The notes below the pieces were generated by a model. The model ran no database searches, was not told the origin of the DNA, and worked only from the letters and a program-made list of their open reading frames with translations. This document shows positions 1 to 64,000 of a stretch of DNA of 64,000 nucleotides, one piece after another (position 1 is the first letter of the stretch; each line of letters begins with the position of its first letter). Origin of the DNA: Bacteroidota bacterium (GTDB lineage: Bacteria; Bacteroidota; Bacteroidia; NS11-12g; UBA955); contig JAGFIU010000036.1 in NCBI GenBank assembly GCA_024103355.1, forward strand, positions 5,001 to 69,000, written 5' to 3'. The translations under genes and the position numbers were made by a program.

Positions 1-1
1 A

Positions 2-103
2 GACTTAATTTGTGTTCCAACAGTGGAAGAAGCGGTAGATTATATCTATTTTGAGGAGATAGAAAATGAGTTTTTGAGCGATTTTGATGAAAATGAAGAA
101 TAA
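2..103 (+). CDS. C-terminal end of a probable STAS-domain (anti-sigma-factor antagonist-like) protein, partial
   Basis: Only the last 33 codons are in the window; the reading frame is open from base 2 to a TAA at 101-103. The peptide contains PTVEEAVDYIYFEEIE. I remember this kind of ending from small STAS-domain proteins of Bacteroidota, which end in a TVEEAIDxIFMEE-like helix. The tail is acidic. The stop codon lies inside the start of metG (17-base overlap), so the two genes are probably co-transcribed and translationally coupled. The family call rests on memory of one short motif, so it is tentative. Confidence 0.45.
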   Translation, partial: DLICVPTVEEAVDYIYFEEIENEFLSDFDENEE

Positions 104-2126
104 TGAAAATCCAAAGCGTTATTTAGTAACTGCTGCACTCCCATATGCTAATGGTCCGCTTCATATAGGGCATATTGCTGGTTGTTATTTACCTGCTGAT
201 ATTTATGTACGATTTCTCAGATTGGCGGGAAAGGATGTTAAGTTTATTTGTGGTAGTGATGAACATGGGATGGCTATCACAATGAGAGCAAAGAAAGAAG
301 ATACCACACCAAAAGCAATCGTTGATAAGTATGATAAATTGATGAAGGACGCATTTGCTGAATTTGGAATAACGTTTGATATTTATTCGAGAACGAGCAA
401 TGCACTTCATCATAAGACGGCACAAGAGTTTTTTTTACATTTATATAACAAAGGAGTATTTACTGAAAAAGAAACGGAACAGTATTATGATGAAAAGGCA
501 AAACAATTTTTAGCAGACAGATATATAAAAGGTACTTGTCCAAAATGTGGCTATAATGAAGCATATGGAGATCAGTGTGAGAAATGTGGTTCATCATTAA
601 ATCCGACTGATTTAATTAATCCTATTTCAACATTAACAGGTAATTCTCCGACATTAAGGAAGACTAAGAATTGGTATTTACCATTAGGTGAGTATCAAAG
701 ATCCCTAGGAGATTATATTAAGAGCAAAAAGGATAGCTGGAAAGCAAATGTTTACGGTCAATGCATATCGTGGCTTAATGATGGATTGCAAGAGAGGGCA
801 ATGACAAGGGACCTTGATTGGGGAGTTAAAGTACCTCTTAAAGAAGCAGAGGGTAAGGTTTTATATGTATGGTTTGATGCCCCTATAGGTTATATTTCTG
901 CAACGAAAGAATTACTACCTAATGATTGGGATGTTTATTGGAAGAGTGAAGACACAGTGCTTATTCATTTTATTGGAAAGGATAATATTGTTTTCCATTG
1001 TTTGATTTTTCCTGCAATGTTGATGGCACATGAACAATATATTTTACCTACCAATGTACCTGCAAATGAATTTTTGAATCTTGAGGGGAGAAAAATTTCG
1101 ACTTCAAAGAATTGGGCTGTATGGCTGCATGAATATTTGGAAGATTTTCCCAACAAACAAGACGAACTCAGATATGTTTTGACATCGATTGCTCCTGAAA
1201 CTTCCGATAGTGAATTTACCTGGAAAGATTTTCAATCTAAAGTCAACAATGAACTTGTAGCAATTTTAGGTAACTTTATTAATAGGGTCACTACACTGAT
1301 TAATAAATACTATGAAGGCTATGTTCCCGAAATTAATAGGAAAGATAATCCCGAGTTAATTGATGAAATAAGTAGAGCATATCAAAAGTCAAGAGAGTTT
1401 ACGTTGAATTATAATTTTAGGCAAGGACTAAGTTCAATTATGGATTTGGCAAGGTTTGGAAACAGATTTATTACAGCACAAGAACCTTGGAAACGAATTA
1501 AGACGGAACCTGAATCAGTAAAGCAAATTCTTGTTGATTGTTTGATTATATCTGCGCATTTGGGCAAACTATTAATCCCATATCTGCCTCATTCAAGCGA
1601 CAGAATATTCTCAATGCTGAATCTAAATCCTGAAGATATTAATGAAAGAGAAAGTATTATCCCATTTGGAAAACAACATAAAATATTAGAACCCAGTCTG
1701 TTATTTGAAAAGATTGAGGATGCTGAGATAGAAAAGCAAAGGCTTAAATTAATGAATAGTAGTGAAAAGGAATCTAATTCGGGTAGTATTAATACCATTA
1801 TACCGGAGGTCAGTTTTAATGATTTCGAAAAGATGGATTTGAGAACTGCAGTAATAACCGCAGCGGAAAAAGTACCTAAAACAGACAAATTATTGAAATT
1901 GAGTATTGATCTTGGTTATGAACAAAGAACTATTGTCAGTGGAATTGCGGAGCATTATACCCCTGAAGAAGCTATTGGTCAAACAGTATTGATTATTGCA
2001 AATTTGGCACCACGCACAATAAAAGGTATTGAATCTAAGGGTATGATATTGATGGCAGAGGAAAATGGAAAATTATCTTTTATGACTACTCATAAGCCAT
2101 TTAAGGGCGGAGCTGTAGTTAAGTGA
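87..2126 (+). CDS. metG: Methionyl-tRNA synthetase with C-terminal tRNA-binding domain
   Basis: Charges tRNA-Met with methionine in the cytoplasm; class I aminoacyl-tRNA synthetase. The HIGH-type motif PLHIGHIAG is at about residues 24-32, and the KMSKS-type loop is present as KISTSKN near residue 335. A zinc knuckle CPKCGY...CEKCGSS lies near residues 145-165. The last ~110 residues form an OB-fold tRNA-binding domain (FEKMDLRTAVI ... GIESKGMILMA), so this is the long 679-residue form. I start it at ATG 87; ATG 93 is also possible, and the upstream TTG at 84 is less likely. It overlaps the preceding gene by 17 bases. Confidence 0.97.
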   Translation: MKMKNNENPKRYLVTAALPYANGPLHIGHIAGCYLPADIYVRFLRLAGKDVKFICGSDEHGMAITMRAKKEDTTPKAIVDKYDKLMKDAFAEFGITFDIYSRTSNALHHKTAQEFFLHLYNKGVFTEKETEQYYDEKAKQFLADRYIKGTCPKCGYNEAYGDQCEKCGSSLNPTDLINPISTLTGNSPTLRKTKNWYLPLGEYQRSLGDYIKSKKDSWKANVYGQCISWLNDGLQERAMTRDLDWGVKVPLKEAEGKVLYVWFDAPIGYISATKELLPNDWDVYWKSEDTVLIHFIGKDNIVFHCLIFPAMLMAHEQYILPTNVPANEFLNLEGRKISTSKNWAVWLHEYLEDFPNKQDELRYVLTSIAPETSDSEFTWKDFQSKVNNELVAILGNFINRVTTLINKYYEGYVPEINRKDNPELIDEISRAYQKSREFTLNYNFRQGLSSIMDLARFGNRFITAQEPWKRIKTEPESVKQILVDCLIISAHLGKLLIPYLPHSSDRIFSMLNLNPEDINERESIIPFGKQHKILEPSLLFEKIEDAEIEKQRLKLMNSSEKESNSGSINTIIPEVSFNDFEKMDLRTAVITAAEKVPKTDKLLKLSIDLGYEQRTIVSGIAEHYTPEEAIGQTVLIIANLAPRTIKGIESKGMILMAEENGKLSFMTTHKPFKGGAVVK

Positions 2127-2127
2127 T

Positions 2128-2135
2128 TATATTTG
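2128..2135 (+). promoter_or_regulatory. Possible -7 element (TATATTTG) for the tRNA-Arg gene
   Basis: Matches the Bacteroidota TAnnTTTG element and lies just after the metG stop. It is 75 bases before the tRNA, which is a long leader, so it could be a chance match. Confidence 0.25.
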
Positions 2136-2209
2136 ATAATAAATCCCTTTATGAAAAAGTTGGAAAACTGCTTATAGCAAAAGATATTTGCAGCCCTTAT
2201 TATAATAAA

Positions 2210-2284
2210 GGCCTCGTAGTTCAATGGATAGAATAGAAGTTTCCTAAACTTTTGATACAGGTTCGATTCCTGTCGAGGCTACCA
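2210..2284 (+). tRNA. tRNA-Arg, anticodon CCT, CCA encoded
   Basis: A full cloverleaf can be folded by eye. Acceptor GGCCTCG pairs with CGAGGCT (G1-U72 wobble), followed by discriminator A and an encoded CCA. The D stem is GTTC/GAAT. The anticodon stem is GAAGT/ACTTT with loop TTCCTAA, giving anticodon CCT (reads AGG). The variable loop is 4 bases, and the T stem ACAGG/CCTGT encloses TTCGATT. It lies between metG and the convergent polA gene. Confidence 0.95.
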
Positions 2285-2313
2285 TTAAATTATTACTGAG
2301 ATAGAAATCGTTA

Positions 2314-5079
2314 TTAATGAGCTTCTAGCCAGTTATTTCCAATACCGACCTCAACTAGAACAGGTACATTTAACTTCATTGCATTTTCCATTTCCTGTTT
2401 AACAAGTAATTTTGTTGGGTCAATTTCATTGTTGGGTATTTCAAACAATAACTCATCGTGAACCTGAAGAATCATTTTTGAGTGCAAACCGCTGTCATTT
2501 AATTTTCTATCAATATTTATCATTGCGATTTTAATCATATCGGCAGCAGAGCCCTGAATTGGTGCATTGATAGCATTTCTTTCTGCAAATCCTCTAATTG
2601 TTTGGTTTCGTGAATTTATTTCTGAAATATACCTTCTTCTACCCATAATAGTTTTTACATAGCCTTCTTTTTGCGCAAAAGCAATTGTTTTATCCATATA
2701 GGATTTGATACCGGGGAATTTTGCAAAATATTCAGAAATAATATCTTGGGCTTCTTTTCGTGGTATTCCAATTCTTTCTGACAAGCCAAAGGCAGAGATA
2801 CCATATATAATTCCGAAATTAACAGTTTTGGCCTTTCTGCGCATTTCATTAGAAACATCATTATAAGGAACACCAAAAACTTTGGAAGCTGTCGAAGCGT
2901 GAATATCTTGACCACTATTAAAGGCTTCAATCATGTGTTCATCACCTGAAATTGATGCAATGATTCTCAATTCAATTTGCGAGTAGTCAGCACTCATCAG
3001 AACGTGTTCGGGACTTGGTGCAATAAATGCCTTGCGTATTTCCCTTCCTCTTTCTGTTCGGATTGGGATATTTTGCAAATTGGGGTTGTTTGAACTTAGC
3101 CTGCCGGTGCCAACAATGGCTTGGTTAAAAGAGGTATGAATTCTTCCTGTACTTTTTTTGATTAATAAAGGCAAAGCATCCACATAGGTTGATTTGAGTT
3201 TCACCAATTCTCTGTAATCAAGAATAGAGTTAACAATCTGATGTTTGTGTGCTAGTTTAATAAGTACTTCCTCATTGGTTTGGTATTGTCCTGTTTTTGT
3301 CTTCTTAGGCTTTTCATCTAATTTTAATTTATCAAAGAGCACTTCGCCCATTTGTTTTGGAGAGGCGATATTAAAAGTGACCCCTGCCAGTTCATAAATT
3401 TTCTTTTCAATTCCAAGAATCTCTTTGGCCAATTCCTGAGAATAATTTTCAAGAAATGCACTATCTACCTTTACACCATTCTTTTCCATCGATGCCAAGA
3501 CCGGTATTAAAGGCAGTTCAATCGTTTGAAGAACTGTGGTAAGTTCTTTTTCTCTTATTATGGGATTTAGTTTATGTTTTAATTGGAGTGTAATATCTGC
3601 GTCTTCTGCTGCATATTTAGTGAGTTCATCAAGTGAAACAGTAGTCATACTCATCTGGTCTTTCCCCTTTTTCCCGATAAGTGACTCAATGCTAATGGGG
3701 TCATATTGCAAAAAGGTTCTAGACAATTCATCCATATTATGTCTTTTGTCAGGGTCAATGAGAAAATGGGCAATCATTGTATCATAAAATGGAGGATTGA
3801 CAGTAATACCTTCCTTTTCCAGTATCATCAAATCAAACTTGAGATTTTGAGCTATTTTCAATTTATCTGATTTGAATAAAGGCTTAAGGTTATGAATAAA
3901 TTCTGCTTTATCTTCACGATTAAGATTGATATAAAAAGCCTCGTTCTCTTTGACACTAACAGACAATCCGATAATTTGAGAGTCAATGGGATCCAGGCCA
4001 TTTGTTTCTGTATCAAAGCAAAATTCAGTCACATTATCAAGTTTGAGTAACAGAGATTTCAGTTCAGTTAATGAATTAATCAGAGAGTATTTTTGTTTAT
4101 GCGCGTCAAAAATCTTAAAGATTCTAGCAATTTCTTCATGTTCGGGTGATGCTACTGATTGGGCAGCACTCGAGAATAAATCATGTTGTTGTGGAAGTTG
4201 AGCAGGTTGACCAAAAACCCTTTGAGCTAAGGTTCTAAATTCTAATTCTTTGAAAACCGTTTCCAGTTTTTGCTTATCAGGAGGATCGAGATTGAGTGCA
4301 TTTTCATCAAACTCAATAGGAACCATGGTATTGATAGTTGCTAGTTTCTTAGAGAGTAATGCTTTTTCTCTATTTTGTTCAACTTTGTCTTTTAGCGAGC
4401 CTTTTAGTTTGTCAGTATTTTGAATTAGATTTTCGATAGAGCCAAACTCTTCAATTAATTTTTTAGCTGTTTTTTCACCAATACCGGGTATTCCCGGGAT
4501 ATTGTCAATAGCATCACCCCATAATCCTAAAATATCAATCACTTGTAACGGGTCTTTTACTTCCCATTTTTGTTTTACCGCTTCAACATCCATAATAGTA
4601 TGGCCGTTCCCCATTCTTGCAGGCTTATAAATATATACTTTATCTCTAACTAATTGGGCAAAATCCTTGTCCGGAGTCATCATATAGGTATCAAATCCTC
4701 GGTCTGCAGCCTCCAGTGCAAGCGTACCAATGATATCATCAGCCTCATATCCATCCATTGTAATCACAGGAATATGAAAACCTTCAATAATTTTAAAAAT
4801 ATAAGGAATTGATGCGGATAGATCTTCGGGCATTGCTTCCCTGTTTGCTTTGTACTCAGGAAAGATTTCATGTCTTTGTGTTGGTGCGCTAGTATCAAAG
4901 ACTACAGCAATGTGTGATGGCTTTTCTTTCTGTAATACTTCCAGCAATGTCATGGTAAACCCAAACATAGCAGAAGTGTTAAGTCCTTTTGAATTATATC
5001 TGTGGTTATTGCTGAAAGCAAAAAAGGCTCTGTAAATCAGTGCCATTCCGTCCAACAAGAACAATTTTTTTTCTGACAT
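2314..5079 (-). CDS. polA: DNA polymerase I (5'-3' exonuclease, 3'-5' exonuclease, polymerase)
   Basis: Fills gaps and removes RNA primers in replication and repair. All three domains are present in 921 residues. The N-terminal FEN-like 5'-3' exonuclease has LLDGMALIYRAF and DGYEADDIIG. The proofreading domain near residues 335-530 has the intact metal-binding DTET motif (FCFDTETNGLDP). The C-terminal polymerase shows motif A SADYSQIELR, motif B RRKAKTVNFGIIYG and motif C LQVHDELLFEI. Proofreading therefore looks active, unlike some family members. The ATG is only five bases downstream of a perfect TACCTTTG element, so the mRNA may be leaderless or nearly so. Confidence 0.98.
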   Translation of the reverse strand: MSEKKLFLLDGMALIYRAFFAFSNNHRYNSKGLNTSAMFGFTMTLLEVLQKEKPSHIAVVFDTSAPTQRHEIFPEYKANREAMPEDLSASIPYIFKIIEGFHIPVITMDGYEADDIIGTLALEAADRGFDTYMMTPDKDFAQLVRDKVYIYKPARMGNGHTIMDVEAVKQKWEVKDPLQVIDILGLWGDAIDNIPGIPGIGEKTAKKLIEEFGSIENLIQNTDKLKGSLKDKVEQNREKALLSKKLATINTMVPIEFDENALNLDPPDKQKLETVFKELEFRTLAQRVFGQPAQLPQQHDLFSSAAQSVASPEHEEIARIFKIFDAHKQKYSLINSLTELKSLLLKLDNVTEFCFDTETNGLDPIDSQIIGLSVSVKENEAFYINLNREDKAEFIHNLKPLFKSDKLKIAQNLKFDLMILEKEGITVNPPFYDTMIAHFLIDPDKRHNMDELSRTFLQYDPISIESLIGKKGKDQMSMTTVSLDELTKYAAEDADITLQLKHKLNPIIREKELTTVLQTIELPLIPVLASMEKNGVKVDSAFLENYSQELAKEILGIEKKIYELAGVTFNIASPKQMGEVLFDKLKLDEKPKKTKTGQYQTNEEVLIKLAHKHQIVNSILDYRELVKLKSTYVDALPLLIKKSTGRIHTSFNQAIVGTGRLSSNNPNLQNIPIRTERGREIRKAFIAPSPEHVLMSADYSQIELRIIASISGDEHMIEAFNSGQDIHASTASKVFGVPYNDVSNEMRRKAKTVNFGIIYGISAFGLSERIGIPRKEAQDIISEYFAKFPGIKSYMDKTIAFAQKEGYVKTIMGRRRYISEINSRNQTIRGFAERNAINAPIQGSAADMIKIAMINIDRKLNDSGLHSKMILQVHDELLFEIPNNEIDPTKLLVKQEMENAMKLNVPVLVEVGIGNNWLEAH

Positions 5080-5083
5080 GGGT

Positions 5084-5091
5084 CAAAGGTA
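5084..5091 (-). promoter_or_regulatory. polA promoter -7 element (TACCTTTG)
   Basis: Perfect TAnnTTTG on the minus strand. It ends five bases before the polA ATG, placing the expected start of transcription at or next to the start codon. Confidence 0.55.
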
Positions 5092-5111
5092 GTGAGTTTT
5101 AGTTAGAGCTA

Positions 5112-5522
5112 TCAACCTTTGTTTCCTTTGTTCTTTTCGTTTTCGAATTTTTTTCTTGCTGTTTGTCCAATCGGAATTGGTGACCCGTCATCATCAATTC
5201 TGACAAAAGTAATACTTGTTGTGCACGCTAATATTTCTTCTCCGCTATACAAGCTAAATCTTCGTGCTTCGATATTCATGGTAATTGAAGAACTTCCCAA
5301 TTCTTTGATTTCTCCGTATATATGAACATGCTGTCCGCTTTTAAGCGGTTTTTTAAAAACCAATTCACCTACTCTAATTGTAACCATATTTGGGGTATAG
5401 CAGTATTCACATGCAAATGCTGCTGCTGCTTCGTCAATCCATGACATCAAACGGCCTCCAAACAAGTTTCCATGGACTCCAATATCCCTGCCCATGATAA
5501 TTTTTTTTGTTAATAATTGCAT
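5112..5522 (-). CDS. Acyl-CoA thioesterase, hotdog fold (YciA-like)
   Basis: Hydrolyses acyl-CoA to free acid and CoA in the cytoplasm. The 136-residue length and the pattern GNLFGGRLMSWIDEAAAAFA (hotdog helix with the catalytic-type Asp) fit the YciA/BACH thioesterase family. VTIRVGELVFKKPLKSGQHVHIYGEI forms the following beta sheet. It starts 12 bases after the ftsZ stop, so it is probably the last gene of the murC-ftsQ-ftsA-ftsZ transcript. The substrate cannot be read from the sequence. Confidence 0.88.
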   Translation of the reverse strand: MQLLTKKIIMGRDIGVHGNLFGGRLMSWIDEAAAAFACEYCYTPNMVTIRVGELVFKKPLKSGQHVHIYGEIKELGSSSITMNIEARRFSLYSGEEILACTTSITFVRIDDDGSPIPIGQTARKKFENEKNKGNKG

Positions 5523-5534
5523 AATGGTAATGGA

Positions 5535-6911
5535 TTAATCTACATCTTTATTAAGAAACTTATTACCTGTTTCTTTAAACTTGATGTCACCATCTTTCTC
5601 TTCCAGATAAAGTTTTTGGACATTTTTTTCATCCGGAATAGGTTCAAGAACCAGTCCCATTCTTTGATACGCAGGGATATCCAAGTTATTTTGATTAACT
5701 GCATCAAAACCAATTTGGGTTTTGGGATTAGTGGGGAAACCCAGATTTGTAGCATCTATAGGAAAAAGCCCTCCATTATTTATAGTAGCAAGATTCTCTG
5801 TGTTTTTCATTGTTTTTCCGGGAAAAACAAACTGATTATTATCATTATTGCTTTCCTTATCCAGAGCATCTGTCAAATCAATCTCAATTTCATTATCTTT
5901 ATCTATTTCAATCACTAAATCATCATGAATATCTGAGATGCTGGAAGTTTTATCAAATCCTGTTGCAATAACAGTAATAGAGATATTGTCTCCAAGCCCT
6001 TCTGTTTGTGTAACTCCAAATTTCAATCTTGCTTTCTGTCCGGCAGCATTTTGGAAGAAGGCAGTAATTTGGTCAATCTCATTAGTATAAGGTTCGTGTG
6101 TGTCATAAGAGATATTGAGCAGTATATGTTTAGCACCTTCGATATCAGTGTCATCAAGCAGTGGAGAATCTAAAGCCATCTGAGAGGCATTTAAAGCGCG
6201 TTCATCACCACTAGCAATTCCTGTACCCATGATGGCCCTACCACTATTTTTCATTGCGGTTTGAACATCTCTAAAATCCACATTCAGCTTACCTGATTTA
6301 GTGATAATTTCCGCTATTCCTTTAGTAGCAGTGCATAGCACGTCATCGGCTTTTGAAAATGCTTCGGAATATCTCAGATTGTGATACATCTGAAGTATTC
6401 TATCATTTGTAATAATAAGAAGTGCATCCACATGAGGGCGTAATTCGTCAATTCCGCTTTGAGCAAGCTCAATTTTGTGCGGACCTTCATTCTTGAACGG
6501 AGTAGTAACAATTCCCACAGTAAGCAGATCTAATTCTTTAGCAAGTTTTGCAATTACAGGTGCAGCACCGGTTCCTGTACCACCACCCATTCCGGCAGTA
6601 ATAAATACCATTTTAGCATTACAACTTAATGCCTCTTTGATCTGTTCAAGGCTTTCAATAGCACATTGCTTACCTACCTCAGGTTCAGAGCCTGCACCCA
6701 AGCCTTCTGTGAGAGATGAACCCAATTGTATTTTATTTGGTATTGGACTACTTTCTAATGCCTGTGCATCGGTGTTACAGATTATAAAGTCAACACCAAT
6801 AATTCCTTTGTCGTACATATAGTTTACGGCATTCCCTCCTCCACCACCCACTCCAATTACTTTAATAATTGAACTTTGGTGCTTAGGTAAATCTACTTTG
6901 AATGTCATCAT
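5535..6911 (-). CDS. ftsZ: Cell division GTPase FtsZ
   Basis: Tubulin-like GTPase that forms the division ring. The tubulin signature GGGTGTG lies at residues 109-115, the N-terminal nucleotide-binding loop GVGGGGGNAVN near residues 20-30, and the T7-loop NVDFRDVQTAM later in the core. At 458 residues it is longer than typical FtsZ (about 380-400). A low-complexity linker rich in Asp/Asn follows residue ~320, then DIPAYQRMG, which looks like the conserved C-terminal peptide. A charged tail of about 45 residues follows, ending NKFLNKDVD. Two ATGs in tandem (6911 and 6908) could start it. It lies 24 bases after ftsA. Confidence 0.98.
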   Translation of the reverse strand: MMTFKVDLPKHQSSIIKVIGVGGGGGNAVNYMYDKGIIGVDFIICNTDAQALESSPIPNKIQLGSSLTEGLGAGSEPEVGKQCAIESLEQIKEALSCNAKMVFITAGMGGGTGTGAAPVIAKLAKELDLLTVGIVTTPFKNEGPHKIELAQSGIDELRPHVDALLIITNDRILQMYHNLRYSEAFSKADDVLCTATKGIAEIITKSGKLNVDFRDVQTAMKNSGRAIMGTGIASGDERALNASQMALDSPLLDDTDIEGAKHILLNISYDTHEPYTNEIDQITAFFQNAAGQKARLKFGVTQTEGLGDNISITVIATGFDKTSSISDIHDDLVIEIDKDNEIEIDLTDALDKESNNDNNQFVFPGKTMKNTENLATINNGGLFPIDATNLGFPTNPKTQIGFDAVNQNNLDIPAYQRMGLVLEPIPDEKNVQKLYLEEKDGDIKFKETGNKFLNKDVD

Positions 6912-6935
6912 ATTATATTCTGGTTAATAATTATT

Positions 6936-8270
6936 TTATCCTTTTTGAAAATCGTCATTATCATCATCATTTTTCAAATAATCTATAAGACTTCCTCCAA
7001 ACCCCTTCATTTTATTGAAAAACCCTCTCCCATCACCCATATTTGATTTTGTTTTGTTATAGGGGTTGGATGTTTGTTGAGAATTATTATTTACGGGAAC
7101 TTCCTTATCCATTCCAAAAATAACCAAACCGGTTCCTGTAGCAAAAATGGGACTCTTAGCTTCAGCAACAGCTCCTTTTGCAAGATGTTGATTTGGGTAC
7201 CCTATCTTAACAGCATGACCTGTAATAAATTCAAGTACCGGTCCAATATTTTTCATTTCGGCTCCTCCTCCGGTCAAAACAATACCAGCTGTTAATTTAT
7301 TTGCATATCCGCTTTGTTTAATTTCAATGTCTATCTGTTTGAACAACTCAATAAGTCTTGCGTTGATTACGAGGGAAAGATTTTTAAGACTTACCTGTTT
7401 TGGCTGTCTTCCGTTGATTCCCGGTATTACAATTACTTCATTGCTTTGGATACTATATGGGTGTGCATCTCCATATCTAACTTTCATAGATTCGCCATAC
7501 TTCTCCATAACCGCAAAAGCTTCACAGATATCTTTGGTAATTCTTTGTCCTCCTATGGGTATAACGGCAGTGTGTCTGATTCTGCCTTCATGGAATATAG
7601 CTAAATCAGAAGTTCCTCCACCAATATCCAAGATAGCTACACCTGCCATTAATTCTTCCTCAGTCAATACCGATTTTGCTGAAGCAATAGGTTCTACAAC
7701 AACATCTTCAACATTAATATCGCACTTTTGAATACATCGTTTGATGTTCTCAGCAGCAATAATCTGTCCAATAATAATATGATAGTTAATCTCTATTCGT
7801 GATCCGGGCATTCCAATAGGATCATCTGCTGCATTGCCATCCACAATATAATCCTGTGGGAGCACATGTAATATTTGGGTTCCTGGTTCTGTATTGATTC
7901 GATACATCTGCTTTCGTATCTCCTCTAATTCCTCTGCAGTAATTTCAGAATGTTGGTCAGAACGAAAAGCACCATACTGTTGGGTAAAACTATGGATATG
8001 TTTTCCGGCAATACCAACATATACACTACCAATCTCAACGTTGGAAGAACGCTGGGCTTCTTGAATGGCCTTCTTGATAGCTTCAGAAGTTTTATTGATA
8101 TTAACAACCATACCTTCATTGATTCCACCCAAAGAAGGTGTGCGGCCTACCCCCAAGATATTTATCTTGCCATTTTCATTGCGCATTCCAACAATAGCAC
8201 AAATTTTTGTGGTTCCCATATCTAAACCCACAATTACTTTGTTTTTGTTATCATCCTTTTTAATGCTCAT
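6936..8270 (-). CDS. ftsA: Cell division protein FtsA
   Basis: Actin-like ATPase that tethers FtsZ to the membrane. Actin-fold phosphate loops are visible: VGLDMGTTKICAIVG near residues 14-28 and VAILDIGGGTSDLAIF near residues 210-225. A third ATP-binding stretch is AGIVLTGGGAEMKNI near residue 325. The C terminus (GFFNKMKGFGGSLIDYL) has the character of the amphipathic membrane-targeting helix and is followed by an acidic end. It lies between ftsQ (19-base gap) and ftsZ. Confidence 0.96.
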   Translation of the reverse strand: MSIKKDDNKNKVIVGLDMGTTKICAIVGMRNENGKINILGVGRTPSLGGINEGMVVNINKTSEAIKKAIQEAQRSSNVEIGSVYVGIAGKHIHSFTQQYGAFRSDQHSEITAEELEEIRKQMYRINTEPGTQILHVLPQDYIVDGNAADDPIGMPGSRIEINYHIIIGQIIAAENIKRCIQKCDINVEDVVVEPIASAKSVLTEEELMAGVAILDIGGGTSDLAIFHEGRIRHTAVIPIGGQRITKDICEAFAVMEKYGESMKVRYGDAHPYSIQSNEVIVIPGINGRQPKQVSLKNLSLVINARLIELFKQIDIEIKQSGYANKLTAGIVLTGGGAEMKNIGPVLEFITGHAVKIGYPNQHLAKGAVAEAKSPIFATGTGLVIFGMDKEVPVNNNSQQTSNPYNKTKSNMGDGRGFFNKMKGFGGSLIDYLKNDDDNDDFQKG

Positions 8271-8289
8271 AAAGTGTTTTTCTATATAC

Positions 8290-9069
8290 TTAATTACGTT
8301 TTTTTGCTACAACTTGTCCGTCAAAACTCAAATCAATCACACTATAATCATCCCAACTTTTCTTTGTAAGTGCCTGATTATAAAATAGTTTTAACTTTTC
8401 AAGTTTGCTTTTTATATTGTCCGGTTTTCCAACAACAATGGTATGATTTCCAACTTGAGGAATCAACAGAAAGCCCTGATTTTTATCTACATAAACCTGT
8501 TCAATCTGAGCTTTCCAAAAGGGTTCTGCATTTATAAATGAGAAAATATCGAGTGCTCCTTTCAAAATTTCGGAATGGATATAATTTGAGTCATGGGCTT
8601 GTTCATCTACAGCACCGCTTAATACAGACACTCGAACAGAATAATTCGGAACTGTTGGAATCTTTAATCCATTTTTTTCTACATAGTAACTTTCACCCTG
8701 TTGATTAATCACTCTGAATAGTGGTTCTCTTTGATGAACATCAATCACTAATTTTCCATCATTTCCTAGAAAGATATTTGCTTTTGCTACATAAGGACTT
8801 GACCTCAAATTATAAAGCATCCGGTAAGTGTTCAATTGTTTCAAGGATTTACCTATTAAATCATTTGGACTGGTCACATTAGAAGCGATTTGCAACACAT
8901 GTGTATTTGTAAGAAAATAAGTTCCATCCTGCGGCTCTAGTTTAATCACCACTTCACTACAAACGACAGTTTTTTGTTTTATTGTAGCCCAAATTGTGAT
9001 AGTAATGAGCAACAGCAACCCAATTGCAGGTAAAATCCATTTTTTAAATTGAGCCGTAAAGTTCTTCAT
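8290..9069 (-). CDS. ftsQ: Cell division protein FtsQ/DivIB
   Basis: Single-pass inner-membrane divisome protein. It has a short cytoplasmic N terminus, one membrane helix (WILPAIGLLLLITITIWA), then a periplasmic POTRA-like domain and a FtsQ/DivIB domain (REPLFRVINQQGESYYVEKNGLKIP, about residues 120-145). I prefer the ATG at 9069; the frame extends to a TTG at 9102, which adds 11 residues. The start lies inside the end of murC (26-base overlap), indicating coupled translation. Sequence conservation in this family is weak, so position between murC and ftsA supports the call. Confidence 0.9.
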   Translation of the reverse strand: MKNFTAQFKKWILPAIGLLLLITITIWATIKQKTVVCSEVVIKLEPQDGTYFLTNTHVLQIASNVTSPNDLIGKSLKQLNTYRMLYNLRSSPYVAKANIFLGNDGKLVIDVHQREPLFRVINQQGESYYVEKNGLKIPTVPNYSVRVSVLSGAVDEQAHDSNYIHSEILKGALDIFSFINAEPFWKAQIEQVYVDKNQGFLLIPQVGNHTIVVGKPDNIKSKLEKLKLFYNQALTKKSWDDYSVIDLSFDGQVVAKKRN

Positions 9070-10441
9070 ATATTTTTTTAACAGGTTGGGTAATACGGTC
9101 AATATCTCCTGCTCCCATTATCAAAAATAATGAGGGAGGGTTTTTTCTTATTCTTTGATAGATTTGGTCAGGAGTGAAAACTCCTTCACAATTTTTTAAT
9201 TTTTCACAAATAACTCTGCTGTTAATACCCTCAATAGGTCTTTCACGGGCAGGGTATATATCCATCATCCAACACTCATCCAACATACTCAGACTTTCTA
9301 TAAATCCATCCATGAAATCTCGAGTTCTACTAAAAAGATGAGGTTGAAACACTCCGGTTAGCTTATATTTGGGATAGGTTTTCTTAACAGAATTAATGAT
9401 TGCTTTGAGTTCTGTGGGATGATGCGCATAATCATCAATCACAATATGTGTTTTGGTTTCAAAGAGTTTTTCAAAACGTCTTTTTACACCTTTGAAACCG
9501 GCAATACAAGCAGATGCAGTAGAAACATTTAGATTTAAAGAATCTATCACTCCCAACACAGCAGTAGCATTTTCAGCATTGTGTTCTCCTCCGACTCCCA
9601 AAGAAACATTTAAATCTTCAGTCTTACTTTTCCAATTAAATGCAAAGTGATTTTCTTCATAATGCGGGTCAGAATAATGGTAATCTGCTTCAATGTCTTT
9701 ACCATAAGTCTTTGAACTTATTTTTGAAGGTATTGGTAAATTGATTCCGTATTTCTGAATCAAAATTCCTTGCGGCTCAATACATTGAACAAATTCTTCA
9801 AATCCTTTTCTGAAACCCTCTTTTGCACCATATATGTCCAAATGGTCGGCATCGGTCGATGTAACAATTGCAATATCGGGATGTAGTTGAAGAAAAGAAT
9901 GGTCAAATTCATCTGCTTCTACAACTGTAATTGGTTTGGACAATAATTCTTTTTTGTCCGTAATTGAGATATAATTAGTTCCAAAGTCTTGGCTTATTCC
10001 ACCTAAAAAAGCAGTAAAATTGATGTCGAAAGCTGACAATGCTTTGGTAACAAGGGTTGTGGTTGTCGTTTTACCATGAGTTCCAGCAATAGCAATAGTA
10101 AAAGTATTGCGAGAAATCATTCCAAGAACTTGAGCGCGTTTGTATAAATTTATACCTTTAGATTTGAGAAAAGCGATTTCTCCAAAATCTGGCGGTAAAG
10201 CAGGTGTCCAAATACAAATACTTTCATGGGGTAATGAAACAAACTCAGCAGGAATTTTTGCAAAATCATCTATATAGTGTATTTCCATTCCTTCGTTTTC
10301 CAACTCGACACACAAAGGGGAGCGGACTTTGTCATAACCGTAGATATACACCCCTTGTTGGAGCATATATCGCGCAATTGCACTCATACCTATTCCTCCA
10401 ATACCTAGAAAATAAGCCCTTTTTACTTCTCTTAAATCCAT
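9044..10441 (-). CDS. murC: UDP-N-acetylmuramate--L-alanine ligase
   Basis: Adds L-alanine to UDP-MurNAc in cytoplasmic peptidoglycan precursor synthesis. The Rossmann motif FLGIGGIGMSAIA is at the N terminus, and the ATP loop AGTHGKTTTTTL is near residue 120. The Mur central region EADEFDHSFL and the C-terminal IDDYAHHPTE stretch are also present. The frame is open to 10507, but a promoter-like TACTTTTG sits at 10461-10468, so I use the ATG at 10441 (465 residues), which begins MDLREVKRAYFLG. It is first in the division cluster; murG and ftsW are not next to it. Confidence 0.97.
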   Translation of the reverse strand: MDLREVKRAYFLGIGGIGMSAIARYMLQQGVYIYGYDKVRSPLCVELENEGMEIHYIDDFAKIPAEFVSLPHESICIWTPALPPDFGEIAFLKSKGINLYKRAQVLGMISRNTFTIAIAGTHGKTTTTTLVTKALSAFDINFTAFLGGISQDFGTNYISITDKKELLSKPITVVEADEFDHSFLQLHPDIAIVTSTDADHLDIYGAKEGFRKGFEEFVQCIEPQGILIQKYGINLPIPSKISSKTYGKDIEADYHYSDPHYEENHFAFNWKSKTEDLNVSLGVGGEHNAENATAVLGVIDSLNLNVSTASACIAGFKGVKRRFEKLFETKTHIVIDDYAHHPTELKAIINSVKKTYPKYKLTGVFQPHLFSRTRDFMDGFIESLSMLDECWMMDIYPARERPIEGINSRVICEKLKNCEGVFTPDQIYQRIRKNPPSLFLIMGAGDIDRITQPVKKIYEELYGSI

Positions 10442-10460
10442 TCGCATTGCTTTGGGAACG

Positions 10461-10468
10461 CAAAAGTA
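10461..10468 (-). promoter_or_regulatory. murC-ftsQ-ftsA-ftsZ promoter -7 element (TACTTTTG)
   Basis: Perfect TAnnTTTG on the minus strand, 19 bases before the murC ATG. It supports transcription of the division genes starting here and argues against the longer murC frame. Confidence 0.55.
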
Positions 10469-10563
10469 ATTTAGAGAATCGTTGTTGACAGAAACACTTA
10501 TCCCCACATTGAGAATAGTTTTCCGGTTTTTACGGATACATTTTATTAAAAGAGTCTAACAGC

Positions 10564-12612
10564 TTATAATTTAATCCATTTAATAACCTTAGTGTTATTT
10601 CCGGCTCTTAAATGAATAAAATAAACTCCCACTGTGAGATTTTCGAAATTCATTGAATTACTATTCTCATCTATCACAAAATTAGCAACCTCTCTTCCTT
10701 CAATATTGGTCATCTTTACAGCAATTTCAAGTTCATTGTTTGCTATAACAAATTTTAACTCACCTTTTGAAGGGTTTGGATAAATTTTAAAATTCTCCAA
10801 AAAGTCAATTTGATTAACAGAAACTTGGGCATTGATACCATCAACATCTTTTGCAACTACCCTTCTGCCTTGACTGACATTATAATATGTTCCGCTTGGT
10901 GTTGTTTCATATTTAACAGCTTTTACCATATAATAATTATCCCCAAAAATCGGTAAATCATCTGTAAATTGGGTTTCCGTAATAATAGCATGAGTTATGT
11001 CATAATAAGGGCCTTCGGGTTTATTACTTCTGTAAACTATATATCCTTCCAAACCTTGTTCAGGAGAGGGATTCCAAGTTAATTTTGTTTTTTTATTGTC
11101 ATTGATAGCAATCACATCCAGATTTGAGACCGGATAAACCGTATGTAAGCGCAATGTTGGGTCTCCAAGCAAACTCAAATACATTCCGCGTTGATATATC
11201 CCAGGATAAAATGCCATAGAATTATTTGTGAGTTGATTGTTTTGTGTTTGAACAAGACTAAAGCCGATATTTTCACCCAAAGCCATTTGACAGAAATGAT
11301 ACATAGGTCTTCCATCCCAAACTGAGGTAAGTGTATATCCGGGTCCTGCTATTGAACCTCTTAAAAAATTATTGTTGTTGTCCCAATCTCCAAAATAAGA
11401 ACCGAAATAGTTTGAAAACACTGAATAGACGGTATCCTTAAACTCATTAACTGAACCAATTCCGTTCAAAGAGGTGTATCCGGCAGATGTAGTTACTCCC
11501 GACCATAAACATGGTGTAGATTTGACAGTAGAAAAAAACACATTTGAAACCTGTTTAATGCTATCTTTTTCAAATAAACCTCGTTGCCAAAAGTGGAGTC
11601 TTCCGGGGGCTTCTGTACCTAATAAGCCTAATCTATCTTCAAAAATATATCTTTGAGGTACAACGTATTGTTTATTTCTATACGCATGATCTTTATCAAG
11701 ATATCGCTCTGTTCTGCCAATATAATTCAATCCTACGGCATCCAAATTGGACATATCGATTCTTCCGATTTGTAAATCAACATTATCAGGAATAAAACTC
11801 TGGTCAAACTTTCCGTCATCAGGTCTGTTCTTATTGGCTTCTCTGTTTGCACCTGTATTTTCTGCATAATCAGTAAAACCGGATTCATTCATTATTCCAT
11901 AATAAACATCTGCAACCCACGCTCCATTGTGGTCAGGAACGTGGCCATCCGGAGGGGAGGAAACATCGAATGAACCAAAATTCCCTGAGTATGGAACAGG
12001 GATATTACCTAATAAAATAACCGCTTTGGAATAGTTTTTATCTTTCTGATACCATTCGCTAATTTTAGTTTTGATACTTTTTACAGAATCCCCATCCGTT
12101 TTGTCTGCTACAGATACAACCCAACCATCTTCAATCAAGTCATTAATAAACCTTTCAAATTTCTCTGCCAAATTAATTTGTATTGCGGTATCTGCGACTA
12201 ACAAAAGTTTTCCTTTAAATGGCTCAATGCCTATTTTTATACCTGCAGAAAGTTCGCCCCATGCAAAAGTTACTGCTGAATTATTAGCGGTAAAAGATGT
12301 TTGTTGAACAAATAAATAATCATATTGAGTTCCTATTTCTACATCTTCATCTGAATAGCTATTGCTTGGTGCATTGATAGTAGCAATCGGTGTAACCGGA
12401 AATGATACTTCAGTTTTTAGCTTTCGATAAATTTGTGTACTGACAATAAAACCATTCGTTTCCCAATTCAGTATAATTTTGGGTGGATTTTCGGTAATTG
12501 TAGCATACGCAGAAACTGCTCTTTCTTTAATTCCTCCTTGTCCAAAAACATTTGGTAGAGTGAAAATGAGCAGAAAAATGAATGTCAGATTTAAGGGTAG
12601 AATTTTTTTCAT
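10564..12612 (-). CDS. Secreted T9SS cargo with a peptidase C25 (gingipain)-like core
   Basis: A 682-residue exported protein with a signal peptide (ILPLNLTFIFLLIFTLPNVFGQ). A fibronectin-like domain covers about residues 30-125. The core (~130-500) resembles the gingipain caspase-like fold: AVILLGNIPVPYSG, then WVADVYYG, then VDLQIGRIDMSN, ending in SLLGDPTLRLH. I do not see the catalytic His and Cys of C25 where they should be; the region reads SYFGDWDNNNNFLRG instead, so activity is uncertain. A second fibronectin-like domain follows, then a type A T9SS sorting domain (FKIYPNPSKGEL ... GVYFIHL). It has its own promoter 20 bases upstream. Function unknown. Confidence 0.8.
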   Translation of the reverse strand: MKKILPLNLTFIFLLIFTLPNVFGQGGIKERAVSAYATITENPPKIILNWETNGFIVSTQIYRKLKTEVSFPVTPIATINAPSNSYSDEDVEIGTQYDYLFVQQTSFTANNSAVTFAWGELSAGIKIGIEPFKGKLLLVADTAIQINLAEKFERFINDLIEDGWVVSVADKTDGDSVKSIKTKISEWYQKDKNYSKAVILLGNIPVPYSGNFGSFDVSSPPDGHVPDHNGAWVADVYYGIMNESGFTDYAENTGANREANKNRPDDGKFDQSFIPDNVDLQIGRIDMSNLDAVGLNYIGRTERYLDKDHAYRNKQYVVPQRYIFEDRLGLLGTEAPGRLHFWQRGLFEKDSIKQVSNVFFSTVKSTPCLWSGVTTSAGYTSLNGIGSVNEFKDTVYSVFSNYFGSYFGDWDNNNNFLRGSIAGPGYTLTSVWDGRPMYHFCQMALGENIGFSLVQTQNNQLTNNSMAFYPGIYQRGMYLSLLGDPTLRLHTVYPVSNLDVIAINDNKKTKLTWNPSPEQGLEGYIVYRSNKPEGPYYDITHAIITETQFTDDLPIFGDNYYMVKAVKYETTPSGTYYNVSQGRRVVAKDVDGINAQVSVNQIDFLENFKIYPNPSKGELKFVIANNELEIAVKMTNIEGREVANFVIDENSNSMNFENLTVGVYFIHLRAGNNTKVIKWIKL

Positions 12613-12631
12613 ATTCCGGGGAATAAGAGAA

Positions 12632-12639
12632 CAAAGGTA
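12632..12639 (-). promoter_or_regulatory. Promoter -7 element (TACCTTTG) for the C25-like gene
   Basis: Perfect TAnnTTTG on the minus strand, 19 bases before the ATG at 12612. Confidence 0.55.
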
Positions 12640-12670
12640 AAAAGATTATTATCTCATGTACCTAATTTTC

Positions 12671-14218
12671 TTAGTCCGGGTCAATAAAAAAAATCATGGA
12701 AGCAGAAAGAACAAAATTTGCGTGTTTTCTAACTACATTGGATGACGGATATTGGTCAGAAGATTGGTACGGCACATATTGGTCTCTGTAATTTGTCTGC
12801 ATAATTCCCAAATCAAAGCCATATTCTTTCTTGCGAATACCCAATCCTGCAGAAAATGTCCATTCAGAATAATCATTTTTTATTTCAGTAATTTCTTTTT
12901 GATAAGGACTTGGGTAATGTGCTACACCCGCTCTTAATCTAATATCCTTGCCGGCCAAGACTTCTCCTCCGAATCTAATATTATAAACCGTGTTAAAATC
13001 AGATTTGATATAGGTATTTTCATTGAGGTAATTACTAGCCTCCGAACCCATTGAGATATTTCTATAATTGACTTTTTCAACATCCAAAGAAAGGAAACCA
13101 AATTTACCGCTTACATAAGATGCACTAAAAGTCATTCTGGAGGGCGTTCTAACATAATAAGTAAATGGATATCTATCATTATCATCATTTACTAAAGAAC
13201 TATTATCTTCCACAGGATCTCTCTGTACATTAACCAATGACTGAGGCGCTCCCGAAAAGGTGGGATCAAAAGTTGAGGTCATTTCATAGAAGTATTTGTC
13301 AGTAATAGTCATCTTTTCAGGTGATTGAAAACTTACTCCAACACGGAGGTTTTCAATTGGTCGAAAAATAAAACCGGCTTTAAGTCCAAAACCACTACCT
13401 TCTGATTTTATATCTTGAATGAAAGTCAAACTCTTAAAGCCTTCATCATAAAAATCATTATCCTCTTGAAATGTATTTACTTCTGACTTTTTTAATCTAC
13501 TATAATGCAAACTAATCCCGCCATATATTTTATTTCCATAATTAAAACTCCCGCCAAAACTCCAATCATACATCCCCCCTCTGGTTTCAATAATTCCTGT
13601 TTGACCGGAACTTCTTTTATCCGCCATCCGAATACCCCAACTTCCGGGCATTGTATCAACAGGGTCGAGTAAATATGTTTGGTATGCTACCCATTCGAGA
13701 GAACCTAACTCATCCTCGGAAGCTGCACCTTGCGCTCTTTCCCAAATCATATCCATAAACGAACTCTTGAAGTTTTTTCCCTGATAGAATGTTTTATTAT
13801 AAAAATCGTTGTATCTATTGACTTGAAAAGCAAAGTTATAGCTCACTAATTCATCACTTGTTTCCTTTCCTTTTTCATGCAATAATTTAGTGTAGGTATA
13901 CGAGATATTGGGGAGTGTAAACCCAAACAAGTTGTCAGACATAAAATAGCCTAAATACTCGGACTTTGTACTAGGGTTCAATAAGCCCATTGATATATTG
14001 AATTCATTTTGGCGATAAAAACCCAAAGCAGCAGGATTGATAGCATAAGAGCCCATTTCAGAACCCACCGAACCCAATGCACCTGCAGTACCCACAGCCA
14101 TAGCAGTACCAAAGGGTCGTGATTTAGAATAATTTAGTGCATCTAATTCATTTTGGGCGCTTAATATTCCGGTAATAGATAATAAATAGATTAAAAATCC
14201 TGCCTTGTGTATTTTCAT
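12671..14218 (-). CDS. Outer-membrane beta-barrel protein, OmpP1/FadL/TodX-like
   Basis: The 515-residue protein has a signal peptide ending ILSAQ. It continues with NYSKSRPFGTAMAVGTAGA and INPAALGFYRQNEFNISMG, the Asn-Pro-Ala pattern of the FadL/TodX plug region. Alternating hydrophobic strands run to the C terminus. Family members carry hydrophobic compounds across the outer membrane; the ligand is not evident here. It starts 28 bases after the Tyr/Asn-rich lipoprotein gene, so the two are probably one operon from the promoter at 15229-15236. Confidence 0.8.
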   Translation of the reverse strand: MKIHKAGFLIYLLSITGILSAQNELDALNYSKSRPFGTAMAVGTAGALGSVGSEMGSYAINPAALGFYRQNEFNISMGLLNPSTKSEYLGYFMSDNLFGFTLPNISYTYTKLLHEKGKETSDELVSYNFAFQVNRYNDFYNKTFYQGKNFKSSFMDMIWERAQGAASEDELGSLEWVAYQTYLLDPVDTMPGSWGIRMADKRSSGQTGIIETRGGMYDWSFGGSFNYGNKIYGGISLHYSRLKKSEVNTFQEDNDFYDEGFKSLTFIQDIKSEGSGFGLKAGFIFRPIENLRVGVSFQSPEKMTITDKYFYEMTSTFDPTFSGAPQSLVNVQRDPVEDNSSLVNDDNDRYPFTYYVRTPSRMTFSASYVSGKFGFLSLDVEKVNYRNISMGSEASNYLNENTYIKSDFNTVYNIRFGGEVLAGKDIRLRAGVAHYPSPYQKEITEIKNDYSEWTFSAGLGIRKKEYGFDLGIMQTNYRDQYVPYQSSDQYPSSNVVRKHANFVLSASMIFFIDPD

Positions 14219-14246
14219 TCTCCAAATTAATTATTCAAATACAATC

Positions 14247-15170
14247 TTATCTTCTTCCGCCTCTTGAAGAGCTACCACTACGTGAATTACCAGAAGAACC
14301 ACTATTATTACCAGAACTTCTTGGAGAATTATAGGAAGGTGAAGAGCCGGAGTTTCCTGAACTTGGCTGGTTATAAGAACGAGAAGGGGTGTTGTATATC
14401 GGGGTCTGACCGGAACTATTGCGGTTGGAACTTCTTGAAGAGGAGTTACTTCCGGTAGCTGTTCCGGGATTATTGGGTGTCCCATAAGAAGCTGTACCTC
14501 TATTTCTCTTTATGGGTGATTGATTCGTTCCATAGTTTTCCCTCTTTGTCTGAGGATTAGGGTTAGTGATAGTTGTACCGCTATTTCCCCATGAGTTGTT
14601 TCCATAATTATAATAATATGGATTATGAAAGTCATAACCTCCCATATAAGGGCTCATATAGTATGGATTATACGAATAAGGGTTATACATATAGTATGGG
14701 TTGTATCCGTAACCCATTCCATAATAGGGGTAGTTATTGTAGCCCATTGTTCCATAACCTGTCCAAAAACTAAAACCGATATTATATGGATTATAAGATA
14801 CCATAGGACTGTATGAGCCGTAGTAACCAACACCAAATCTGTTAAAATATCCTCCATAATTCATCCTAGAACCAGTGCCGTAATAGTTATTGATTATGGT
14901 ATTACCATTGGTGTTTCCATGAGGGTTATAATTGGATTGATTTTGAAGTGAGATATCTGAGTTGTTGTTAGAAAAACTATTTGTTTGATAATCTTCTTCT
15001 ATTTTTTTCTTCTTTTTATCATCCAATATCGCTTGTTTTTTGGCTTCCGATGGTGAATAATACATGTCATCATATTGCGATAATGATTTATTGGACAATC
15101 CGCAGGAAGCCAAAGTCAGAACCGTTGTTGCAAAAAAAGCAAAAGCTAAAAGTGCTGAAGTATTTTTCAT
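14247..15170 (-). CDS. Tyr/Asn/Gly/Ser-rich lipoprotein, unknown function
   Basis: A 307-residue lipoprotein with the lipobox LASC|G near residue 23. A charged stretch follows (KKQAILDDKKKKKIEEDY). About 100 residues are then dominated by Tyr, Asn, Gly, Met and Pro with irregular YNPYY/PYY repeats (residues ~100-200). The tail is Ser/Asn/Gly-rich (to ~305) and ends GRR. No enzymatic motif is visible. Such composition suggests an extended or self-associating surface component, which is inference. It is the first gene of a probable operon with the FadL-like barrel. Confidence 0.8.
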   Translation of the reverse strand: MKNTSALLAFAFFATTVLTLASCGLSNKSLSQYDDMYYSPSEAKKQAILDDKKKKKIEEDYQTNSFSNNNSDISLQNQSNYNPHGNTNGNTIINNYYGTGSRMNYGGYFNRFGVGYYGSYSPMVSYNPYNIGFSFWTGYGTMGYNNYPYYGMGYGYNPYYMYNPYSYNPYYMSPYMGGYDFHNPYYYNYGNNSWGNSGTTITNPNPQTKRENYGTNQSPIKRNRGTASYGTPNNPGTATGSNSSSRSSNRNSSGQTPIYNTPSRSYNQPSSGNSGSSPSYNSPRSSGNNSGSSGNSRSGSSSRGGRR

Positions 15171-15203
15171 AATCTTAATCTTTTGAGGGTGTTTTAGTTT
15201 GGT

Positions 15204-15211
15204 TACCTTTG
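15204..15211 (+). promoter_or_regulatory. proS promoter -7 element (TACCTTTG)
   Basis: Perfect TAnnTTTG with a TTTG at 15182-15185 in the -33 position (18-base gap). It starts 56 bases before the proS ATG. It lies back to back with the minus-strand element at 15229-15236. Confidence 0.6.
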
Positions 15212-15228
15212 CACCCGATTTTACATTA

Positions 15229-15236
15229 CAAAGATA
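15229..15236 (-). promoter_or_regulatory. Promoter -7 element (TATCTTTG) for the lipoprotein/FadL-like operon
   Basis: Perfect TAnnTTTG on the minus strand, 58 bases before the ATG at 15170. Its transcript would cross the plus-strand proS promoter. Confidence 0.5.
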
Positions 15237-15259
15237 GTCAATTTAAGTGCCAAAGTTTT

Positions 15260-16735
15260 ATGGGATTTGATAAAATAAAAAGAAGTGAGGATTATTCTGC
15301 GTGGTATAATAACCTTGTAAAGGATGCCGATATGGCAGAACACTCAGCTGTCAAAGGCTGTATGGTTATTAAACCTTATGGATATTCTATTTGGGAAAGA
15401 ATGCAGCAGAAGTTAGATAAAATGTTTAAAGATACCGGGCATGTGAATGCATACTTTCCTCTACTGATTCCCAAATCTTTTCTATCAAAAGAAGCAGACC
15501 ATGTAGAAGGCTTTGCCAAAGAATGTGCGGTAGTTACACATTACAGACTCAAAAATGATGAAAATGGCAAGGGGGTTGTGGTTGACCCTGAAGCCAAACT
15601 TGAAGAAGAGCTAATTATTCGGCCAACATCCGAAACCGTAATTTGGAATACATACCGTGATTGGATTCAATCATATAGAGATCTTCCATTACTAATTAAT
15701 CAATGGGCAAACGTAATGCGCTGGGAAATGCGAACTCGTTTGTTTTTGAGAACATCCGAATTTCTATGGCAAGAAGGCCATACAGCACATGCATCTCGAG
15801 AAGAAGCCGAAGAAGAAGCCAAGAGAATGCTTGAGGTTTATGCAGATTTTGCAGAAAATTTTCTTGGAGTTCCTGTTATCAGGGGTGTTAAGACTGCCAA
15901 TGAGCGTTTTGCCGGAGCAGTTGATACTTATTGTATTGAGGGCTTAATGCAAGATGGAAAAGCATTGCAAATGGGAACTTCGCACTTTTTGGGACAGAAT
16001 TTTGCAAAAGCTTTTGACGTTAAATTTCAGAGCAAAGAAGGAAAATTGGATTATGTTTGGGCAACTTCTTGGGGTGTTTCAACCAGACTAATAGGAGCGC
16101 TTATCATGGCTCACAGTGATGATGAAGGTTTGGTTCTTCCGCCAAATGTTGCACCAATTCAAGTTGTGTTTGTACCTATTTATAAAACAGATGAAGAAAG
16201 AGTAAAAATAGTGAGTTATCTAAATTCGCTTAGAGAATCTTTAGACAAATATGAAATAAGATGTAAAGTGGACGACAGAGATACTTTTAAGCCCGGATAT
16301 AAATTTTCAGAATGGGAACACAAGGGTGTTCCTTTGCGAGTTGCTGTTGGTCCGAGAGATATGGAAAACCATACTGCTGAATTGGCAAGGAGGGATATAA
16401 AACAAAAAGAAACTGTATCTCAGGATAATTTGGTTGAAAAAATCAAATCACTATTGCCGGAAATCCAACAAAGTCTTTTCAATATTGCCAAGGAATACCG
16501 CGATTCACATATTCACAAAGCAGAAACATGGGAAGAGTTTGAAAAAGCATTGGATGAAAATCCCGGTTTTATTTCAGCACATTGGGATGGCACGACAGAA
16601 ACCGAACTTAAAATAAAAGAGTTAACCAAAGCCACCATCCGTTGTATTCCATTAAATAATCCGCAAGAAGAAGGTAAGTGCATTTTGACAGGAAAGCCTT
16701 CTAAAGAAAGGGTGCTGTTTGCAAGAGCTTATTAA
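15260..16735 (+). CDS. proS: Prolyl-tRNA synthetase, short eukaryote/archaea-like type
   Basis: Class II synthetase charging tRNA-Pro. Motif 2 is visible as [26 protein letters not shown], and motif 3 as [24 protein letters not shown]. An anticodon-binding domain and a C-terminal domain ending in Tyr follow. At 491 residues it lacks the ~180-residue editing insertion of the long bacterial ProS. The frame is open back to 15209, but that region overlaps the promoter, so ATG 15260 ([13 protein letters not shown]) is the start. It is convergent with the DinB gene, with an 8-base gap. Confidence 0.96.
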
Positions 16736-16743
16736 TAAGTAAA

Positions 16744-17250
16744 TTACAAGTATTTTTCTTTCAGAAAATTAACGTGATGCTGTAAGTGTCCAAGAAGAAA
16801 ATAAAACAAAGCTCTTGAGCTTACACTCTTATTTGAAGCAGTTCCAATACGTTTTAACTCATCTTGGGTCAGGGTTTTGAAAAAGTAAATAATGCTTTTT
16901 CTTTGCAAAATAAACTCCTCAAGTAAGTCTTCCATTTCTCTTGAATTAAAATTTGTAGCAGCCACATAAGCGTCTTCATCAAATCCCGGTATAGGTGTTT
17001 TGTCATTTCTTGCAATGCGAAAAGCCCGGTTAAACATAACCCGTTCAGTATCCGTATTGTGTCCGATAATTTCTTTTACCGTCCATTTCCCGGGTGCATA
17101 ACTGAAAAGCTCCTTTTCTTTGGGAATACTCTTTATAAATTTTGGATATTCCTCTAATTGCGTTTCAAGTTCTTTGAGTATATCCTCATCTACCATTTCG
17201 AGATACATCTCAAAATAAGCAGGACATTCATCAATAGATAGTTTTACCAT
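16744..17250 (-). CDS. DinB-family protein
   Basis: A 168-residue four-helix-bundle protein of the DinB/YfiT superfamily. The metal-ligand pattern is visible: GKWTVKEIIGHNTDTERV supplies the first His, and LLGHLQHHVNFLKEKYL near the C terminus supplies the others. Some members are bacillithiol- or mycothiol-type thiol transferases, and many are uncharacterised. It starts 10 bases after the POT transporter gene, so it probably shares its transcript. Confidence 0.85.
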   Translation of the reverse strand: MVKLSIDECPAYFEMYLEMVDEDILKELETQLEEYPKFIKSIPKEKELFSYAPGKWTVKEIIGHNTDTERVMFNRAFRIARNDKTPIPGFDEDAYVAATNFNSREMEDLLEEFILQRKSIIYFFKTLTQDELKRIGTASNKSVSSRALFYFLLGHLQHHVNFLKEKYL

Positions 17251-17260
17251 AGTTATCAGA

Positions 17261-18844
17261 TTATTTAACCTCTTGCATTAGTTTACGTATGAGCGGAGAA
17301 ACCAGTATAAGAATAACACCGGCTATAAGGGCATAGATTGCAAACTGTTTGTATCCGGCAGTAAAGTCCATCATTTTCTGAAAGTTGTCGGCATTTTCAT
17401 TGTCTTTCGCAAGACTTGCACCAAACAAACCTGCAACATACTGTCCATAAGCACTTGCCAAAAACCAGAGTCCCATCATAGTTCCCTGCATTGGTTTGGG
17501 TGATAGTTTGGTCATAATTGACAATCCGATTGGCGAGAGTGCCAATTCCCCCCATGTAACAACAAGGTAGGCCAGTACAAAAATATTCAAACTGGATACC
17601 CCAAGGTCATTAGCAAAAAATCTCAAAGCATAAAAAATCATAAAACCTGCCCCCAAGAACAGAAACCCTAAACCGAATTTTACAACAGTATTAGGTTCCA
17701 TTTTTCGTTTTGAAAGCCATAACCAAATAATACTAAATACAATAGCAAAAGTGATAACAAAAAGAGAGTTAGCTCCATTATTAACGCTATTTGGGTCAAG
17801 TTTTACAATCCCAAAAAGGTCATCACTCAGGTTTCGTGCAGCAAAGAGACTCAGAGAACCACCTGCCTGCTCATATATTGCCCAGAAAAGAATGGACAGA
17901 ACTATAAAAATCATGGCAGCTATTAATTTCTTTTGTTCAGACCATGAGAATTTTTTCATTTCCCATAAAAACAAACCCAAAGCTACAGGTCCAACGAGAT
18001 ACATAAACAAATCTGTATAGCGTGTATTTTTAATCATGATATAAATCAGGGGAATAACCGCTACAGAACCAATGTAAACAGCATATTCCATCCATTTTTT
18101 ATTTTTTGGTGTTTTGATTTCAACCAAGTCTTGTTTTTCAGGAGCAGTACTTGTTCCGTCAATATCCAATTCATCTTCCTTAGGAACGCGATTGGCTAAT
18201 GGTGAAAGTCCAATCGGGCCTAATGTTTTCTCAGTGAAAATGAAAGTGAGCAGGCTTATCGTCATCACAATTCCGGCAAATCCAAATGCAAGATGCCATG
18301 AATAATGCTTTCCGACATAAACACACAATGCTCCTCCTAAAAGTGCCCCAATATTAATACCGGAATAAAAAAGTGTAAATCCCGCATCCCGTCTTGAATC
18401 ACCGTCTTTGTATAGCATACCTACCATAGTAGAGATATTGGGTTTAAAAAATCCGGTTCCTATTACTGTAAAACTCAACCCAAAAAAGAAGGCAAATTCA
18501 TTGCTCATACCAAAGAATAGATGTCCCATAGACAGAATAATACTGCCAACAATCATCATAATTCCACCCCAAAACAGTGATTTTCTAAAGCCTATGATTT
18601 TGTCAGCAAATAAACCTCCTACAAAAGTAAAAGCATAAATGAAGGCTTGTGTGGCACCATATCTAAGGTTTGCAATGCTGTCAGTCATAAGCAGTTGGTC
18701 AACCATAAATAGGGTAAGCATCCCGCGCATACCATAGAAGCAGAAGCGTTCCCACATTTCCGATAAAAATAAATACCACAACTGCTTGGGATATTTGCCC
18801 TTAAAATTGTGAATTTCGTCCAATGTAATTTCTCTTTGACTCAT
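17261..18844 (-). CDS. Proton-dependent oligopeptide transporter (POT/PTR family)
   Basis: Inner-membrane proton symporter for di- and tripeptides; 527 residues with about 14 hydrophobic segments. The family signature near the N terminus is EMWERFCFYGMRGMLTLFMV (ExxER plus FYG). The second is FTLFYSGINIGALLGGALC, near residue 165. A polar linker with charged residues near 215-250 divides the two halves. The start follows from the conserved spacing to the ExxER motif. A perfect 6-3-6 palindrome overlaps its likely promoter. Confidence 0.94.
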   Translation of the reverse strand: MSQREITLDEIHNFKGKYPKQLWYLFLSEMWERFCFYGMRGMLTLFMVDQLLMTDSIANLRYGATQAFIYAFTFVGGLFADKIIGFRKSLFWGGIMMIVGSIILSMGHLFFGMSNEFAFFFGLSFTVIGTGFFKPNISTMVGMLYKDGDSRRDAGFTLFYSGINIGALLGGALCVYVGKHYSWHLAFGFAGIVMTISLLTFIFTEKTLGPIGLSPLANRVPKEDELDIDGTSTAPEKQDLVEIKTPKNKKWMEYAVYIGSVAVIPLIYIMIKNTRYTDLFMYLVGPVALGLFLWEMKKFSWSEQKKLIAAMIFIVLSILFWAIYEQAGGSLSLFAARNLSDDLFGIVKLDPNSVNNGANSLFVITFAIVFSIIWLWLSKRKMEPNTVVKFGLGFLFLGAGFMIFYALRFFANDLGVSSLNIFVLAYLVVTWGELALSPIGLSIMTKLSPKPMQGTMMGLWFLASAYGQYVAGLFGASLAKDNENADNFQKMMDFTAGYKQFAIYALIAGVILILVSPLIRKLMQEVK

Positions 18845-18868
18845 TTTTTTTAATTAAGTAATTGAAAA

Positions 18869-18883
18869 TCACTAAAGTAGTGA
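18869..18883. promoter_or_regulatory. Palindrome TCACTA-AAG-TAGTGA over the POT promoter region
   Basis: Perfect inverted repeat 25 bases upstream of the POT start codon. The minus strand of the same stretch contains TACTTTAG, one mismatch from TAnnTTTG. It could be an operator or an mRNA hairpin. Confidence 0.35.
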
Positions 18884-19040
18884 ATTATTTCGAGTTGCTA
18901 AATAACAGTTTAATTCTGAATAATCAGGATTTTTTTGATGGTATTTTGGATGAAACTGATATTGAAAAGCTATGACCAATCAAAAATTAAACTCAATGAG
19001 AAAGATTTGAGAAAAAAGTTTTTTGTAAGAAATAAAAGAT

Positions 19041-19048
19041 TAATTTTG
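19041..19048 (+). promoter_or_regulatory. rpmH promoter -7 element (TAATTTTG)
   Basis: Perfect TAnnTTTG, 23 bases before the rpmH ATG. Confidence 0.55.
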
Positions 19049-19071
19049 CAGTCCTTTTTTGAATCATAGTC

Positions 19072-19230
19072 ATGAAAAGAACATTTCAACCCTCCAATAG
19101 AAAAAGAAGAAATAAGCACGGTTTCAGAGAAAGAATGGCAACCGCTAACGGAAGAAAAGTGCTTGCAGCCCGCAGAAAAAGAGGCAGAAAGAAACTTACT
19201 GTTTCTTGCGAAGCCAGACACAAAAGATAA
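19072..19230 (+). CDS. rpmH: 50S ribosomal protein L34
   Basis: A 52-residue, strongly basic protein beginning [19 protein letters not shown] and continuing [20 protein letters not shown], the standard L34 pattern. The short tail VSCEARHKR follows the conserved region. It is a structural part of the large ribosomal subunit. It heads the conserved rpmH-rnpA-yidD block. Confidence 0.98.
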
Positions 19231-19256
19231 TTAACAGCTCTTTATGAGATTGTGTC

Positions 19257-19649
19257 GTGGATTATTCTTTTGGCAAAAACGAGAAACTTTGCAGTAAAAA
19301 AGATATTCAAACAGTGTTTGAAAAGGGTGAGAAGTTTGCTTCTTACCCTTTCTTTTTTGTATATAATCCAATTATTGAAAACAATCAAAATCCGGTCAAA
19401 GTATTAATAACAGTATCCAAAAAAAAATTCAAAAGAGCTGTTGATCGAAATCGTATCAAGCGTTTGTGCAGAGAAGCTTACCGACTGAATAAATCAATAT
19501 TGAAAGAGAGTTTCAAAGAGAAAACACAGGGCATCCATCTTGCTATTCATTATATAGCAAACACCGAAAAACCTGTTGACCTGATTATGGAAAACATGAA
19601 AAAATCACTAACCCAACTAAGTCATGAAATTAAAAAAAATATTGGCTAA
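19257..19649 (+). CDS. rnpA: Ribonuclease P protein component
   Basis: Basic protein subunit that helps the RNase P RNA trim tRNA 5' leaders. The signature [18 protein letters not shown] is at about residues 60-77. The N-terminal [22 protein letters not shown] is typical. The start is GTG at 19257; no in-frame ATG lies closer. It lies 26 bases after rpmH and overlaps yidD by 26 bases. Confidence 0.96.
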
Positions 19650-19851
19650 ACCTTTCATCTGGTTGGTTAGGCTTTACCAAATTCTCATTTCCCCACTATT
19701 GCCAAACTCATGTCGATTTGACCCTACCTGTTCGGAATATAGTATTCAAGCATTTAATAAATATGGACTTTTCAAAGGGTTTATACTATCTATAAAACGA
19801 ATTTTACGCTGCCATCCGTGGGGTGGACACGGACACGACCCTGTTCCATGA
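19624..19851 (+). CDS. yidD: Membrane protein insertion efficiency factor YidD
   Basis: A 75-residue protein with the family pattern [28 protein letters not shown] and the ending [14 protein letters not shown]. The conserved Cys residues and the amphipathic N-terminal helix are present. It helps YidC-dependent insertion at the inner membrane. It overlaps rnpA, the usual arrangement. yidC itself is not in the window. Confidence 0.96.
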
Positions 19852-19903
19852 ATCAATCTTGGCAAGAAGCTGAAGTTAATTAAAGTATTTTCACCTTTAT
19901 TAA

Positions 19904-21250
19904 CTATCTAAGAATTAGAAACCGGCTTATTGAATGTGCTATTTCATTATTTAAATCAAGATAATACATTCCATTTGCCAGCAAAGATGTATTTAATATC
20001 AATAAATTACCCGAAGGATAAATTTCTATTTCCATTTTCTGACCAAGTTGATTATAAAGCACTACTTGTATCTGAAATTTAGCAGACTCAATAGGTAATT
20101 CAATAACTAATTTATTCTGCGAGGGATTAGGGTAGCATTGAATTGTATTATCCCATTTTATTGAGGGAAGTACATTCGTATTAAAGTAACTCTCAGCAAA
20201 ACCAATATCCCAAAAATACCCCGCTAAGGAAACAATGTTAGCTGTATCCCGTCCTGTATACCACATTTTAAACTTGTTATCTGAATTATCGTAAACTACA
20301 CTCGGATGCGAAGCCCAATATCTATCCCATTGCCCATTTGACCCAATTTGCAAAACAGGGTTTCTTGTAGATTTTGTCCAAAATATTCCATCCACTGACA
20401 CAGCGTAACCAACCTGAAAATTTTCAATACCCCATTGATCGAGTGCAGAATAAAACATGTGGTACATATTATTGATTTTGACAACACTAGGTTCTGCTAT
20501 ACTAGCAGAATCCCAATTTAATTGCTCGCCTGCAATCAAAACCGGATTGGGATAAATAGACCAATCAATGCCATCATTTGAGGTAGCATAACCAATATTC
20601 CCCTTTCCATCCGTTGGTTGCCCATTTAATATTAGGTCAGGTGCTGTAAACCACATTTTATATATCCCTTCATCTAATATGACACTGGGACTTGAAACAA
20701 AGGAGTTAAACCAGGAAGAGTCTGCTCCGGGTATCAACACAGGGTTCTGCGAATATCTTGTCCAATGAATCCCATCAGGTGAGGTTGCATAACCAAACTT
20801 ATGGTCATTTATCGGCACACACATTAACTTTCTCCCTGCATACCACATCTTATATCGTTCATGGGAGGGTGCAGATAGATCTTTTATTACGGTTGGTGTC
20901 TCAATTCCATCAGAATCAAATTTTGAAGTATCCGGGTTTATATCAAAGACAGGATTATCATTATATTCAGACCAAGTGATTCCGTCTAGAGACCATGCAT
21001 AACCAATTCTAACTCTCGGACATAAATCTGAAGAGTCAATCCAACCACTCCCCGAAAACCACATTTTAAATGTATCATTATCCTTTATAACAGATGCATC
21101 TGCTGCTGCCAAACCTTTCCAATCCGGATAGGCGCTACTTCTGTGTAGTACAGGAATAGAATGTTTCATCCATATTTCTTGGGCAGGAGACATTATATTA
21201 TTAAATGCAAGCAAAACGAATAGTAACAAAAAGAATTTATGGTTTCGCAT
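19904..21250 (-). CDS. Secreted five-bladed beta-propeller protein (glycosidase-like) with T9SS sorting domain
   Basis: A 448-residue exported protein with a signal peptide (FFLLLFVLLAFNNIMSPAQE). Blades repeat: five copies of [FY][KH]M[WF][FY] (FKMWFSG, YKMWYAG, YKMWFTA, YHMFYSA, FKMWYTG) and four copies of YAxSxDGIxW...NPV. This resembles the five-bladed folds of GH43/GH32/GH130-type glycosidases. I cannot assign catalytic acids, so it may be a binding protein. A type A T9SS sorting domain (IQCYPNPSQNKLVI ... GMYYLDL) ends it. No clear promoter element was found. Confidence 0.72.
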   Translation of the reverse strand: MRNHKFFLLLFVLLAFNNIMSPAQEIWMKHSIPVLHRSSAYPDWKGLAAADASVIKDNDTFKMWFSGSGWIDSSDLCPRVRIGYAWSLDGITWSEYNDNPVFDINPDTSKFDSDGIETPTVIKDLSAPSHERYKMWYAGRKLMCVPINDHKFGYATSPDGIHWTRYSQNPVLIPGADSSWFNSFVSSPSVILDEGIYKMWFTAPDLILNGQPTDGKGNIGYATSNDGIDWSIYPNPVLIAGEQLNWDSASIAEPSVVKINNMYHMFYSALDQWGIENFQVGYAVSVDGIFWTKSTRNPVLQIGSNGQWDRYWASHPSVVYDNSDNKFKMWYTGRDTANIVSLAGYFWDIGFAESYFNTNVLPSIKWDNTIQCYPNPSQNKLVIELPIESAKFQIQVVLYNQLGQKMEIEIYPSGNLLILNTSLLANGMYYLDLNNEIAHSISRFLILR

Positions 21251-21329
21251 CTTGTAGAATATTAAGTATGTAGTTTATGGATATTGATGATATTTTACTG
21301 AATCAGAGTATTTATCAGGTTCTTTGGCA

Positions 21330-21998
21330 TCATTTAGGCTTAATGCTTGAAAATACTAAGTCATTAAGAAATTCTATTATCTCGTTCTCCTGATTATTCT
21401 TACTAAAGTCCGTAAGAGAGGGAAGATTATGCATAAAGAAATTTTGGAAATGAGCAATCTCTATGATTGTGGATGCTAATGATTTTGGATATTTATAATT
21501 GGGATTATATTCTAAAATAATATTTCCAATGAGGGTGCTTAACTCTTTATAGGGAAGAAAGAAATCTTGTTTATGGTTTTCTTCTGCTTGTTTAGTTAAA
21601 TAAGTCTTGGAACCTTCAGAAACGATGATTGGATGTAGCAAACTCTCGTCAATATAACTAGTTTGTTCATCATCTTCAACCGGTTCTGTTAATAATGAAA
21701 TTATCTTTTTTAACTTTAGCGTTGGGTCATTTATGTTTTTTGTTTGGGTTTTGATTCTATACTCCAACCACCCAAAATACCATGATGTAATATAAATTAG
21801 CAGCTTATGTTTATTCTCAAAATAACGATATATACCTGCTTCTGTGGTTCCTATCTCTTCGGCCAATTTCTTAAATGTGAAACTCTCAAATCCAACCTTA
21901 TAGATAAATTCTACACTATGTTTGAGAATTTTCTTTCCAAGTACTGTGTCCTCCGGGTTTCGGATAAACAGCCTTTCATTTATTCTGACACTAATCAT
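21330..21998 (-). CDS. TetR/AcrR-family transcriptional regulator
   Basis: A 222-residue DNA-binding protein. The N-terminal helix-turn-helix reads FESFTFKKLAEEIGTTEAGIYRYFENKHKLL, the standard TetR pattern. The C-terminal ligand/dimer domain is not recognisable. The frame is open to a TTG at 22034, but that codon lies inside a TACTTTTG promoter element (22032-22039), so I use ATG 21998. It is divergent from the DedA gene, and palindromes lie in the shared 152-base region, so it may regulate itself and the membrane-gene operon. Confidence 0.85.
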   Translation of the reverse strand: MISVRINERLFIRNPEDTVLGKKILKHSVEFIYKVGFESFTFKKLAEEIGTTEAGIYRYFENKHKLLIYITSWYFGWLEYRIKTQTKNINDPTLKLKKIISLLTEPVEDDEQTSYIDESLLHPIIVSEGSKTYLTKQAEENHKQDFFLPYKELSTLIGNIILEYNPNYKYPKSLASTIIEIAHFQNFFMHNLPSLTDFSKNNQENEIIEFLNDLVFSSIKPK

Positions 21999-22031
21999 TC
22001 TTGAGAATACATTAAGGATTAGAAAGTACAG

Positions 22032-22039
22032 CAAAAGTA
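22032..22039 (-). promoter_or_regulatory. TetR gene promoter -7 element (TACTTTTG)
   Basis: Perfect TAnnTTTG on the minus strand, 33 bases before ATG 21998. Confidence 0.5.
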
Positions 22040-22052
22040 GTTAAATTTTTAT

Positions 22053-22080
22053 CGAAAATCTTTCGTGATAGTAATACTAT
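22053..22080. promoter_or_regulatory. Candidate TetR operator: two adjacent palindromes
   Basis: CGAAA-ATC-TTTCG (22053-22065) and ATAGTA-A-TACTAT (22068-22080) are both perfect. They lie between the two divergent -7 elements, the first at about the -33 region of the tetR promoter. This placement fits an autoregulatory operator. Confidence 0.35.
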
Positions 22081-22097
22081 TATTTTGTTGAATTTTA

Positions 22098-22105
22098 TAC
22101 TTTTG
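22098..22105 (+). promoter_or_regulatory. Promoter -7 element (TACTTTTG) for the DedA-DUF456-zinc finger-TerC genes
   Basis: Perfect TAnnTTTG, 45 bases before the DedA ATG. Confidence 0.5.
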
Positions 22106-22150
22106 CGCCACTAAAATTTGGTTAGCAAGAAATCACAAGGAAAGTAAGAA

Positions 22151-22795
22151 ATGGAGTTAATTTTTGATTCATTACAGCAGTTAATAGACCCGAATTGGAT
22201 AATGAAAAATGGTGGTCTCTATTTGGTATTACTGATTTTATTTATTGAGACCGGATTAATTTTTGGTTTTTTCTTACCGGGAGACCCGCTGTTATTTATT
22301 TCAGGGATGGTTATTGCATCGGTAAATGAGGCGCAGCCTCCGTTTGAAAATCCCCTTTTTAACCTCCCATTTTGGATGGCACTTTTTGCTTTTTCTACAA
22401 TTCTTGGGAATTATTTTGGATATTGGTTTGGTTACAAATTCAAACATGTGGTAAATCGAGAGGAAGACACATGGTTTCTAAAAAGAAAACATGTTCAGAC
22501 TGCCCATGAATTTTATGAAAAAAAAGGGGGATTTGCTATTGGGATTGCACGGTTTCTACCTATTGTCAGAACCTTTGCACCGATTATTGCAGGTTCTGTG
22601 GGGATGGACTTTAAAAAGTTTTCTTTTTATAATATTATAGGTGCTATTATCTGGGTGGGTGTCATTGTATCTTTAGGGTATATTCTCGGAGAAAATACTT
22701 GGGTTAAGAATAACTTGGAATTTATTATTCTTGGAATTGTCTTGTTAGTTACAGCACCGGTATTGATAAAATTATTCATAAAGAAGAGTCGATGA
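22151..22795 (+). CDS. DedA-family inner-membrane protein (first copy)
   Basis: A 214-residue VTT-domain protein. The reentrant motif IETGLIFGFFLPGDPLLF lies near residues 32-50. The conserved ARFLPIVRTFAPIIAG near residue 130 carries the essential Arg residues, and a hydrophobic C-terminal helix follows. DedA/VTT proteins are linked to phospholipid or undecaprenyl-phosphate flipping and proton-motive-force homeostasis. It is first in a probable four-gene plus-strand operon of small membrane genes. A second paralogue is at 46448-47098. Confidence 0.9.
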   Translation: MELIFDSLQQLIDPNWIMKNGGLYLVLLILFIETGLIFGFFLPGDPLLFISGMVIASVNEAQPPFENPLFNLPFWMALFAFSTILGNYFGYWFGYKFKHVVNREEDTWFLKRKHVQTAHEFYEKKGGFAIGIARFLPIVRTFAPIIAGSVGMDFKKFSFYNIIGAIIWVGVIVSLGYILGENTWVKNNLEFIILGIVLLVTAPVLIKLFIKKSR

Positions 22796-22830
22796 CGATT
22801 TATACTATAGCAAGGAGTAGCTTTAGCTAA

Positions 22831-23334
22831 ATGGAGTATATTTTAATTGCTTTGGGTGCAATATGTTGCTTAATCGGAATATTGGGGAGTTTTTTACCAA
22901 TCCTTCCCGGCTTACCAATCAGTTGGCTTGGCTTATTATTAATCTATTTTATACCTGAAATGGAATTTGACTATTGGTTTCTTGGTATTACGTTAGCTGT
23001 TACTTTGCTGCTCTTGATTTTAGGGTATATTATTCCTGCCCAAGGGACTAAGAAGTATGGGGGTAGTAAGGCGGGTCAAATAGGAACAACTCTGGGGTTG
23101 GTCTTGGGTATTTTCATTCCAATTCCCATGGGTATATTGATTGGACCTTTTCTGGGGGCATTTATTGGTGAAGTATTTTTTAACGGTACTGAATCAAAGC
23201 AAGCTCTCAAAGCTGCTATAGGTTCCTTTGTTGGTTTTCTTGCAGGAACCTTCATTAATATCTTGGCAGCATTAGTATTTATGGGATTATTTATACACAA
23301 GATTTGGTCTAATGCTTCCATCATTTTTGATTAA
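22831..23334 (+). CDS. DUF456 family membrane protein
   Basis: A 167-residue hydrophobic protein with about four membrane segments. Gly-rich pairs GSFLPILPGLPISWLGLLLIY (residues ~18-37) and GILIGPFLGAFIGE (~107) match DUF456. Function is unknown. It starts 35 bases after the DedA gene. Confidence 0.82.
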   Translation: MEYILIALGAICCLIGILGSFLPILPGLPISWLGLLLIYFIPEMEFDYWFLGITLAVTLLLLILGYIIPAQGTKKYGGSKAGQIGTTLGLVLGIFIPIPMGILIGPFLGAFIGEVFFNGTESKQALKAAIGSFVGFLAGTFINILAALVFMGLFIHKIWSNASIIFD

Positions 23335-23362
23335 CTAAAACTAATTAATTTAATAATAATAT

Positions 23363-23605
23363 ATGAGATGTCCTAATTGCAATGTATCCTTAGTGATGAG
23401 TGAAAGAAATAAAGTTGAAATAGATTATTGTCCTGAATGTCGAGGAGTATGGCTTGATAGGGGTGAATTGGATAAAATTATTGAACGTTCTAATCAGAAC
23501 ATTCCTCATTATGATAGTTACAATGAAAAGAAAAGCCATCATTCGGAAAACAGTCATTACTACAAAAAGAAAAAAGGATTTTTGGATGACTTGTTTGACT
23601 TTTAA
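23363..23605 (+). CDS. TFIIB-type zinc-finger protein
   Basis: An 80-residue protein with MRCPNCNVSL...IDYCPECRGVWLDRGELDKI, the zf-TFIIB four-Cys zinc ribbon (CxxC, CxxC). The tail is His/Lys-rich (residues ~55-75) and ends in a short acidic/aromatic segment DDLFDF. The role in bacteria is not established. It lies 28 bases after the DUF456 gene. Confidence 0.88.
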   Translation: MRCPNCNVSLVMSERNKVEIDYCPECRGVWLDRGELDKIIERSNQNIPHYDSYNEKKSHHSENSHYYKKKKGFLDDLFDF

Positions 23606-23634
23606 ACTGAAACAAATATTGATAAGTAAATAAT

Positions 23635-24582
23635 ATGATAGTTTGGAGCATTTTTATCGCAATAATTATTGTTGCTTTAGCATTAGATCTAGGAATTTTT
23701 AATCGCAAACCACATGAAATCAGCACAAAAGAGGCTGCTATTTGGACGAGTGTTTGGGTTACATGTGCAATTTTATTTTCGGGGATTATCTACCTATCTT
23801 TTGCTAATCATTGGATTTCAAATCCAACAAACCTAACCCCAACAAATGCAGTTTTAAAATACGTAACCGGATACCTAATTGAATTATCTCTTAGTGTTGA
23901 CAATATTTTCATTATTGCCCTAATTTTTTCCTCGTTTGCTATTCCAAAGAAATATCAGCATGAGGTACTTTTCTATGGTGTATTAGGAGCTATTGTATTT
24001 AGAGCAATAATGATTGTTTTTGGTGTAGCATTAATAACCAAATTTACTTGGATGATTTATGTTTTTGGAGTCTTTTTAATACTCACTTCACTTAGAATGT
24101 TATTGAGCCATAACAAACCTAAAGATCCACATGATTCAAGAATATATAAATGGATTCGAAAAGTCTATCCTGTTTCTCGGAAAGTATATAATGACCATTT
24201 TTTCATCAAAAGAAATGGAATTAAGTTTGCAACACCGCTATTTGTAACACTCGTTATTATTGAGCTAACCGATATCCTTTTTGCATTAGACAGTATTCCA
24301 GCTATTTTGGCAATAACCGCTGACCCCTTCATCGTCTTTAGTTCAAATATTCTTGCAATAATGGGTTTGAGATCAATGTTCTTTCTTATTGTGGGAGCTT
24401 TAGATAAGTTTAAGTATATCAGTTATAGCTTGGTAGTTATTTTGGCTTTTGTTGGTGTAAAGATGTTGATTTCTCATCACGTAAATATTCCTGAATGGTT
24501 ATCTTTGGGAGTCATTGTTTTTTCATTGGCAGGAGGCATGATTGCTTCCAAATATGCAAACACTAAGGCAGTAATAGAATAA
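23635..24582 (+). CDS. TerC/Alx-family integral membrane protein
   Basis: A 315-residue protein with about nine membrane helices. Conserved acidic motifs within the helices are ELSLSVDNIFIIALIFSSF (~80-100) and ELTDILFALDSIPAILAI (~205-222), typical of the TerC family. Members are linked to Mn2+ export and protection of membrane proteins during metalation, so metal handling is likely. It ends the plus-strand operon, converging on the ClC gene. Confidence 0.9.
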   Translation: MIVWSIFIAIIIVALALDLGIFNRKPHEISTKEAAIWTSVWVTCAILFSGIIYLSFANHWISNPTNLTPTNAVLKYVTGYLIELSLSVDNIFIIALIFSSFAIPKKYQHEVLFYGVLGAIVFRAIMIVFGVALITKFTWMIYVFGVFLILTSLRMLLSHNKPKDPHDSRIYKWIRKVYPVSRKVYNDHFFIKRNGIKFATPLFVTLVIIELTDILFALDSIPAILAITADPFIVFSSNILAIMGLRSMFFLIVGALDKFKYISYSLVVILAFVGVKMLISHHVNIPEWLSLGVIVFSLAGGMIASKYANTKAVIE

Positions 24583-24624
24583 CAACTCTTTTTCCAATAA
24601 CTTGCATTCAATCTGTATATTCTC

Positions 24625-26496
24625 TCAATTACTCTTTCTCTTGATAAGAGAAACAAGTTTCTGTCCCTGAACCAGCATTTTGAGTTGCTGTCTTCGAAGA
24701 GAAATATGGGATTGTTCTTTCTCAAATTCATTCATATCATTTTTTAGTACAGAGAGAATATGTTGATATGTAATAATTCCAACAATTTTCTTGTCTCTAA
24801 CAACAGGCAGAATATCAACATTATCTTTTGCCATTATCTCAACAACCTTATCTAAAGTTTGGGTTGGTTCTACCATAACATTGTTACGTTTAACAATACT
24901 ATCAATAGCATGATGAATATCATGGTGAGCATTAAACAAATTTGATGAGCTTAAAATTCCTCTATAATTACCATCAGAATCTGAGACAATGAGATAATTG
25001 GGATGTGAGTCAGACTCATTCGTCAGCCAATTTCGTACTTCTCCTATTTCCATATGTTCATTAAGTACCATCCCATGACTTGTTACAATTTGTTCAACGG
25101 TTATTTTACCCAAAACATTGGGTTCATAAGAGTCCGGTGTAACAATACCTCTTCTTGCAATTTTTTCTGTCATAATAGTATTCTCCAATAGGAAGAACGA
25201 GGTAAAATAGGATGCGGTACAGGTTGCCAGAAGAGGTAATAATGCATTTGACTGCCCAGTGGTTTCTAATGCAAAGGCAATAGACGTTAGAAAAGCTCTT
25301 GAAGCGCCTGCAAACATCGCAGCCATACCAACTATAGCAGAGAGTGATAGATTAATTTCTGCTTGAGGAAACCAATACTTGCCAACACTTCCAATAAGTA
25401 TTCCCAATGCACCTCCGATAGTAAGCAATGGTGCCAGCGTTCCTCCTGAGGTTCCGCTACCCAAGGAGATGGCCCAAGACAAAAACTTAAATACACACAA
25501 GGAAACAACAATTTGGATTGTCATAGTTCCGGAAAGTAGATTTGTAATATTACTATAACCCACCCCAAATGTTCGAGGATCAATAAAACCAATTATACCC
25601 ACTGCTATGCCTCCAATTGCAGGCCACCAAGCCCAATGAATAGGCAATTTCTCAAACATATCTTCAATCCAATATACAGTCTTACTCACAATAACTGAGA
25701 TTAGCCCTATCACAATCCCACTAACTGAATAAAATAAGAGTGCATAATTTGATGGGATTGGAATGATGGATGCAATAGGAAAAACTACTCCATCTCCAAA
25801 AAATATGTGATGACCGGCTGCCCCTGTGATACATGCCAGTGATACGGGAATAAACGAACGTGCGGAGAATTCAAATAATAATAATTCTATTGCAAGAAGG
25901 ATTGCAGCTAAAGGACTTCCAAAAATTGCCGACATTCCTGCGGTTGCACCTGCTGCAAGTAATATTTTTCGCTCATTTGGTGTAATTTTGATTAACTGAC
26001 CCAATGTTGAGCCCAATGCACCTCCTGTAGCAATAATAGGCCCTTCTGCTCCAAAAGGTCCTCCCGTACCTATAGAAATAGCAGATGACAAGGGCTTCAA
26101 ATACGTAATGGATGGTTTTATTTTACTCTCATTAGTCAAGATTTGCTCCATTGCCTCTGGAATTCCATGACCTCTAATTGCCTTTGAACCATATAAAGCC
26201 ATTATTCCGACTATCAAACCGCCTATGATAGGTACAATGATTACATAAATTCCGAATTCATGATTTGTAGGCGTTGAATGCGAAAACGAGAATTTCCCGT
26301 AGAAAGAAATATTAGTGATTAAGTCAATAAGATGTACTAATAATTTTGCAATGAAACTAATGAGTATAGCTATCAATATTGCATAAATTGAAAGTCGAAT
26401 CGTTCTCTGTTTATTGTACCTCTTATGAGATGATACATTCTCTCTTAGAAGGGTTGGTGACAAGGAGAGCGAAATCGGGATTCCATTTTTTAACAT
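24625..26496 (-). CDS. ClC-family chloride channel/antiporter with CBS domains
   Basis: A 623-residue inner-membrane protein. The ClC core has the selectivity-filter motifs GHGIPEAM, GTGGPFGAEGPIIATG (with the gating Glu in AEGP) and GTSGGTLAPLL. Two C-terminal CBS domains follow (~residues 455-580, with ILSSSNLFNAHHDI and VDILPVVRDKKIVGIITYQHIL). The gating Glu is present, so proton-coupled exchange is possible. The N-terminal stretch before the first helix (about residue 30) is basic. Confidence 0.93.
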   Translation of the reverse strand: MLKNGIPISLSLSPTLLRENVSSHKRYNKQRTIRLSIYAILIAILISFIAKLLVHLIDLITNISFYGKFSFSHSTPTNHEFGIYVIIVPIIGGLIVGIMALYGSKAIRGHGIPEAMEQILTNESKIKPSITYLKPLSSAISIGTGGPFGAEGPIIATGGALGSTLGQLIKITPNERKILLAAGATAGMSAIFGSPLAAILLAIELLLFEFSARSFIPVSLACITGAAGHHIFFGDGVVFPIASIIPIPSNYALLFYSVSGIVIGLISVIVSKTVYWIEDMFEKLPIHWAWWPAIGGIAVGIIGFIDPRTFGVGYSNITNLLSGTMTIQIVVSLCVFKFLSWAISLGSGTSGGTLAPLLTIGGALGILIGSVGKYWFPQAEINLSLSAIVGMAAMFAGASRAFLTSIAFALETTGQSNALLPLLATCTASYFTSFFLLENTIMTEKIARRGIVTPDSYEPNVLGKITVEQIVTSHGMVLNEHMEIGEVRNWLTNESDSHPNYLIVSDSDGNYRGILSSSNLFNAHHDIHHAIDSIVKRNNVMVEPTQTLDKVVEIMAKDNVDILPVVRDKKIVGIITYQHILSVLKNDMNEFEKEQSHISLRRQQLKMLVQGQKLVSLIKRKSN

Positions 26497-26663
26497 TTAT
26501 TCAATCAATAAAACAGGCTTCAACTATCAGCTAAAACACTTTGCAATATTAATTTTTTCAATAAGGATTACAGCCTTTTGATGTATTTTTTAAATTCATC
26601 TTGATGATGGTTGTACCATTGTCATACCTCTATAGGGTATAGGCGATGAAAATTCCAAATGAA

Positions 26664-26948
26664 TTAACTTTGTGAAAACCATTTCTTTGCGGACTCTCTT
26701 CGGTGTGGACATCCCGGCCAACAACACGGTTGTTTTTTCCCACTCTTAATATCATCTACAAGACGATGAATATGCGCAACCCTTGTTTCTGTTTTCTTCA
26801 CAATGGTTACCCAACAAATCCATTCATTGCGTTGAATAGGAGTCAGTTTGTTCCATTTTTCAATAAGAACTCCTTCTTGTTTCAATGCATTCTCAATATC
26901 ATCTGGTAATACATGAAATATCCCTTGCGCTAATTTTATCTCACTCAT
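26664..26948 (-). CDS. Short YdeI/OmpD-associated-like protein
   Basis: A 94-residue protein with LTPIQRNEWICWVTIVKKTETRVAHIHRLVDDIKSGKKQPCCWPGCPHR; the Trp/Cys-rich ending WPGCPH is a hallmark of a short YdeI-type family. Longer YdeI proteins are associated with stress and peptide resistance. The role of this short form is unknown. A TACTTTTG element lies 52 bases upstream. Confidence 0.7.
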   Translation of the reverse strand: MSEIKLAQGIFHVLPDDIENALKQEGVLIEKWNKLTPIQRNEWICWVTIVKKTETRVAHIHRLVDDIKSGKKQPCCWPGCPHRRESAKKWFSQS

Positions 26949-26999
26949 ATATAACTCTTCTTTAGTTTTTTTTACACTCTTTTCTCACTCTTGAAAAGA

Positions 27000-27007
27000 C
27001 AAAAGTA
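27000..27007 (-). promoter_or_regulatory. Promoter -7 element (TACTTTTG) for the YdeI-like gene
   Basis: Perfect TAnnTTTG on the minus strand, 51 bases before the ATG at 26948. Confidence 0.5.
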
Positions 27008-27020
27008 GCAGTTGTTTGAT

Positions 27021-27560
27021 TCAAATTATAATTTCTTTTCTAATTATCTCTCTAGCCTGCTCCAAGTGCCTTTTCTCATGTGATACGATTATGTCAAGTG
27101 CAATATCCAATGGATAAATGATAGCTTTATTTGCCGGTGAGGAGATCACAATTTTGTTGTTTATTAAACTTGTCATCGCTCTAATTTTTAATGTTAATTC
27201 TTGTTGATGTTCTGTGAACCTAATTACAATATTATCCAACTTATTTTCAAATACAGGTTCCCAAATTGGAAAGGTTTTAATTTTCTTTTTCCTATCCGGT
27301 TGAACTCCTTGTAGGATAGATTTACCAATAAATGAAGGAATAAAATGTAAGTAAGCAAGTTTTGGATTATGATGCTTGCCTTGTAATATTGCATTGAAAG
27401 TCGGATAATAGCTTTCGTTCACTTGTATGATATGTGCTATATTTTGAGCAATGCTCCATGTGTTCGGATTAGGCTTATAGTTGAGCTGTTCGCTATTCAA
27501 ACTTTCAAAGTTTTTCTTGAACAAAAGGGTAATTTCTGATAACTCCTGAGACCAATTCAT
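27021..27560 (-). CDS. DinB-superfamily protein (second copy)
   Basis: A 179-residue protein. NPNTWSIAQNIAHIIQVNESYYP supplies the first conserved His. DIIVSHEKRHLEQAREIIRK near the C terminus supplies the HxxxH pair, a DinB_2 arrangement. Members are metal-dependent thiol-linked enzymes or uncharacterised. It starts 1 base after the methyltransferase stop, so the two are co-transcribed. Confidence 0.82.
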   Translation of the reverse strand: MNWSQELSEITLLFKKNFESLNSEQLNYKPNPNTWSIAQNIAHIIQVNESYYPTFNAILQGKHHNPKLAYLHFIPSFIGKSILQGVQPDRKKKIKTFPIWEPVFENKLDNIVIRFTEHQQELTLKIRAMTSLINNKIVISSPANKAIIYPLDIALDIIVSHEKRHLEQAREIIRKEIII

Positions 27561-27561
27561 A

Positions 27562-28338
27562 TTATAATTTTTTATAGCCGAATAAATAATGGATAGGCAT
27601 TGGACCGGAGGTTTTTCCTATTTCCCAATGATAAAGATTAGAATTTTCAACTGAATCAACCAAAGAATGTAACTCCCTAGAAGAATAAGTTCTGAGAATT
27701 GATGCAATTCCGTCCCATAAAACATAAATTGGAATGATGGGAATCAGATAAATAAAAGGTAATACCTGCCATTTGAGAGGACGAATAAATGGGGTAAAGA
27801 CAAAAAGGTTAAGCGGAACAAACAACATTGAAAACCAACTACCAAAATTTCTCCCCACGGGCTCAAATACTAAAATTACAGAGTTTGTATTAACCGCATT
27901 CTGCAATATCTGCCTGGCTCCTTTGGGTCGAAAATGATGAAATGCTCCAAAAATTGTTTTTAAGGAAGCAGACAAATGTTTGGGAGGATTTGTTGCATCC
28001 ACAGGTTCTTTCTCAAAAGTAAATGTATTCGGGTACTCCTTCCGGAGAGATTCAAATGCTTCTATGTTTGGATAATAATCTGTTAGAATTATTGAAATTT
28101 CAGGGTTTTCTTTTTTTACTTTCGATGCTATATTAATTAACCCACTTCCTCCACCTGAGGCTAAATCAACCCATTGGTTATGTGTACTTTTTTCGAGTGC
28201 AGTTTTAATAATTGGTAACACCGGTTTGTAAATATCAAACCTTGTAGCCATAAATTTGAGATAACTAGTTCCAAAATCTCTCCAAAGTTTTGGAAACCAC
28301 TGCAAATCTTCCCATTCCAATACGTGTATTCTCTTCAT
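27562..28338 (-). CDS. Class I SAM-dependent methyltransferase
   Basis: A 258-residue protein. The SAM-binding motif I is VDLASGGGSGLINIA near residues 57-71, and LTDYYPNIEAFE (~85) is the acidic motif. A hydrophobic stretch (residues ~170-200) suggests membrane contact, and YHWEIGKTSGPMPIHYLFGYK ends it. The substrate is unknown. It has its own promoter element 24 bases upstream and is followed directly by a DinB gene. Confidence 0.8.
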   Translation of the reverse strand: MKRIHVLEWEDLQWFPKLWRDFGTSYLKFMATRFDIYKPVLPIIKTALEKSTHNQWVDLASGGGSGLINIASKVKKENPEISIILTDYYPNIEAFESLRKEYPNTFTFEKEPVDATNPPKHLSASLKTIFGAFHHFRPKGARQILQNAVNTNSVILVFEPVGRNFGSWFSMLFVPLNLFVFTPFIRPLKWQVLPFIYLIPIIPIYVLWDGIASILRTYSSRELHSLVDSVENSNLYHWEIGKTSGPMPIHYLFGYKKL

Positions 28339-28361
28339 TTGTATTATGCTTTTTTAAATCA

Positions 28362-28369
28362 CAAAATTA
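28362..28369 (-). promoter_or_regulatory. Promoter -7 element (TAATTTTG) for the methyltransferase-DinB pair
   Basis: Perfect TAnnTTTG on the minus strand, 23 bases before ATG 28338. Confidence 0.5.
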
Positions 28370-28408
28370 ATTTTAGCTACACGCTTATCATTGTAAAAAA
28401 GCGACAAT

Positions 28409-29200
28409 CTAAAGAATAAATACTTCCGGTTTCACAAGTTGATCTTGAAGGAACATTCTACTCTTTTTTATGCCTTGAGGGGTGATATTCCTTAGCTTTT
28501 TAAACTCTTTTATTAGATGTGCTTGGTCTGTGAAATCAAAATCTGCTATCAACTGAAGAACAGGGGTGTTCTTTTCTAATTGCTGTTCTATAGAATTGAT
28601 ACGGTTTATTTTCAAAAACTCCTTTGGTGTCAATCCAACCTCTTTTTTAAAATTTCGCTGTAAGGTTCTAAGCCCTATTCCTATGTCAAGTGTACTCTTC
28701 TTAATATTTTTAATTTCTGCTGCCTGCGCCATTTTCAAAAAATTAAGTGTAGAAGAAGAAATCGGAAATCTGTCTGAATGTTCAATCAATTGGGCAGCTG
28801 TAGCTAGTAACTCAGGTGTGATGGTACCGGCTTTCTTAATACTGTCAAATAATGTCTGAAAGAGCGGATAAGTCACAATATCTTGTACTGAATTCTGAAA
28901 TTTACTAGCATCTATATTCAATAATTGTTTCAACCCAAACGGGTAGAGTCGTAGTGAAAGAAAATGGTATCCTGCATTAAACTCTATTTTTTGAGTGCAA
29001 GTAAAAGGCCCCTTGATGAAGCCATCTCTGTAAGGAACTTTCTTAATTTGGTCCTGATTGCCTATATATAGAATTATTTCAGGATTTACAAATGGTGGAA
29101 CAAAATGGGTGTTTGTATCCCTTGAACTGTCTGATTGCAATTCAATTATTTCGCTTATCACAGCATGTGGTTTTCCAAACTTATATATCTTGAGTTTCAA
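28409..29200 (-). CDS. AraC-family transcriptional regulator
   Basis: A 263-residue protein. The C-terminal AraC helix-turn-helix pair reads LDIGIGLRTLQRNFKKEVGLTPKEFLKINRI and LIADFDFTDQAHLIKEFKKL (residues ~165-245). The N-terminal domain (FVPPFVNPEIILYIGN ... YHFLSLRLYPFGL) resembles the sensor domain found in many Bacteroidota AraC proteins. The start is a TTG at 29200; the frame closes just upstream at a TAG and no suitable ATG is available. The target is unknown; the adjacent methyltransferase/DinB genes are candidates. Confidence 0.87.
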   Translation of the reverse strand: MKLKIYKFGKPHAVISEIIELQSDSSRDTNTHFVPPFVNPEIILYIGNQDQIKKVPYRDGFIKGPFTCTQKIEFNAGYHFLSLRLYPFGLKQLLNIDASKFQNSVQDIVTYPLFQTLFDSIKKAGTITPELLATAAQLIEHSDRFPISSSTLNFLKMAQAAEIKNIKKSTLDIGIGLRTLQRNFKKEVGLTPKEFLKINRINSIEQQLEKNTPVLQLIADFDFTDQAHLIKEFKKLRNITPQGIKKSRMFLQDQLVKPEVFIL

Positions 29201-29541
29201 GTTACGAATATTGAATTTGCCCTAGCAATAACTGACTTTGTTCTAACTTATTATTCAATCGTTTGAAAATTGCCATACTTCAAACTTTACTTCAAATATA
29301 TTATTAGTCATATTCAATATTAATAATCTTTCTGAAAATCTGCCAGTCCACTTTCTTCCGAACTTCGATGATAGGAGGAATGATTATTTTACTATCTTCA
29401 TAAATGGATAAATAATACTATTCGACAGCTTATTTTGAAAAAAGGATGGAAATTATTGTTGCATATACTTTCAAATCTATTACAAATATAACCTACCCAC
29501 TATTTTTATCCCCTTATAGTTTGATATTAATTGCTATGATG
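29201..29541. other. 341-base gap with one candidate promoter element
   Basis: No ORF or RNA is recognised. The minus strand has TATATTTG at 29293-29300 (a TAnnTTTG match) that could serve the AraC gene with a leader of about 85 bases. Confidence 0.4.
29293..29300 (-). promoter_or_regulatory. Possible AraC gene promoter -7 element (TATATTTG)
   Basis: TAnnTTTG match on the minus strand, 92 bases before the TTG start. The long leader lowers confidence. Confidence 0.3.
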
Positions 29542-31266
29542 TTATAAACAACCTTGTTTTCCAAGCGTGAACAAAAACTCCAGTCCTCCCTCTTTTCTAT
29601 TCTTTGCGGTAATATCTCCCTTGTGAAACAACACCGCATTTTTTACGATAGACAAGCCCAATCCGGAACCACCCGTATCCCGGGTTCTTCCTTCGTTGAT
29701 GCGGTAAAACCGTTCAAAGATTCTATTCAAATGCATTTCGTTGTCAACACCAACTCCTGTATCATAAAAAGAAAAATAATAATAATCCGAATCTTCATCA
29801 TACACACTAATATTAATTTTAATGTTTTCTCCGGCATAACGGATGGCATTATCTATTAAATTTTTAAACAAAGAGAATAATAAATTTTCATTCCCTAATA
29901 TAATTAAGGTATCGGGCAAATGTTCTATTATATCAATGTTCTTTTTAGTGAGTTGGTTTGCTACCAATTCTTTGATTTGGAAAATCAATTTCTTGATATC
30001 GACTTTTTGTAATTCAAAAGTTTGAGCTGCTTCTTCCATTTTTGCGATAAGACCCATATCTTGGATGATATCAGAAAGGACGAGGGTTTGCTGAAAAGCC
30101 CGTTGGATAAAATAGTTTTGTTTTTCCGGAGATAAAGATTGAGCCAACACGGTTTCAAGATAAGCTCTAATGCCGGTGATTGGGGTTCGGAGCTCATGAG
30201 CAATATTACCGGTCATTCCCCTTTTCAATTGTTTGGTTTTTTCTTGCTTGGTAATATCGGTAATGATGATTTCAAAACTGTTATTTTCAAAAATATTTGC
30301 CTTTATGGAAAAGTGTTTTCCCTGTTTTTGTAATACTTGTTCAAAATAATGTTGTTGATGCTGATGGAGGAATTCTTGTAATTCTATAAAATTTTCATCT
30401 CTCAAAATAATAGCAGCCTCGCTAGAAACCTCATCCGTGATAGTATTTAAGTATTGAATAAATAGTCCATTATAATATTCAACTTCTTTTGCAGCAGATA
30501 AAAAACAGATTCCTTCTTCTAACACTTGGATGTGCTGGAGCAATTTTTGTTTTTCCTGCAATACAATCTTTTGACTTTCTTTCAGCGAATGATAATTTTC
30601 TACTATTTTTCCGGCAATTTCTCCAATTTCATCATTAGGGAAATGAAGTTGTGCCACCTGATTATTGTTGGTATATAGCACAAAATCTCTTAATTGTTTA
30701 ATGGTATTTCCCAAGCGCTTGGTGGTGATATGAATGAAAAAGAGAAAAACACCAAAAAACAATATTATAAAATAAAGAAAAGCATTATCGGATTTTAAAA
30801 ACTTTTGGAGTTGAATATTGTAGGGTAATGCTACGCGAATAAAACGGCTGTCGGTCTTTTTTGCAAAATAGAGATATTTTTGTTGGTTGGAACGAGACAA
30901 ACGTATATCTGAACCCTCCCCAAATTGTATAGCTTCCTTAATTTCGGTTCTGTCCAAGTGATTGGAAAGATGTTCAAAATCGTTAATAGAATTGTCGAAC
31001 AAAACTTTACCTTGTAAATCAATAATGGTAATTCTAAGGTCTGGTGGTAAAAGGCCTTGAAGTTGATCCATTTTTGAAACCAAACCGAGCTGGTTTTGGG
31101 GCAAACCGGCATAAATAATTTCGGTATAAGCTGCCAATTTTTCTTCTAATGCTTCCGTCTTAAAATTTCTTTCCCGTATTTGTTCAAATAATATTATTCC
31201 TATTGTAAAGAGCATAAATAAAACTCCAAAATATAGAAATAACTTTTGTCGGTATCTCAATTTCAT
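29542..31266 (-). CDS. phoR: Phosphate-responsive sensor histidine kinase, PhoR-like
   Basis: A 574-residue inner-membrane kinase. Two membrane helices (about residues 8-25 and 163-180) flank a periplasmic domain of roughly 135 residues. A HAMP-like linker and a PAS-like region follow. The phospho-acceptor His lies in GNIAHELRTPITGIRAYLETV. ATPase motifs are NLIDNAIRYAGE (N box), YDTGVGVDNE (G1) and GGSGLGLSIV (G2). It overlaps the response regulator gene by 4 bases and ends the pst-pho cluster, which supports the PhoR call. Confidence 0.9.
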   Translation of the reverse strand: MKLRYRQKLFLYFGVLFMLFTIGIILFEQIRERNFKTEALEEKLAAYTEIIYAGLPQNQLGLVSKMDQLQGLLPPDLRITIIDLQGKVLFDNSINDFEHLSNHLDRTEIKEAIQFGEGSDIRLSRSNQQKYLYFAKKTDSRFIRVALPYNIQLQKFLKSDNAFLYFIILFFGVFLFFIHITTKRLGNTIKQLRDFVLYTNNNQVAQLHFPNDEIGEIAGKIVENYHSLKESQKIVLQEKQKLLQHIQVLEEGICFLSAAKEVEYYNGLFIQYLNTITDEVSSEAAIILRDENFIELQEFLHQHQQHYFEQVLQKQGKHFSIKANIFENNSFEIIITDITKQEKTKQLKRGMTGNIAHELRTPITGIRAYLETVLAQSLSPEKQNYFIQRAFQQTLVLSDIIQDMGLIAKMEEAAQTFELQKVDIKKLIFQIKELVANQLTKKNIDIIEHLPDTLIILGNENLLFSLFKNLIDNAIRYAGENIKINISVYDEDSDYYYFSFYDTGVGVDNEMHLNRIFERFYRINEGRTRDTGGSGLGLSIVKNAVLFHKGDITAKNRKEGGLEFLFTLGKQGCL

Positions 31267-31958
31267 GATGCATCCATATTAAACCTATACCCATAACCGG
31301 TTTTATTGGAGATGACAGAAGCATAAGCACCCAACTTTTTTCTCAACCGGGCAATATGAACATCAACTGTTCTATCGGTAATAAAAGGAGTTTCACTCCA
31401 TAACTTATTAATAATATTTTCTCTGGAAAACATTCTTTCCGGATGCTTGGCGAGTAAAGATAATAATTCAAATTCCGTTTTGGTCAAAGGAATAGGATGA
31501 TGGTTAATTTTTAGTTCCTTCAAATTGAAATTCAAACTAAAATCCCCAAAACTCAATATATCTTCTTTGATTTTATGGGAATCGGATTTTTCGGCTCTTT
31601 TCAAAACCGCTTTCACTCTGGCTATTACTTCTTTTATGGAAAACGGTTTTGAAATATAATCATCGGCACCAACAGAAAATCCGGTTAATAAATCATTCTC
31701 GGTATCCTTGGCCGTTAAAAAAATAATGGGAGTAACAAGACCGTCCTTTCTAATTTTCTCTGCCATTTTATATCCGGACATTCCACCCATCATAACATCC
31801 AAAAGAATTAACTGAAATTCATGAAGGGGTTGGTTCAAAGCTTCTTCTGCTGAAATTGCTGTGGTCACCTCAAAGTTTTCATTTTTAAGATTAAATTCCA
31901 GAATTTCTGCAATGCTGCTATCATCATCGACAATTAAAATACGATCAGGCATATCCAT
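31263..31958 (-). CDS. phoB: Response regulator, PhoB-like (OmpR family)
   Basis: A 231-residue two-domain regulator. The receiver domain has acidic ILIVDDDSSI, the phospho-acceptor in LILLDVMMGGMSG (~residue 55) and Lys in FSVGADDYISKPF (~105). The C-terminal winged helix has LTKTEFELLSLLAKHPERMFSRENII ... DRTVDVHIARLRKKL. Its place directly after phoU supports PhoB. A TATCTTTG element in the 33-base gap suggests it also has its own promoter. Confidence 0.93.
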   Translation of the reverse strand: MDMPDRILIVDDDSSIAEILEFNLKNENFEVTTAISAEEALNQPLHEFQLILLDVMMGGMSGYKMAEKIRKDGLVTPIIFLTAKDTENDLLTGFSVGADDYISKPFSIKEVIARVKAVLKRAEKSDSHKIKEDILSFGDFSLNFNLKELKINHHPIPLTKTEFELLSLLAKHPERMFSRENIINKLWSETPFITDRTVDVHIARLRKKLGAYASVISNKTGYGYRFNMDAS

Positions 31959-31971
31959 ACTTGATAAAGTA

Positions 31972-31979
31972 CAAAGATA
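31972..31979 (-). promoter_or_regulatory. Internal phoBR promoter -7 element (TATCTTTG)
   Basis: Perfect TAnnTTTG on the minus strand between phoU and phoB, 13 bases before the phoB ATG. It would allow regulator expression without the upstream pst transcript. Confidence 0.45.
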
Positions 31980-31991
31980 ATATACTTTGGT

Positions 31992-32663
31992 TTAGGGTTC
32001 TAATTTACCTTTATGCTTTAAAACCTTGGCTTCAATAAAAAATACAATCTCTTCCACAATATTACTACAATGGTCGCCTATGCGCTCCATTTTTCGGATA
32101 AGCATCATCATTTCTAAGCCACATTTTGCATCCTTTCCTTCTTGTCCTATCTGTTCCGATAGCACCTGAAAAGCATTGAGATAGATTTGATTTACCTCTG
32201 TATCTTTGGCCAAAATTTTTCCGGCATTTTTCGCGTTCTCTGAATTTAAAGCCACTAAGCTGTCCGTAAGCATATTCAAGAGCAAATCGAACATTTGTTC
32301 CAATGCCAAAGCCTCTTTCATTTTAGTGGTGAAAGGATGACATTCTTTTTCTACAACATACCGGGCAACCCCTGCTGCATAATCTGCAATTCTTTCTAAA
32401 GTAATGCTGATTTTCATTATGGATAATACCAAACGCAAATCAATGGCCACAGGACTGTAAAGGGCAATATAATGTTCGCAATTACTATCGATTTTCAACT
32501 CATAGGCATCCACTCTTTTTTCCAGACTAATAATTTCCAATGCAAGTTCCACATTATTGTGCAACAATGCTTTTTTCGATTTTTCCACTTGAGAAATAAC
32601 CAACTTCCACATCTGGTTGATTTCTTCTTTTAAAAAATTTAATTCTTGTTCGTTGGGTTTCAT
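31992..32663 (-). CDS. phoU: Phosphate signalling protein PhoU
   Basis: A 223-residue all-helical protein with two PhoU repeats. Metal-binding-type motifs are SLEKRVDAYE and the paired RIADYAAGVARYV (~residue 90) and RMERIGDHCSNIVEEI (~190), matching the family E/DxxxD pattern. It links the Pst transporter to PhoR, repressing the regulon when Pi is plentiful. Its ATG overlaps the end of mgsA by 4 bases. Confidence 0.94.
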   Translation of the reverse strand: MKPNEQELNFLKEEINQMWKLVISQVEKSKKALLHNNVELALEIISLEKRVDAYELKIDSNCEHYIALYSPVAIDLRLVLSIMKISITLERIADYAAGVARYVVEKECHPFTTKMKEALALEQMFDLLLNMLTDSLVALNSENAKNAGKILAKDTEVNQIYLNAFQVLSEQIGQEGKDAKCGLEMMMLIRKMERIGDHCSNIVEEIVFFIEAKVLKHKGKLEP

Positions 32664-33133
32664 GATAAAATTCTGTTTGAATAATTTTCTATTTTTTCGG
32701 TAATAAGGGGTTGATAAGATTGATGAAATAAAGGCGAGGTAATAATAAAATCGGCCGTTGACCGAGAGCAGGCATACACTATATTATACAAGGTGGCTAA
32801 TCTTAATAATGCCTTGATGTCCACATCATGTGCTTGAGGTTCCATTGCATCCCAAAAGAAAATTAGAATATCCACTTCTCCATTGCAAATTAATGCTCCT
32901 AATTGTTGATCGCCTCCTAAAGGTCCGGATTTTAACTTGGTAATATTGAACAAAGGGTGATTATTGTTTTGGGGAACACATTTCTTTAATTTTTCTTCCA
33001 CCAGCTGTCCGGTGGTGCCTGTACACACCAAATGATAAGGTATCAGATGCTCAAAATTCTCCTCTATCCATTCCAATAATTCTTGTTTACAATTATCATG
33101 AGCCACAAGGGCTATTCTCTTTTTTTGATTCAT
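32660..33133 (-). CDS. mgsA: Methylglyoxal synthase
   Basis: Converts dihydroxyacetone phosphate to methylglyoxal and free phosphate in the cytoplasm. The 157 residues keep the family motifs: IALVAHDNCK (His12, Asp13), CTGTTGQL (~residues 37-44), SGPLGGDQQLGA (Asp75, the catalytic-base position) and AHDVDIKALLR (His102, Asp105). STAD near residue 125 ends the active-site set. It lies between pstB (23-base gap) and phoU (4-base overlap), so it is part of the phosphate operon. Small departures such as DAME for the more usual DPLE do not touch the catalytic positions. Confidence 0.92.
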   Translation of the reverse strand: MNQKKRIALVAHDNCKQELLEWIEENFEHLIPYHLVCTGTTGQLVEEKLKKCVPQNNNHPLFNITKLKSGPLGGDQQLGALICNGEVDILIFFWDAMEPQAHDVDIKALLRLATLYNIVYACSRSTADFIITSPLFHQSYQPLITEKIENYSNRILS

Positions 33134-33156
33134 TTTCTTCAGCTTAATCTTTCTAT

Positions 33157-33903
33157 TTATCCAAACCTACCGGTAATATAATTTTGAGTGGTCTCCTTAT
33201 CCGGATTTAAAAACATCTTTTTGGTGTCACTGTATTCTACCAATTCTCCCATCATAAAGAAACCGGTTTTATCGCTGACTCTTGCCGCCTGTTGCATATT
33301 GTGCGTTACAATAACAATAGTATAATTGCTCTTCAATTGATGAATCAGCTCTTCAATTTTGGATGTGGAAATAGGATCTAATGCCGAGGCGGGTTCATCC
33401 ATTAACAAAACAGAAGGAGCAACCGCCAGAGCCCTGGCAATACATAAGCGCTGTTGCTGTCCTCCGGAAAGTTCAAATGCGGATTTATGGAGTTTATCTT
33501 TTACTTCATCCCATAATGCAGCAGCCATCAAAGATTCCTCTACTTTCTGTGCAATAAACTTTTTATCTTTTACTCCATTCACTTTTAGCCCATAAGCTAC
33601 ATTTTCAAAAATGGACTTTGGAAAGGGATTAGGTTTTTGAAACACCATGCCTACATCTTTTCTTAGTTCGTCCACATCAATAGATTTATCATAAATATTT
33701 TTTGATTTTATCAAACATTCTCCTTCTAAGCGGGTATTGTTTATCAAGTCATTCATTCGGTTGAATAGCCTTAAAAAAGTAGATTTTCCACATCCTGATG
33801 GACCAATAAAGGCGGTAACGGTATTAGGTTCCATTTTCATGCTGATATTTTTTATCGCATGAAAATCCCCGTAATAAAAGTTAATATTTTTTGTTTCTAT
33901 CAT
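33157..33903 (-). CDS. pstB: Phosphate ABC transporter ATP-binding protein PstB
   Basis: A 248-residue ABC ATPase that powers Pi import. Walker A is [12 protein letters not shown], the Q loop is [16 protein letters not shown] (the PNPFP form is characteristic of PstB), the signature is [16 protein letters not shown], and Walker B is [13 protein letters not shown]. It ends NYITGRFG, the usual PstB C terminus. It lies 10 bases after pstA. Confidence 0.97.
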
Positions 33904-33913
33904 TTCAAATTTT

Positions 33914-34768
33914 TTAATGTTGTTTCAATTTCTTATTTAATCTTTGTCTCAAAAAGGCAGCCAACAGATTGAAAAAAAGGACTATCATTATTAAAACCAA
34001 AGCTGTTCCATAAGCAATAGGCCGAGAAGCTTCCACATCGGTTCCACTGGTGGCCAAAACATACAAATGATAAGGCAATGCCATTGCCTGACTAAAGATG
34101 CTGTCCGGCAAGCTGGGTAGAAAATAAGCGGCAACCGTAAATAATATAGGAGCGGTTTCTCCGGAAACTCTTCCCACCGACAAAATGATACCTGTTAAAA
34201 TATTGGGCATGGCACTGGGCAAAATCACCTTTCTTATGGTTTGAAGTTTTCCGGCACCTAAAGCGTAGCTACCTGTCCGATATGATTCAGGAACGGCTTT
34301 TAAGGCTTCTTCTGAAGTTCGAATGATAATGGGTAGAGTTAATAATCCTAAGGTTAAAGAACCGGCTATAATCGAATCTCCAAATCCTAATTTATTAACA
34401 AATAGGGCCATTCCAAACAATCCAAAAACAATAGAAGGAATACTTGCCAAATTATTGGTCATCATCCTAATAAAACGAACAATGCGACCATTTCCGGCAT
34501 ATTCTACAGTATAAATAGCAGACATAACACCAAGAGGAACTGCAAATATTAAACTGCCCACAACCAAATAAAAGGTACCTACTATGGCCGGGAATATTCC
34601 TCCTTCCGTCATTCCTTCTTTAGGAGCTGTAGTTAAAAATTCCCAATCTATTACCTGAATTCCATTAATGGCGATGAAACCTAATATACTTATTAAAACG
34701 CCAACGATTAATAAGCTAAACAATCGGAAAACGAAAAATGCTATATTTTGTTTTATTTTTTTATTCAT
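33914..34768 (-). CDS. pstA: Phosphate ABC transporter permease PstA
   Basis: A 284-residue inner-membrane permease with about six helices. The EAA-type coupling motif is [27 protein letters not shown] near residue 155. [28 protein letters not shown] is the conserved PstA stretch. It starts 11 bases after the pstC stop. Confidence 0.96.
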
Positions 34769-34779
34769 CTTTTCTATGA

Positions 34780-35973
34780 CTAATAATTTTTCTTTTTAGA
34801 AATAATTTCTGCTATAATGGAGAAGACCATGGTAATCAAGAATAATACACATCCTAATAAAAACAAAGCTTGATAATGTGTTCCACCTGCAGGGGCCTCT
34901 CCTAACTCAGCAGCAATGGTGGCCGGAATAGTGCGTACTGAATTAAAAATGGATGTGGGCATTACTGCAGCATTTCCTGTTACCATCAATACCGCCATTG
35001 TTTCCCCTATGGCACGTCCAATACCTAAAACTACCGCAGCCGAAATGCCGGATTTAGCATAAGGAATCACGACTTTATAAATTGTTTGCCATTGAGTAGC
35101 ACCTAAAGCCAAACTTGCTTCACGCATAGCTCTGGGAGTATTGCGCATGGCATCTTCAGCAACAGAAATAATGGTAGGTAAGGCCATGATGGCTAAAATC
35201 AAACTTCCCGTTAAGGCAGTTTCCCCGACCGAAAGATGAAAAGTTTTTTGAACTAAGGGAGACAAAACGACTAATCCGAAAAAACCATAAACTACGGATG
35301 GAATGCCCGACAATAATTCAATAATGGGTTTAAGTAATTTACGAATTTTTTCATTGGCCAATTCTGACAGATAAATTGCTACTCCTAAACCAAGAGGCAA
35401 GGCGAAAATTATGGCTAAAATACTCACTAACAGTGTTCCCAAAAATAAAGGCATAACACCAAACAAAGGCGATGGTGTAGCGGTAGGCAACCATTCCTTT
35501 CCCAGAAAAAAATCGGATAAAGTCAAATGCTTTATATGAAGAACCTTTATGCCCTTGGTCAATGTAGGTGCATATTTTTGTGGAATATAAGCAATGATAT
35601 TTTTATCCGATTTTATTTCTTCTCCTAATTTTTCGGGGAGCAATTGGTAATCTTTTCCAAGTTCCTCTTCAGAATATTTTTGAAAAATTTCATCTATCCT
35701 GAATATTTTTATAGCCTCATCATTCCCTCCAACAGTTTTCCAATTCGTAATTTCTGAATCAAAAATTTCTTTAATTTCTTTAGAACTTAATTCGTTAATG
35801 GGATTGGAAGCATGAACATAAAGAGAATATCCCTTCTCGACAGCCGGACTGTTAAAAAATCCTATTCCTTCTTTAAAAAGGAATATAGAAATAAACAGTA
35901 TAGCGATTCCAGTAATGGCACCGCTAACTGTCAATAATTGTTTAATAACTATGTTTGAAATCTTTTTTATCAT
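34780..35973 (-). CDS. pstC: Phosphate ABC transporter permease PstC with substrate-binding-protein-like loop
   Basis: A 397-residue permease, longer than the usual ~310. After the first membrane helix (residues ~14-33) comes a periplasmic stretch of about 120 residues. It contains HASNPINELSSKEIKEIFDSEITNWKTVGG, which aligns with HPANKVSQLTREQIEGIFTGKIKNWKELGG-type sequence in the PstS of this operon. The ordinary permease domain follows, with EDAMRNTPRAMREASLALGATQWQTIYK as the coupling motif and GRAIGETMAVLM. It sits between pstS (31-base gap) and pstA (11-base gap). Confidence 0.94.
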   Translation of the reverse strand: MIKKISNIVIKQLLTVSGAITGIAILFISIFLFKEGIGFFNSPAVEKGYSLYVHASNPINELSSKEIKEIFDSEITNWKTVGGNDEAIKIFRIDEIFQKYSEEELGKDYQLLPEKLGEEIKSDKNIIAYIPQKYAPTLTKGIKVLHIKHLTLSDFFLGKEWLPTATPSPLFGVMPLFLGTLLVSILAIIFALPLGLGVAIYLSELANEKIRKLLKPIIELLSGIPSVVYGFFGLVVLSPLVQKTFHLSVGETALTGSLILAIMALPTIISVAEDAMRNTPRAMREASLALGATQWQTIYKVVIPYAKSGISAAVVLGIGRAIGETMAVLMVTGNAAVMPTSIFNSVRTIPATIAAELGEAPAGGTHYQALFLLGCVLFLITMVFSIIAEIISKKKNY

Positions 35974-36004
35974 CTCTACATTTTAAAGCTGCTATTGTTA
36001 AAAA

Positions 36005-36898
36005 TTATTTCAAACCTACATATCCCACTTCCTTAACTATATCTTGTCCCTCCGGAGAAAGTACAAAATCAACAAATGATTTTACCTTATTTTCTGATGC
36101 TCCAAGATAGTAGTAAAACAATGGACGAACTATAGGATAGGTTTTATTCTTAGCATTTTCGAAAGATGGAGCCACAAATGTTTTTCCTTGATCATAAGAC
36201 ACTTGTAAAGCCTTGACATTACTGTTTAAATAGGCCAATCCAACATAAGCAATAGCTCCATTCGTTTGTCCAACTGATTGAATAATGGCACCATTAGCAG
36301 GCATACTCATGATTCCGGTCATGTGGTTCTTATTTTGTAAAACACTTTCTTTGAAAAATTCATAAGTTCCTGATGATGTTTCTCTTGCATAAGGAATAAT
36401 TTCCATATCATCTCCTCCAAGTTCTTTCCAATTTTTGATTTTACCTGTAAATATTCCTTCGATTTGCTCACGGGTAAGTTGGGATACTTTATTAGCAGGA
36501 TGAACAATTACCGCCATAGCATCATAAGCAATCACCACTTCTTTTACTTCTTTTCCTGCATCTTGAAGTTTCTGTTTTTCATCAAACTTCATGCTTCTTG
36601 ATGCTTGGGCAATATCTGTAGTCCCTTCCATTAAGGATGCAATTCCCACACCACTACCTCCGCCTGTTACGGTAATAGAAGCCTCTTTATTGGAGTTCAT
36701 ATAAACTTCGGCTGCTTTTTGTGTTAATGGTAACACCGTTTCAGAACCTTTAATTTTAATATTTTCTACATCTGTAGTTGGGGTATTTGCTGTCCTTGTT
36801 CTCTCATTTTTAGTGTTACAGGCTAACAAAGTAATCCCTGTAATTGTCAATAGAAGCATACTTTTCATTTTCATTTTTCTTTTCATTTTTCTTTTCAT
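36005..36898 (-). CDS. pstS: Phosphate-binding lipoprotein PstS
   Basis: A 297-residue periplasmic Pi-binding lipoprotein. The lipobox LLAC is near residue 27. Ligand-site segments are IKGSETVLPLTQKAAE, VTGGGSGVGIASL and YARETSSGTYEFFKE, all typical of PstS. The beginning MKRKMKRKMKMKSM offers five in-frame ATGs within 14 codons, so the exact start is uncertain. A candidate Pho box lies in the 71-base gap upstream. It is the second gene after the porin. Confidence 0.95.
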   Translation of the reverse strand: MKRKMKRKMKMKSMLLLTITGITLLACNTKNERTRTANTPTTDVENIKIKGSETVLPLTQKAAEVYMNSNKEASITVTGGGSGVGIASLMEGTTDIAQASRSMKFDEKQKLQDAGKEVKEVVIAYDAMAVIVHPANKVSQLTREQIEGIFTGKIKNWKELGGDDMEIIPYARETSSGTYEFFKESVLQNKNHMTGIMSMPANGAIIQSVGQTNGAIAYVGLAYLNSNVKALQVSYDQGKTFVAPSFENAKNKTYPIVRPLFYYYLGASENKVKSFVDFVLSPEGQDIVKEVGYVGLK

Positions 36899-36948
36899 TA
36901 ATTTGATGCAAACTTGAATATATGTTGTTAAGTTCGTTTAAAGTTATT

Positions 36949-36964
36949 GTTACATTTTGGTTAC
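36949..36964 (-). promoter_or_regulatory. Candidate Pho box before pstS (GTAAC-N6-GTAAC)
   Basis: Two direct repeats of GTAAC (minus strand) with an 11-base period, in the porin-pstS gap. The same arrangement is found upstream of the porin at 38284-38299. The 11-base direct-repeat design matches known PhoB/PhoP binding sites. Confidence 0.55.
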
Positions 36965-36969
36965 GATTT

Positions 36970-38244
36970 TTAGAACTTATACTGAAGTCTTAATGTGAAC
37001 ATATTATCTTTTTTATCCGTATCGTAGCCGCTCAAGTTTCTTGATGTTTCATTCTTAACCATATCATAATAAGCAGTTGCTTTTAAGTTATTATTTATCT
37101 TCCAAAGCAATCCAAAACCAATAGTTTGATAAGAAATTTCGGCTTTGCCTGTTTGGTTCAATCCTATATCATCTTTAGAAATTTCTGAATTAGGATCATA
37201 CCAATCATATTTTACTACTGCCGAAAATGGAATATTTTTTAAATCTTGAACTAAACTTACATAACCTCCATTGAAATGGCGAATATATAAATCATAATTT
37301 CCTGCAGTTGCACTATTAGGGCTTTTACTTCCTCCTTTATCTCCGGGTTGCGTTCCCGTAATAAATTCTCCACTTAAAGTTGTAAGACCAAGCATACTCA
37401 TAACTTCAAACTGTGCATCTATACCGAAATACTCTCTTCCGGCATTTTTACCTATATTACTTGAAGAACTATCTACAAGGAAAAGGTTGTTATGTGAAGT
37501 AAAGATATTTTGTGTACCTTGGTATACTCCTCCGTTATAGTAGGAAAATCCACCACTGAGTTTTATTATTTTATTGAAACTTTTAGTAAGAGATAAGTGC
37601 CCAATAAAATCTTTTCTATTCTTTATATCAGATTTTATTCCATTTCCTGCAAAAACGCCTGCATCTAACTTTAAAAAATTTAATGGTGAATTTTTATTCG
37701 GTTTTAAAGAAATCATAAATCCTAAATCTCGCTCTTCAGGAAAAAGGGTGGTAACCACTCTTGCTCTCTCCGGAGCTTCTCTTGAAGAGGAAGAACGCTC
37801 TATCTCATATCCAAACGGTCTGTTGAAAACACCCACTTTCAATGAACTTTGGCTAAATTTTTTATCTTTTATTTGAAGGTAGGCATCTTTTAATCCTAAA
37901 CCCTTATCCGTCATATCTATTTGAAAAACACCGGTGGCAATGCCCTTTTCATAGGAAAATTTCAATCTTCCTCTCCTAATTCCAAAACGATTAAAATCTT
38001 CATTCTTGTTTATGTTGGATGAACCAACTTTCAATGAAGCATTAGGTTGACCATATTGAATTTGTCCCTGAAAATAACCTGAAATTTTCAAGCCTTTAAA
38101 TTTTTCTAACTTATTTACCTTTTCTTCTAATGCTTGAAGCCTTAGTGAATCATTCTTTTGTGCAAAAATTTGTGTTGTTCCTAAACAAGTTCCGGAAAAT
38201 AGTAGCATTGCTACCCATTGTTTTTTTACTTTTACTTTCATCAT
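36970..38244 (-). CDS. Phosphate-selective porin (OprO/OprP family)
   Basis: An outer-membrane barrel of about 425 residues with a signal peptide (MLLFSGTCLGTTQIFAQ). A short coiled coil (RLQALEEKVNKLEKF) follows. Barrel strands with the family pattern then come: ISGYFQGQIQYG, FGIRRGRLKFSYEKG and KVGVFNRPFGYEIERSSSSREAPER. It ends in YKF, a terminal aromatic as in barrel proteins. The open frame extends to a TTG at 38268, but ATG 38244 (or 38241) is the better start. Placement upstream of pstS plus a Pho-box-like repeat indicates phosphate uptake. Confidence 0.88.
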   Translation of the reverse strand: MMKVKVKKQWVAMLLFSGTCLGTTQIFAQKNDSLRLQALEEKVNKLEKFKGLKISGYFQGQIQYGQPNASLKVGSSNINKNEDFNRFGIRRGRLKFSYEKGIATGVFQIDMTDKGLGLKDAYLQIKDKKFSQSSLKVGVFNRPFGYEIERSSSSREAPERARVVTTLFPEERDLGFMISLKPNKNSPLNFLKLDAGVFAGNGIKSDIKNRKDFIGHLSLTKSFNKIIKLSGGFSYYNGGVYQGTQNIFTSHNNLFLVDSSSSNIGKNAGREYFGIDAQFEVMSMLGLTTLSGEFITGTQPGDKGGSKSPNSATAGNYDLYIRHFNGGYVSLVQDLKNIPFSAVVKYDWYDPNSEISKDDIGLNQTGKAEISYQTIGFGLLWKINNNLKATAYYDMVKNETSRNLSGYDTDKKDNMFTLRLQYKF

Positions 38245-38268
38245 TTTTTTTATTATTTGATGCCGCAA

Positions 38269-38676
38269 AAGTCTATTGAGAATGTTACGTGGTAGTTACA
38301 ATAATTTTAAGATTCTGAAAAATTAACGGACCATGAGAAGATGATTATTATGGTTACATGAATTCCTGTTTTCTTTGAGATACTAAGGTTCTCAAACAAT
38401 CATTATGTTTAAATTTGGAAACAATAATAAGACATTGATGATATATACAGTTTCTCTCTGTTTATAAGTCTCAGTATTTGTAAAGTAGATTTCTAAATAT
38501 TAATGACTCATTAAAATTGAGAGGGTGATTGCTCATGATTTAGAGTAAAATTATTTGAGGCCTTTTAGTCCGAGAGTATACTCAATTTCGATAGGTTTAG
38601 CAGAGTACATTTATCTCTCCGATGCAATTAGTTTAGATGTCTAATTCAATGTATAATTTTGAAAATCGTTTCTTTT
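38269..38676. other. 408-base gap with the porin regulatory region
   Basis: Holds the candidate Pho box (38284-38299) close to the porin start. I see no ORF or RNA in the rest. Confidence 0.5.
38284..38299 (-). promoter_or_regulatory. Candidate Pho box before the porin (GTAAC-N6-GTAAC)
   Basis: Direct GTAAC repeats with an 11-base period, followed downstream on the minus strand by TAGACTTTTG, a near match to the -7 element. The spacing would place the repeats about 13 bases from the -7 element, as expected of an activator. Confidence 0.55.
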
Positions 38677-39567
38677 TTACTTAGCTCTTTGACGTTTTGA
38701 ACCTATTCTAATAAAAATTGGTTTAATAAAACTAACCAATATTACTGTTATTGTACCAATTGCCAAACCAAAAAATATTTCTCTAACAATTAAGGGAATA
38801 CCAGTTAAGACCCCATGAAAATAGTCAATATAGTGAATAAAAATTCCTCCTGAAACAAGAATCAATGCAATAGTACCCAGTACTTCAAGTGTTCTGACAA
38901 TAACCGGCAGCCCCTTAACTAATATGGTTCCAATAGTGCTTGCCCATTTATTACCATTAGTTGAGTGAATAAGTCTATATCCCATATCATCCATCCGCAC
39001 CAAGATTGCTACAAGTCCATAAACCCCAACAGTTGCTATTAATGCTACAACTGAGACGGTCATAATTTGGATTAGTAAATTCTTGTCTAACACTGTACTT
39101 AACGCAATTATTACAATCTCTAAAGAGAGAATAAAATCAGTTTTAATTGCTGCACTCACTTTTTTCTTCTCTTCAGTTAAAGCATTTGCAGGGCCGGCAG
39201 TAGTATTCACATGTGAGAGATGTTTATGCTTCTTATGGAAGACCAATTCAATTATTTTTTCGGCTCCTTCGTATGAGAGATATATACCGCCTATAACTAA
39301 AAGAATTTTGATTACAAATGGAGCATATAAATTAAGAATTAGAATTAGAGGAACAATGATTAGTTTATTAATAAATGAGCCTTTACTAATTGCCCACAAC
39401 ACCGGCAACTCTCTAGAAGGTGCATATCCCGTAGCTTTTTCTGCATTTACTGCCAAATCATCTCCAAGAATTGCCGCTGTCTTTTTTGTTGCTACTTTTG
39501 AAGCAACAGCAACATCATCCATCAAAGCTGCTATGTCATCTAGAAAAGTAAAAATGCTCACTCCCAT
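38677..39567 (-). CDS. DUF808 family inner-membrane protein (YedI-like)
   Basis: A 296-residue protein starting MGVSIFTFLDDIAALMDDV and continuing KVATKKTAAILGDDLAVNAEKATG, the conserved DUF808 N terminus. About six membrane helices follow. The frame opens to a TTG at 39600, but ATG 39567 gives the family start. Function unknown. It lies 10 bases after a tiny ORF (39578-39715) and has a promoter-like element upstream of that. Confidence 0.88.
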   Translation of the reverse strand: MGVSIFTFLDDIAALMDDVAVASKVATKKTAAILGDDLAVNAEKATGYAPSRELPVLWAISKGSFINKLIIVPLILILNLYAPFVIKILLVIGGIYLSYEGAEKIIELVFHKKHKHLSHVNTTAGPANALTEEKKKVSAAIKTDFILSLEIVIIALSTVLDKNLLIQIMTVSVVALIATVGVYGLVAILVRMDDMGYRLIHSTNGNKWASTIGTILVKGLPVIVRTLEVLGTIALILVSGGIFIHYIDYFHGVLTGIPLIVREIFFGLAIGTITVILVSFIKPIFIRIGSKRQRAK

Positions 39568-39577
39568 TTCTGTCTTA

Positions 39578-39715
39578 TTAATTAATTTGGTAAGTAACAA
39601 TCGAATTATTTAACCCTACAAGATTATTGATTTGTCTTCGTAAGTTAGTGTTTTCTTCCAATAATAGTTGCGCTAAAACGTGGTACCCAAGATCTAGAAA
39701 ACACCTATGTATCAT
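39578..39715 (-). CDS. Small coiled-coil-like ORF just upstream of the DUF808 gene
   Basis: A 45-codon frame beginning MIHRCFLDLGYHVL. Hydrophobic heptads run through LLLEENTNLRRQINNLVGLNNSIV, suggesting a short coiled coil. Its stop is 10 bases before the DUF808 ATG, and TATATTTG lies 49 bases upstream of its own ATG. It might be a coupled small protein or a leader ORF. I have no family for it; it could be chance. Confidence 0.3.
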   Translation of the reverse strand: MIHRCFLDLGYHVLAQLLLEENTNLRRQINNLVGLNNSIVTYQIN

Positions 39716-40084
39716 GATTGTTTCATTTTCCAAAGTTGAACAAATAACTAAATTTTGAGCCGGCAAATATAAATTGATTATGTTTTGTAATTACCTTGTC
39801 CTGCATTCTCGAGAGCTATATTTAATATTTACTTTAGTCGTTATCCAATACATACTCTAATTTCCTCCTTCTATATGCTTGGGAGAATAGCGAAAACACA
39901 ATTTAAAATTCGATATATAAAAAATTTCCTAACAAATTTATTTGGTTGTATTCATAATCAATGTGATAGCTTGAATATGATAATATGAACTGAACGTTAG
40001 GCACTCTCTTTTCAACATAGAAGTCCGTAGGAATTTCCAAAGTGTATATGAGGAGTAAAGTATTTAAATCAAGCTATTGAAAGC
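39716..40084. other. 369-base gap with one promoter element
   Basis: AT-rich; no ORF or RNA recognised apart from the TATATTTG element at 39764-39771. Confidence 0.4.
39764..39771 (-). promoter_or_regulatory. Promoter -7 element (TATATTTG) for the small ORF/DUF808 genes
   Basis: Perfect TAnnTTTG on the minus strand, 49 bases before ATG 39715 and 197 bases before ATG 39567. Confidence 0.4.
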
Positions 40085-40966
40085 CTATACAATCCTCAAA
40101 CATCTATCTTTTATGATAAGAGTAATAATTGATACTAAGACAAATGGAAAAGTTAATTGAGTTATGTTAAAGCTAATCATAAACATACTAACAATAGTTG
40201 CAAGGGTTACTGAAACCAAAGCAAAAATTATATCTTTATAGTTCACTCCGGCAAACACAATAGCACAAAGAACAGCGTTAAAACTCAGCAACCCCAAACT
40301 AATATGATGATTTGAAACAGAAAATGCTATTGCAATAATGACAGATACCACTGCTCCACCAAGTCCATATAGTGCTTGAGTTGAAGAATTAATAAGTACA
40401 GCTATAAAGAACAAAACTCCGGATACAATACTTTCTTGAAAAATCACTTGTCCAAATCCTCTAAAAATGAACATGAAAGAATCTATTCTAAGATGGTCAT
40501 TCGTACTTTGATTGAGAAATAAATCGGTAAAATAATAATTGCAAAACATGAGTATTGCCCAGGTCACTAATACAAATGGAAGTGTAAATACAGGTATTTT
40601 TCGTTTCAAAAAAAAGTGTTGAATTACACTTGCAGCAACCGAGCCAACTACTACAATTATCCAACTTGTAAGTTCCGGTTTTAAGAACAACATGCTTGCT
40701 GCACCAACCAATGCTGCACTAAAACCATATAGTCCGTTCTCTAATTCCGATTTATCAAAGTTCAGAAAAATGGCTATTGATGTTCCACATAGTACAGCAA
40801 CAAGCATAGCAACTCCCATTAGAGCAGAACCATAAAAGATTCCTACTAAAAAAAGAAACCCGGTAATATGATTCGCTTGAAGCATTATTTGCGAAATACC
40901 CCTTAATATTATTCTAATAAAGTTTGATATACTCTCAAATCTTAGGGCTTGATTTTTAGATGTCAT
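40085..40966 (-). CDS. Urea transporter (UT family)
   Basis: A 293-residue integral membrane protein, an internally duplicated urea channel. Conserved pieces in both halves are ENGLYGFSAALVGAA and FSVSNHHISLGLLSFNAVLCAIV. IFRGFGQVIFQESIVSGVLFFIAVLINSS and LPFVLVTW match the UT signatures. Urea passes by facilitated diffusion. No urease genes are in the window. It lies between the DUF808 gene and the lamin-tail protein. Confidence 0.85.
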   Translation of the reverse strand: MTSKNQALRFESISNFIRIILRGISQIMLQANHITGFLFLVGIFYGSALMGVAMLVAVLCGTSIAIFLNFDKSELENGLYGFSAALVGAASMLFLKPELTSWIIVVVGSVAASVIQHFFLKRKIPVFTLPFVLVTWAILMFCNYYFTDLFLNQSTNDHLRIDSFMFIFRGFGQVIFQESIVSGVLFFIAVLINSSTQALYGLGGAVVSVIIAIAFSVSNHHISLGLLSFNAVLCAIVFAGVNYKDIIFALVSVTLATIVSMFMISFNITQLTFPFVLVSIITLIIKDRCLRIV

Positions 40967-41109
40967 ATTTATTTGATGATAAAATATATGAGATTTCTGT
41001 TATTATCAAAGTGTCAATTAGGTTTCAAAAAACATTCACTTACACTCTCTACCGCTCCAAAACTAATCAATACAATCAAATTAATATCTACTTTACCGGG
41101 GTTTTGCTC

Positions 41110-43710
41110 TTAATATTTTCCGGTTAAGCTGCACGCGAATTTTTGTCTGATTATTTCACCCTCTTCATTAAAAGCCTCAAAGATGACAACATAGATTCCA
41201 AAAGGGCAACGGCTGTTAAAGTTGCTGTAAAAACCATCCCAACTAACCACACCGGTGCTGTTCAAGCTAAGATTGGAAACCGGTTGCGTTACAAAGACTC
41301 CATCTGAACTATATACATACACATTGGCAACAAAACCATTTTTCTTCAAATCAAATCGGATATTCAGTCTGTCTTCAAAGCCATCTCCATCAGGTGAAAA
41401 AGCTTCGTAGTCCAACCATACCTGATGATTCTCTACCTTGGGCGAATAAGCTTGGGAATTTTTGTAGCCCGGAGTAGCATAGCCTGCATTACCTGTAGCT
41501 GATGCCCAATTGCCAAGGTCAGTGGAAGAACGGTCAAATTCAATTCGCTCAAGACTCACACCTTTTCGGTTGTTTATGAGCTGAAAGTGCATTTTTTCGT
41601 TATACAAAAAACTGTCAATCACCAATCCTTTATAGTCAGTCAGCACTACTCCTCCGCTCTTTTGCGGATAGGAAGGCAAGGAACTTATTTTGACAATATT
41701 CTTCGGAACTTTGCAATCATAATATTGACATAAGGCATTGCCCGATACGGAAAAAGCAATGTACTGCTCGGGGAAAATCAACAAACCGGAAGGTACGGGG
41801 TTAACAAAGTCCCTAAAAGAGCCGTCATCTTTGAGGTTTCCTATGCGGATGTCTTTAAGATCAAGGATTTTAGCACTATGATTATAGATTTCAACAAATT
41901 CAGACAAGCCTTCCGGAGGGTTGAACAGAATTTCATTAATCAATAAATCGCCTCTTTCTGCGTGGTCAGGCATTCCAATTTCGATTGAGGTTTCTTCTAT
42001 CCTATTTGCAGAGCAATCACTCAGGTTTTTTATGGTCAGAGTATAGACTTTGTTTACTTCCATATCTTGCGGAAGCATAAGTTGAATTTTTCCCAAAGAA
42101 TTGTGTAATAGCGTTACCGGATTCATTTGCGGTTCTTCAAAATAATAATTCGAAGGGTCTAATCCTGAAAAAGAATCCAAATTTTCATCAAATCGCAATT
42201 CAATCAGGTTGGGAGCCAATGTATAGGCACTGAGCAAAACAGGAGGTTTAGAATCCGGATTTTTAGCTTTAACAGAGTTGTGAGAGCATGGGGTTCCACC
42301 TTTGGGGTCATTACTGGCTTTCCAATTTTCAAACCCGCTACATGGATTATCAGAATCAATCATTTCCAAACTGAAACCCCCATTCTTTTTGACCAAATCT
42401 TTGTACCATGTATCGGTATAAAGCACACTGTGAATCAATGTGTTTTCGGGATTACGCAAATAGACATCATCGGAGGTTTTGTTGAGCAAAGGGAAATTAC
42501 TTACTCCCAAACAAGTACCAAATATGGATAATGAATTAACCGCATTATTGGGACAAAGTAATATAAAACTGTCGGGTAATAACAGAAAAGATGTTAATCT
42601 GGAGGAAGTATTAGGATCTGAAAGAATAAAATCCTTAAGGTCAATAACTTTTGATGACCGATTGAATAATTCTACATATTGGTAATTAGGCAATCCGGCA
42701 GAGGGAGTAGGAGTAATCATCATTTCATTGATAACCAAATCAAAAGCTTGTGCCGGTTCCGGTTTTAAATAGAAATTCAAGAGTGAGCTATCTTTCATTC
42801 GGTTTCCTTCCAAATCTTTTATTCCGCTAAGGTTAAGACTATAATGATTAAGTGAAACAAGTGGGGTAGTAAAACGCACTCCAATTTCTGTTTTGTTTGG
42901 CAGCAGTTCAATTGAAGCAATGGATACGGAGGGTGAATATTGATAGTTTGCTTTGTTTGTTACAGAAAGAGAATCCAGTTCTTCATCAAAAACAAAGTGC
43001 ATACTATCAGAGCCAATCCACTGTGCTGATAGAAGTTTTGGCGATATGGTATCTCTGATTTCCTTTCCCATGTAGAACAAATCAAAGAAATGTTTTAGGA
43101 AAAACGAAGCAGTGGACTGACGTATGAGTATGCCGGTGAATGGCAACAATTCCAAGTCTAAATCCGTTGTATCTCCCTCGTGAGTCATGGGTTCTAATAA
43201 TCCTTGTGTATTAATATCCAAATACCATTTTCCGTTGGGATATCTCAATACTTTAACTGCCAATGGGTTATTGCTTCTGTTGAGAATACCGTCTGTTCCG
43301 TTGATAAGCATTTGCGGAGTTTGGCCATCTACTTTTTTGTATAAACTAACCTCATCTGCTGTGTTACCTATTCTCACATAGTAGGCATTTTTTGTATTAA
43401 GCAGATTGGATGAATCAGCCATCAGAAACCAGTCCACATAGTTTGCGGAAGACGGATTAAGCTGCAACTCCATTTTGATAAGCCACTCTGTAGTATCTCG
43501 GTGCTGTGCAGCTCTGCTGATAAAGAAACTACTATTGGTTTGTTCTAAATTAGAGCGCAATCTGTTGTTAATAATGATAAAGTTTTCAGTGTTGCCTGTC
43601 CACGCAGAATTCTTGTACAGACTATCATAATCAAACTTGTCATCAATTTGCGCTTGAGTGCTCAATGAGCAGAAAAGCATAGACAATAGTATTTTCCATG
43701 CCGTTTTCAT
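41110..43710 (-). CDS. Large secreted protein with two lamin-tail domains
   Basis: An 866-residue exported protein with a signal peptide ending STQAQ. Two lamin-tail domains are seen at INEMMITPTPSAG...YVELFNRSSKVIDLKDFILS (~residue 330) and INEILFNPPEGLSEFVEIYNHSAKILDLKDI (~595). Ig-like segments precede each (FDEELDSLSV..., FDENLDSFSG...). The C terminus (FSPDGDGFEDRLNIRFDLKK ... GVVSWDGFY ... PFGIYVVIFEA) is a FlgD/CHU-C-like Ig fold. A T9SS type A tail is not evident. Extracellular adhesive or structural role is inferred. Confidence 0.72.
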   Translation of the reverse strand: MKTAWKILLSMLFCSLSTQAQIDDKFDYDSLYKNSAWTGNTENFIIINNRLRSNLEQTNSSFFISRAAQHRDTTEWLIKMELQLNPSSANYVDWFLMADSSNLLNTKNAYYVRIGNTADEVSLYKKVDGQTPQMLINGTDGILNRSNNPLAVKVLRYPNGKWYLDINTQGLLEPMTHEGDTTDLDLELLPFTGILIRQSTASFFLKHFFDLFYMGKEIRDTISPKLLSAQWIGSDSMHFVFDEELDSLSVTNKANYQYSPSVSIASIELLPNKTEIGVRFTTPLVSLNHYSLNLSGIKDLEGNRMKDSSLLNFYLKPEPAQAFDLVINEMMITPTPSAGLPNYQYVELFNRSSKVIDLKDFILSDPNTSSRLTSFLLLPDSFILLCPNNAVNSLSIFGTCLGVSNFPLLNKTSDDVYLRNPENTLIHSVLYTDTWYKDLVKKNGGFSLEMIDSDNPCSGFENWKASNDPKGGTPCSHNSVKAKNPDSKPPVLLSAYTLAPNLIELRFDENLDSFSGLDPSNYYFEEPQMNPVTLLHNSLGKIQLMLPQDMEVNKVYTLTIKNLSDCSANRIEETSIEIGMPDHAERGDLLINEILFNPPEGLSEFVEIYNHSAKILDLKDIRIGNLKDDGSFRDFVNPVPSGLLIFPEQYIAFSVSGNALCQYYDCKVPKNIVKISSLPSYPQKSGGVVLTDYKGLVIDSFLYNEKMHFQLINNRKGVSLERIEFDRSSTDLGNWASATGNAGYATPGYKNSQAYSPKVENHQVWLDYEAFSPDGDGFEDRLNIRFDLKKNGFVANVYVYSSDGVFVTQPVSNLSLNSTGVVSWDGFYSNFNSRCPFGIYVVIFEAFNEEGEIIRQKFACSLTGKY

Positions 43711-43819
43711 AGTTAAACATGGTTTTAGATTGAATAATGGTTATGCAATGATACGGTAAAAAAACCGTAAAGTAAAAACAAGTCTCTGTTATTGATTTCG
43801 GGAAAATGAAAACAAACGA

Positions 43820-45631
43820 CTATTCGTCAGAAGCCAACTCAAATTGGGTTTGCCACATTGTATAGAACTTACTTTCGGGATTATCCAAAAGGTTGCTCGG
43901 GCTACCGGTTTCTATAATTTTTCCGTCTTCAAGTACAATAATTTTGTCAGAATTTTTGATAGTACTCAAACGGTGGGCAATGATAATGGAAGTTCGACCT
44001 TCCATAAGTTTTTCCAATGCATCTTGAACCACCAATTCCGATTCTGAATCCAAGGAGCTTGTTGCTTCATCCAAAATAAGGAACACAGGTTTTTTAAGAA
44101 AAGCACGGGCAATAGCTATCCGTTGTCTTTGACCGCCTGAAAGCTGCACACCGCGGTCACCTACTACCGTTTGATACTTTTCAGGAAAGCGTTCAATAAA
44201 TTCTATTGCATTGGCTTGTTTTGCTGCTTCAATAATTTCTTCTTCTCCTGCTTGAGTATCGCCATAACGTATATTGTCGTATATAGTGCCTCCAAACAGT
44301 CCCACATCTTGTGGTACAAGCCCTATTTGCTTTCGTAAATCATAATAATCAATATCGGAAATATTGGTTTGGTCATATATGATTTGTCCTTTTTGCGGAG
44401 CATAAAAACCGAGCAAAAGTTGTACAATGGTGGATTTCCCTGCACCGCTTGCACCTACTATAGCAACTTTCTCTCCGCGTTTTGCCTCAAAGGAAATGTC
44501 TTGCAACACATTTACATCAGGTCTTGAAGGATAAGCAAATCCTAACTCACGAACACTGAGATTGCCTTGAAGAACATGGCTGACAGGCTTTGCATCGGCT
44601 TCAGCATTCAAATCAGTTTCGGATTCTTGTTCCAAGATGTCCAATATACGGTCTGCAGCTCCCACTGATTTTTGGATTTGTGCATATTGGTCGGAAATAC
44701 CACCAATAGAGGCTCCGACAAACATAGTGTAAATCATAAATTTGATGATATCACCGATTGTCAAAACTCCTTGTGCTTGCAGTTGAAATGCTCTCCATGC
44801 TATAAAAATCAGACCTCCAAACAAACACATGATAATAAAGGAACTGAAAAGTCCTCTGTAAATTCCTCTTCGTACAGAAATATCACGAATTCGGATACTT
44901 TTTTGTCCGAATCGCATGGTCTCATACATCTCGTTTGCAAAAGATTTCACGATTTGAATACCCGAAAGGCTTTCTTCCAAAATAGTCCCTGCATCTGCTG
45001 TTTCATCCTGAATGGTGCGTGAGATTTTGCGAATATATCGACCAAAAAATAATGAGATAATCACCACAGGAGGAATCACTGAAAGCATCACCAATGCTAA
45101 ATCAGGCGAAGTGAAAAACAATAAAATAAGTCCACCTATTCCTACAAGTATTTGACGAATAAAAGTTGCCAAAAAGGTTACAAAAGTTTCTTGAACTTGT
45201 GTGATATCACTTCCAAACCGGCTCAACAAATCACCTGTTCTGTTTTGATGAAAAAAATTCATCGGCAGAGAAATAATCTTGCTGTAGAGTTGGTTTCTCA
45301 ATCGCCAAACCATTCCCTCCGTAGCTTTGACAAATGTCCATACACGCAGATAAGATGAGATTGCCTGCACAATAAAGAGAATAGCAAACAGATAACCTAT
45401 TTTGTTAATTTGATATTTAGAGATACTGCTTGCATCCACAAAATCCCCTGTTAATTTTGGAAATATCAAAGAAGTGCCGGCACTGACCAACAAAAAGATA
45501 GTGCCAAAAAAGAAAAGCCACTTTTGTTTACCCATAAAACTGAATAGTTTGAGCAAACGCTTGAGGGAGTCTTTGTTTATTTTTGCTTTAGGGATATCTT
45601 GTCCGCTAAAAGGTCTGTTTTGTTTTGACAT
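43820..45631 (-). CDS. ABC exporter, fused permease-ATPase (MsbA-like)
   Basis: A 603-residue half-transporter. Six membrane helices (residues ~40-320) form the exporter domain. The ATPase has Walker A GASGAGKSTIVQ, the Q loop, signature QLSGGQRQRIAIARAF, Walker B FLILDEATSSLD and the H loop IIIAHRLSTI. Lipid A or drug export is likely by family, but the substrate cannot be read. A TACATTTG element lies 16 bases upstream. Confidence 0.92.
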   Translation of the reverse strand: MSKQNRPFSGQDIPKAKINKDSLKRLLKLFSFMGKQKWLFFFGTIFLLVSAGTSLIFPKLTGDFVDASSISKYQINKIGYLFAILFIVQAISSYLRVWTFVKATEGMVWRLRNQLYSKIISLPMNFFHQNRTGDLLSRFGSDITQVQETFVTFLATFIRQILVGIGGLILLFFTSPDLALVMLSVIPPVVIISLFFGRYIRKISRTIQDETADAGTILEESLSGIQIVKSFANEMYETMRFGQKSIRIRDISVRRGIYRGLFSSFIIMCLFGGLIFIAWRAFQLQAQGVLTIGDIIKFMIYTMFVGASIGGISDQYAQIQKSVGAADRILDILEQESETDLNAEADAKPVSHVLQGNLSVRELGFAYPSRPDVNVLQDISFEAKRGEKVAIVGASGAGKSTIVQLLLGFYAPQKGQIIYDQTNISDIDYYDLRKQIGLVPQDVGLFGGTIYDNIRYGDTQAGEEEIIEAAKQANAIEFIERFPEKYQTVVGDRGVQLSGGQRQRIAIARAFLKKPVFLILDEATSSLDSESELVVQDALEKLMEGRTSIIIAHRLSTIKNSDKIIVLEDGKIIETGSPSNLLDNPESKFYTMWQTQFELASDE

Positions 45632-45646
45632 CTAATTAACGAGTTG

Positions 45647-45654
45647 CAAATGTA
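45647..45654 (-). promoter_or_regulatory. ABC exporter promoter -7 element (TACATTTG)
   Basis: Perfect TAnnTTTG on the minus strand, 15 bases before ATG 45631. Confidence 0.5.
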
Positions 45655-45722
45655 TTCTTTCTAATTAATCGCTATAAGGCTGTATATAGTCAATTTTGCT
45701 CTTTTTAAACAATAATTTTACT

Positions 45723-46469
45723 CTATAATCCGAAGATATTTGCTGACTCTGCTGCCTGAACATGAAGCATCTCAATACCGTTTTTGATGGATGCTCCATT
45801 CATCTTACATTTTTTTAAAAATAATGTTTCTTCGGGGTTATACACTAAATCATACGCAAGATGTTCATGAGAAGAGGCGCTATAATCAATTTCAATAGCC
45901 GTATCAACATTTGGAAACATACCCAAAGGAGTTGTGTTTATCCATATTTTATGGGATGATAGTATCTGTTTATTCAGTTCAGAATACAAAATACAATCCG
46001 GATTCTCTTTTCGGTTTACTACCAAAAAGTCAATGTTAAGATTTCTTAAAGCTTGTTTCACGGCTTGTGCTGCACCGCCATTACCAAAAACAATTGCCTT
46101 TTTGTGACAAGGTTTTATCAAGGGCTGTATGCTATTTGAAAACCCAACAACATCGGTATTATAGCCGGTAGTAATCACTTGATTTTGAATCTTCTCTATC
46201 TTGATGCAGTTTACCGCACCTATTGCTTTGGCTTCATCGGAAAGTTTATCCAAATATGGAATAACAGACTGCTTATGTGGAATAGTAACATTCAAGCCTA
46301 TAAGCAGAGGGTGATTTTTTAATAGCAAAGGAAAATGTTCAATATTTCCAAAAGGGAATAACTTGTAAATGATGTTTCTAACCTTATTTTTTATAAAATA
46401 ATCTTGAAACCACCGAGGGGAAAATGAGTGAGAAAGTGGAAAACCGATTAAACCGATTTCTTTTTCCAT
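45723..46469 (-). CDS. aroE: Shikimate dehydrogenase
   Basis: NADPH-dependent reduction of 3-dehydroshikimate to shikimate for aromatic amino acids. The 248 residues keep GLIGFPLSHSFSPRW at the N terminus (shikimate site), NVTIPHKQSVIPYLDKL with the catalytic Lys (about residue 65), and the nucleotide loop VFGNGGAAQAVKQAL (~130). ENGxEML appears as IKNGIEMLHVQAAESANIF near the end. It overlaps the DedA gene upstream by 22 bases, so they are co-transcribed. Confidence 0.94.
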   Translation of the reverse strand: MEKEIGLIGFPLSHSFSPRWFQDYFIKNKVRNIIYKLFPFGNIEHFPLLLKNHPLLIGLNVTIPHKQSVIPYLDKLSDEAKAIGAVNCIKIEKIQNQVITTGYNTDVVGFSNSIQPLIKPCHKKAIVFGNGGAAQAVKQALRNLNIDFLVVNRKENPDCILYSELNKQILSSHKIWINTTPLGMFPNVDTAIEIDYSASSHEHLAYDLVYNPEETLFLKKCKMNGASIKNGIEMLHVQAAESANIFGL

Positions 46470-47098
46470 TTTGCTTTGACAAATTCAATGATAATAGGTA
46501 GGACTGAAATAAGTATGATTCCAAGAATTACCTTTTCAAAATTATTCTTTACAATTTCATAATTTCCAAACCAATAGCCTGCAAGTGTCAGCAATAGTAT
46601 CCATGCAGTTCCGCCAATAATGTTGTAAGAAATAAATCTGCCATAGTGCATTTCGCCCACGCCCGCAACAAAGGGTGCGAAAGTTCTTACAATAGGAACA
46701 AAGCGTGCAATAACAATGGTTTTTGCACCATGTTTTTCAAAAAAATGATGGGTTTTATCCATGTATTTTGGATTGACCATTTGTTTTCCCTTTATTTTCC
46801 AATTCAGGACTTTGTTTCCGGCAAATTTTCCAATGAAATAATTAACAGTATCACCCAAAACCGCAGCTATCCACAACAATATCAGTAATAACCAAATATT
46901 GAGTACATTATCTTGTGCAGCAAATAAGCCGGCCGCAAACAATAGTGAATCACCGGGCAAAAAAGGCATGATGACCAATCCTGTTTCAACAAAAATAATC
47001 AGAAATAAAATAGCATAAATCCAAACACCGTATTGATCTATCATAACACCTAGATGAACATCTAAGTGTAGAAAAAAATCTAAAATCTTATGTAACAT
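46448..47098 (-). CDS. DedA-family inner-membrane protein (second copy)
   Basis: A 216-residue VTT/DedA protein, a paralogue of 22151-22795. The motifs are VETGLVIMPFLPGDSLLFAAG near residues 37-57 and ARFVPIVRTFAPFVAGVGEM near residue 130. A TAGCTTTG element lies 12 bases upstream. It is the first gene of a pair with aroE. Confidence 0.9.
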   Translation of the reverse strand: MLHKILDFFLHLDVHLGVMIDQYGVWIYAILFLIIFVETGLVIMPFLPGDSLLFAAGLFAAQDNVLNIWLLLILLWIAAVLGDTVNYFIGKFAGNKVLNWKIKGKQMVNPKYMDKTHHFFEKHGAKTIVIARFVPIVRTFAPFVAGVGEMHYGRFISYNIIGGTAWILLLTLAGYWFGNYEIVKNNFEKVILGIILISVLPIIIEFVKAKWKKKSV

Positions 47099-47109
47099 AA
47101 ATTTTGGTG

Positions 47110-47117
47110 CAAAGCTA
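47110..47117 (-). promoter_or_regulatory. DedA-aroE promoter -7 element (TAGCTTTG)
   Basis: Perfect TAnnTTTG on the minus strand, 11 bases before ATG 47098. Confidence 0.5.
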
Positions 47118-47200
47118 TCTATAATTTATAATTAAGAGAAGCTAAAAAAGTGTATTTTCGCACCCTCAAAAATTTAAGCAAAAAAAAGAAAAGATTGATT

Positions 47201-49633
47201 ATGAATGATTTTTTGATTTACTTAATTCCTATTATAGGAGCAATAGGTTTGCTAATAATGGCACTTAAATCTGCATGGATAAGCAAACAAGATGCAGGCG
47301 ATGCTAAGATGCAAGAATTAGCAGGATACATTGCCAAAGGTGCAATGGCATTTTTAAAAGCAGAGTGGAAAATTCTAACCTATTTCGTAATTATTGCCGC
47401 TATTTTATTGGCATGGAGCGGAACTCTGGTTGACACCTCCAGCCCTGTTATTGCTATTTCATTTATTATCGGTGCATTTTTGTCTGCATTGGCAGGCTAT
47501 ATTGGAATGAATGTAGCAACCAAAGCCAATGTGCGCACTACACAAGCTGCTAAAACAAGTTTAGCAAAGGCTTTGAAAGTATCTTTCACCGGTGGAACTG
47601 TTATGGGATTAGGAGTAGCAGGTCTTGCAGTAGTTGGATTAGGTTCAATTTTTATTGTACTCTATAACATATATGTTATTAATACAGGTGGTGATGTAAA
47701 CGGCAAAGAAATGGAACTTGCCCTCGAAGTGTTAGCAGGTTTTTCTCTTGGTGCTGAGTCAATCGCGCTTTTTGCCCGTGTCGGAGGCGGTATTTATACA
47801 AAAGCAGCTGACGTTGGGGCTGACCTTGTTGGAAAAGTAGAAGCAGGAATCCCTGAGGATGATGTAAGAAACCCCGCTACCATTGCTGATAACGTAGGTG
47901 ACAACGTAGGTGATGTTGCCGGAATGGGCGCAGACCTTTTTGGCTCTTATGTAGCTACAATCCTTGCTACAATGGTTTTAGGTCGTGAAATTGAATCATT
48001 TGATAATTTTGGCGGAATCGCTCCCATACTCTTACCTATGGTAATTGCAGGACTTGGGCTTATATTCTCTATCATAGGAACTTTCTTTGTTAGAGTTAGA
48101 AACGAAAATGACAGTGTACAAAAAGCATTGAATTTAGGTAATTGGTCTGCTATTATTTTGACCGGTATTGCTGCTTTTGGTGCTGTAAAAGTGCTTTTGC
48201 CGGAAACAATGGAAATCAGAGGATATGAATTCAGTAACATGGATGTATATTATTCTATTGTGTTAGGGTTAATTGTGGGTGCATTGATGAGCATTGTAAC
48301 AGAATATTATACTGCAATTGGCAAACGCCCTGTAAATTCAATTATTAAACAATCTGCAACAGGACATGCTACCAATATTATTGGAGGGCTTTCTGTTGGA
48401 ATGGAATCAACCGTTATCCCAATCATCGTTTTGGCAGCAGGGATCTATGGTTCTTATGAATTTGCAGGATTATACGGAGTGGCAATTGCTGCTGCCGGTA
48501 TGATGGCAACAACAGCTATGCAACTTGCCATTGATGCTTTTGGACCTATTGCAGACAATGCAGGAGGTATTGCAGAAATGAATCAACTGCCTGAAGAGGT
48601 GAGAGGAAGAACAGACAACCTTGATGCTGTCGGCAATACAACCGCTGCAACAGGAAAAGGTTTTGCCATCGCTTCTGCTGCTTTGACTTCATTAGCACTT
48701 TTTGCTGCTTTTGTTGGCGTGGCCGGAATCGAAAGTATTGACATATTTAAAGCAAAAGTTTTGGCAGGTTTGTTTGTTGGAGCTATGATTCCGTTTATTT
48801 TCTCTTCTTTGGCAATTGCTGCCGTTGGAAGAGCTGCCATGGATATGGTAAACGAAGTACGCAGACAGTTCAAAGAAATCAAAGGAATTATGGAATATGA
48901 AGCTCGCCCGGAGTATGAGAAATGTGTTGCAATTTCTACAAAGGCTTCCATCAGAGAAATGATTTTACCCGGTGCTATTGCACTGATTACTCCGGTAATT
49001 GTTGGATTTATCTTCGGTCCTGAGGTTTTGGGAGGACTTTTGGCAGGCGTTACCGTTTCCGGTGTTTTGATGGGGATTTTCCAAAACAATGCCGGTGGTG
49101 CTTGGGACAATGCGAAAAAATCTTTTGAAAAGGGTGTTGAAATTAACGGAGAAACTTTTTATAAAAAATCAGAACCTCACAAAGCCTCTGTAACCGGTGA
49201 TACAGTGGGTGACCCATTCAAGGACACTTCAGGTCCTTCTATGAATATCTTGATTAAATTAATGTCAATTGTGGCATTGGTAATTGCTCCTCACTTGGGC
49301 GAAAGTGAGACAGCTATGACAGGTGGTGATTGTTGCAAAGGCAAAGCAAACATGGAAATGTGCATGGACAATAATGACCATTGTATGTCTGACGACACAA
49401 CATGTTGCTGCTCAGATGATATGAAGTGTGAAACCGACTGCAAAGTGAACAAAGGCAAAGTTGCTTGTACCTGCAAACATGAAATGAACGGAAAATCTTG
49501 TTGCAAAAAAGACATGAAAATGGATGGTTCAAAAGCATGTTGTAAAAAGGATATGGACAAAAAAACCTGCTGCAAAAAAGATATGAAAAAATCAGAAGGC
49601 AAGAAAGGCGCATGTTGCAGCCACAAGAAATAA
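47201..49633 (+). CDS. hppA: Membrane-bound ion-pumping pyrophosphatase with Cys-rich C-terminal tail
   Basis: Hydrolyses pyrophosphate to pump H+ or Na+ across the membrane. The 810-residue protein has the usual ~700-residue core of about 16 helices. The PPi-binding acidic loops are [19 protein letters not shown] and [18 protein letters not shown], and the second site is [16 protein letters not shown]. Ala instead of Lys in [12 protein letters not shown] suggests the potassium-dependent type. After the normal end [13 protein letters not shown] comes a tail of 111 residues with 19 Cys, 11 Met and 3 His, including three CCKKDM repeats. I start it at ATG 47201 ([10 protein letters not shown]). 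A strong terminator follows. Confidence 0.96.
49298..49630 (+). other. Cys/Met-rich C-terminal extension of the pyrophosphatase
   Basis: Codes for 111 in-frame residues beyond the catalytic core: 19 Cys, 11 Met, 3 His, many Asp and Lys, and nearly no hydrophobic residues except Met. CC pairs repeat toward the end. It looks like a soluble metal- or thiol-reactive tail. Both ends of known M-PPases face the periplasm, so the tail probably lies outside the cytoplasm. Confidence 0.75.
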
Positions 49634-49653
49634 AAAATTTAAGAACCCCAATC

Positions 49654-49687
49654 AAAAAGCCATTTCAACAGTGAAATGGCTTTTTTG
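49654..49687 (+). terminator. Rho-independent terminator of hppA
   Basis: A perfect 14-base-pair stem (AAAAAGCCATTTCA with its complement), a 4-base loop and a T run. It starts 21 bases after the hppA stop. Confidence 0.85.
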
Positions 49688-49770
49688 TTTCCGGATATAG
49701 TCTTAATCAATCACAATATAATCCACCATCACTCGAAATGCCTACAAACCTTTTTGGTTATACATAAGAC

Positions 49771-49804
49771 AAAAAAAAGCCGCTGCAATGATTGCAACGG
49801 CTTA
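49771..49804 (-). terminator. Rho-independent terminator of the ExbB/ExbD operon
   Basis: On the minus strand, AAGCCGTTGCAA pairs with TTGCAGCGGCTT (one G-T pair) across a 3-base loop, followed by a run of T. It lies 20 bases after the last exbD. Confidence 0.8.
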
Positions 49805-49823
49805 TAAACTATTATTATAGAGA

Positions 49824-50309
49824 TTATCTCCCATTATAATCGATTTGTCCTTGATGAGTTGAGTAGTTAAGCTTCAGAGCATTTGCTTCTCTTAATTGTT
49901 GTTTTACATCCGTGATAATACCCATTTTAACATCTCTGTCAGCTTTAACTGATACTACAATTTTGCCTCTATTGTATTCAGGCTGAGCTGCTCTTCTCAT
50001 TTCAATCCATGCAGGGATTTCTTTTACATCTTTTATGATGGCATCGTTTAATTGAATACGTGGGGATGTGCCGTATAATTCTTCGAAACGTGGATTAGGG
50101 ACACCCACATAGATGAAACTGGTTAATGTTTTATCTTCTAATTTGACAACTTCTGTTGCGGTTGGTGTCGCTACTTTAACCTTTAACTCTGCATCCTTCA
50201 TTTTTGTAGATGTCATAAAAAAGAACAAAAGCATGAATACAATATCCGGTAATGATGCTGTACTTATCTTTGGGGTTTCTTTACTGTTGTCTTTTTTAAA
50301 TTTTGACAT
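49824..50309 (-). CDS. ExbD/TolR-family biopolymer transport protein (second of two)
   Basis: A 161-residue protein with one N-terminal helix (LPDIVFMLLFFFMTSTKM) containing the conserved Asp for proton movement, then a periplasmic domain. It acts with the ExbB-like protein of the same operon to energise outer-membrane transport or envelope processes. It starts 24 bases after the preceding exbD. Confidence 0.9.
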   Translation of the reverse strand: MSKFKKDNSKETPKISTASLPDIVFMLLFFFMTSTKMKDAELKVKVATPTATEVVKLEDKTLTSFIYVGVPNPRFEELYGTSPRIQLNDAIIKDVKEIPAWIEMRRAAQPEYNRGKIVVSVKADRDVKMGIITDVKQQLREANALKLNYSTHQGQIDYNGR

Positions 50310-50333
50310 AATTAATTATTTTGATATTACACA

Positions 50334-50882
50334 TTATTGTCCTGACTCTTCGCCAAACACATTTTCTGGTTCAGCTTCTGAAATCTTTTGCGGAAACTTT
50401 TTTGAGATTGATTCTTGCTGCGCTTCATTCAGATCATTGTAATCTCTTCCATAAACGGCAAGAGCCTCATTATTTCTAAGTTCATTATACCCTCTTTTTA
50501 GTTCATTCTGAACTTTGATATACATCTCATAGGAAGTTCCTCTATCGTTTTTTATTGAAATAATTGCTTTTGAAGGACTTTCACTAAAATTAGGGTCAGA
50601 ACCAAAATTCCCTACATGCTTTTTTACCAACTCAGTTAACTCACTTAAATCCGTAACTTCACCGCGAACTAATAACTGGTCACGTCCATTCACTAAAACA
50701 TTGAGCACATTGCGTTTTTTGGGGTGTGCTACAGATTGTTCATCCTGCACTTTAGGAGGCAAAAGGATTTGCAATCCTTTGTCTGAGTCGATGGTCGTTG
50801 TAAACAAGAAATAAACCAACAGCAAAAAGGCCATATCAGCCATAGATGCTGCGTTAATTTCCGGAATTTCTTTCTTACTCAT
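50334..50882 (-). CDS. ExbD/TolR-family biopolymer transport protein (first of two)
   Basis: A 182-residue protein. The N-terminal helix ASMADMAFLLLVYFLFTTTI carries the conserved Asp, and a periplasmic domain of about 145 residues follows, ending in an acidic tail. It shares the operon with an ExbB-like protein and a second ExbD; two ExbD subunits suggest a mixed complex. It begins directly after the small membrane gene (stop and start adjacent). Confidence 0.9.
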   Translation of the reverse strand: MSKKEIPEINAASMADMAFLLLVYFLFTTTIDSDKGLQILLPPKVQDEQSVAHPKKRNVLNVLVNGRDQLLVRGEVTDLSELTELVKKHVGNFGSDPNFSESPSKAIISIKNDRGTSYEMYIKVQNELKRGYNELRNNEALAVYGRDYNDLNEAQQESISKKFPQKISEAEPENVFGEESGQ

Positions 50883-51329
50883 TTATTTTTTATTGAAAAC
50901 ACTTTTAACAGATAAAACAACCGAAAGAAGCACTGAAATTATCACAAGGGCATAGGTAGCTTTAAGTGCACCGCCAATTACCTTTGATGCATTAGCTGTT
51001 TCAATTCCATTTTTGATATAGGTTTCAGTAATTTCTCCCGGATCGAGTGCATAAAAAATACCAAAAAGTACGAGTATAACCACCAATCCAAGTCCCATAT
51101 AAATAGCAGACTTGGGTTTGTTTATCAACCCCCTTCCAGCTAAAAAGAGAACTGTAAGGATAGAGATTCCACATAGGATATAAGTAAATATAAGTCCAAA
51201 TGAAATAGCTGCCGATTCTTTTGTATTTGCTACTACATCTTGGTCTTCTGACATCAACATCAGCATAAACACTACTGATAGTGCTACTACCAAACCCATG
51301 AAGATGTTTTTGATTAAATTAATTTTCAT
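50883..51329 (-). CDS. Small membrane protein of the ExbB/ExbD operon, unknown function
   Basis: A 148-residue protein with four probable membrane helices (about residues 8-27, 42-63, 75-94 and 122-143). The loops are short, with an acidic periplasmic-type loop (DPGEITETYIKNGIETANASK). No family recognised. It lies between the ExbB and ExbD genes with gaps of 11 and 0 bases, so it probably belongs to the same complex. Confidence 0.75.
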   Translation of the reverse strand: MKINLIKNIFMGLVVALSVVFMLMLMSEDQDVVANTKESAAISFGLIFTYILCGISILTVLFLAGRGLINKPKSAIYMGLGLVVILVLFGIFYALDPGEITETYIKNGIETANASKVIGGALKATYALVIISVLLSVVLSVKSVFNKK

Positions 51330-51340
51330 AACTGAATTAA

Positions 51341-52177
51341 TTATTTGGTAAGTTTATTCTTAACCAAAATGTCAACCAAAGAAATAGAAGCATCTTCCAT
51401 CTCATTGCTGATTGATTCAACTTTTGACATAATAATATTGTAGAAAATTTGCAAGATGATAGCAACAATCAAACCGGCAACGGTAGTTAACAAAGCCACT
51501 TTAATACCACGTGCTACCAAAGCAGGAGACATATCACCTTCTCTTTCAATATCATCAAAAGCGATAATCATACCTACAACAGTTCCCAAGAAACCCAACA
51601 TCGGTGCAAGTGCAATAAACAATGCCAACCATGTTAGCCCTCTCTCTAATTCACCCACTTTAACAGAACCATAAGAAACAACCGCTTTTTCAACATTTTC
51701 AATACCTTCATCTATTCTGTCAACTCCTTGATAAAAAATACTTGCAACAGGCCCTCTTGTGTTTCTGCACTTTTCTTTTGCAGCTTCAACACCATGATTC
51801 ACCAATGCATCTTCAATTTCTTCAACAAATTTCTTTGTATTAATTGAAGACAGAAAAAGGAAAATAATTCTTTCGATAGCCACTGCCATACCAAAAATAA
51901 GACAGAAAAGCACCAAACTCATATAGAATGGGTCTCCTTCTATGAACTTTTCTTTAATAAACTGGTTTCCACCCTTTTCTTCTTGTGGCTGTTCTGTATC
52001 TTTTGCAACTTCTGTTTCAGGTGCTGCTGTGGTTTGAGTGGCCGAGTTGTCAGGGTTTGCAACTTGAGCAGTAGAATCTGTTTGCTCAGTAGCAGCCTTA
52101 TTGTCTTGTGCCAGAGTTGTAAATGGTTGAGCAAAAAATAATGCTCCAACCATAATCAGGAAAAATGCTTTTTTCAT
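51341..52177 (-). CDS. MotA/TolQ/ExbB proton-channel family protein
   Basis: A 278-residue protein. A signal-like N terminus (MKKAFFLIMVGALFFAQPFTTLAQ) precedes a Thr/Gln/Glu-rich linker. Three membrane helices then follow with the family motif LTWLALFIALAPMLGFLGTVVGMIIAF and the last helix VALLTTVAGLIVAIILQIFYN. The frame opens to 52249, but a TATTTTTG element lies there, so I use ATG 52177. It is the first gene of the ExbB/ExbD operon. Confidence 0.9.
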   Translation of the reverse strand: MKKAFFLIMVGALFFAQPFTTLAQDNKAATEQTDSTAQVANPDNSATQTTAAPETEVAKDTEQPQEEKGGNQFIKEKFIEGDPFYMSLVLFCLIFGMAVAIERIIFLFLSSINTKKFVEEIEDALVNHGVEAAKEKCRNTRGPVASIFYQGVDRIDEGIENVEKAVVSYGSVKVGELERGLTWLALFIALAPMLGFLGTVVGMIIAFDDIEREGDMSPALVARGIKVALLTTVAGLIVAIILQIFYNIIMSKVESISNEMEDASISLVDILVKNKLTK

Positions 52178-52218
52178 GCTAATTAGATTTTGTCTTTTGT
52201 TTAAATCGATTTGGGTGG

Positions 52219-52226
52219 CAAAAATA
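52219..52226 (-). promoter_or_regulatory. ExbB operon promoter -7 element (TATTTTTG)
   Basis: Perfect TAnnTTTG on the minus strand, 41 bases before ATG 52177. Confidence 0.5.
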
Positions 52227-52369
52227 GAAAATAATTGGATTTTACACATTTTAGTTAATCAAATTTGATTTTAGTTTAATCCGAGCAATTCATAAGACAT
52301 TGCAATGTCTTTAATAACTCCATTCATAAATATGTTTTTCACAAAGGTTATATTTAGTTTGACATACGC

Positions 52370-52377
52370 TACCTTTG
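52370..52377 (+). promoter_or_regulatory. radA promoter -7 element (TACCTTTG)
   Basis: Perfect TAnnTTTG, 24 bases before the GTG start of radA. Confidence 0.55.
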
Positions 52378-52401
52378 ACCGCATAAAAGGATTGGAAAAA
52401 A

Positions 52402-53751
52402 GTGGCAAAAACTAAAAGTGTATTTTTTTGTAGTAACTGTGGCAATGAGTCGCCAAAATGGATTGGCAAATGTCCTTCATGCGGTGAGTGGAATACTTAT
52501 ACAGAAGAAATCATTTCAACAAAACAGAATACTAAGTCTGTATTAGTCAAATCAGACAGCCTTCCGGAACCTATTTCTGATGATTTTGATTCCACAGAAA
52601 CACGATTATTTCTTTCTGATACAGAACTCAATCGTGTGTTGGGCGGTGGGATTGTATGCGGTTCGGTAGTGTTGCTTGGTGGCGAGCCGGGTATAGGAAA
52701 ATCAACTTTGCTCCTGCAAAACATGTTGCACAGCGCCTACAAATGTCTTTATGTTTCAGGAGAAGAGAGCAAAACCCAGGTAAATATGCGGGCAAAAAGA
52801 ATCGGGATAAGAAATCAAGAGTGTTATATGTTGCACGAAACAAGAATAGAAAAGGTGATTGCAACTGCCAAAGAAATAAACCCTGAGATGATTGTGATAG
52901 ACTCAATTCAAACCATAGAATCTGAATTGATTGAATCCGCACCCGGTACTGTTTCGCAAGTGAAAGAGTGTACAGCTCTTCTCATACGGTATGCTAAACA
53001 GACTGATATTCCTGTTTTTATTGTGGGTCATATCAATAAAGACGGGATGTTGGCCGGCCCGAAAGTGTTGGAACACATGGCAGATGTGGTATTGCAGTTC
53101 GAAGGTGAGAAGAATTATCAATATAGAACTCTCAGAACCTTGAAAAACAGATTTGGTTCAACCAATGAAATTGGTTTGTATGAAATGGCTGTTGATGGTC
53201 TGAAAGCGGTAACAAATCCTTCCGATATTCTGATTTCGGACAGCACCGATAACCTGAGTGGTGTAGCCATCAGTGCCTGCATGGAAGGTAATACTCCGAT
53301 TTTGATTGAAATTCAAGCCTTGGTAAGCCCGGCAGTATATGGCACTCCACAAAGGAACAGCACCGGATTTGACACAAAAAGATTAAATATGCTGTTGGCT
53401 GTTTTGGAAAAAAGAAGTGGTTTTCTGTTTACGGGAAAAGATGTATTTGTCAATATAGCCGGAGGATTTAGGCCCAACGACCCGGGTTTGGATTTGGCTG
53501 TTGCTGCTGCATTGATCTCTTCATATCAGGATATTCCTATTAGTAAAACAACTGCATTTTCCGGTGAAATTGGTTTGAGCGGTGAAGTCAGACCGGCATT
53601 CAGAATTGAACAAAGAATTATAGAAGCTGAAAAATTAGGGTTGAACAGAATTCTGATTTCCGAATTTGCCAAACTCCAGGACAAAAATGGTTTTAATATC
53701 AAAATCGAAACTCTTGAAAAAACTGATGATTTGATTGAAATGCTCTTTTGA
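52402..53751 (+). CDS. radA: DNA repair protein RadA
   Basis: A 449-residue branch-migration helicase involved in recombination. The zinc finger CSNCG...CPSCGEW is at the N terminus (residues 10-30). Walker A is GGEPGIGKSTLLLQ (~residue 93), the RadA-specific motif is LKNRFGSTNEIG, and the C-terminal Lon-like domain includes GGFRPNDPGLDLAVAAAL. The start is GTG at 52402 (MAKTKSVFFCSNCG). Confidence 0.97.
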   Translation: MAKTKSVFFCSNCGNESPKWIGKCPSCGEWNTYTEEIISTKQNTKSVLVKSDSLPEPISDDFDSTETRLFLSDTELNRVLGGGIVCGSVVLLGGEPGIGKSTLLLQNMLHSAYKCLYVSGEESKTQVNMRAKRIGIRNQECYMLHETRIEKVIATAKEINPEMIVIDSIQTIESELIESAPGTVSQVKECTALLIRYAKQTDIPVFIVGHINKDGMLAGPKVLEHMADVVLQFEGEKNYQYRTLRTLKNRFGSTNEIGLYEMAVDGLKAVTNPSDILISDSTDNLSGVAISACMEGNTPILIEIQALVSPAVYGTPQRNSTGFDTKRLNMLLAVLEKRSGFLFTGKDVFVNIAGGFRPNDPGLDLAVAAALISSYQDIPISKTTAFSGEIGLSGEVRPAFRIEQRIIEAEKLGLNRILISEFAKLQDKNGFNIKIETLEKTDDLIEMLF

Positions 53752-53982
53752 ATATTTTCAATATTTCCATTCAAAACAAATTCTTATAATTCAATCTCTT
53801 TAGTGCGATATTACTTTAATTTCATCAAAATAAAATTACTTGAGCACGGTTTACTTCAAAAACAATACTATACTTACAGCGTTACAATCTGTTAATATAT
53901 CTATTACGTTTTTTTTACGTTGCACAAAATCACGATAATCGTTAACAGGTAAAAGTTTCATAGCGATATTAATAAGTATGTT

Positions 53983-54213
53983 ATGACCATCTTAACTGTA
54001 AAAACAGACCAACAAGAGATCGAAAAACCACCCACAAAATCAATAGAAAGACATTGCAGAACACCGCCCATGCTCAATACCTACAATGGAGATTTTGAAA
54101 ACATAGATGATATTTCATTACAACCTAACATTTCAAACAGTGGATTTTTGCTCATTGAAGTTACTACTTCAAACGGAGTTTTTAGAAACAAATTAATTTT
54201 AAACAATAATTAA
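53983..54213 (+). CDS. Small hypothetical protein
   Basis: A 76-residue protein with no recognised family and no signal peptide or helix. The C-terminal part (GFLLIEVTTSNGVFRNKLILNNN) reads like a beta-strand pair. It lies 4 bases before the lipoprotein gene, so they may be co-transcribed. No clear TAnnTTTG element was found upstream. Confidence 0.5.
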   Translation: MTILTVKTDQQEIEKPPTKSIERHCRTPPMLNTYNGDFENIDDISLQPNISNSGFLLIEVTTSNGVFRNKLILNNN

Positions 54214-54217
54214 GATT

Positions 54218-54356
54218 ATGAAAAATTTAATTTATATCACATTAGCTATCTTTTTTGCAGCCCAAGTGGGCTGCAGAAAAGAAGTTGAAAAGTTCAAAAT
54301 AAAAGGCCGAATAATGGATGGAACAACAGGGCAAAGATTTAAAGGGTTTACATTTA
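54218..54356 (+). repeat. Direct repeat, copy 1 (139 bases)
   Basis: 5' part of the lipoprotein gene. It pairs with 54882-55020, with about 11 differences over 139 bases counted by eye; the two copies are 664 bases apart. Confidence 0.85.
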
Positions 54357-54880
54357 CTGTTCATACCAAAGGTGGAACTGCCAATAAAATAAATGGGGAT
54401 TTGGGTTCTTTTACTACCAACGATTCTGGAGATTTTGAATTCATGTACGAAAAGATTAAAAAGATTAAAGGTATTTCTACCCATTCAATAAGCTTAATTA
54501 GTAATTTTATGAAATTTGAAAATATCTCTTTAAATCAAAATGTAGATAAAGTGTTTTATAAGTCAACTATGGGGAAATATAAAATTAAATGTAATTTTAG
54601 AAACATAAAACCTTCCGATACATTATTTTTAGAATATGGCAAAATCTCCGGCACAGATTTGATAAGAGCAATTGATACACTAACTAATTTGGAGTCAAAT
54701 AATTTTTTTATATATTCTAGATTTCCTCAAGAATCGATTACTTTAAGATGGGGGATAAATTCAAATACATTCTCTTGGCAATATTATCAAGGGAATATCG
54801 ATATTGTAAAATTTTTAGGTACCATTAGAGTTAAAGTTTCGGGTGACCCTATTATTGATGAATTTGAAATAAAATATTAG
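54218..54880 (+). CDS. Lipoprotein, unknown function
   Basis: A 220-residue protein with a lipobox AAQVGC near residue 19. The N-terminal domain (FKIKGRIMDGTTGQRFKGFTF ... TTNDSGDFEF) looks like a CarboxypepD_reg-type beta sandwich common in Bacteroidota surface proteins. The rest is not recognised. The start of a second, broken copy follows immediately. Confidence 0.65.
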   Translation: MKNLIYITLAIFFAAQVGCRKEVEKFKIKGRIMDGTTGQRFKGFTFTVHTKGGTANKINGDLGSFTTNDSGDFEFMYEKIKKIKGISTHSISLISNFMKFENISLNQNVDKVFYKSTMGKYKIKCNFRNIKPSDTLFLEYGKISGTDLIRAIDTLTNLESNNFFIYSRFPQESITLRWGINSNTFSWQYYQGNIDIVKFLGTIRVKVSGDPIIDEFEIKY

Positions 54881-54881
54881 T

Positions 54882-55020
54882 ATGAAAAATTTAATTTATA
54901 TCACATTAGCCTTCTTTTTTGCAGTTCACTTGGGCTGCAAAAAAGAACCTGAAAAGTTCAAAATAAAAGGCCGTATAATGGATGGAACAACAGGGCAAAG
55001 ATTTAAAGGGTTGACATTTA
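54882..55020 (+). repeat. Direct repeat, copy 2 (139 bases)
   Basis: Second copy of the repeat at 54218-54356. Similarity begins at the ATG and stops abruptly after ACATTTA. Confidence 0.85.
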
Positions 55021-55028
55021 TTGGTTAA
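54882..55028 (+). pseudogene. Truncated tandem copy of the lipoprotein gene
   Basis: Repeats the first ~46 codons of the gene at 54218 with the lipobox (AVHLGC), then stops after 48 codons where the similarity ends. It is a partial duplication; the remainder is missing, so it is a remnant or at best a 48-residue lipopeptide. Confidence 0.7.
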
Positions 55029-55267
55029 ACTAATTTAAAATTAATTAGCAATAAAAAACACAACCTTAATGACTATTAAAGAAAATACTTGGACAGCAAT
55101 AAGTACTTTAATAATATTAAAATTAAAAAGTAAGTGATAATCTTACAATTTTAACGATTCACAAATAATGATTGTCAGCACTATCATTCATTTAGACAGC
55201 GTTCACAAAATCAGTAAAATTCAATCTCTTTTCTTGCAAATTTCTACTCATTCATAACATTAAAAAC

Positions 55268-55275
55268 TATCTTTG
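55268..55275 (+). promoter_or_regulatory. mdh promoter -7 element (TATCTTTG)
   Basis: Perfect TAnnTTTG, 43 bases before the mdh ATG. Confidence 0.55.
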
Positions 55276-55318
55276 CACCAATCAATAATTAATCAAAAAT
55301 CTCAATATACAAAACATT

Positions 55319-56260
55319 ATGAAAGTAAGTGTAATCGGAGCCGGAAACGTGGGTGCAACCTGCGCAGATGTTCTTGCTCAAAAAGACATTGTCAATGAAG
55401 TTGTTTTATTAGACATCAAAGAAAATTTTGCAGAAGGAAAAGCTTTAGACATTTGGGAATGTGCCCCTGTTAACCTCTATGACACAAGAGTTACAGGCTC
55501 AACCAATGACTATTCAAAAACAGCGAACTCAGAGGTGGTGGTAATTACCTCCGGTTTGCCACGCAAGCCCGGAATGAGCCGTGATGACCTGATTTCTACT
55601 AATGCCGGTATCGTTAAATCAGTTACAGAAAATGTAATCAAATATTCTCCAAATGCCAAAATCATTATTGTTTCCAACCCATTGGACGTAATGACCTATT
55701 GTGCATATTTGACCGCAAAAAAACCTGCAAACGAAGTCTTTGGAATGGCCGGTGTTCTTGACACCGCAAGATACAGAGCCTTCTTAGCTTCTGAATTAAA
55801 TTGCTCTCCAAAAGATATTCAGGCTTTGTTGCTTGGCGGACACGGAGATACAATGGTTCCGCTTCCAAGATATACCACAGTGGCCGGTATTCCTGTTACA
55901 GAATTGGTTGCTAAAGACAAATTGGATGCAATCATTGAAAGAACCAAAAAAGGTGGTGGAGAAATCGTAAACTTATTGGGAACCTCTGCTTGGTATGCTC
56001 CCGGTGCTTCAGCTGCTCAAATGGTAGAAGCTATTATTCGTGACCAAAAGAGAATTTTCCCTGTTTGTGCTTGGTTGCAAGGTGAATACGGAATGAACAA
56101 TATCTATTTGGGAGTTCCGGTTGTGCTCGGCAAAAAAGGGATTGAAAAAATCATTGAATTAAAATTAAATGCTGAAGAGAAAGCACTGTTGGAAGAATCC
56201 GCAGGACATGTGAGAGAAGTTATGGCAGTTCTGGATAAATTAAATTCTCAATCTGCTTAA
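55319..56260 (+). CDS. mdh: Malate dehydrogenase
   Basis: NAD-dependent malate/oxaloacetate interconversion in the TCA cycle. The 313-residue protein has the dinucleotide loop GAGNVGAT at the N terminus, Asp in VVLLDIKE (NAD preference), Arg in GLPRKPGMSRDDL (dicarboxylate-binding, malate rather than lactate) and the catalytic His in GGHGDTMVPL. It is a stand-alone gene followed by a terminator. Confidence 0.96.
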   Translation: MKVSVIGAGNVGATCADVLAQKDIVNEVVLLDIKENFAEGKALDIWECAPVNLYDTRVTGSTNDYSKTANSEVVVITSGLPRKPGMSRDDLISTNAGIVKSVTENVIKYSPNAKIIIVSNPLDVMTYCAYLTAKKPANEVFGMAGVLDTARYRAFLASELNCSPKDIQALLLGGHGDTMVPLPRYTTVAGIPVTELVAKDKLDAIIERTKKGGGEIVNLLGTSAWYAPGASAAQMVEAIIRDQKRIFPVCAWLQGEYGMNNIYLGVPVVLGKKGIEKIIELKLNAEEKALLEESAGHVREVMAVLDKLNSQSA

Positions 56261-56284
56261 CTCTTAGATTAAATAATCAAGTTT

Positions 56285-56323
56285 AAAGAGGCTGCACATT
56301 CATTTTGTGCAGCCTCTTTTTTT
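56285..56323 (+). terminator. Rho-independent terminator of mdh
   Basis: GAGGCTGCACA pairs with TGTGCAGCCTC (flanked by A and T) over a 7-base loop, followed by a T run; 25 bases after the stop. Confidence 0.85.
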
Positions 56324-56419
56324 GAATTCTCAATCCTGTTTATCATAGATAATTCATTGTTTCTCATCCATTTACAATGATGATATTCAGGTAATAAGTA
56401 AAATTCAGGATTGAATACT

Positions 56420-56427
56420 TACCTTTG
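56420..56427 (+). promoter_or_regulatory. PTPS-folE promoter -7 element (TACCTTTG)
   Basis: Perfect TAnnTTTG ending 6 bases before the GTG start at 56434. The transcript should begin close to the start codon. Confidence 0.55.
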
Positions 56428-56433
56428 CACCGA

Positions 56434-56844
56434 GTGAAAGCAACCGTAACACGTAAAGCACATTTCAATTCTGCACACAGACTGCATGTACCCACATGGT
56501 CTGACGAAAAAAACCGGTCTTATTTTGGTTTGTGCAACAATCCTAATTATCACGGACATAACTATGAATTAGAAGTAAGTGTCACCGGAGATATTGACCC
56601 TCTTACCGGTTATGCTTATGATATCGGAAAATTAAAAAATGTTATTGAGAAAGAAATTACAGCATGCTTTGACCACAAAAATCTGAATCTCGATACACTC
56701 GAATTTAAAACCCTGAATCCAACCGCAGAAAATATAGCTTCTGTTATTTGGCAAAAGCTGAGAAAACATATTGAGAGCAAATATGAACTCACAGTTACAC
56801 TTGCCGAAACTCCAAGAAATATAGTAACAGTTAATGGAAAATAA
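56434..56844 (+). CDS. 6-pyruvoyl-tetrahydropterin / 6-carboxytetrahydropterin synthase family protein
   Basis: A 136-residue T-fold enzyme acting on dihydroneopterin triphosphate. Zinc ligands are HFNSAHRLH near residue 10 and HGHNYEL near residue 43. The catalytic Cys is in GLCNNPNYHGH, five residues before HGH. That is the spacing in animal 6-pyruvoyl-tetrahydropterin synthase; QueD usually has three. Other conserved parts are DIDPLTGYAYDIGKLK and FDHKNLNLD. The frame extends to a TTG at 56425, but that lies in the promoter, so I use GTG 56434. It overlaps folE by 11 bases. Confidence 0.9.
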   Translation: MKATVTRKAHFNSAHRLHVPTWSDEKNRSYFGLCNNPNYHGHNYELEVSVTGDIDPLTGYAYDIGKLKNVIEKEITACFDHKNLNLDTLEFKTLNPTAENIASVIWQKLRKHIESKYELTVTLAETPRNIVTVNGK

Positions 56845-57448
56845 TATCAAAACACCCCTGAGACCGGATGCATTTAACCTTTCGGATGAAGAAAAAATTC
56901 GCATCATTGAAGGTCATTTTAGAGAAATCATGGACACTCTGGGTTTAGACCTTGAGAATGACAGTTTGAAAGGTACTCCTCACAGGGTTGCCAAAATGTA
57001 TGTGAAAGAGATGTTTTGGGGACTTAACCCTGATTTAAAACCTAAAGTAACCCATTTTACCAACGACTTCAAATACAATAAGATTTTGGTGGAAAAAGAC
57101 ATCAATTTCTATACTCATTGCGAACATCATTTTGTGCCCTTTTTCGGAAAGGTTCATCTTGCATACATTCCCAACGGCAAAGTGATTGGACTTTCCAAAC
57201 TTAACCGCATAGTTGAATACTATTCCAAAAGACCACAAGTACAAGAGAGAATGACCATGCAAATTGCACAAGAATTGCAATCTGCACTCAATACTCCAAA
57301 TGTTGCTGTGATTGTGAATGCCAAACATCTTTGTGTTGCATCACGAGGTATCAAAGATGACAGCAGCACTACAACAACCGAAGAATACAGCGGTGTCTTT
57401 GAGGCCTTAGAAATTAGAAAAGAATTGTTCAGACTGCTGAACTTTTGA
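56834..57448 (+). CDS. folE: GTP cyclohydrolase I
   Basis: Converts GTP to dihydroneopterin triphosphate, the first step to folate, queuosine and tetrahydropterins. The zinc ligands are in THCEHHFVPFFGKVH (Cys, His) and AKHLCVASRGIKDDSS (Cys). The 204-residue length is normal. It overlaps the PTPS-family gene upstream by 11 bases, so product and next enzyme are made together. Confidence 0.97.
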   Translation: MENNIKTPLRPDAFNLSDEEKIRIIEGHFREIMDTLGLDLENDSLKGTPHRVAKMYVKEMFWGLNPDLKPKVTHFTNDFKYNKILVEKDINFYTHCEHHFVPFFGKVHLAYIPNGKVIGLSKLNRIVEYYSKRPQVQERMTMQIAQELQSALNTPNVAVIVNAKHLCVASRGIKDDSSTTTTEEYSGVFEALEIRKELFRLLNF

Positions 57449-57471
57449 CATTATATTTTTCTGAAAAACAT

Positions 57472-58887
57472 TCAGTTTGTAGGATTACCGATTTTAAAAA
57501 TCATAAAATCTTCATTTTCAAAAACCTTTATATATGGAAGATTGAGTTGATTCAACTCCGGGTTTGAGTGCATATCCACTATCATATACTCACATCTTGC
57601 AGCTACAATCTTGTTTATATAACTTGAATCCGATAATTGATTATCAAAACAATTCCATCCTTTTCGGTGAGAAAGATAATTCAACTGTGGGTTCTCATTG
57701 CCGTTGAGCACTATCAAAGCTGTCTTAGGAACATATTTTTCCATAAGCGGCTCAATTGTCATTTTATATTTTTCTGATTCCTTAGTAAAAAAATCATGCT
57801 GTTGGTTTGCAATACTCTCTCCTGCTCCGGCAACCAATAAAATCAAAACTACCCATTTATTTTTAATGAGTGAAAGAGCATAAGCGGAAATCAAAGCCAT
57901 CACAGGCACAAAAGGGATAATGTAATAACTGTGATGATAAAAGAAAAATCCGGACTTAAATATATAAACCAAAAAAACAATAAATAACGGAAAAAATGCA
58001 ATCATCATCTTTTTGTCCTTTTTAATAAAAATAAAGACTAACCCAATAACAAATACCAAACCCAAAAGATATCCCGAAAAAGAGTTCACAAAGAAATTAT
58101 TCAAAGCTTCATCGTAGTGCTCCATAATTTCAGAAAATCCTGTCCCAATGGGTTTGCCAAGGTTAAACCAATTACCGAATTTTTTAGAAAGTTCTACATC
58201 CCATACAAAGTACCACCAATACGTCAGTACTAACGAAGGAATAGTTGCTGCAATTAATATCCATTTTTGTTTGGCAGCTATATGCTTATTCAATAAATAT
58301 ATACCGGGAATAACAAAGTAAATTCCGGCAGGTATTTTTGATAATACGGCCAAAGAACATAGCAACATATAAAGGATAATTTGATGCAATTTCTTTTCTT
58401 TCAAATAAGCAATTCCGTAATAAATACCGATAAACATGATAGAAATGCAGTAAGTGTCAGGCATCATTTTTCGAGAAAATCGAAACCAAATTGAAACTGC
58501 CAAGAGAATAGTTGAGATGAAAGCAATACGTTCATCAAAATCTACTTTTCGCAGCAGTTTGTAAAAGAAGAATAATCCCAAAGAAGATACCAAAAGGTTA
58601 ATCAACCTGCCATACCAATGTGTATAACCAAAGATTTTGGCAGTAAGAAAATAAAGATAATTCATAGATGGAAATTCCATTCCTATGATACCTGTTCCAC
58701 CGTTCCCGTCATCTATTCTGGGATATAAAATATTGGCATCCACTTCCAGAAAATTACGAGAAACCATCAAACCTGTAATTTGTCTCCAGCTGTGACCCAT
58801 CTCAAGAGGCGGATTAGTAATTCCGACTAATCTGATGAGAAAGAAAATAATAATCCAAAACTCAATTCGAGTGTAATATCGTTTCAT
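57472..58887 (-). CDS. Membrane glycosyltransferase (GT39/ArnT-like)
   Basis: A 471-residue protein with about ten to eleven hydrophobic helices. The N-terminal PPLEMGHSWRQITGLMVSRNF resembles the first loop of polyprenyl-phosphate-dependent glycosyltransferases of the ArnT/PMT type, and FSRKMMPDTYCISIMFIG follows. The C-terminal ~85 residues form a soluble domain. Donor and acceptor are unknown. The frame opens to 58935, but ATG 58887 is the first ATG with a typical N terminus. Confidence 0.7.
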   Translation of the reverse strand: MKRYYTRIEFWIIIFFLIRLVGITNPPLEMGHSWRQITGLMVSRNFLEVDANILYPRIDDGNGGTGIIGMEFPSMNYLYFLTAKIFGYTHWYGRLINLLVSSLGLFFFYKLLRKVDFDERIAFISTILLAVSIWFRFSRKMMPDTYCISIMFIGIYYGIAYLKEKKLHQIILYMLLCSLAVLSKIPAGIYFVIPGIYLLNKHIAAKQKWILIAATIPSLVLTYWWYFVWDVELSKKFGNWFNLGKPIGTGFSEIMEHYDEALNNFFVNSFSGYLLGLVFVIGLVFIFIKKDKKMMIAFFPLFIVFLVYIFKSGFFFYHHSYYIIPFVPVMALISAYALSLIKNKWVVLILLVAGAGESIANQQHDFFTKESEKYKMTIEPLMEKYVPKTALIVLNGNENPQLNYLSHRKGWNCFDNQLSDSSYINKIVAARCEYMIVDMHSNPELNQLNLPYIKVFENEDFMIFKIGNPTN

Positions 58888-59051
58888 GGTTGATGATTTT
58901 TCTATGACAATAAAGCAAGAATAAAACCTGCGCAATACTAAAGAAATACTTAGTGATATAATTCATAAAAAAACATTTTATAACCGCCATCCACATAATC
59001 TCATATTTCAGTCAAACTGCTCCTTATTTTGATTGTTTCTAAAATGTAAAA

Positions 59052-59069
59052 ACATGATAAAAGTCATGT
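59052..59069. promoter_or_regulatory. Palindrome ACATGA-N6-TCATGT upstream of the cbb3 operon
   Basis: Perfect 6-base arms with a 6-base spacer, centred about 54 bases before the expected transcript start. The layout resembles a Crp/Fnr-type regulator site, but the sequence is not the classical TTGAT-N4-ATCAA. Confidence 0.35.
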
Positions 59070-59100
59070 GAGAGTAATCTTATTTTCAGTTTTAGAATAA

Positions 59101-59108
59101 TATTTTTG
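59101..59108 (+). promoter_or_regulatory. cbb3 operon promoter -7 element (TATTTTTG)
   Basis: Perfect TAnnTTTG, 37 bases before the ccoS ATG. Confidence 0.55.
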
Positions 59109-59145
59109 CAATCCAAATTCTGCAGATAAATCAAACAAACAGTTT

Positions 59146-59337
59146 ATGAGTGTAATGGTTATCTTATTGGGAGTAAGTTTGTTTGTCGGAATTATTTTTC
59201 TGATTGCATTTATATGGTCTGTAAAGAGTGGTCAGTTTGAGGATGATTTTTCTCCGGCACACAAAATTCTGTTTGACAATCCAATATCAAAACCCGAAGA
59301 AGAAACAATAAATCAAAATACTAAAATCAATCAATAA
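59146..59337 (+). CDS. ccoS: cbb3-type oxidase assembly protein CcoS
   Basis: A 63-residue membrane protein, one helix followed by AFIWSVKSGQFEDDFSPAHKILFD, the CcoS pattern (W..k.GQFdD...pa..IL.D). It helps insert cofactors into the cbb3 oxidase. The stop codon is immediately followed by the ccoNO ATG. Confidence 0.92.
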   Translation: MSVMVILLGVSLFVGIIFLIAFIWSVKSGQFEDDFSPAHKILFDNPISKPEEETINQNTKINQ

Positions 59338-61509
59338 ATGGAAGAAACAAAGAGTACAACAGTCTCGTCACAGTCGGGACTAGAGACATTTTACTACGAC
59401 AACAAGATAGTCAGAAATTTTTCTTATGCTACTGTTTTTTGGGGAGTAATCGGCATGTTGGCCGGTTTGTGGGCTGCATTGTCATTATATTTCCCTGAAG
59501 TAAACTTAGGGCTTCCGGCCACCACATTTGGACGTATGCGACCTGTGCATACCAATGCAGTAATTTTTGCCTTTGTGGGAAATGCAATTTTTGCGGGAGT
59601 TTATTATTCGTTGCAAAGGCTAACCAAAGCCCGGATGTTTTCAGACACATTGAGCAAAATACATTTTTGGGGATGGCAATTACTCATTCTTGCCGGTGCG
59701 CTTACATTGTGGATGGGTTTCACACAAGCAAAAGAATATGCCGAGCTTGAGTGGCCATTAGATATTGCTATCACACTGCTTTGGGTTGTGTTTGGGGTTA
59801 ACATGATGGGAACAATCATCAAAAGAAGAGAAAGACATTTATATGTTGCAATCTGGTTCTATATCGGAACATGGGTTGCAGTAGCGATGTTGCATATTGT
59901 AAATTCAATGGCTATACCTTATGCTGCGTTTGGAAGTTATAGTTGGTATGCAGGTGTACAAGATGCCTTGGTTCAATGGTGGTACGGACACAATGCTGTT
60001 GCATTCTTTCTGACCACACCATTTTTAGGTCTGATGTATTATTTTGTACCAAAGGCAGCAAATCGTCCGGTTTACTCTTATCGTTGGTCAATCATACACT
60101 TTTGGGCACTGATATTTATTTATATCTGGGCTGGACCTCACCACCTGCTTTATACAGCACTGCCGGAATGGGCACAAGGTTTGGGAACCGTTTTTTCCAT
60201 TATGTTAATTGCTCCCTCTTGGGGCGGTATGCTTAATGGTTTGCTTACTTTACGCGGTGCATGGGACAGGGTTCGTGACGATGCAGTACTCAAGTTTTTT
60301 GTTGTAGCCTTGACTTGCTATGGAATGTCAACTTTTGAAGGTCCAATGCTTTCTTTGAAAAGCGTCAATGCAATCAGCCACTACACAGACTGGACAATTG
60401 CCCATGTTCATGTGGGCGCTTTGGGTTGGAACGGATTTCTTGCTTTTGGTATGTTGTATTGGATGATCCCGAGATTATTCGGAACACAATTGTATTCTAA
60501 AAAAATGGCAACACAACATTTTTGGATTGGGGTTGTCGGAATCATTTTCTATGCTATCCCATTGTATTGGGCTGCGTTTACTCAAAGTTTGATGTGGAAA
60601 CAATTTACCCCCGAAGGAATATTGAAATACCAATTCATGGAAACCGTAAACACCATTCTGCCTATGTATGGGCTAAGAGCATTGGGGGGAACATTGTATT
60701 TGATAGGTGTGTTTATGTTGGTCTATAACTTATTCAAAACAATCAAATCAGGAAAACTGATTGAGAATGAAATGGCTCAAGCTGCTCCACTACCAAAGGT
60801 CGAAGCTAAATCCAACGTTAAAGAGCATTGGCATTCTTGGGTTGAAAAAAGACCTATTCAAATGGTCATTTTATCTCTCATTGCTGTGGGTATAGGAGGG
60901 TTGGTCGAAATGGTTCCCACATTCCTTGTTAAATCAAATGTTCCTACTATCAGTACAGTTGAGCCGTACACAGCATTGGAACTATATGGAAGAAATATTT
61001 ATATTCGAGAAGGCTGCTACACCTGCCATTCACAAATGATAAGACCTTTCAGAGATGAAGAAGCTCGTTACGGTGAATATTCAAAAGCAGGAGAGTTTGT
61101 ATATGACCACCCCTATCAATGGGGTTCAAAAAGAACCGGTCCTGATTTGCAGAGAGTAGGCGGAAAATATCCTGACAGTTGGCACTACAATCACATGCTT
61201 GAACCAAACTCAATCACAGCAGGTTCTATTATGCCGGCATATCCATGGCTGTTTAAAGACAAGGTTGATAAAGGCAAAACATACAGCATGATTAAAGCCA
61301 TGAAAAAACTCGGAGTTCCTTATCCTGACGGCTACGAGAATTATGCCAATGAGCACATGGATAAACAAGCTGAAAAAATCCAGGCATCACTCAAAAAAGA
61401 CAAGATTGAAGTTAGCAAAGACAAAGAAATTATTGCACTTATTGCCTATTTGCAGAGACTTGGAACTGATTTGAAAAAAGAAAATAAAGACGTTTTTAGC
61501 ACAAAATAA
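59338..61509 (+). CDS. ccoNO: Fused cbb3 oxidase subunits I and II (CcoN-CcoO)
   Basis: Terminal oxidase catalytic subunit fused to its monoheme subunit; 723 residues. Residues ~1-480 form the CcoN heme-copper core with 12 helices, including RPVHTNAVIFAFVGNAIFAG, WWYGHNAVAFFLTTPFLGL and GPHHLLYTALPEW (His ligands). Residues ~510-723 form CcoO, with one helix and the heme motif EGCYTCHSQMIRPFRDE. YGRNIYIREGCYTC and GPDLQRVGGKYP are typical CcoO. The fusion is common in Bacteroidota. It reduces oxygen at low concentrations. Confidence 0.95.
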   Translation: MEETKSTTVSSQSGLETFYYDNKIVRNFSYATVFWGVIGMLAGLWAALSLYFPEVNLGLPATTFGRMRPVHTNAVIFAFVGNAIFAGVYYSLQRLTKARMFSDTLSKIHFWGWQLLILAGALTLWMGFTQAKEYAELEWPLDIAITLLWVVFGVNMMGTIIKRRERHLYVAIWFYIGTWVAVAMLHIVNSMAIPYAAFGSYSWYAGVQDALVQWWYGHNAVAFFLTTPFLGLMYYFVPKAANRPVYSYRWSIIHFWALIFIYIWAGPHHLLYTALPEWAQGLGTVFSIMLIAPSWGGMLNGLLTLRGAWDRVRDDAVLKFFVVALTCYGMSTFEGPMLSLKSVNAISHYTDWTIAHVHVGALGWNGFLAFGMLYWMIPRLFGTQLYSKKMATQHFWIGVVGIIFYAIPLYWAAFTQSLMWKQFTPEGILKYQFMETVNTILPMYGLRALGGTLYLIGVFMLVYNLFKTIKSGKLIENEMAQAAPLPKVEAKSNVKEHWHSWVEKRPIQMVILSLIAVGIGGLVEMVPTFLVKSNVPTISTVEPYTALELYGRNIYIREGCYTCHSQMIRPFRDEEARYGEYSKAGEFVYDHPYQWGSKRTGPDLQRVGGKYPDSWHYNHMLEPNSITAGSIMPAYPWLFKDKVDKGKTYSMIKAMKKLGVPYPDGYENYANEHMDKQAEKIQASLKKDKIEVSKDKEIIALIAYLQRLGTDLKKENKDVFSTK

Positions 61510-61517
61510 ATCCAAAT

Positions 61518-61718
61518 ATGAGATTTGTAAATTCCTTAAAATCCATTGACGGTGTAAGTATTTATCCAATTATCACTCTGATTCTTTTTATGGTGATATT
61601 TGTTTTGGCAGTTATACTTATTTTTTCAAAAAGTAAGGAAACAATCAATGAAATCAAGAACCTGCCTTTGGATGGAAATGAAAATGAATCTCAAAACCTC
61701 AACAATAACAAGAATTAA
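61518..61718 (+). CDS. ccoQ: Small cbb3 oxidase subunit, CcoQ-like
   Basis: A 66-residue single-helix protein (YPIITLILFMVIFVLAVILIF) with a polar, Asn-rich C terminus. It is assigned by size and by its place between ccoNO and ccoP (gaps 8 and 4 bases), since CcoQ sequences are poorly conserved. Confidence 0.72.
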   Translation: MRFVNSLKSIDGVSIYPIITLILFMVIFVLAVILIFSKSKETINEIKNLPLDGNENESQNLNNNKN

Positions 61719-61722
61719 TAAA

Positions 61723-62592
61723 ATGAAGAGAACTAATCATATTTTCAGACAGATAGTATTAGGAACCACCATGATTGCTTCGCCTTTTACCGCTTTATTT
61801 GCAGAAGAAGAAAAAGCAATCGAAACAGTTCACACAATAGCCGGCATTCCTTCGGCATATTTTTACTCCATTTTTGGTATTTTACTTCTGATTGTTATAT
61901 CCGTAATCCTTTTGGTTGTGTCTATCAACAAACAGATTGCACCCATTATTCGCGAGATTAACGAGAAGAAAGGAATCAAAAAGCGTTCTTGGTTTGAGAA
62001 ACTCAATGAAACCAAGAGTTTTGACAGTGAATCTGAGGCGAGCATTGACATGGGACACGATTATGATGGTATTCGCGAACTCGACAACCCTACTCCCCCT
62101 TGGTGGAAATGGGGTTTTAGACTCAGTATGGTATTTGCCGTTGTTTACATGTGGGTTTACTTTGTAGGTAAAAATGCTCCTTTGCAGCTCGAAGAATTAG
62201 CCATCGCTAACGCAAAAGCCGAAAAAGCAAAGGCAGAGTATTTGGCAAAATCAGGCAATCAAGTGGACGAAAGCAATATCCCTGAAATCACTGATAAAAC
62301 ACAGTTGGCAGAAGGGCAAAGCATGTTTATTCAAAGTTGCGCAGCATGCCATTTAGAAGATGGAGGTGGCATGATTGGCCCGAATCTTACTGATAACTAC
62401 TGGCTACACGGAAATAAACTTAACGACATTTTCAAAACCATTAAATACGGAGTTCCCGGAACAGGTATGGTTGCATGGAAAAACAATTTTTCTGATAAAC
62501 AGATTGTAGAAATATCAAACTTTGTTAAATCACTTCACGGTACTACACCCAAAACTCCAAAGGAACACGAAGGTACGCTCATAAATGATTAA
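61723..62592 (+). CDS. ccoP: cbb3 oxidase subunit III, CcoP, with one visible heme c site
   Basis: A 289-residue protein. Membrane helices lie at about residues 10-27, 45-67 and 128-148. PTPPWWKWGFRLSMVF in front of the last helix is typical of CcoP. The C-terminal cytochrome c domain has one heme motif, CAACHLEDGGGMIGPNL, and Met in GTGMVAWK as the axial ligand. Proteobacterial CcoP usually has two CxxCH motifs. The frame opens to 61600, overlapping ccoQ, but ATG 61723 gives a proper N terminus. Confidence 0.9.
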   Translation: MKRTNHIFRQIVLGTTMIASPFTALFAEEEKAIETVHTIAGIPSAYFYSIFGILLLIVISVILLVVSINKQIAPIIREINEKKGIKKRSWFEKLNETKSFDSESEASIDMGHDYDGIRELDNPTPPWWKWGFRLSMVFAVVYMWVYFVGKNAPLQLEELAIANAKAEKAKAEYLAKSGNQVDESNIPEITDKTQLAEGQSMFIQSCAACHLEDGGGMIGPNLTDNYWLHGNKLNDIFKTIKYGVPGTGMVAWKNNFSDKQIVEISNFVKSLHGTTPKTPKEHEGTLIND

Positions 62593-62603
62593 ACAATGTG
62601 CAA

Positions 62604-64000
62604 ATGAACGAGGAACTGAACAGCAATGAAATTCCAATTTGGGATCAATCTTTTCGCGACCACTTAACAACTATTTCGGAAGATGGCAAGTCAAAATACA
62701 TCAAACCAACCAAACCCAAAGGTAAGTGGTTCAATAGACGTGCAATATTAGCAGTTTTATATTATGCTGCATTTTTTACTGTTCCGTTTATTAAGGTGAA
62801 CGGCCGACCTCTCCTTCTCTTCGATTTCTTTAACGGAAAGTTTATTCTATTTAGTAAGGCATTTTGGCCACAAGATTTTTTTGTTTTTGGAGTGATTATG
62901 TTAGCAGCCATCTTGTTTATTGCGATTTTCACAGTGGCTTACGGACGTATTTTCTGCGGTTGGATTTGCCCTCAAACCATTTTTTTGGAGATGCTCTTTC
63001 GCAGGGTTGATTTTATGGTTTTGGGGACACCTGCCAATCATAGGAAATGGGTTAATGCGCCTATGTCTGCCAAAAAGTTCGGTATTTTCAGCTTGCGCTA
63101 TGGAATTTATTTTATTCTCTCTTTTATCATCGCAAATACCTTCCTTTCTTACCTAATCGGAGTTGATGAACTTATTAAAATTATAACGGAACCCGTCAGT
63201 ATGCACATTGCAGGCTTTATAGGGATAATCGTTTTTACCTTTGTTTTCTTTGGTGTCTATGTTTTTCTCAGAGAACAGGTTTGTACCAATATTTGTCCTT
63301 ATGGTCGTATGCAAAGCGTTTTGCTTGACAAACACAGCATCGTTGTGGCTTATGATTATGGCAGAGGAGAACCCAGAGGCAAATTCAAAAAAGACCAAGG
63401 AGATTTAGGAGATTGTATCGATTGTTTTCAATGTGTGAATGTCTGTCCAACCGGAATTGATATCAGAAACGGGACACAGTTAGAATGTGTAAACTGCACT
63501 GCTTGTATTGATGCTTGTGATTTTATGATGGAAAAAACCGGAAGACCAAAAGGATTAATCCGCTATGATTCCGAATATAATATCGCAAATAAAAAGGCTT
63601 TCACTTTTACCCGAAGACTAAAGTTATATTCTGCTGCATTGATAGTGCTTTTGACTGCTATTGTTACACTTCTTGCTACCCGGAGTAATATTACAGGACA
63701 AATATTGAGAACTTCTGGGCTGCTGTATCAAGAAAAAGGAACTGACAGTATTTCTAATCTATACAGTATCAAAATCATCAATAAAACACTTACTGACAGA
63801 AAATTAAACCTGAAATTGGAGGAAAAAGAAGGTTCAGTTCAGTTTGTAGGAAAACCTTATATTGATAGCAAAGCCGATGACTATTCAACAGCTACTTTCT
63901 TTGTTGTTTTACCAAAAAGAGAAGTAAAAGAAAGAAAGAATCCTATCAAAGTCGGACTTTATGAAAATGGTGAGAAAATCAAAACACTCAAAACCAATTT
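62604..64000 (+). CDS. ccoG: cbb3 oxidase accessory protein CcoG, 3' end outside the window
   Basis: A polyferredoxin involved in Cu+ handling for cbb3 oxidase maturation. Open from ATG 62604 to the end of the window (465 codons; the family is about 470-480). Membrane helices surround GRIFCGWICPQTIFLEM (~115-130) and VCTNICPYGRMQSV. The [4Fe-4S] clusters are bound by CIDCFQCVNVCP and CVNCTACIDACD. The C-terminal ~130 residues are an extracytoplasmic Ig-like domain. It begins 11 bases after ccoP. Confidence 0.94.
   Translation, partial: MNEELNSNEIPIWDQSFRDHLTTISEDGKSKYIKPTKPKGKWFNRRAILAVLYYAAFFTVPFIKVNGRPLLLFDFFNGKFILFSKAFWPQDFFVFGVIMLAAILFIAIFTVAYGRIFCGWICPQTIFLEMLFRRVDFMVLGTPANHRKWVNAPMSAKKFGIFSLRYGIYFILSFIIANTFLSYLIGVDELIKIITEPVSMHIAGFIGIIVFTFVFFGVYVFLREQVCTNICPYGRMQSVLLDKHSIVVAYDYGRGEPRGKFKKDQGDLGDCIDCFQCVNVCPTGIDIRNGTQLECVNCTACIDACDFMMEKTGRPKGLIRYDSEYNIANKKAFTFTRRLKLYSAALIVLLTAIVTLLATRSNITGQILRTSGLLYQEKGTDSISNLYSIKIINKTLTDRKLNLKLEEKEGSVQFVGKPYIDSKADDYSTATFFVVLPKREVKERKNPIKVGLYENGEKIKTLKTN

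Follow-up and report, generated by a model that had tools for sequence, protein, structure and literature searches.

A methylglyoxal synthase gene within a Pst/PhoU phosphate operon of Bacteroidota

The operon of PstSCAB-PhoU and PhoB-PhoR is a known system, described in E. coli and, as BF2757-BF2753, in Bacteroides fragilis (PMC3547664). All of its parts are present in the window analyzed here, a 64,000-nucleotide stretch of a Bacteroidota contig, where, as in the known operon, they form one directional run behind 11-bp repeats resembling PhoB boxes. The window departs from the known operon in that an enzyme gene, mgsA, lies between pstB and phoU, and in that a porin gene and phoBR belong to the same run. 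The new part is mgsA within the operon, an arrangement for which no earlier report was found in the part of the literature covered.

A described metabolic counterpart is the low-phosphate methylglyoxal bypass of E. coli and Clostridium sphenoides, the latter using the methylglyoxal pathway only under phosphate limitation (PMC8600716). Phosphate inhibition of methylglyoxal synthase (MgsA) in characterised species, mentioned in the initial annotation of the locus, is documented for the E. coli enzyme, on which 0.3-0.5 mM Pi acts as an allosteric inhibitor, and methylglyoxal production is thought to be important under phosphate limitation in that it releases the phosphate held in dihydroxyacetone phosphate (PMC11850910). 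Methylglyoxal formation has also been described as a means of raising phosphate turnover during starvation, and the methylglyoxal reductase gene yeaE is lower in a phoB mutant than in the wild type (PMC3465305). The reaction and the expected low-phosphate trigger are common to the described bypass and the window; however, the response in E. coli and C. sphenoides has been described in terms of the enzyme being released from inhibition, whereas in the window the gene itself sits in a phosphate operon.

Composition of the locus and identity of MgsA

The genes run on the minus strand in the order porin-pstSCAB-mgsA-phoU-phoB-phoR, with pstS, pstC, pstA, pstB and phoU co-directional and contiguous but for mgsA between pstB and phoU. 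The features are as follows:

29542..31266, minus strand: phoR histidine kinase (NF053855, 578 bits, above cut-off)
31263..31958, minus strand: phoB response regulator (NF053854, 315 bits, above cut-off)
31992..32663, minus strand: phoU (TIGR02135, 174 bits), overlapping mgsA at ATGA
32660..33133, minus strand: mgsA, methylglyoxal synthase, 157 aa, ATG start (NF003559, PF02142, solved methylglyoxal synthase structures, catalytic residues)
33134..33156, minus strand: 23-nt gap between pstB and mgsA, without a PhoB-box-like repeat
33157..33903, minus strand: pstB, phosphate ABC transporter ATPase (TIGR00972, 408 bits)
33914..34768, minus strand: pstA permease (TIGR00974)
34780..35973, minus strand: pstC permease with an extra N-terminal PBP-like stretch (TIGR02138; PF12849 at residues 36-91)
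36005..36898, minus strand: pstS phosphate-binding lipoprotein (TIGR02136)
36949..36965, minus strand: PhoB-box-like 11-bp direct repeat CGTAACCAAAATGTAAC upstream of pstS, an exact match, conserved
36970..38268, minus strand: Porin_O_P-type outer-membrane porin, probable first gene (weak PF07396 match; kept at this position in most relatives)
38284..38300, minus strand: PhoB-box-like 11-bp direct repeat TGTAACTACCACGTAAC upstream of the porin, an exact match, conserved in relatives

PstS, PstC, PstA, PstB and PhoU each score above the cut-off of their own curated model, and the models used for PhoB and PhoR (NF053854 and NF053855) are Bacteroidota-specific. The porin probably starts at an ATG near 38244, because the listed TTG at 38268 falls in a promoter-like stretch. 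The initial annotation had placed mgsA between pstB and phoU with a 4-nt overlap, as the coordinates bear out, and had named His12, Asp13, Asp75, His102 and Asp105 as active-site residues, all of which are found at those positions and align with E. coli MgsA.

Some further features of the region were observed. PstC of the window exceeds the PstC model in length by ~100 aa, its N-terminal stretch resembles part of a phosphate-binding protein, and the pstC reading frames of relatives are similarly long. Where pstS starts, a 12-bp tandem repeat of 3.1 copies (36862-36899, minus strand) codes for MKRKMKRKMKMK, so that several ATGs are in frame. A DUF808 membrane protein gene on the same strand (38677-39600, minus strand) immediately precedes the regulatory region of the operon, and a membrane H+-pyrophosphatase (PF03030), a phosphate-linked enzyme, is encoded ~9 kb from the operon (47150-49633, plus strand).

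In a profile search, MgsA of the window scored 191 bits with NF003559 (cut-off 84) and also matched Pfam MGS (PF02142); its 146.1 bits with TIGR00160 fall just below the 146.9 cut-off, a shortfall of 0.8 bit that is perhaps due to ~10 extra residues. The solved chains nearest in sequence are the methylglyoxal synthases of Thermotoga maritima, Elizabethkingia and E. coli, and the best 26 PDB matches of an AlphaFold2 model (pLDDT 86.8, pTM 0.83) are all methylglyoxal synthases, with TM 0.68-0.82 by query length. Lys16 and Asp95 are likewise present, all seven residues (His12, Asp13, Lys16, Asp75, Asp95, His102 and Asp105) are invariant among the MgsA relatives, and the protein carries the GTTG, SGPLGGDQQ and FFWD motifs. 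The fold and catalytic residues are common to E. coli 1b93 and T. maritima 1vmd, with ~45-52% identity to structures of this type over the aligned structures; unlike those enzymes, MgsA of the window has a ~10-residue insertion before K-SGPLGGDQQ, and its gene lies in a pst operon. The insertion is common to one branch of Bacteroidota MgsA, including members that are not pst-linked. The profile, residue and fold comparisons confirm the predicted product of 32660-33133 (minus strand) as a methylglyoxal synthase with a complete catalytic set.

No glutathione-type glyoxalase I (TIGR00068) scored above cut-off in the window's genome or in 11 related mgsA genomes. Disposal of methylglyoxal via DJ-1 was considered and rejected, the sole DJ-1/PfpI match in the window's genome being a likely lipoprotein. 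A methylglyoxal sink is therefore not evident; disposal routes other than glutathione-type glyoxalase I are possible.

Conservation and origin of the pstB-mgsA-phoU order

When 84,980 species genomes were scanned, 13 relatives at 60-72% identity were obtained, and pstB-mgsA-phoU was found in 11 of these 13 loci, all on uncultured Bacteroidota contigs, one of which (L008) ends within phoU. The only other mgsA-bearing genome found in the window's genus, G026, also has pstB-mgsA-phoU. The suggestion that the same gene order be sought in other Bacteroidota thus met with a positive answer in 12 further genomes, though a rare and patchy one, and this recurrence argues that the arrangement is not due to chance. 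Most relatives have porin-pstSCA upstream and phoB-phoR downstream; phoB and phoR were not seen in the stretch available for L003, and phoB of L009 lies ~4.4 kb farther along. Of the 12 operons measured, 10 retain the 4-nt overlap of mgsA and phoU, and the divergence of MgsA follows that of the other proteins of the operon (r 0.71-0.86). Each of the 13 relatives has a single mgsA, and a search of the window's genome for a second copy found none.

In one relative, L002, the order is SDR gene-mgsA-porin-phoB-phoR (5147-10447), with no pst genes nearby, no PstB in the genome at E <= 1e-70 and no Pho box upstream of mgsA. In the MgsA tree all operon copies and L002 form one clade (support 100/99) within the insertion-marked branch, the other members of which are not beside pst genes. 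As a separate observation, a Leptospirales contig (L013:6001-6462) carries an insertion-type MgsA of 60% identity away from pst genes, reflecting either lateral transfer or mis-binning.

Among the 29 next-best Bacteroidota PstB loci, phoU directly adjoins pstB in 28 (phoU was undetected in L078) and mgsA occurs in none, suggesting that mgsA was added to a standard pst operon. Only two of 70 genomes of the window's family have mgsA, PstB was found at E <= 1e-70 in none of 19 sampled genomes of that family and neither of two from the order, and across an even sample of 392 genomes of the phylum the operon form was seen in the window's own genome only; the 12 other insertion-bearing genomes of this sample were checked and none is pst-linked. 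That mgsA lies generally in pst operons of Bacteroidota was rejected, given 12 close non-operon relatives and 20 other-family loci without pst linkage. Plasmid-borne MgsA relatives share <60% identity, and the one Bacteroidota plasmid neighbourhood inspected holds glycolysis and glycogen genes and lacks pst. The patchy distribution suggests that the operon may move or be lost as a unit.

PhoB-box-like repeats and a second linkage

The PhoB box has an established architecture in E. coli, that of an 11-bp direct repeat. A (C/T)GTAAC unit directly repeated at 11 bp (YGTAAC-N5-YGTAAC) was first spotted by eye in the porin upstream regions of relatives; P-values for those regions are hence not independent, while independent evidence comes from the pstS sites, the +33 unit and the count over the genome. 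Allowing <=1 mismatch, YGTAACNNNNNYGTAAC has two matches in the window, both exact, upstream of the porin and of pstS. These are also the only two exact matches in the 2.3-Mb genome, falling in the operon's two regulatory gaps; the pattern reversed as a control has five. Of the 11 relatives tested, 10 have sites with <=1 mismatch ahead of the first gene, of pstS or of both (reversed control, 0-2 matches per locus). The site upstream of pstS in the window has a third unit (CTTAAC) at offset +33 (36927-36932); a unit at exactly +33 occurs in 11 of 22 sites, and no other offset besides 0 and 11 reached four sites. L003 has an additional box directly upstream of pstB-mgsA-phoU, and L009 has no convincing box. 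A scan for sigma-70-type promoters was non-discriminating, with 43 matches in the region and 42.3 in shuffles.

Because gene order and the 4-nt overlap are conserved, because 23 nt is cramped for a promoter and holds no match to the repeat pattern, and because the boxes precede the porin and pstS rather than mgsA, the locus reads as an operon. Co-transcription of mgsA with the pst genes under phosphate-starvation control is well supported at the level of sequence, as is the membership in the Pst/PhoU operon proposed by the initial annotation.

A further linkage was found in a family of the phylum sample in which the FMO bacteriochlorophyll protein is present in all ten genomes tested, and which we therefore identify as green sulfur bacteria. 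Eight mgsA genes in this family lie near pst/pho genes and group in a single clade (100/98), separate from that of the window. Their neighbourhoods are phoU-mgsA-pstC-pstA-pstB-phoU in L096, Porin_5-pstS-mgsA in L114, L129 and L131, mgsA-Porin_5-pstS in L127, and mgsA-NUDIX facing pstS-phoB-phoR in L121 and L126, with mgsA near phoB in L123; in two genomes (G108 and G425) the pst/pho-linked gene is an extra copy besides a standard mgsA. When 11-bp direct repeats of any sequence were searched for, the same box, of the CGTAAC type, emerged ahead of porin-pstS-mgsA in L114 and L129. Co-transcription of mgsA is less sure in L129, where a terminator-like hairpin separates it from pstS. Judged by tree and gene neighbourhoods, the mgsA-pst/pho linkage in some FMO-bearing green sulfur bacteria is a second, independent one.

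Proposed role of MgsA in the phosphate operon

With the gene order and its conservation, the intact active site, the conserved boxes and the second linkage in hand, we consider that mgsA probably functions as part of the Pst/Pho operon, induced by PhoR-PhoB together with PstSCAB and PhoU, releasing Pi and controlled at two levels. PhoB binding, induction, enzymatic activity, Pi inhibition and a physiological benefit would all be expected of such an operon. At low phosphate, PhoR-PhoB would switch on transcription at the 11-bp direct-repeat boxes that precede the porin and pstS. The PstSCAB importer, MgsA and PhoU would then be produced together, with translation of MgsA probably coupled to that of PhoU. 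MgsA would convert dihydroxyacetone phosphate to methylglyoxal and Pi, returning Pi to the cell and draining triose phosphates that would pile up as glycolysis stalls without Pi. On recovery of Pi, PhoU/PhoR would shut off the operon and, if the enzyme is like that of E. coli, Pi would inhibit MgsA directly. Starvation-induced Pi release combined with relief of triose-phosphate build-up is the most likely role, the Pi-release part of which we infer from the known biochemistry.

The broader proposal, that MgsA has twice independently been dedicated to the phosphate-starvation regulon, in Bacteroidota and in green sulfur bacteria, with the cell ordering by transcription the dephosphorylation of its triose phosphates as a Pi source, and with MgsA possibly also an internal Pi sensor tied to PhoU, is put forward tentatively.

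A rather unlikely alternative, sharing the operon and box evidence, is that Pho-controlled mgsA acts as a valve against sugar-phosphate stress, venting dihydroxyacetone phosphate that builds up when glyceraldehyde-3-phosphate dehydrogenase is short of Pi, with Pi gain playing no part. Methylglyoxal synthesis is a known low-phosphate bypass (PMC8600716, PMC11850910), and sequence does not separate venting from Pi release because reaction and timing are identical; heavy venting would be costly, however, since no glyoxalase I was recognised. It is quite improbable that an accidental insertion placed mgsA between pstB and phoU, where it would be carried along with no phosphate-related role: the rare and patchy distribution and the location of most Bacteroidota mgsA away from pst genes would fit such a passenger, but order and overlap have been retained at 60-70% protein identity, the active site is intact in a gene that is single in each genome, mgsA still lies beside porin-phoB-phoR in L002, where PstB was not found, and linkage arose independently in green sulfur bacteria. 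Least probable of all is that MgsA or methylglyoxal acts on PhoU or PhoR as an intracellular read-out of Pi and not as a bulk Pi source, a notion that could draw on the matched amounts implied by the overlap with phoU, on Pi binding by characterised MgsA and on the insertion marking the MgsA branch of the window, but that insertion is common to branch members outside pst operons, and the ordinary catalytic residues are fully conserved.

Pho-controlled Pi release by MgsA, our preferred reading, bears on the old proposal that methylglyoxal synthesis aids phosphate turnover in starvation, which has rested on Pi inhibition in E. coli and Clostridium. The placement of mgsA behind PhoB-box-like sites makes this idea directly testable. 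If the predicted induction holds, the deliberate production of a toxic aldehyde is a means by which some bacteria recover phosphate, and these operons would provide natural systems for asking whether methylglyoxal at low phosphate is a survival strategy or a by-product.
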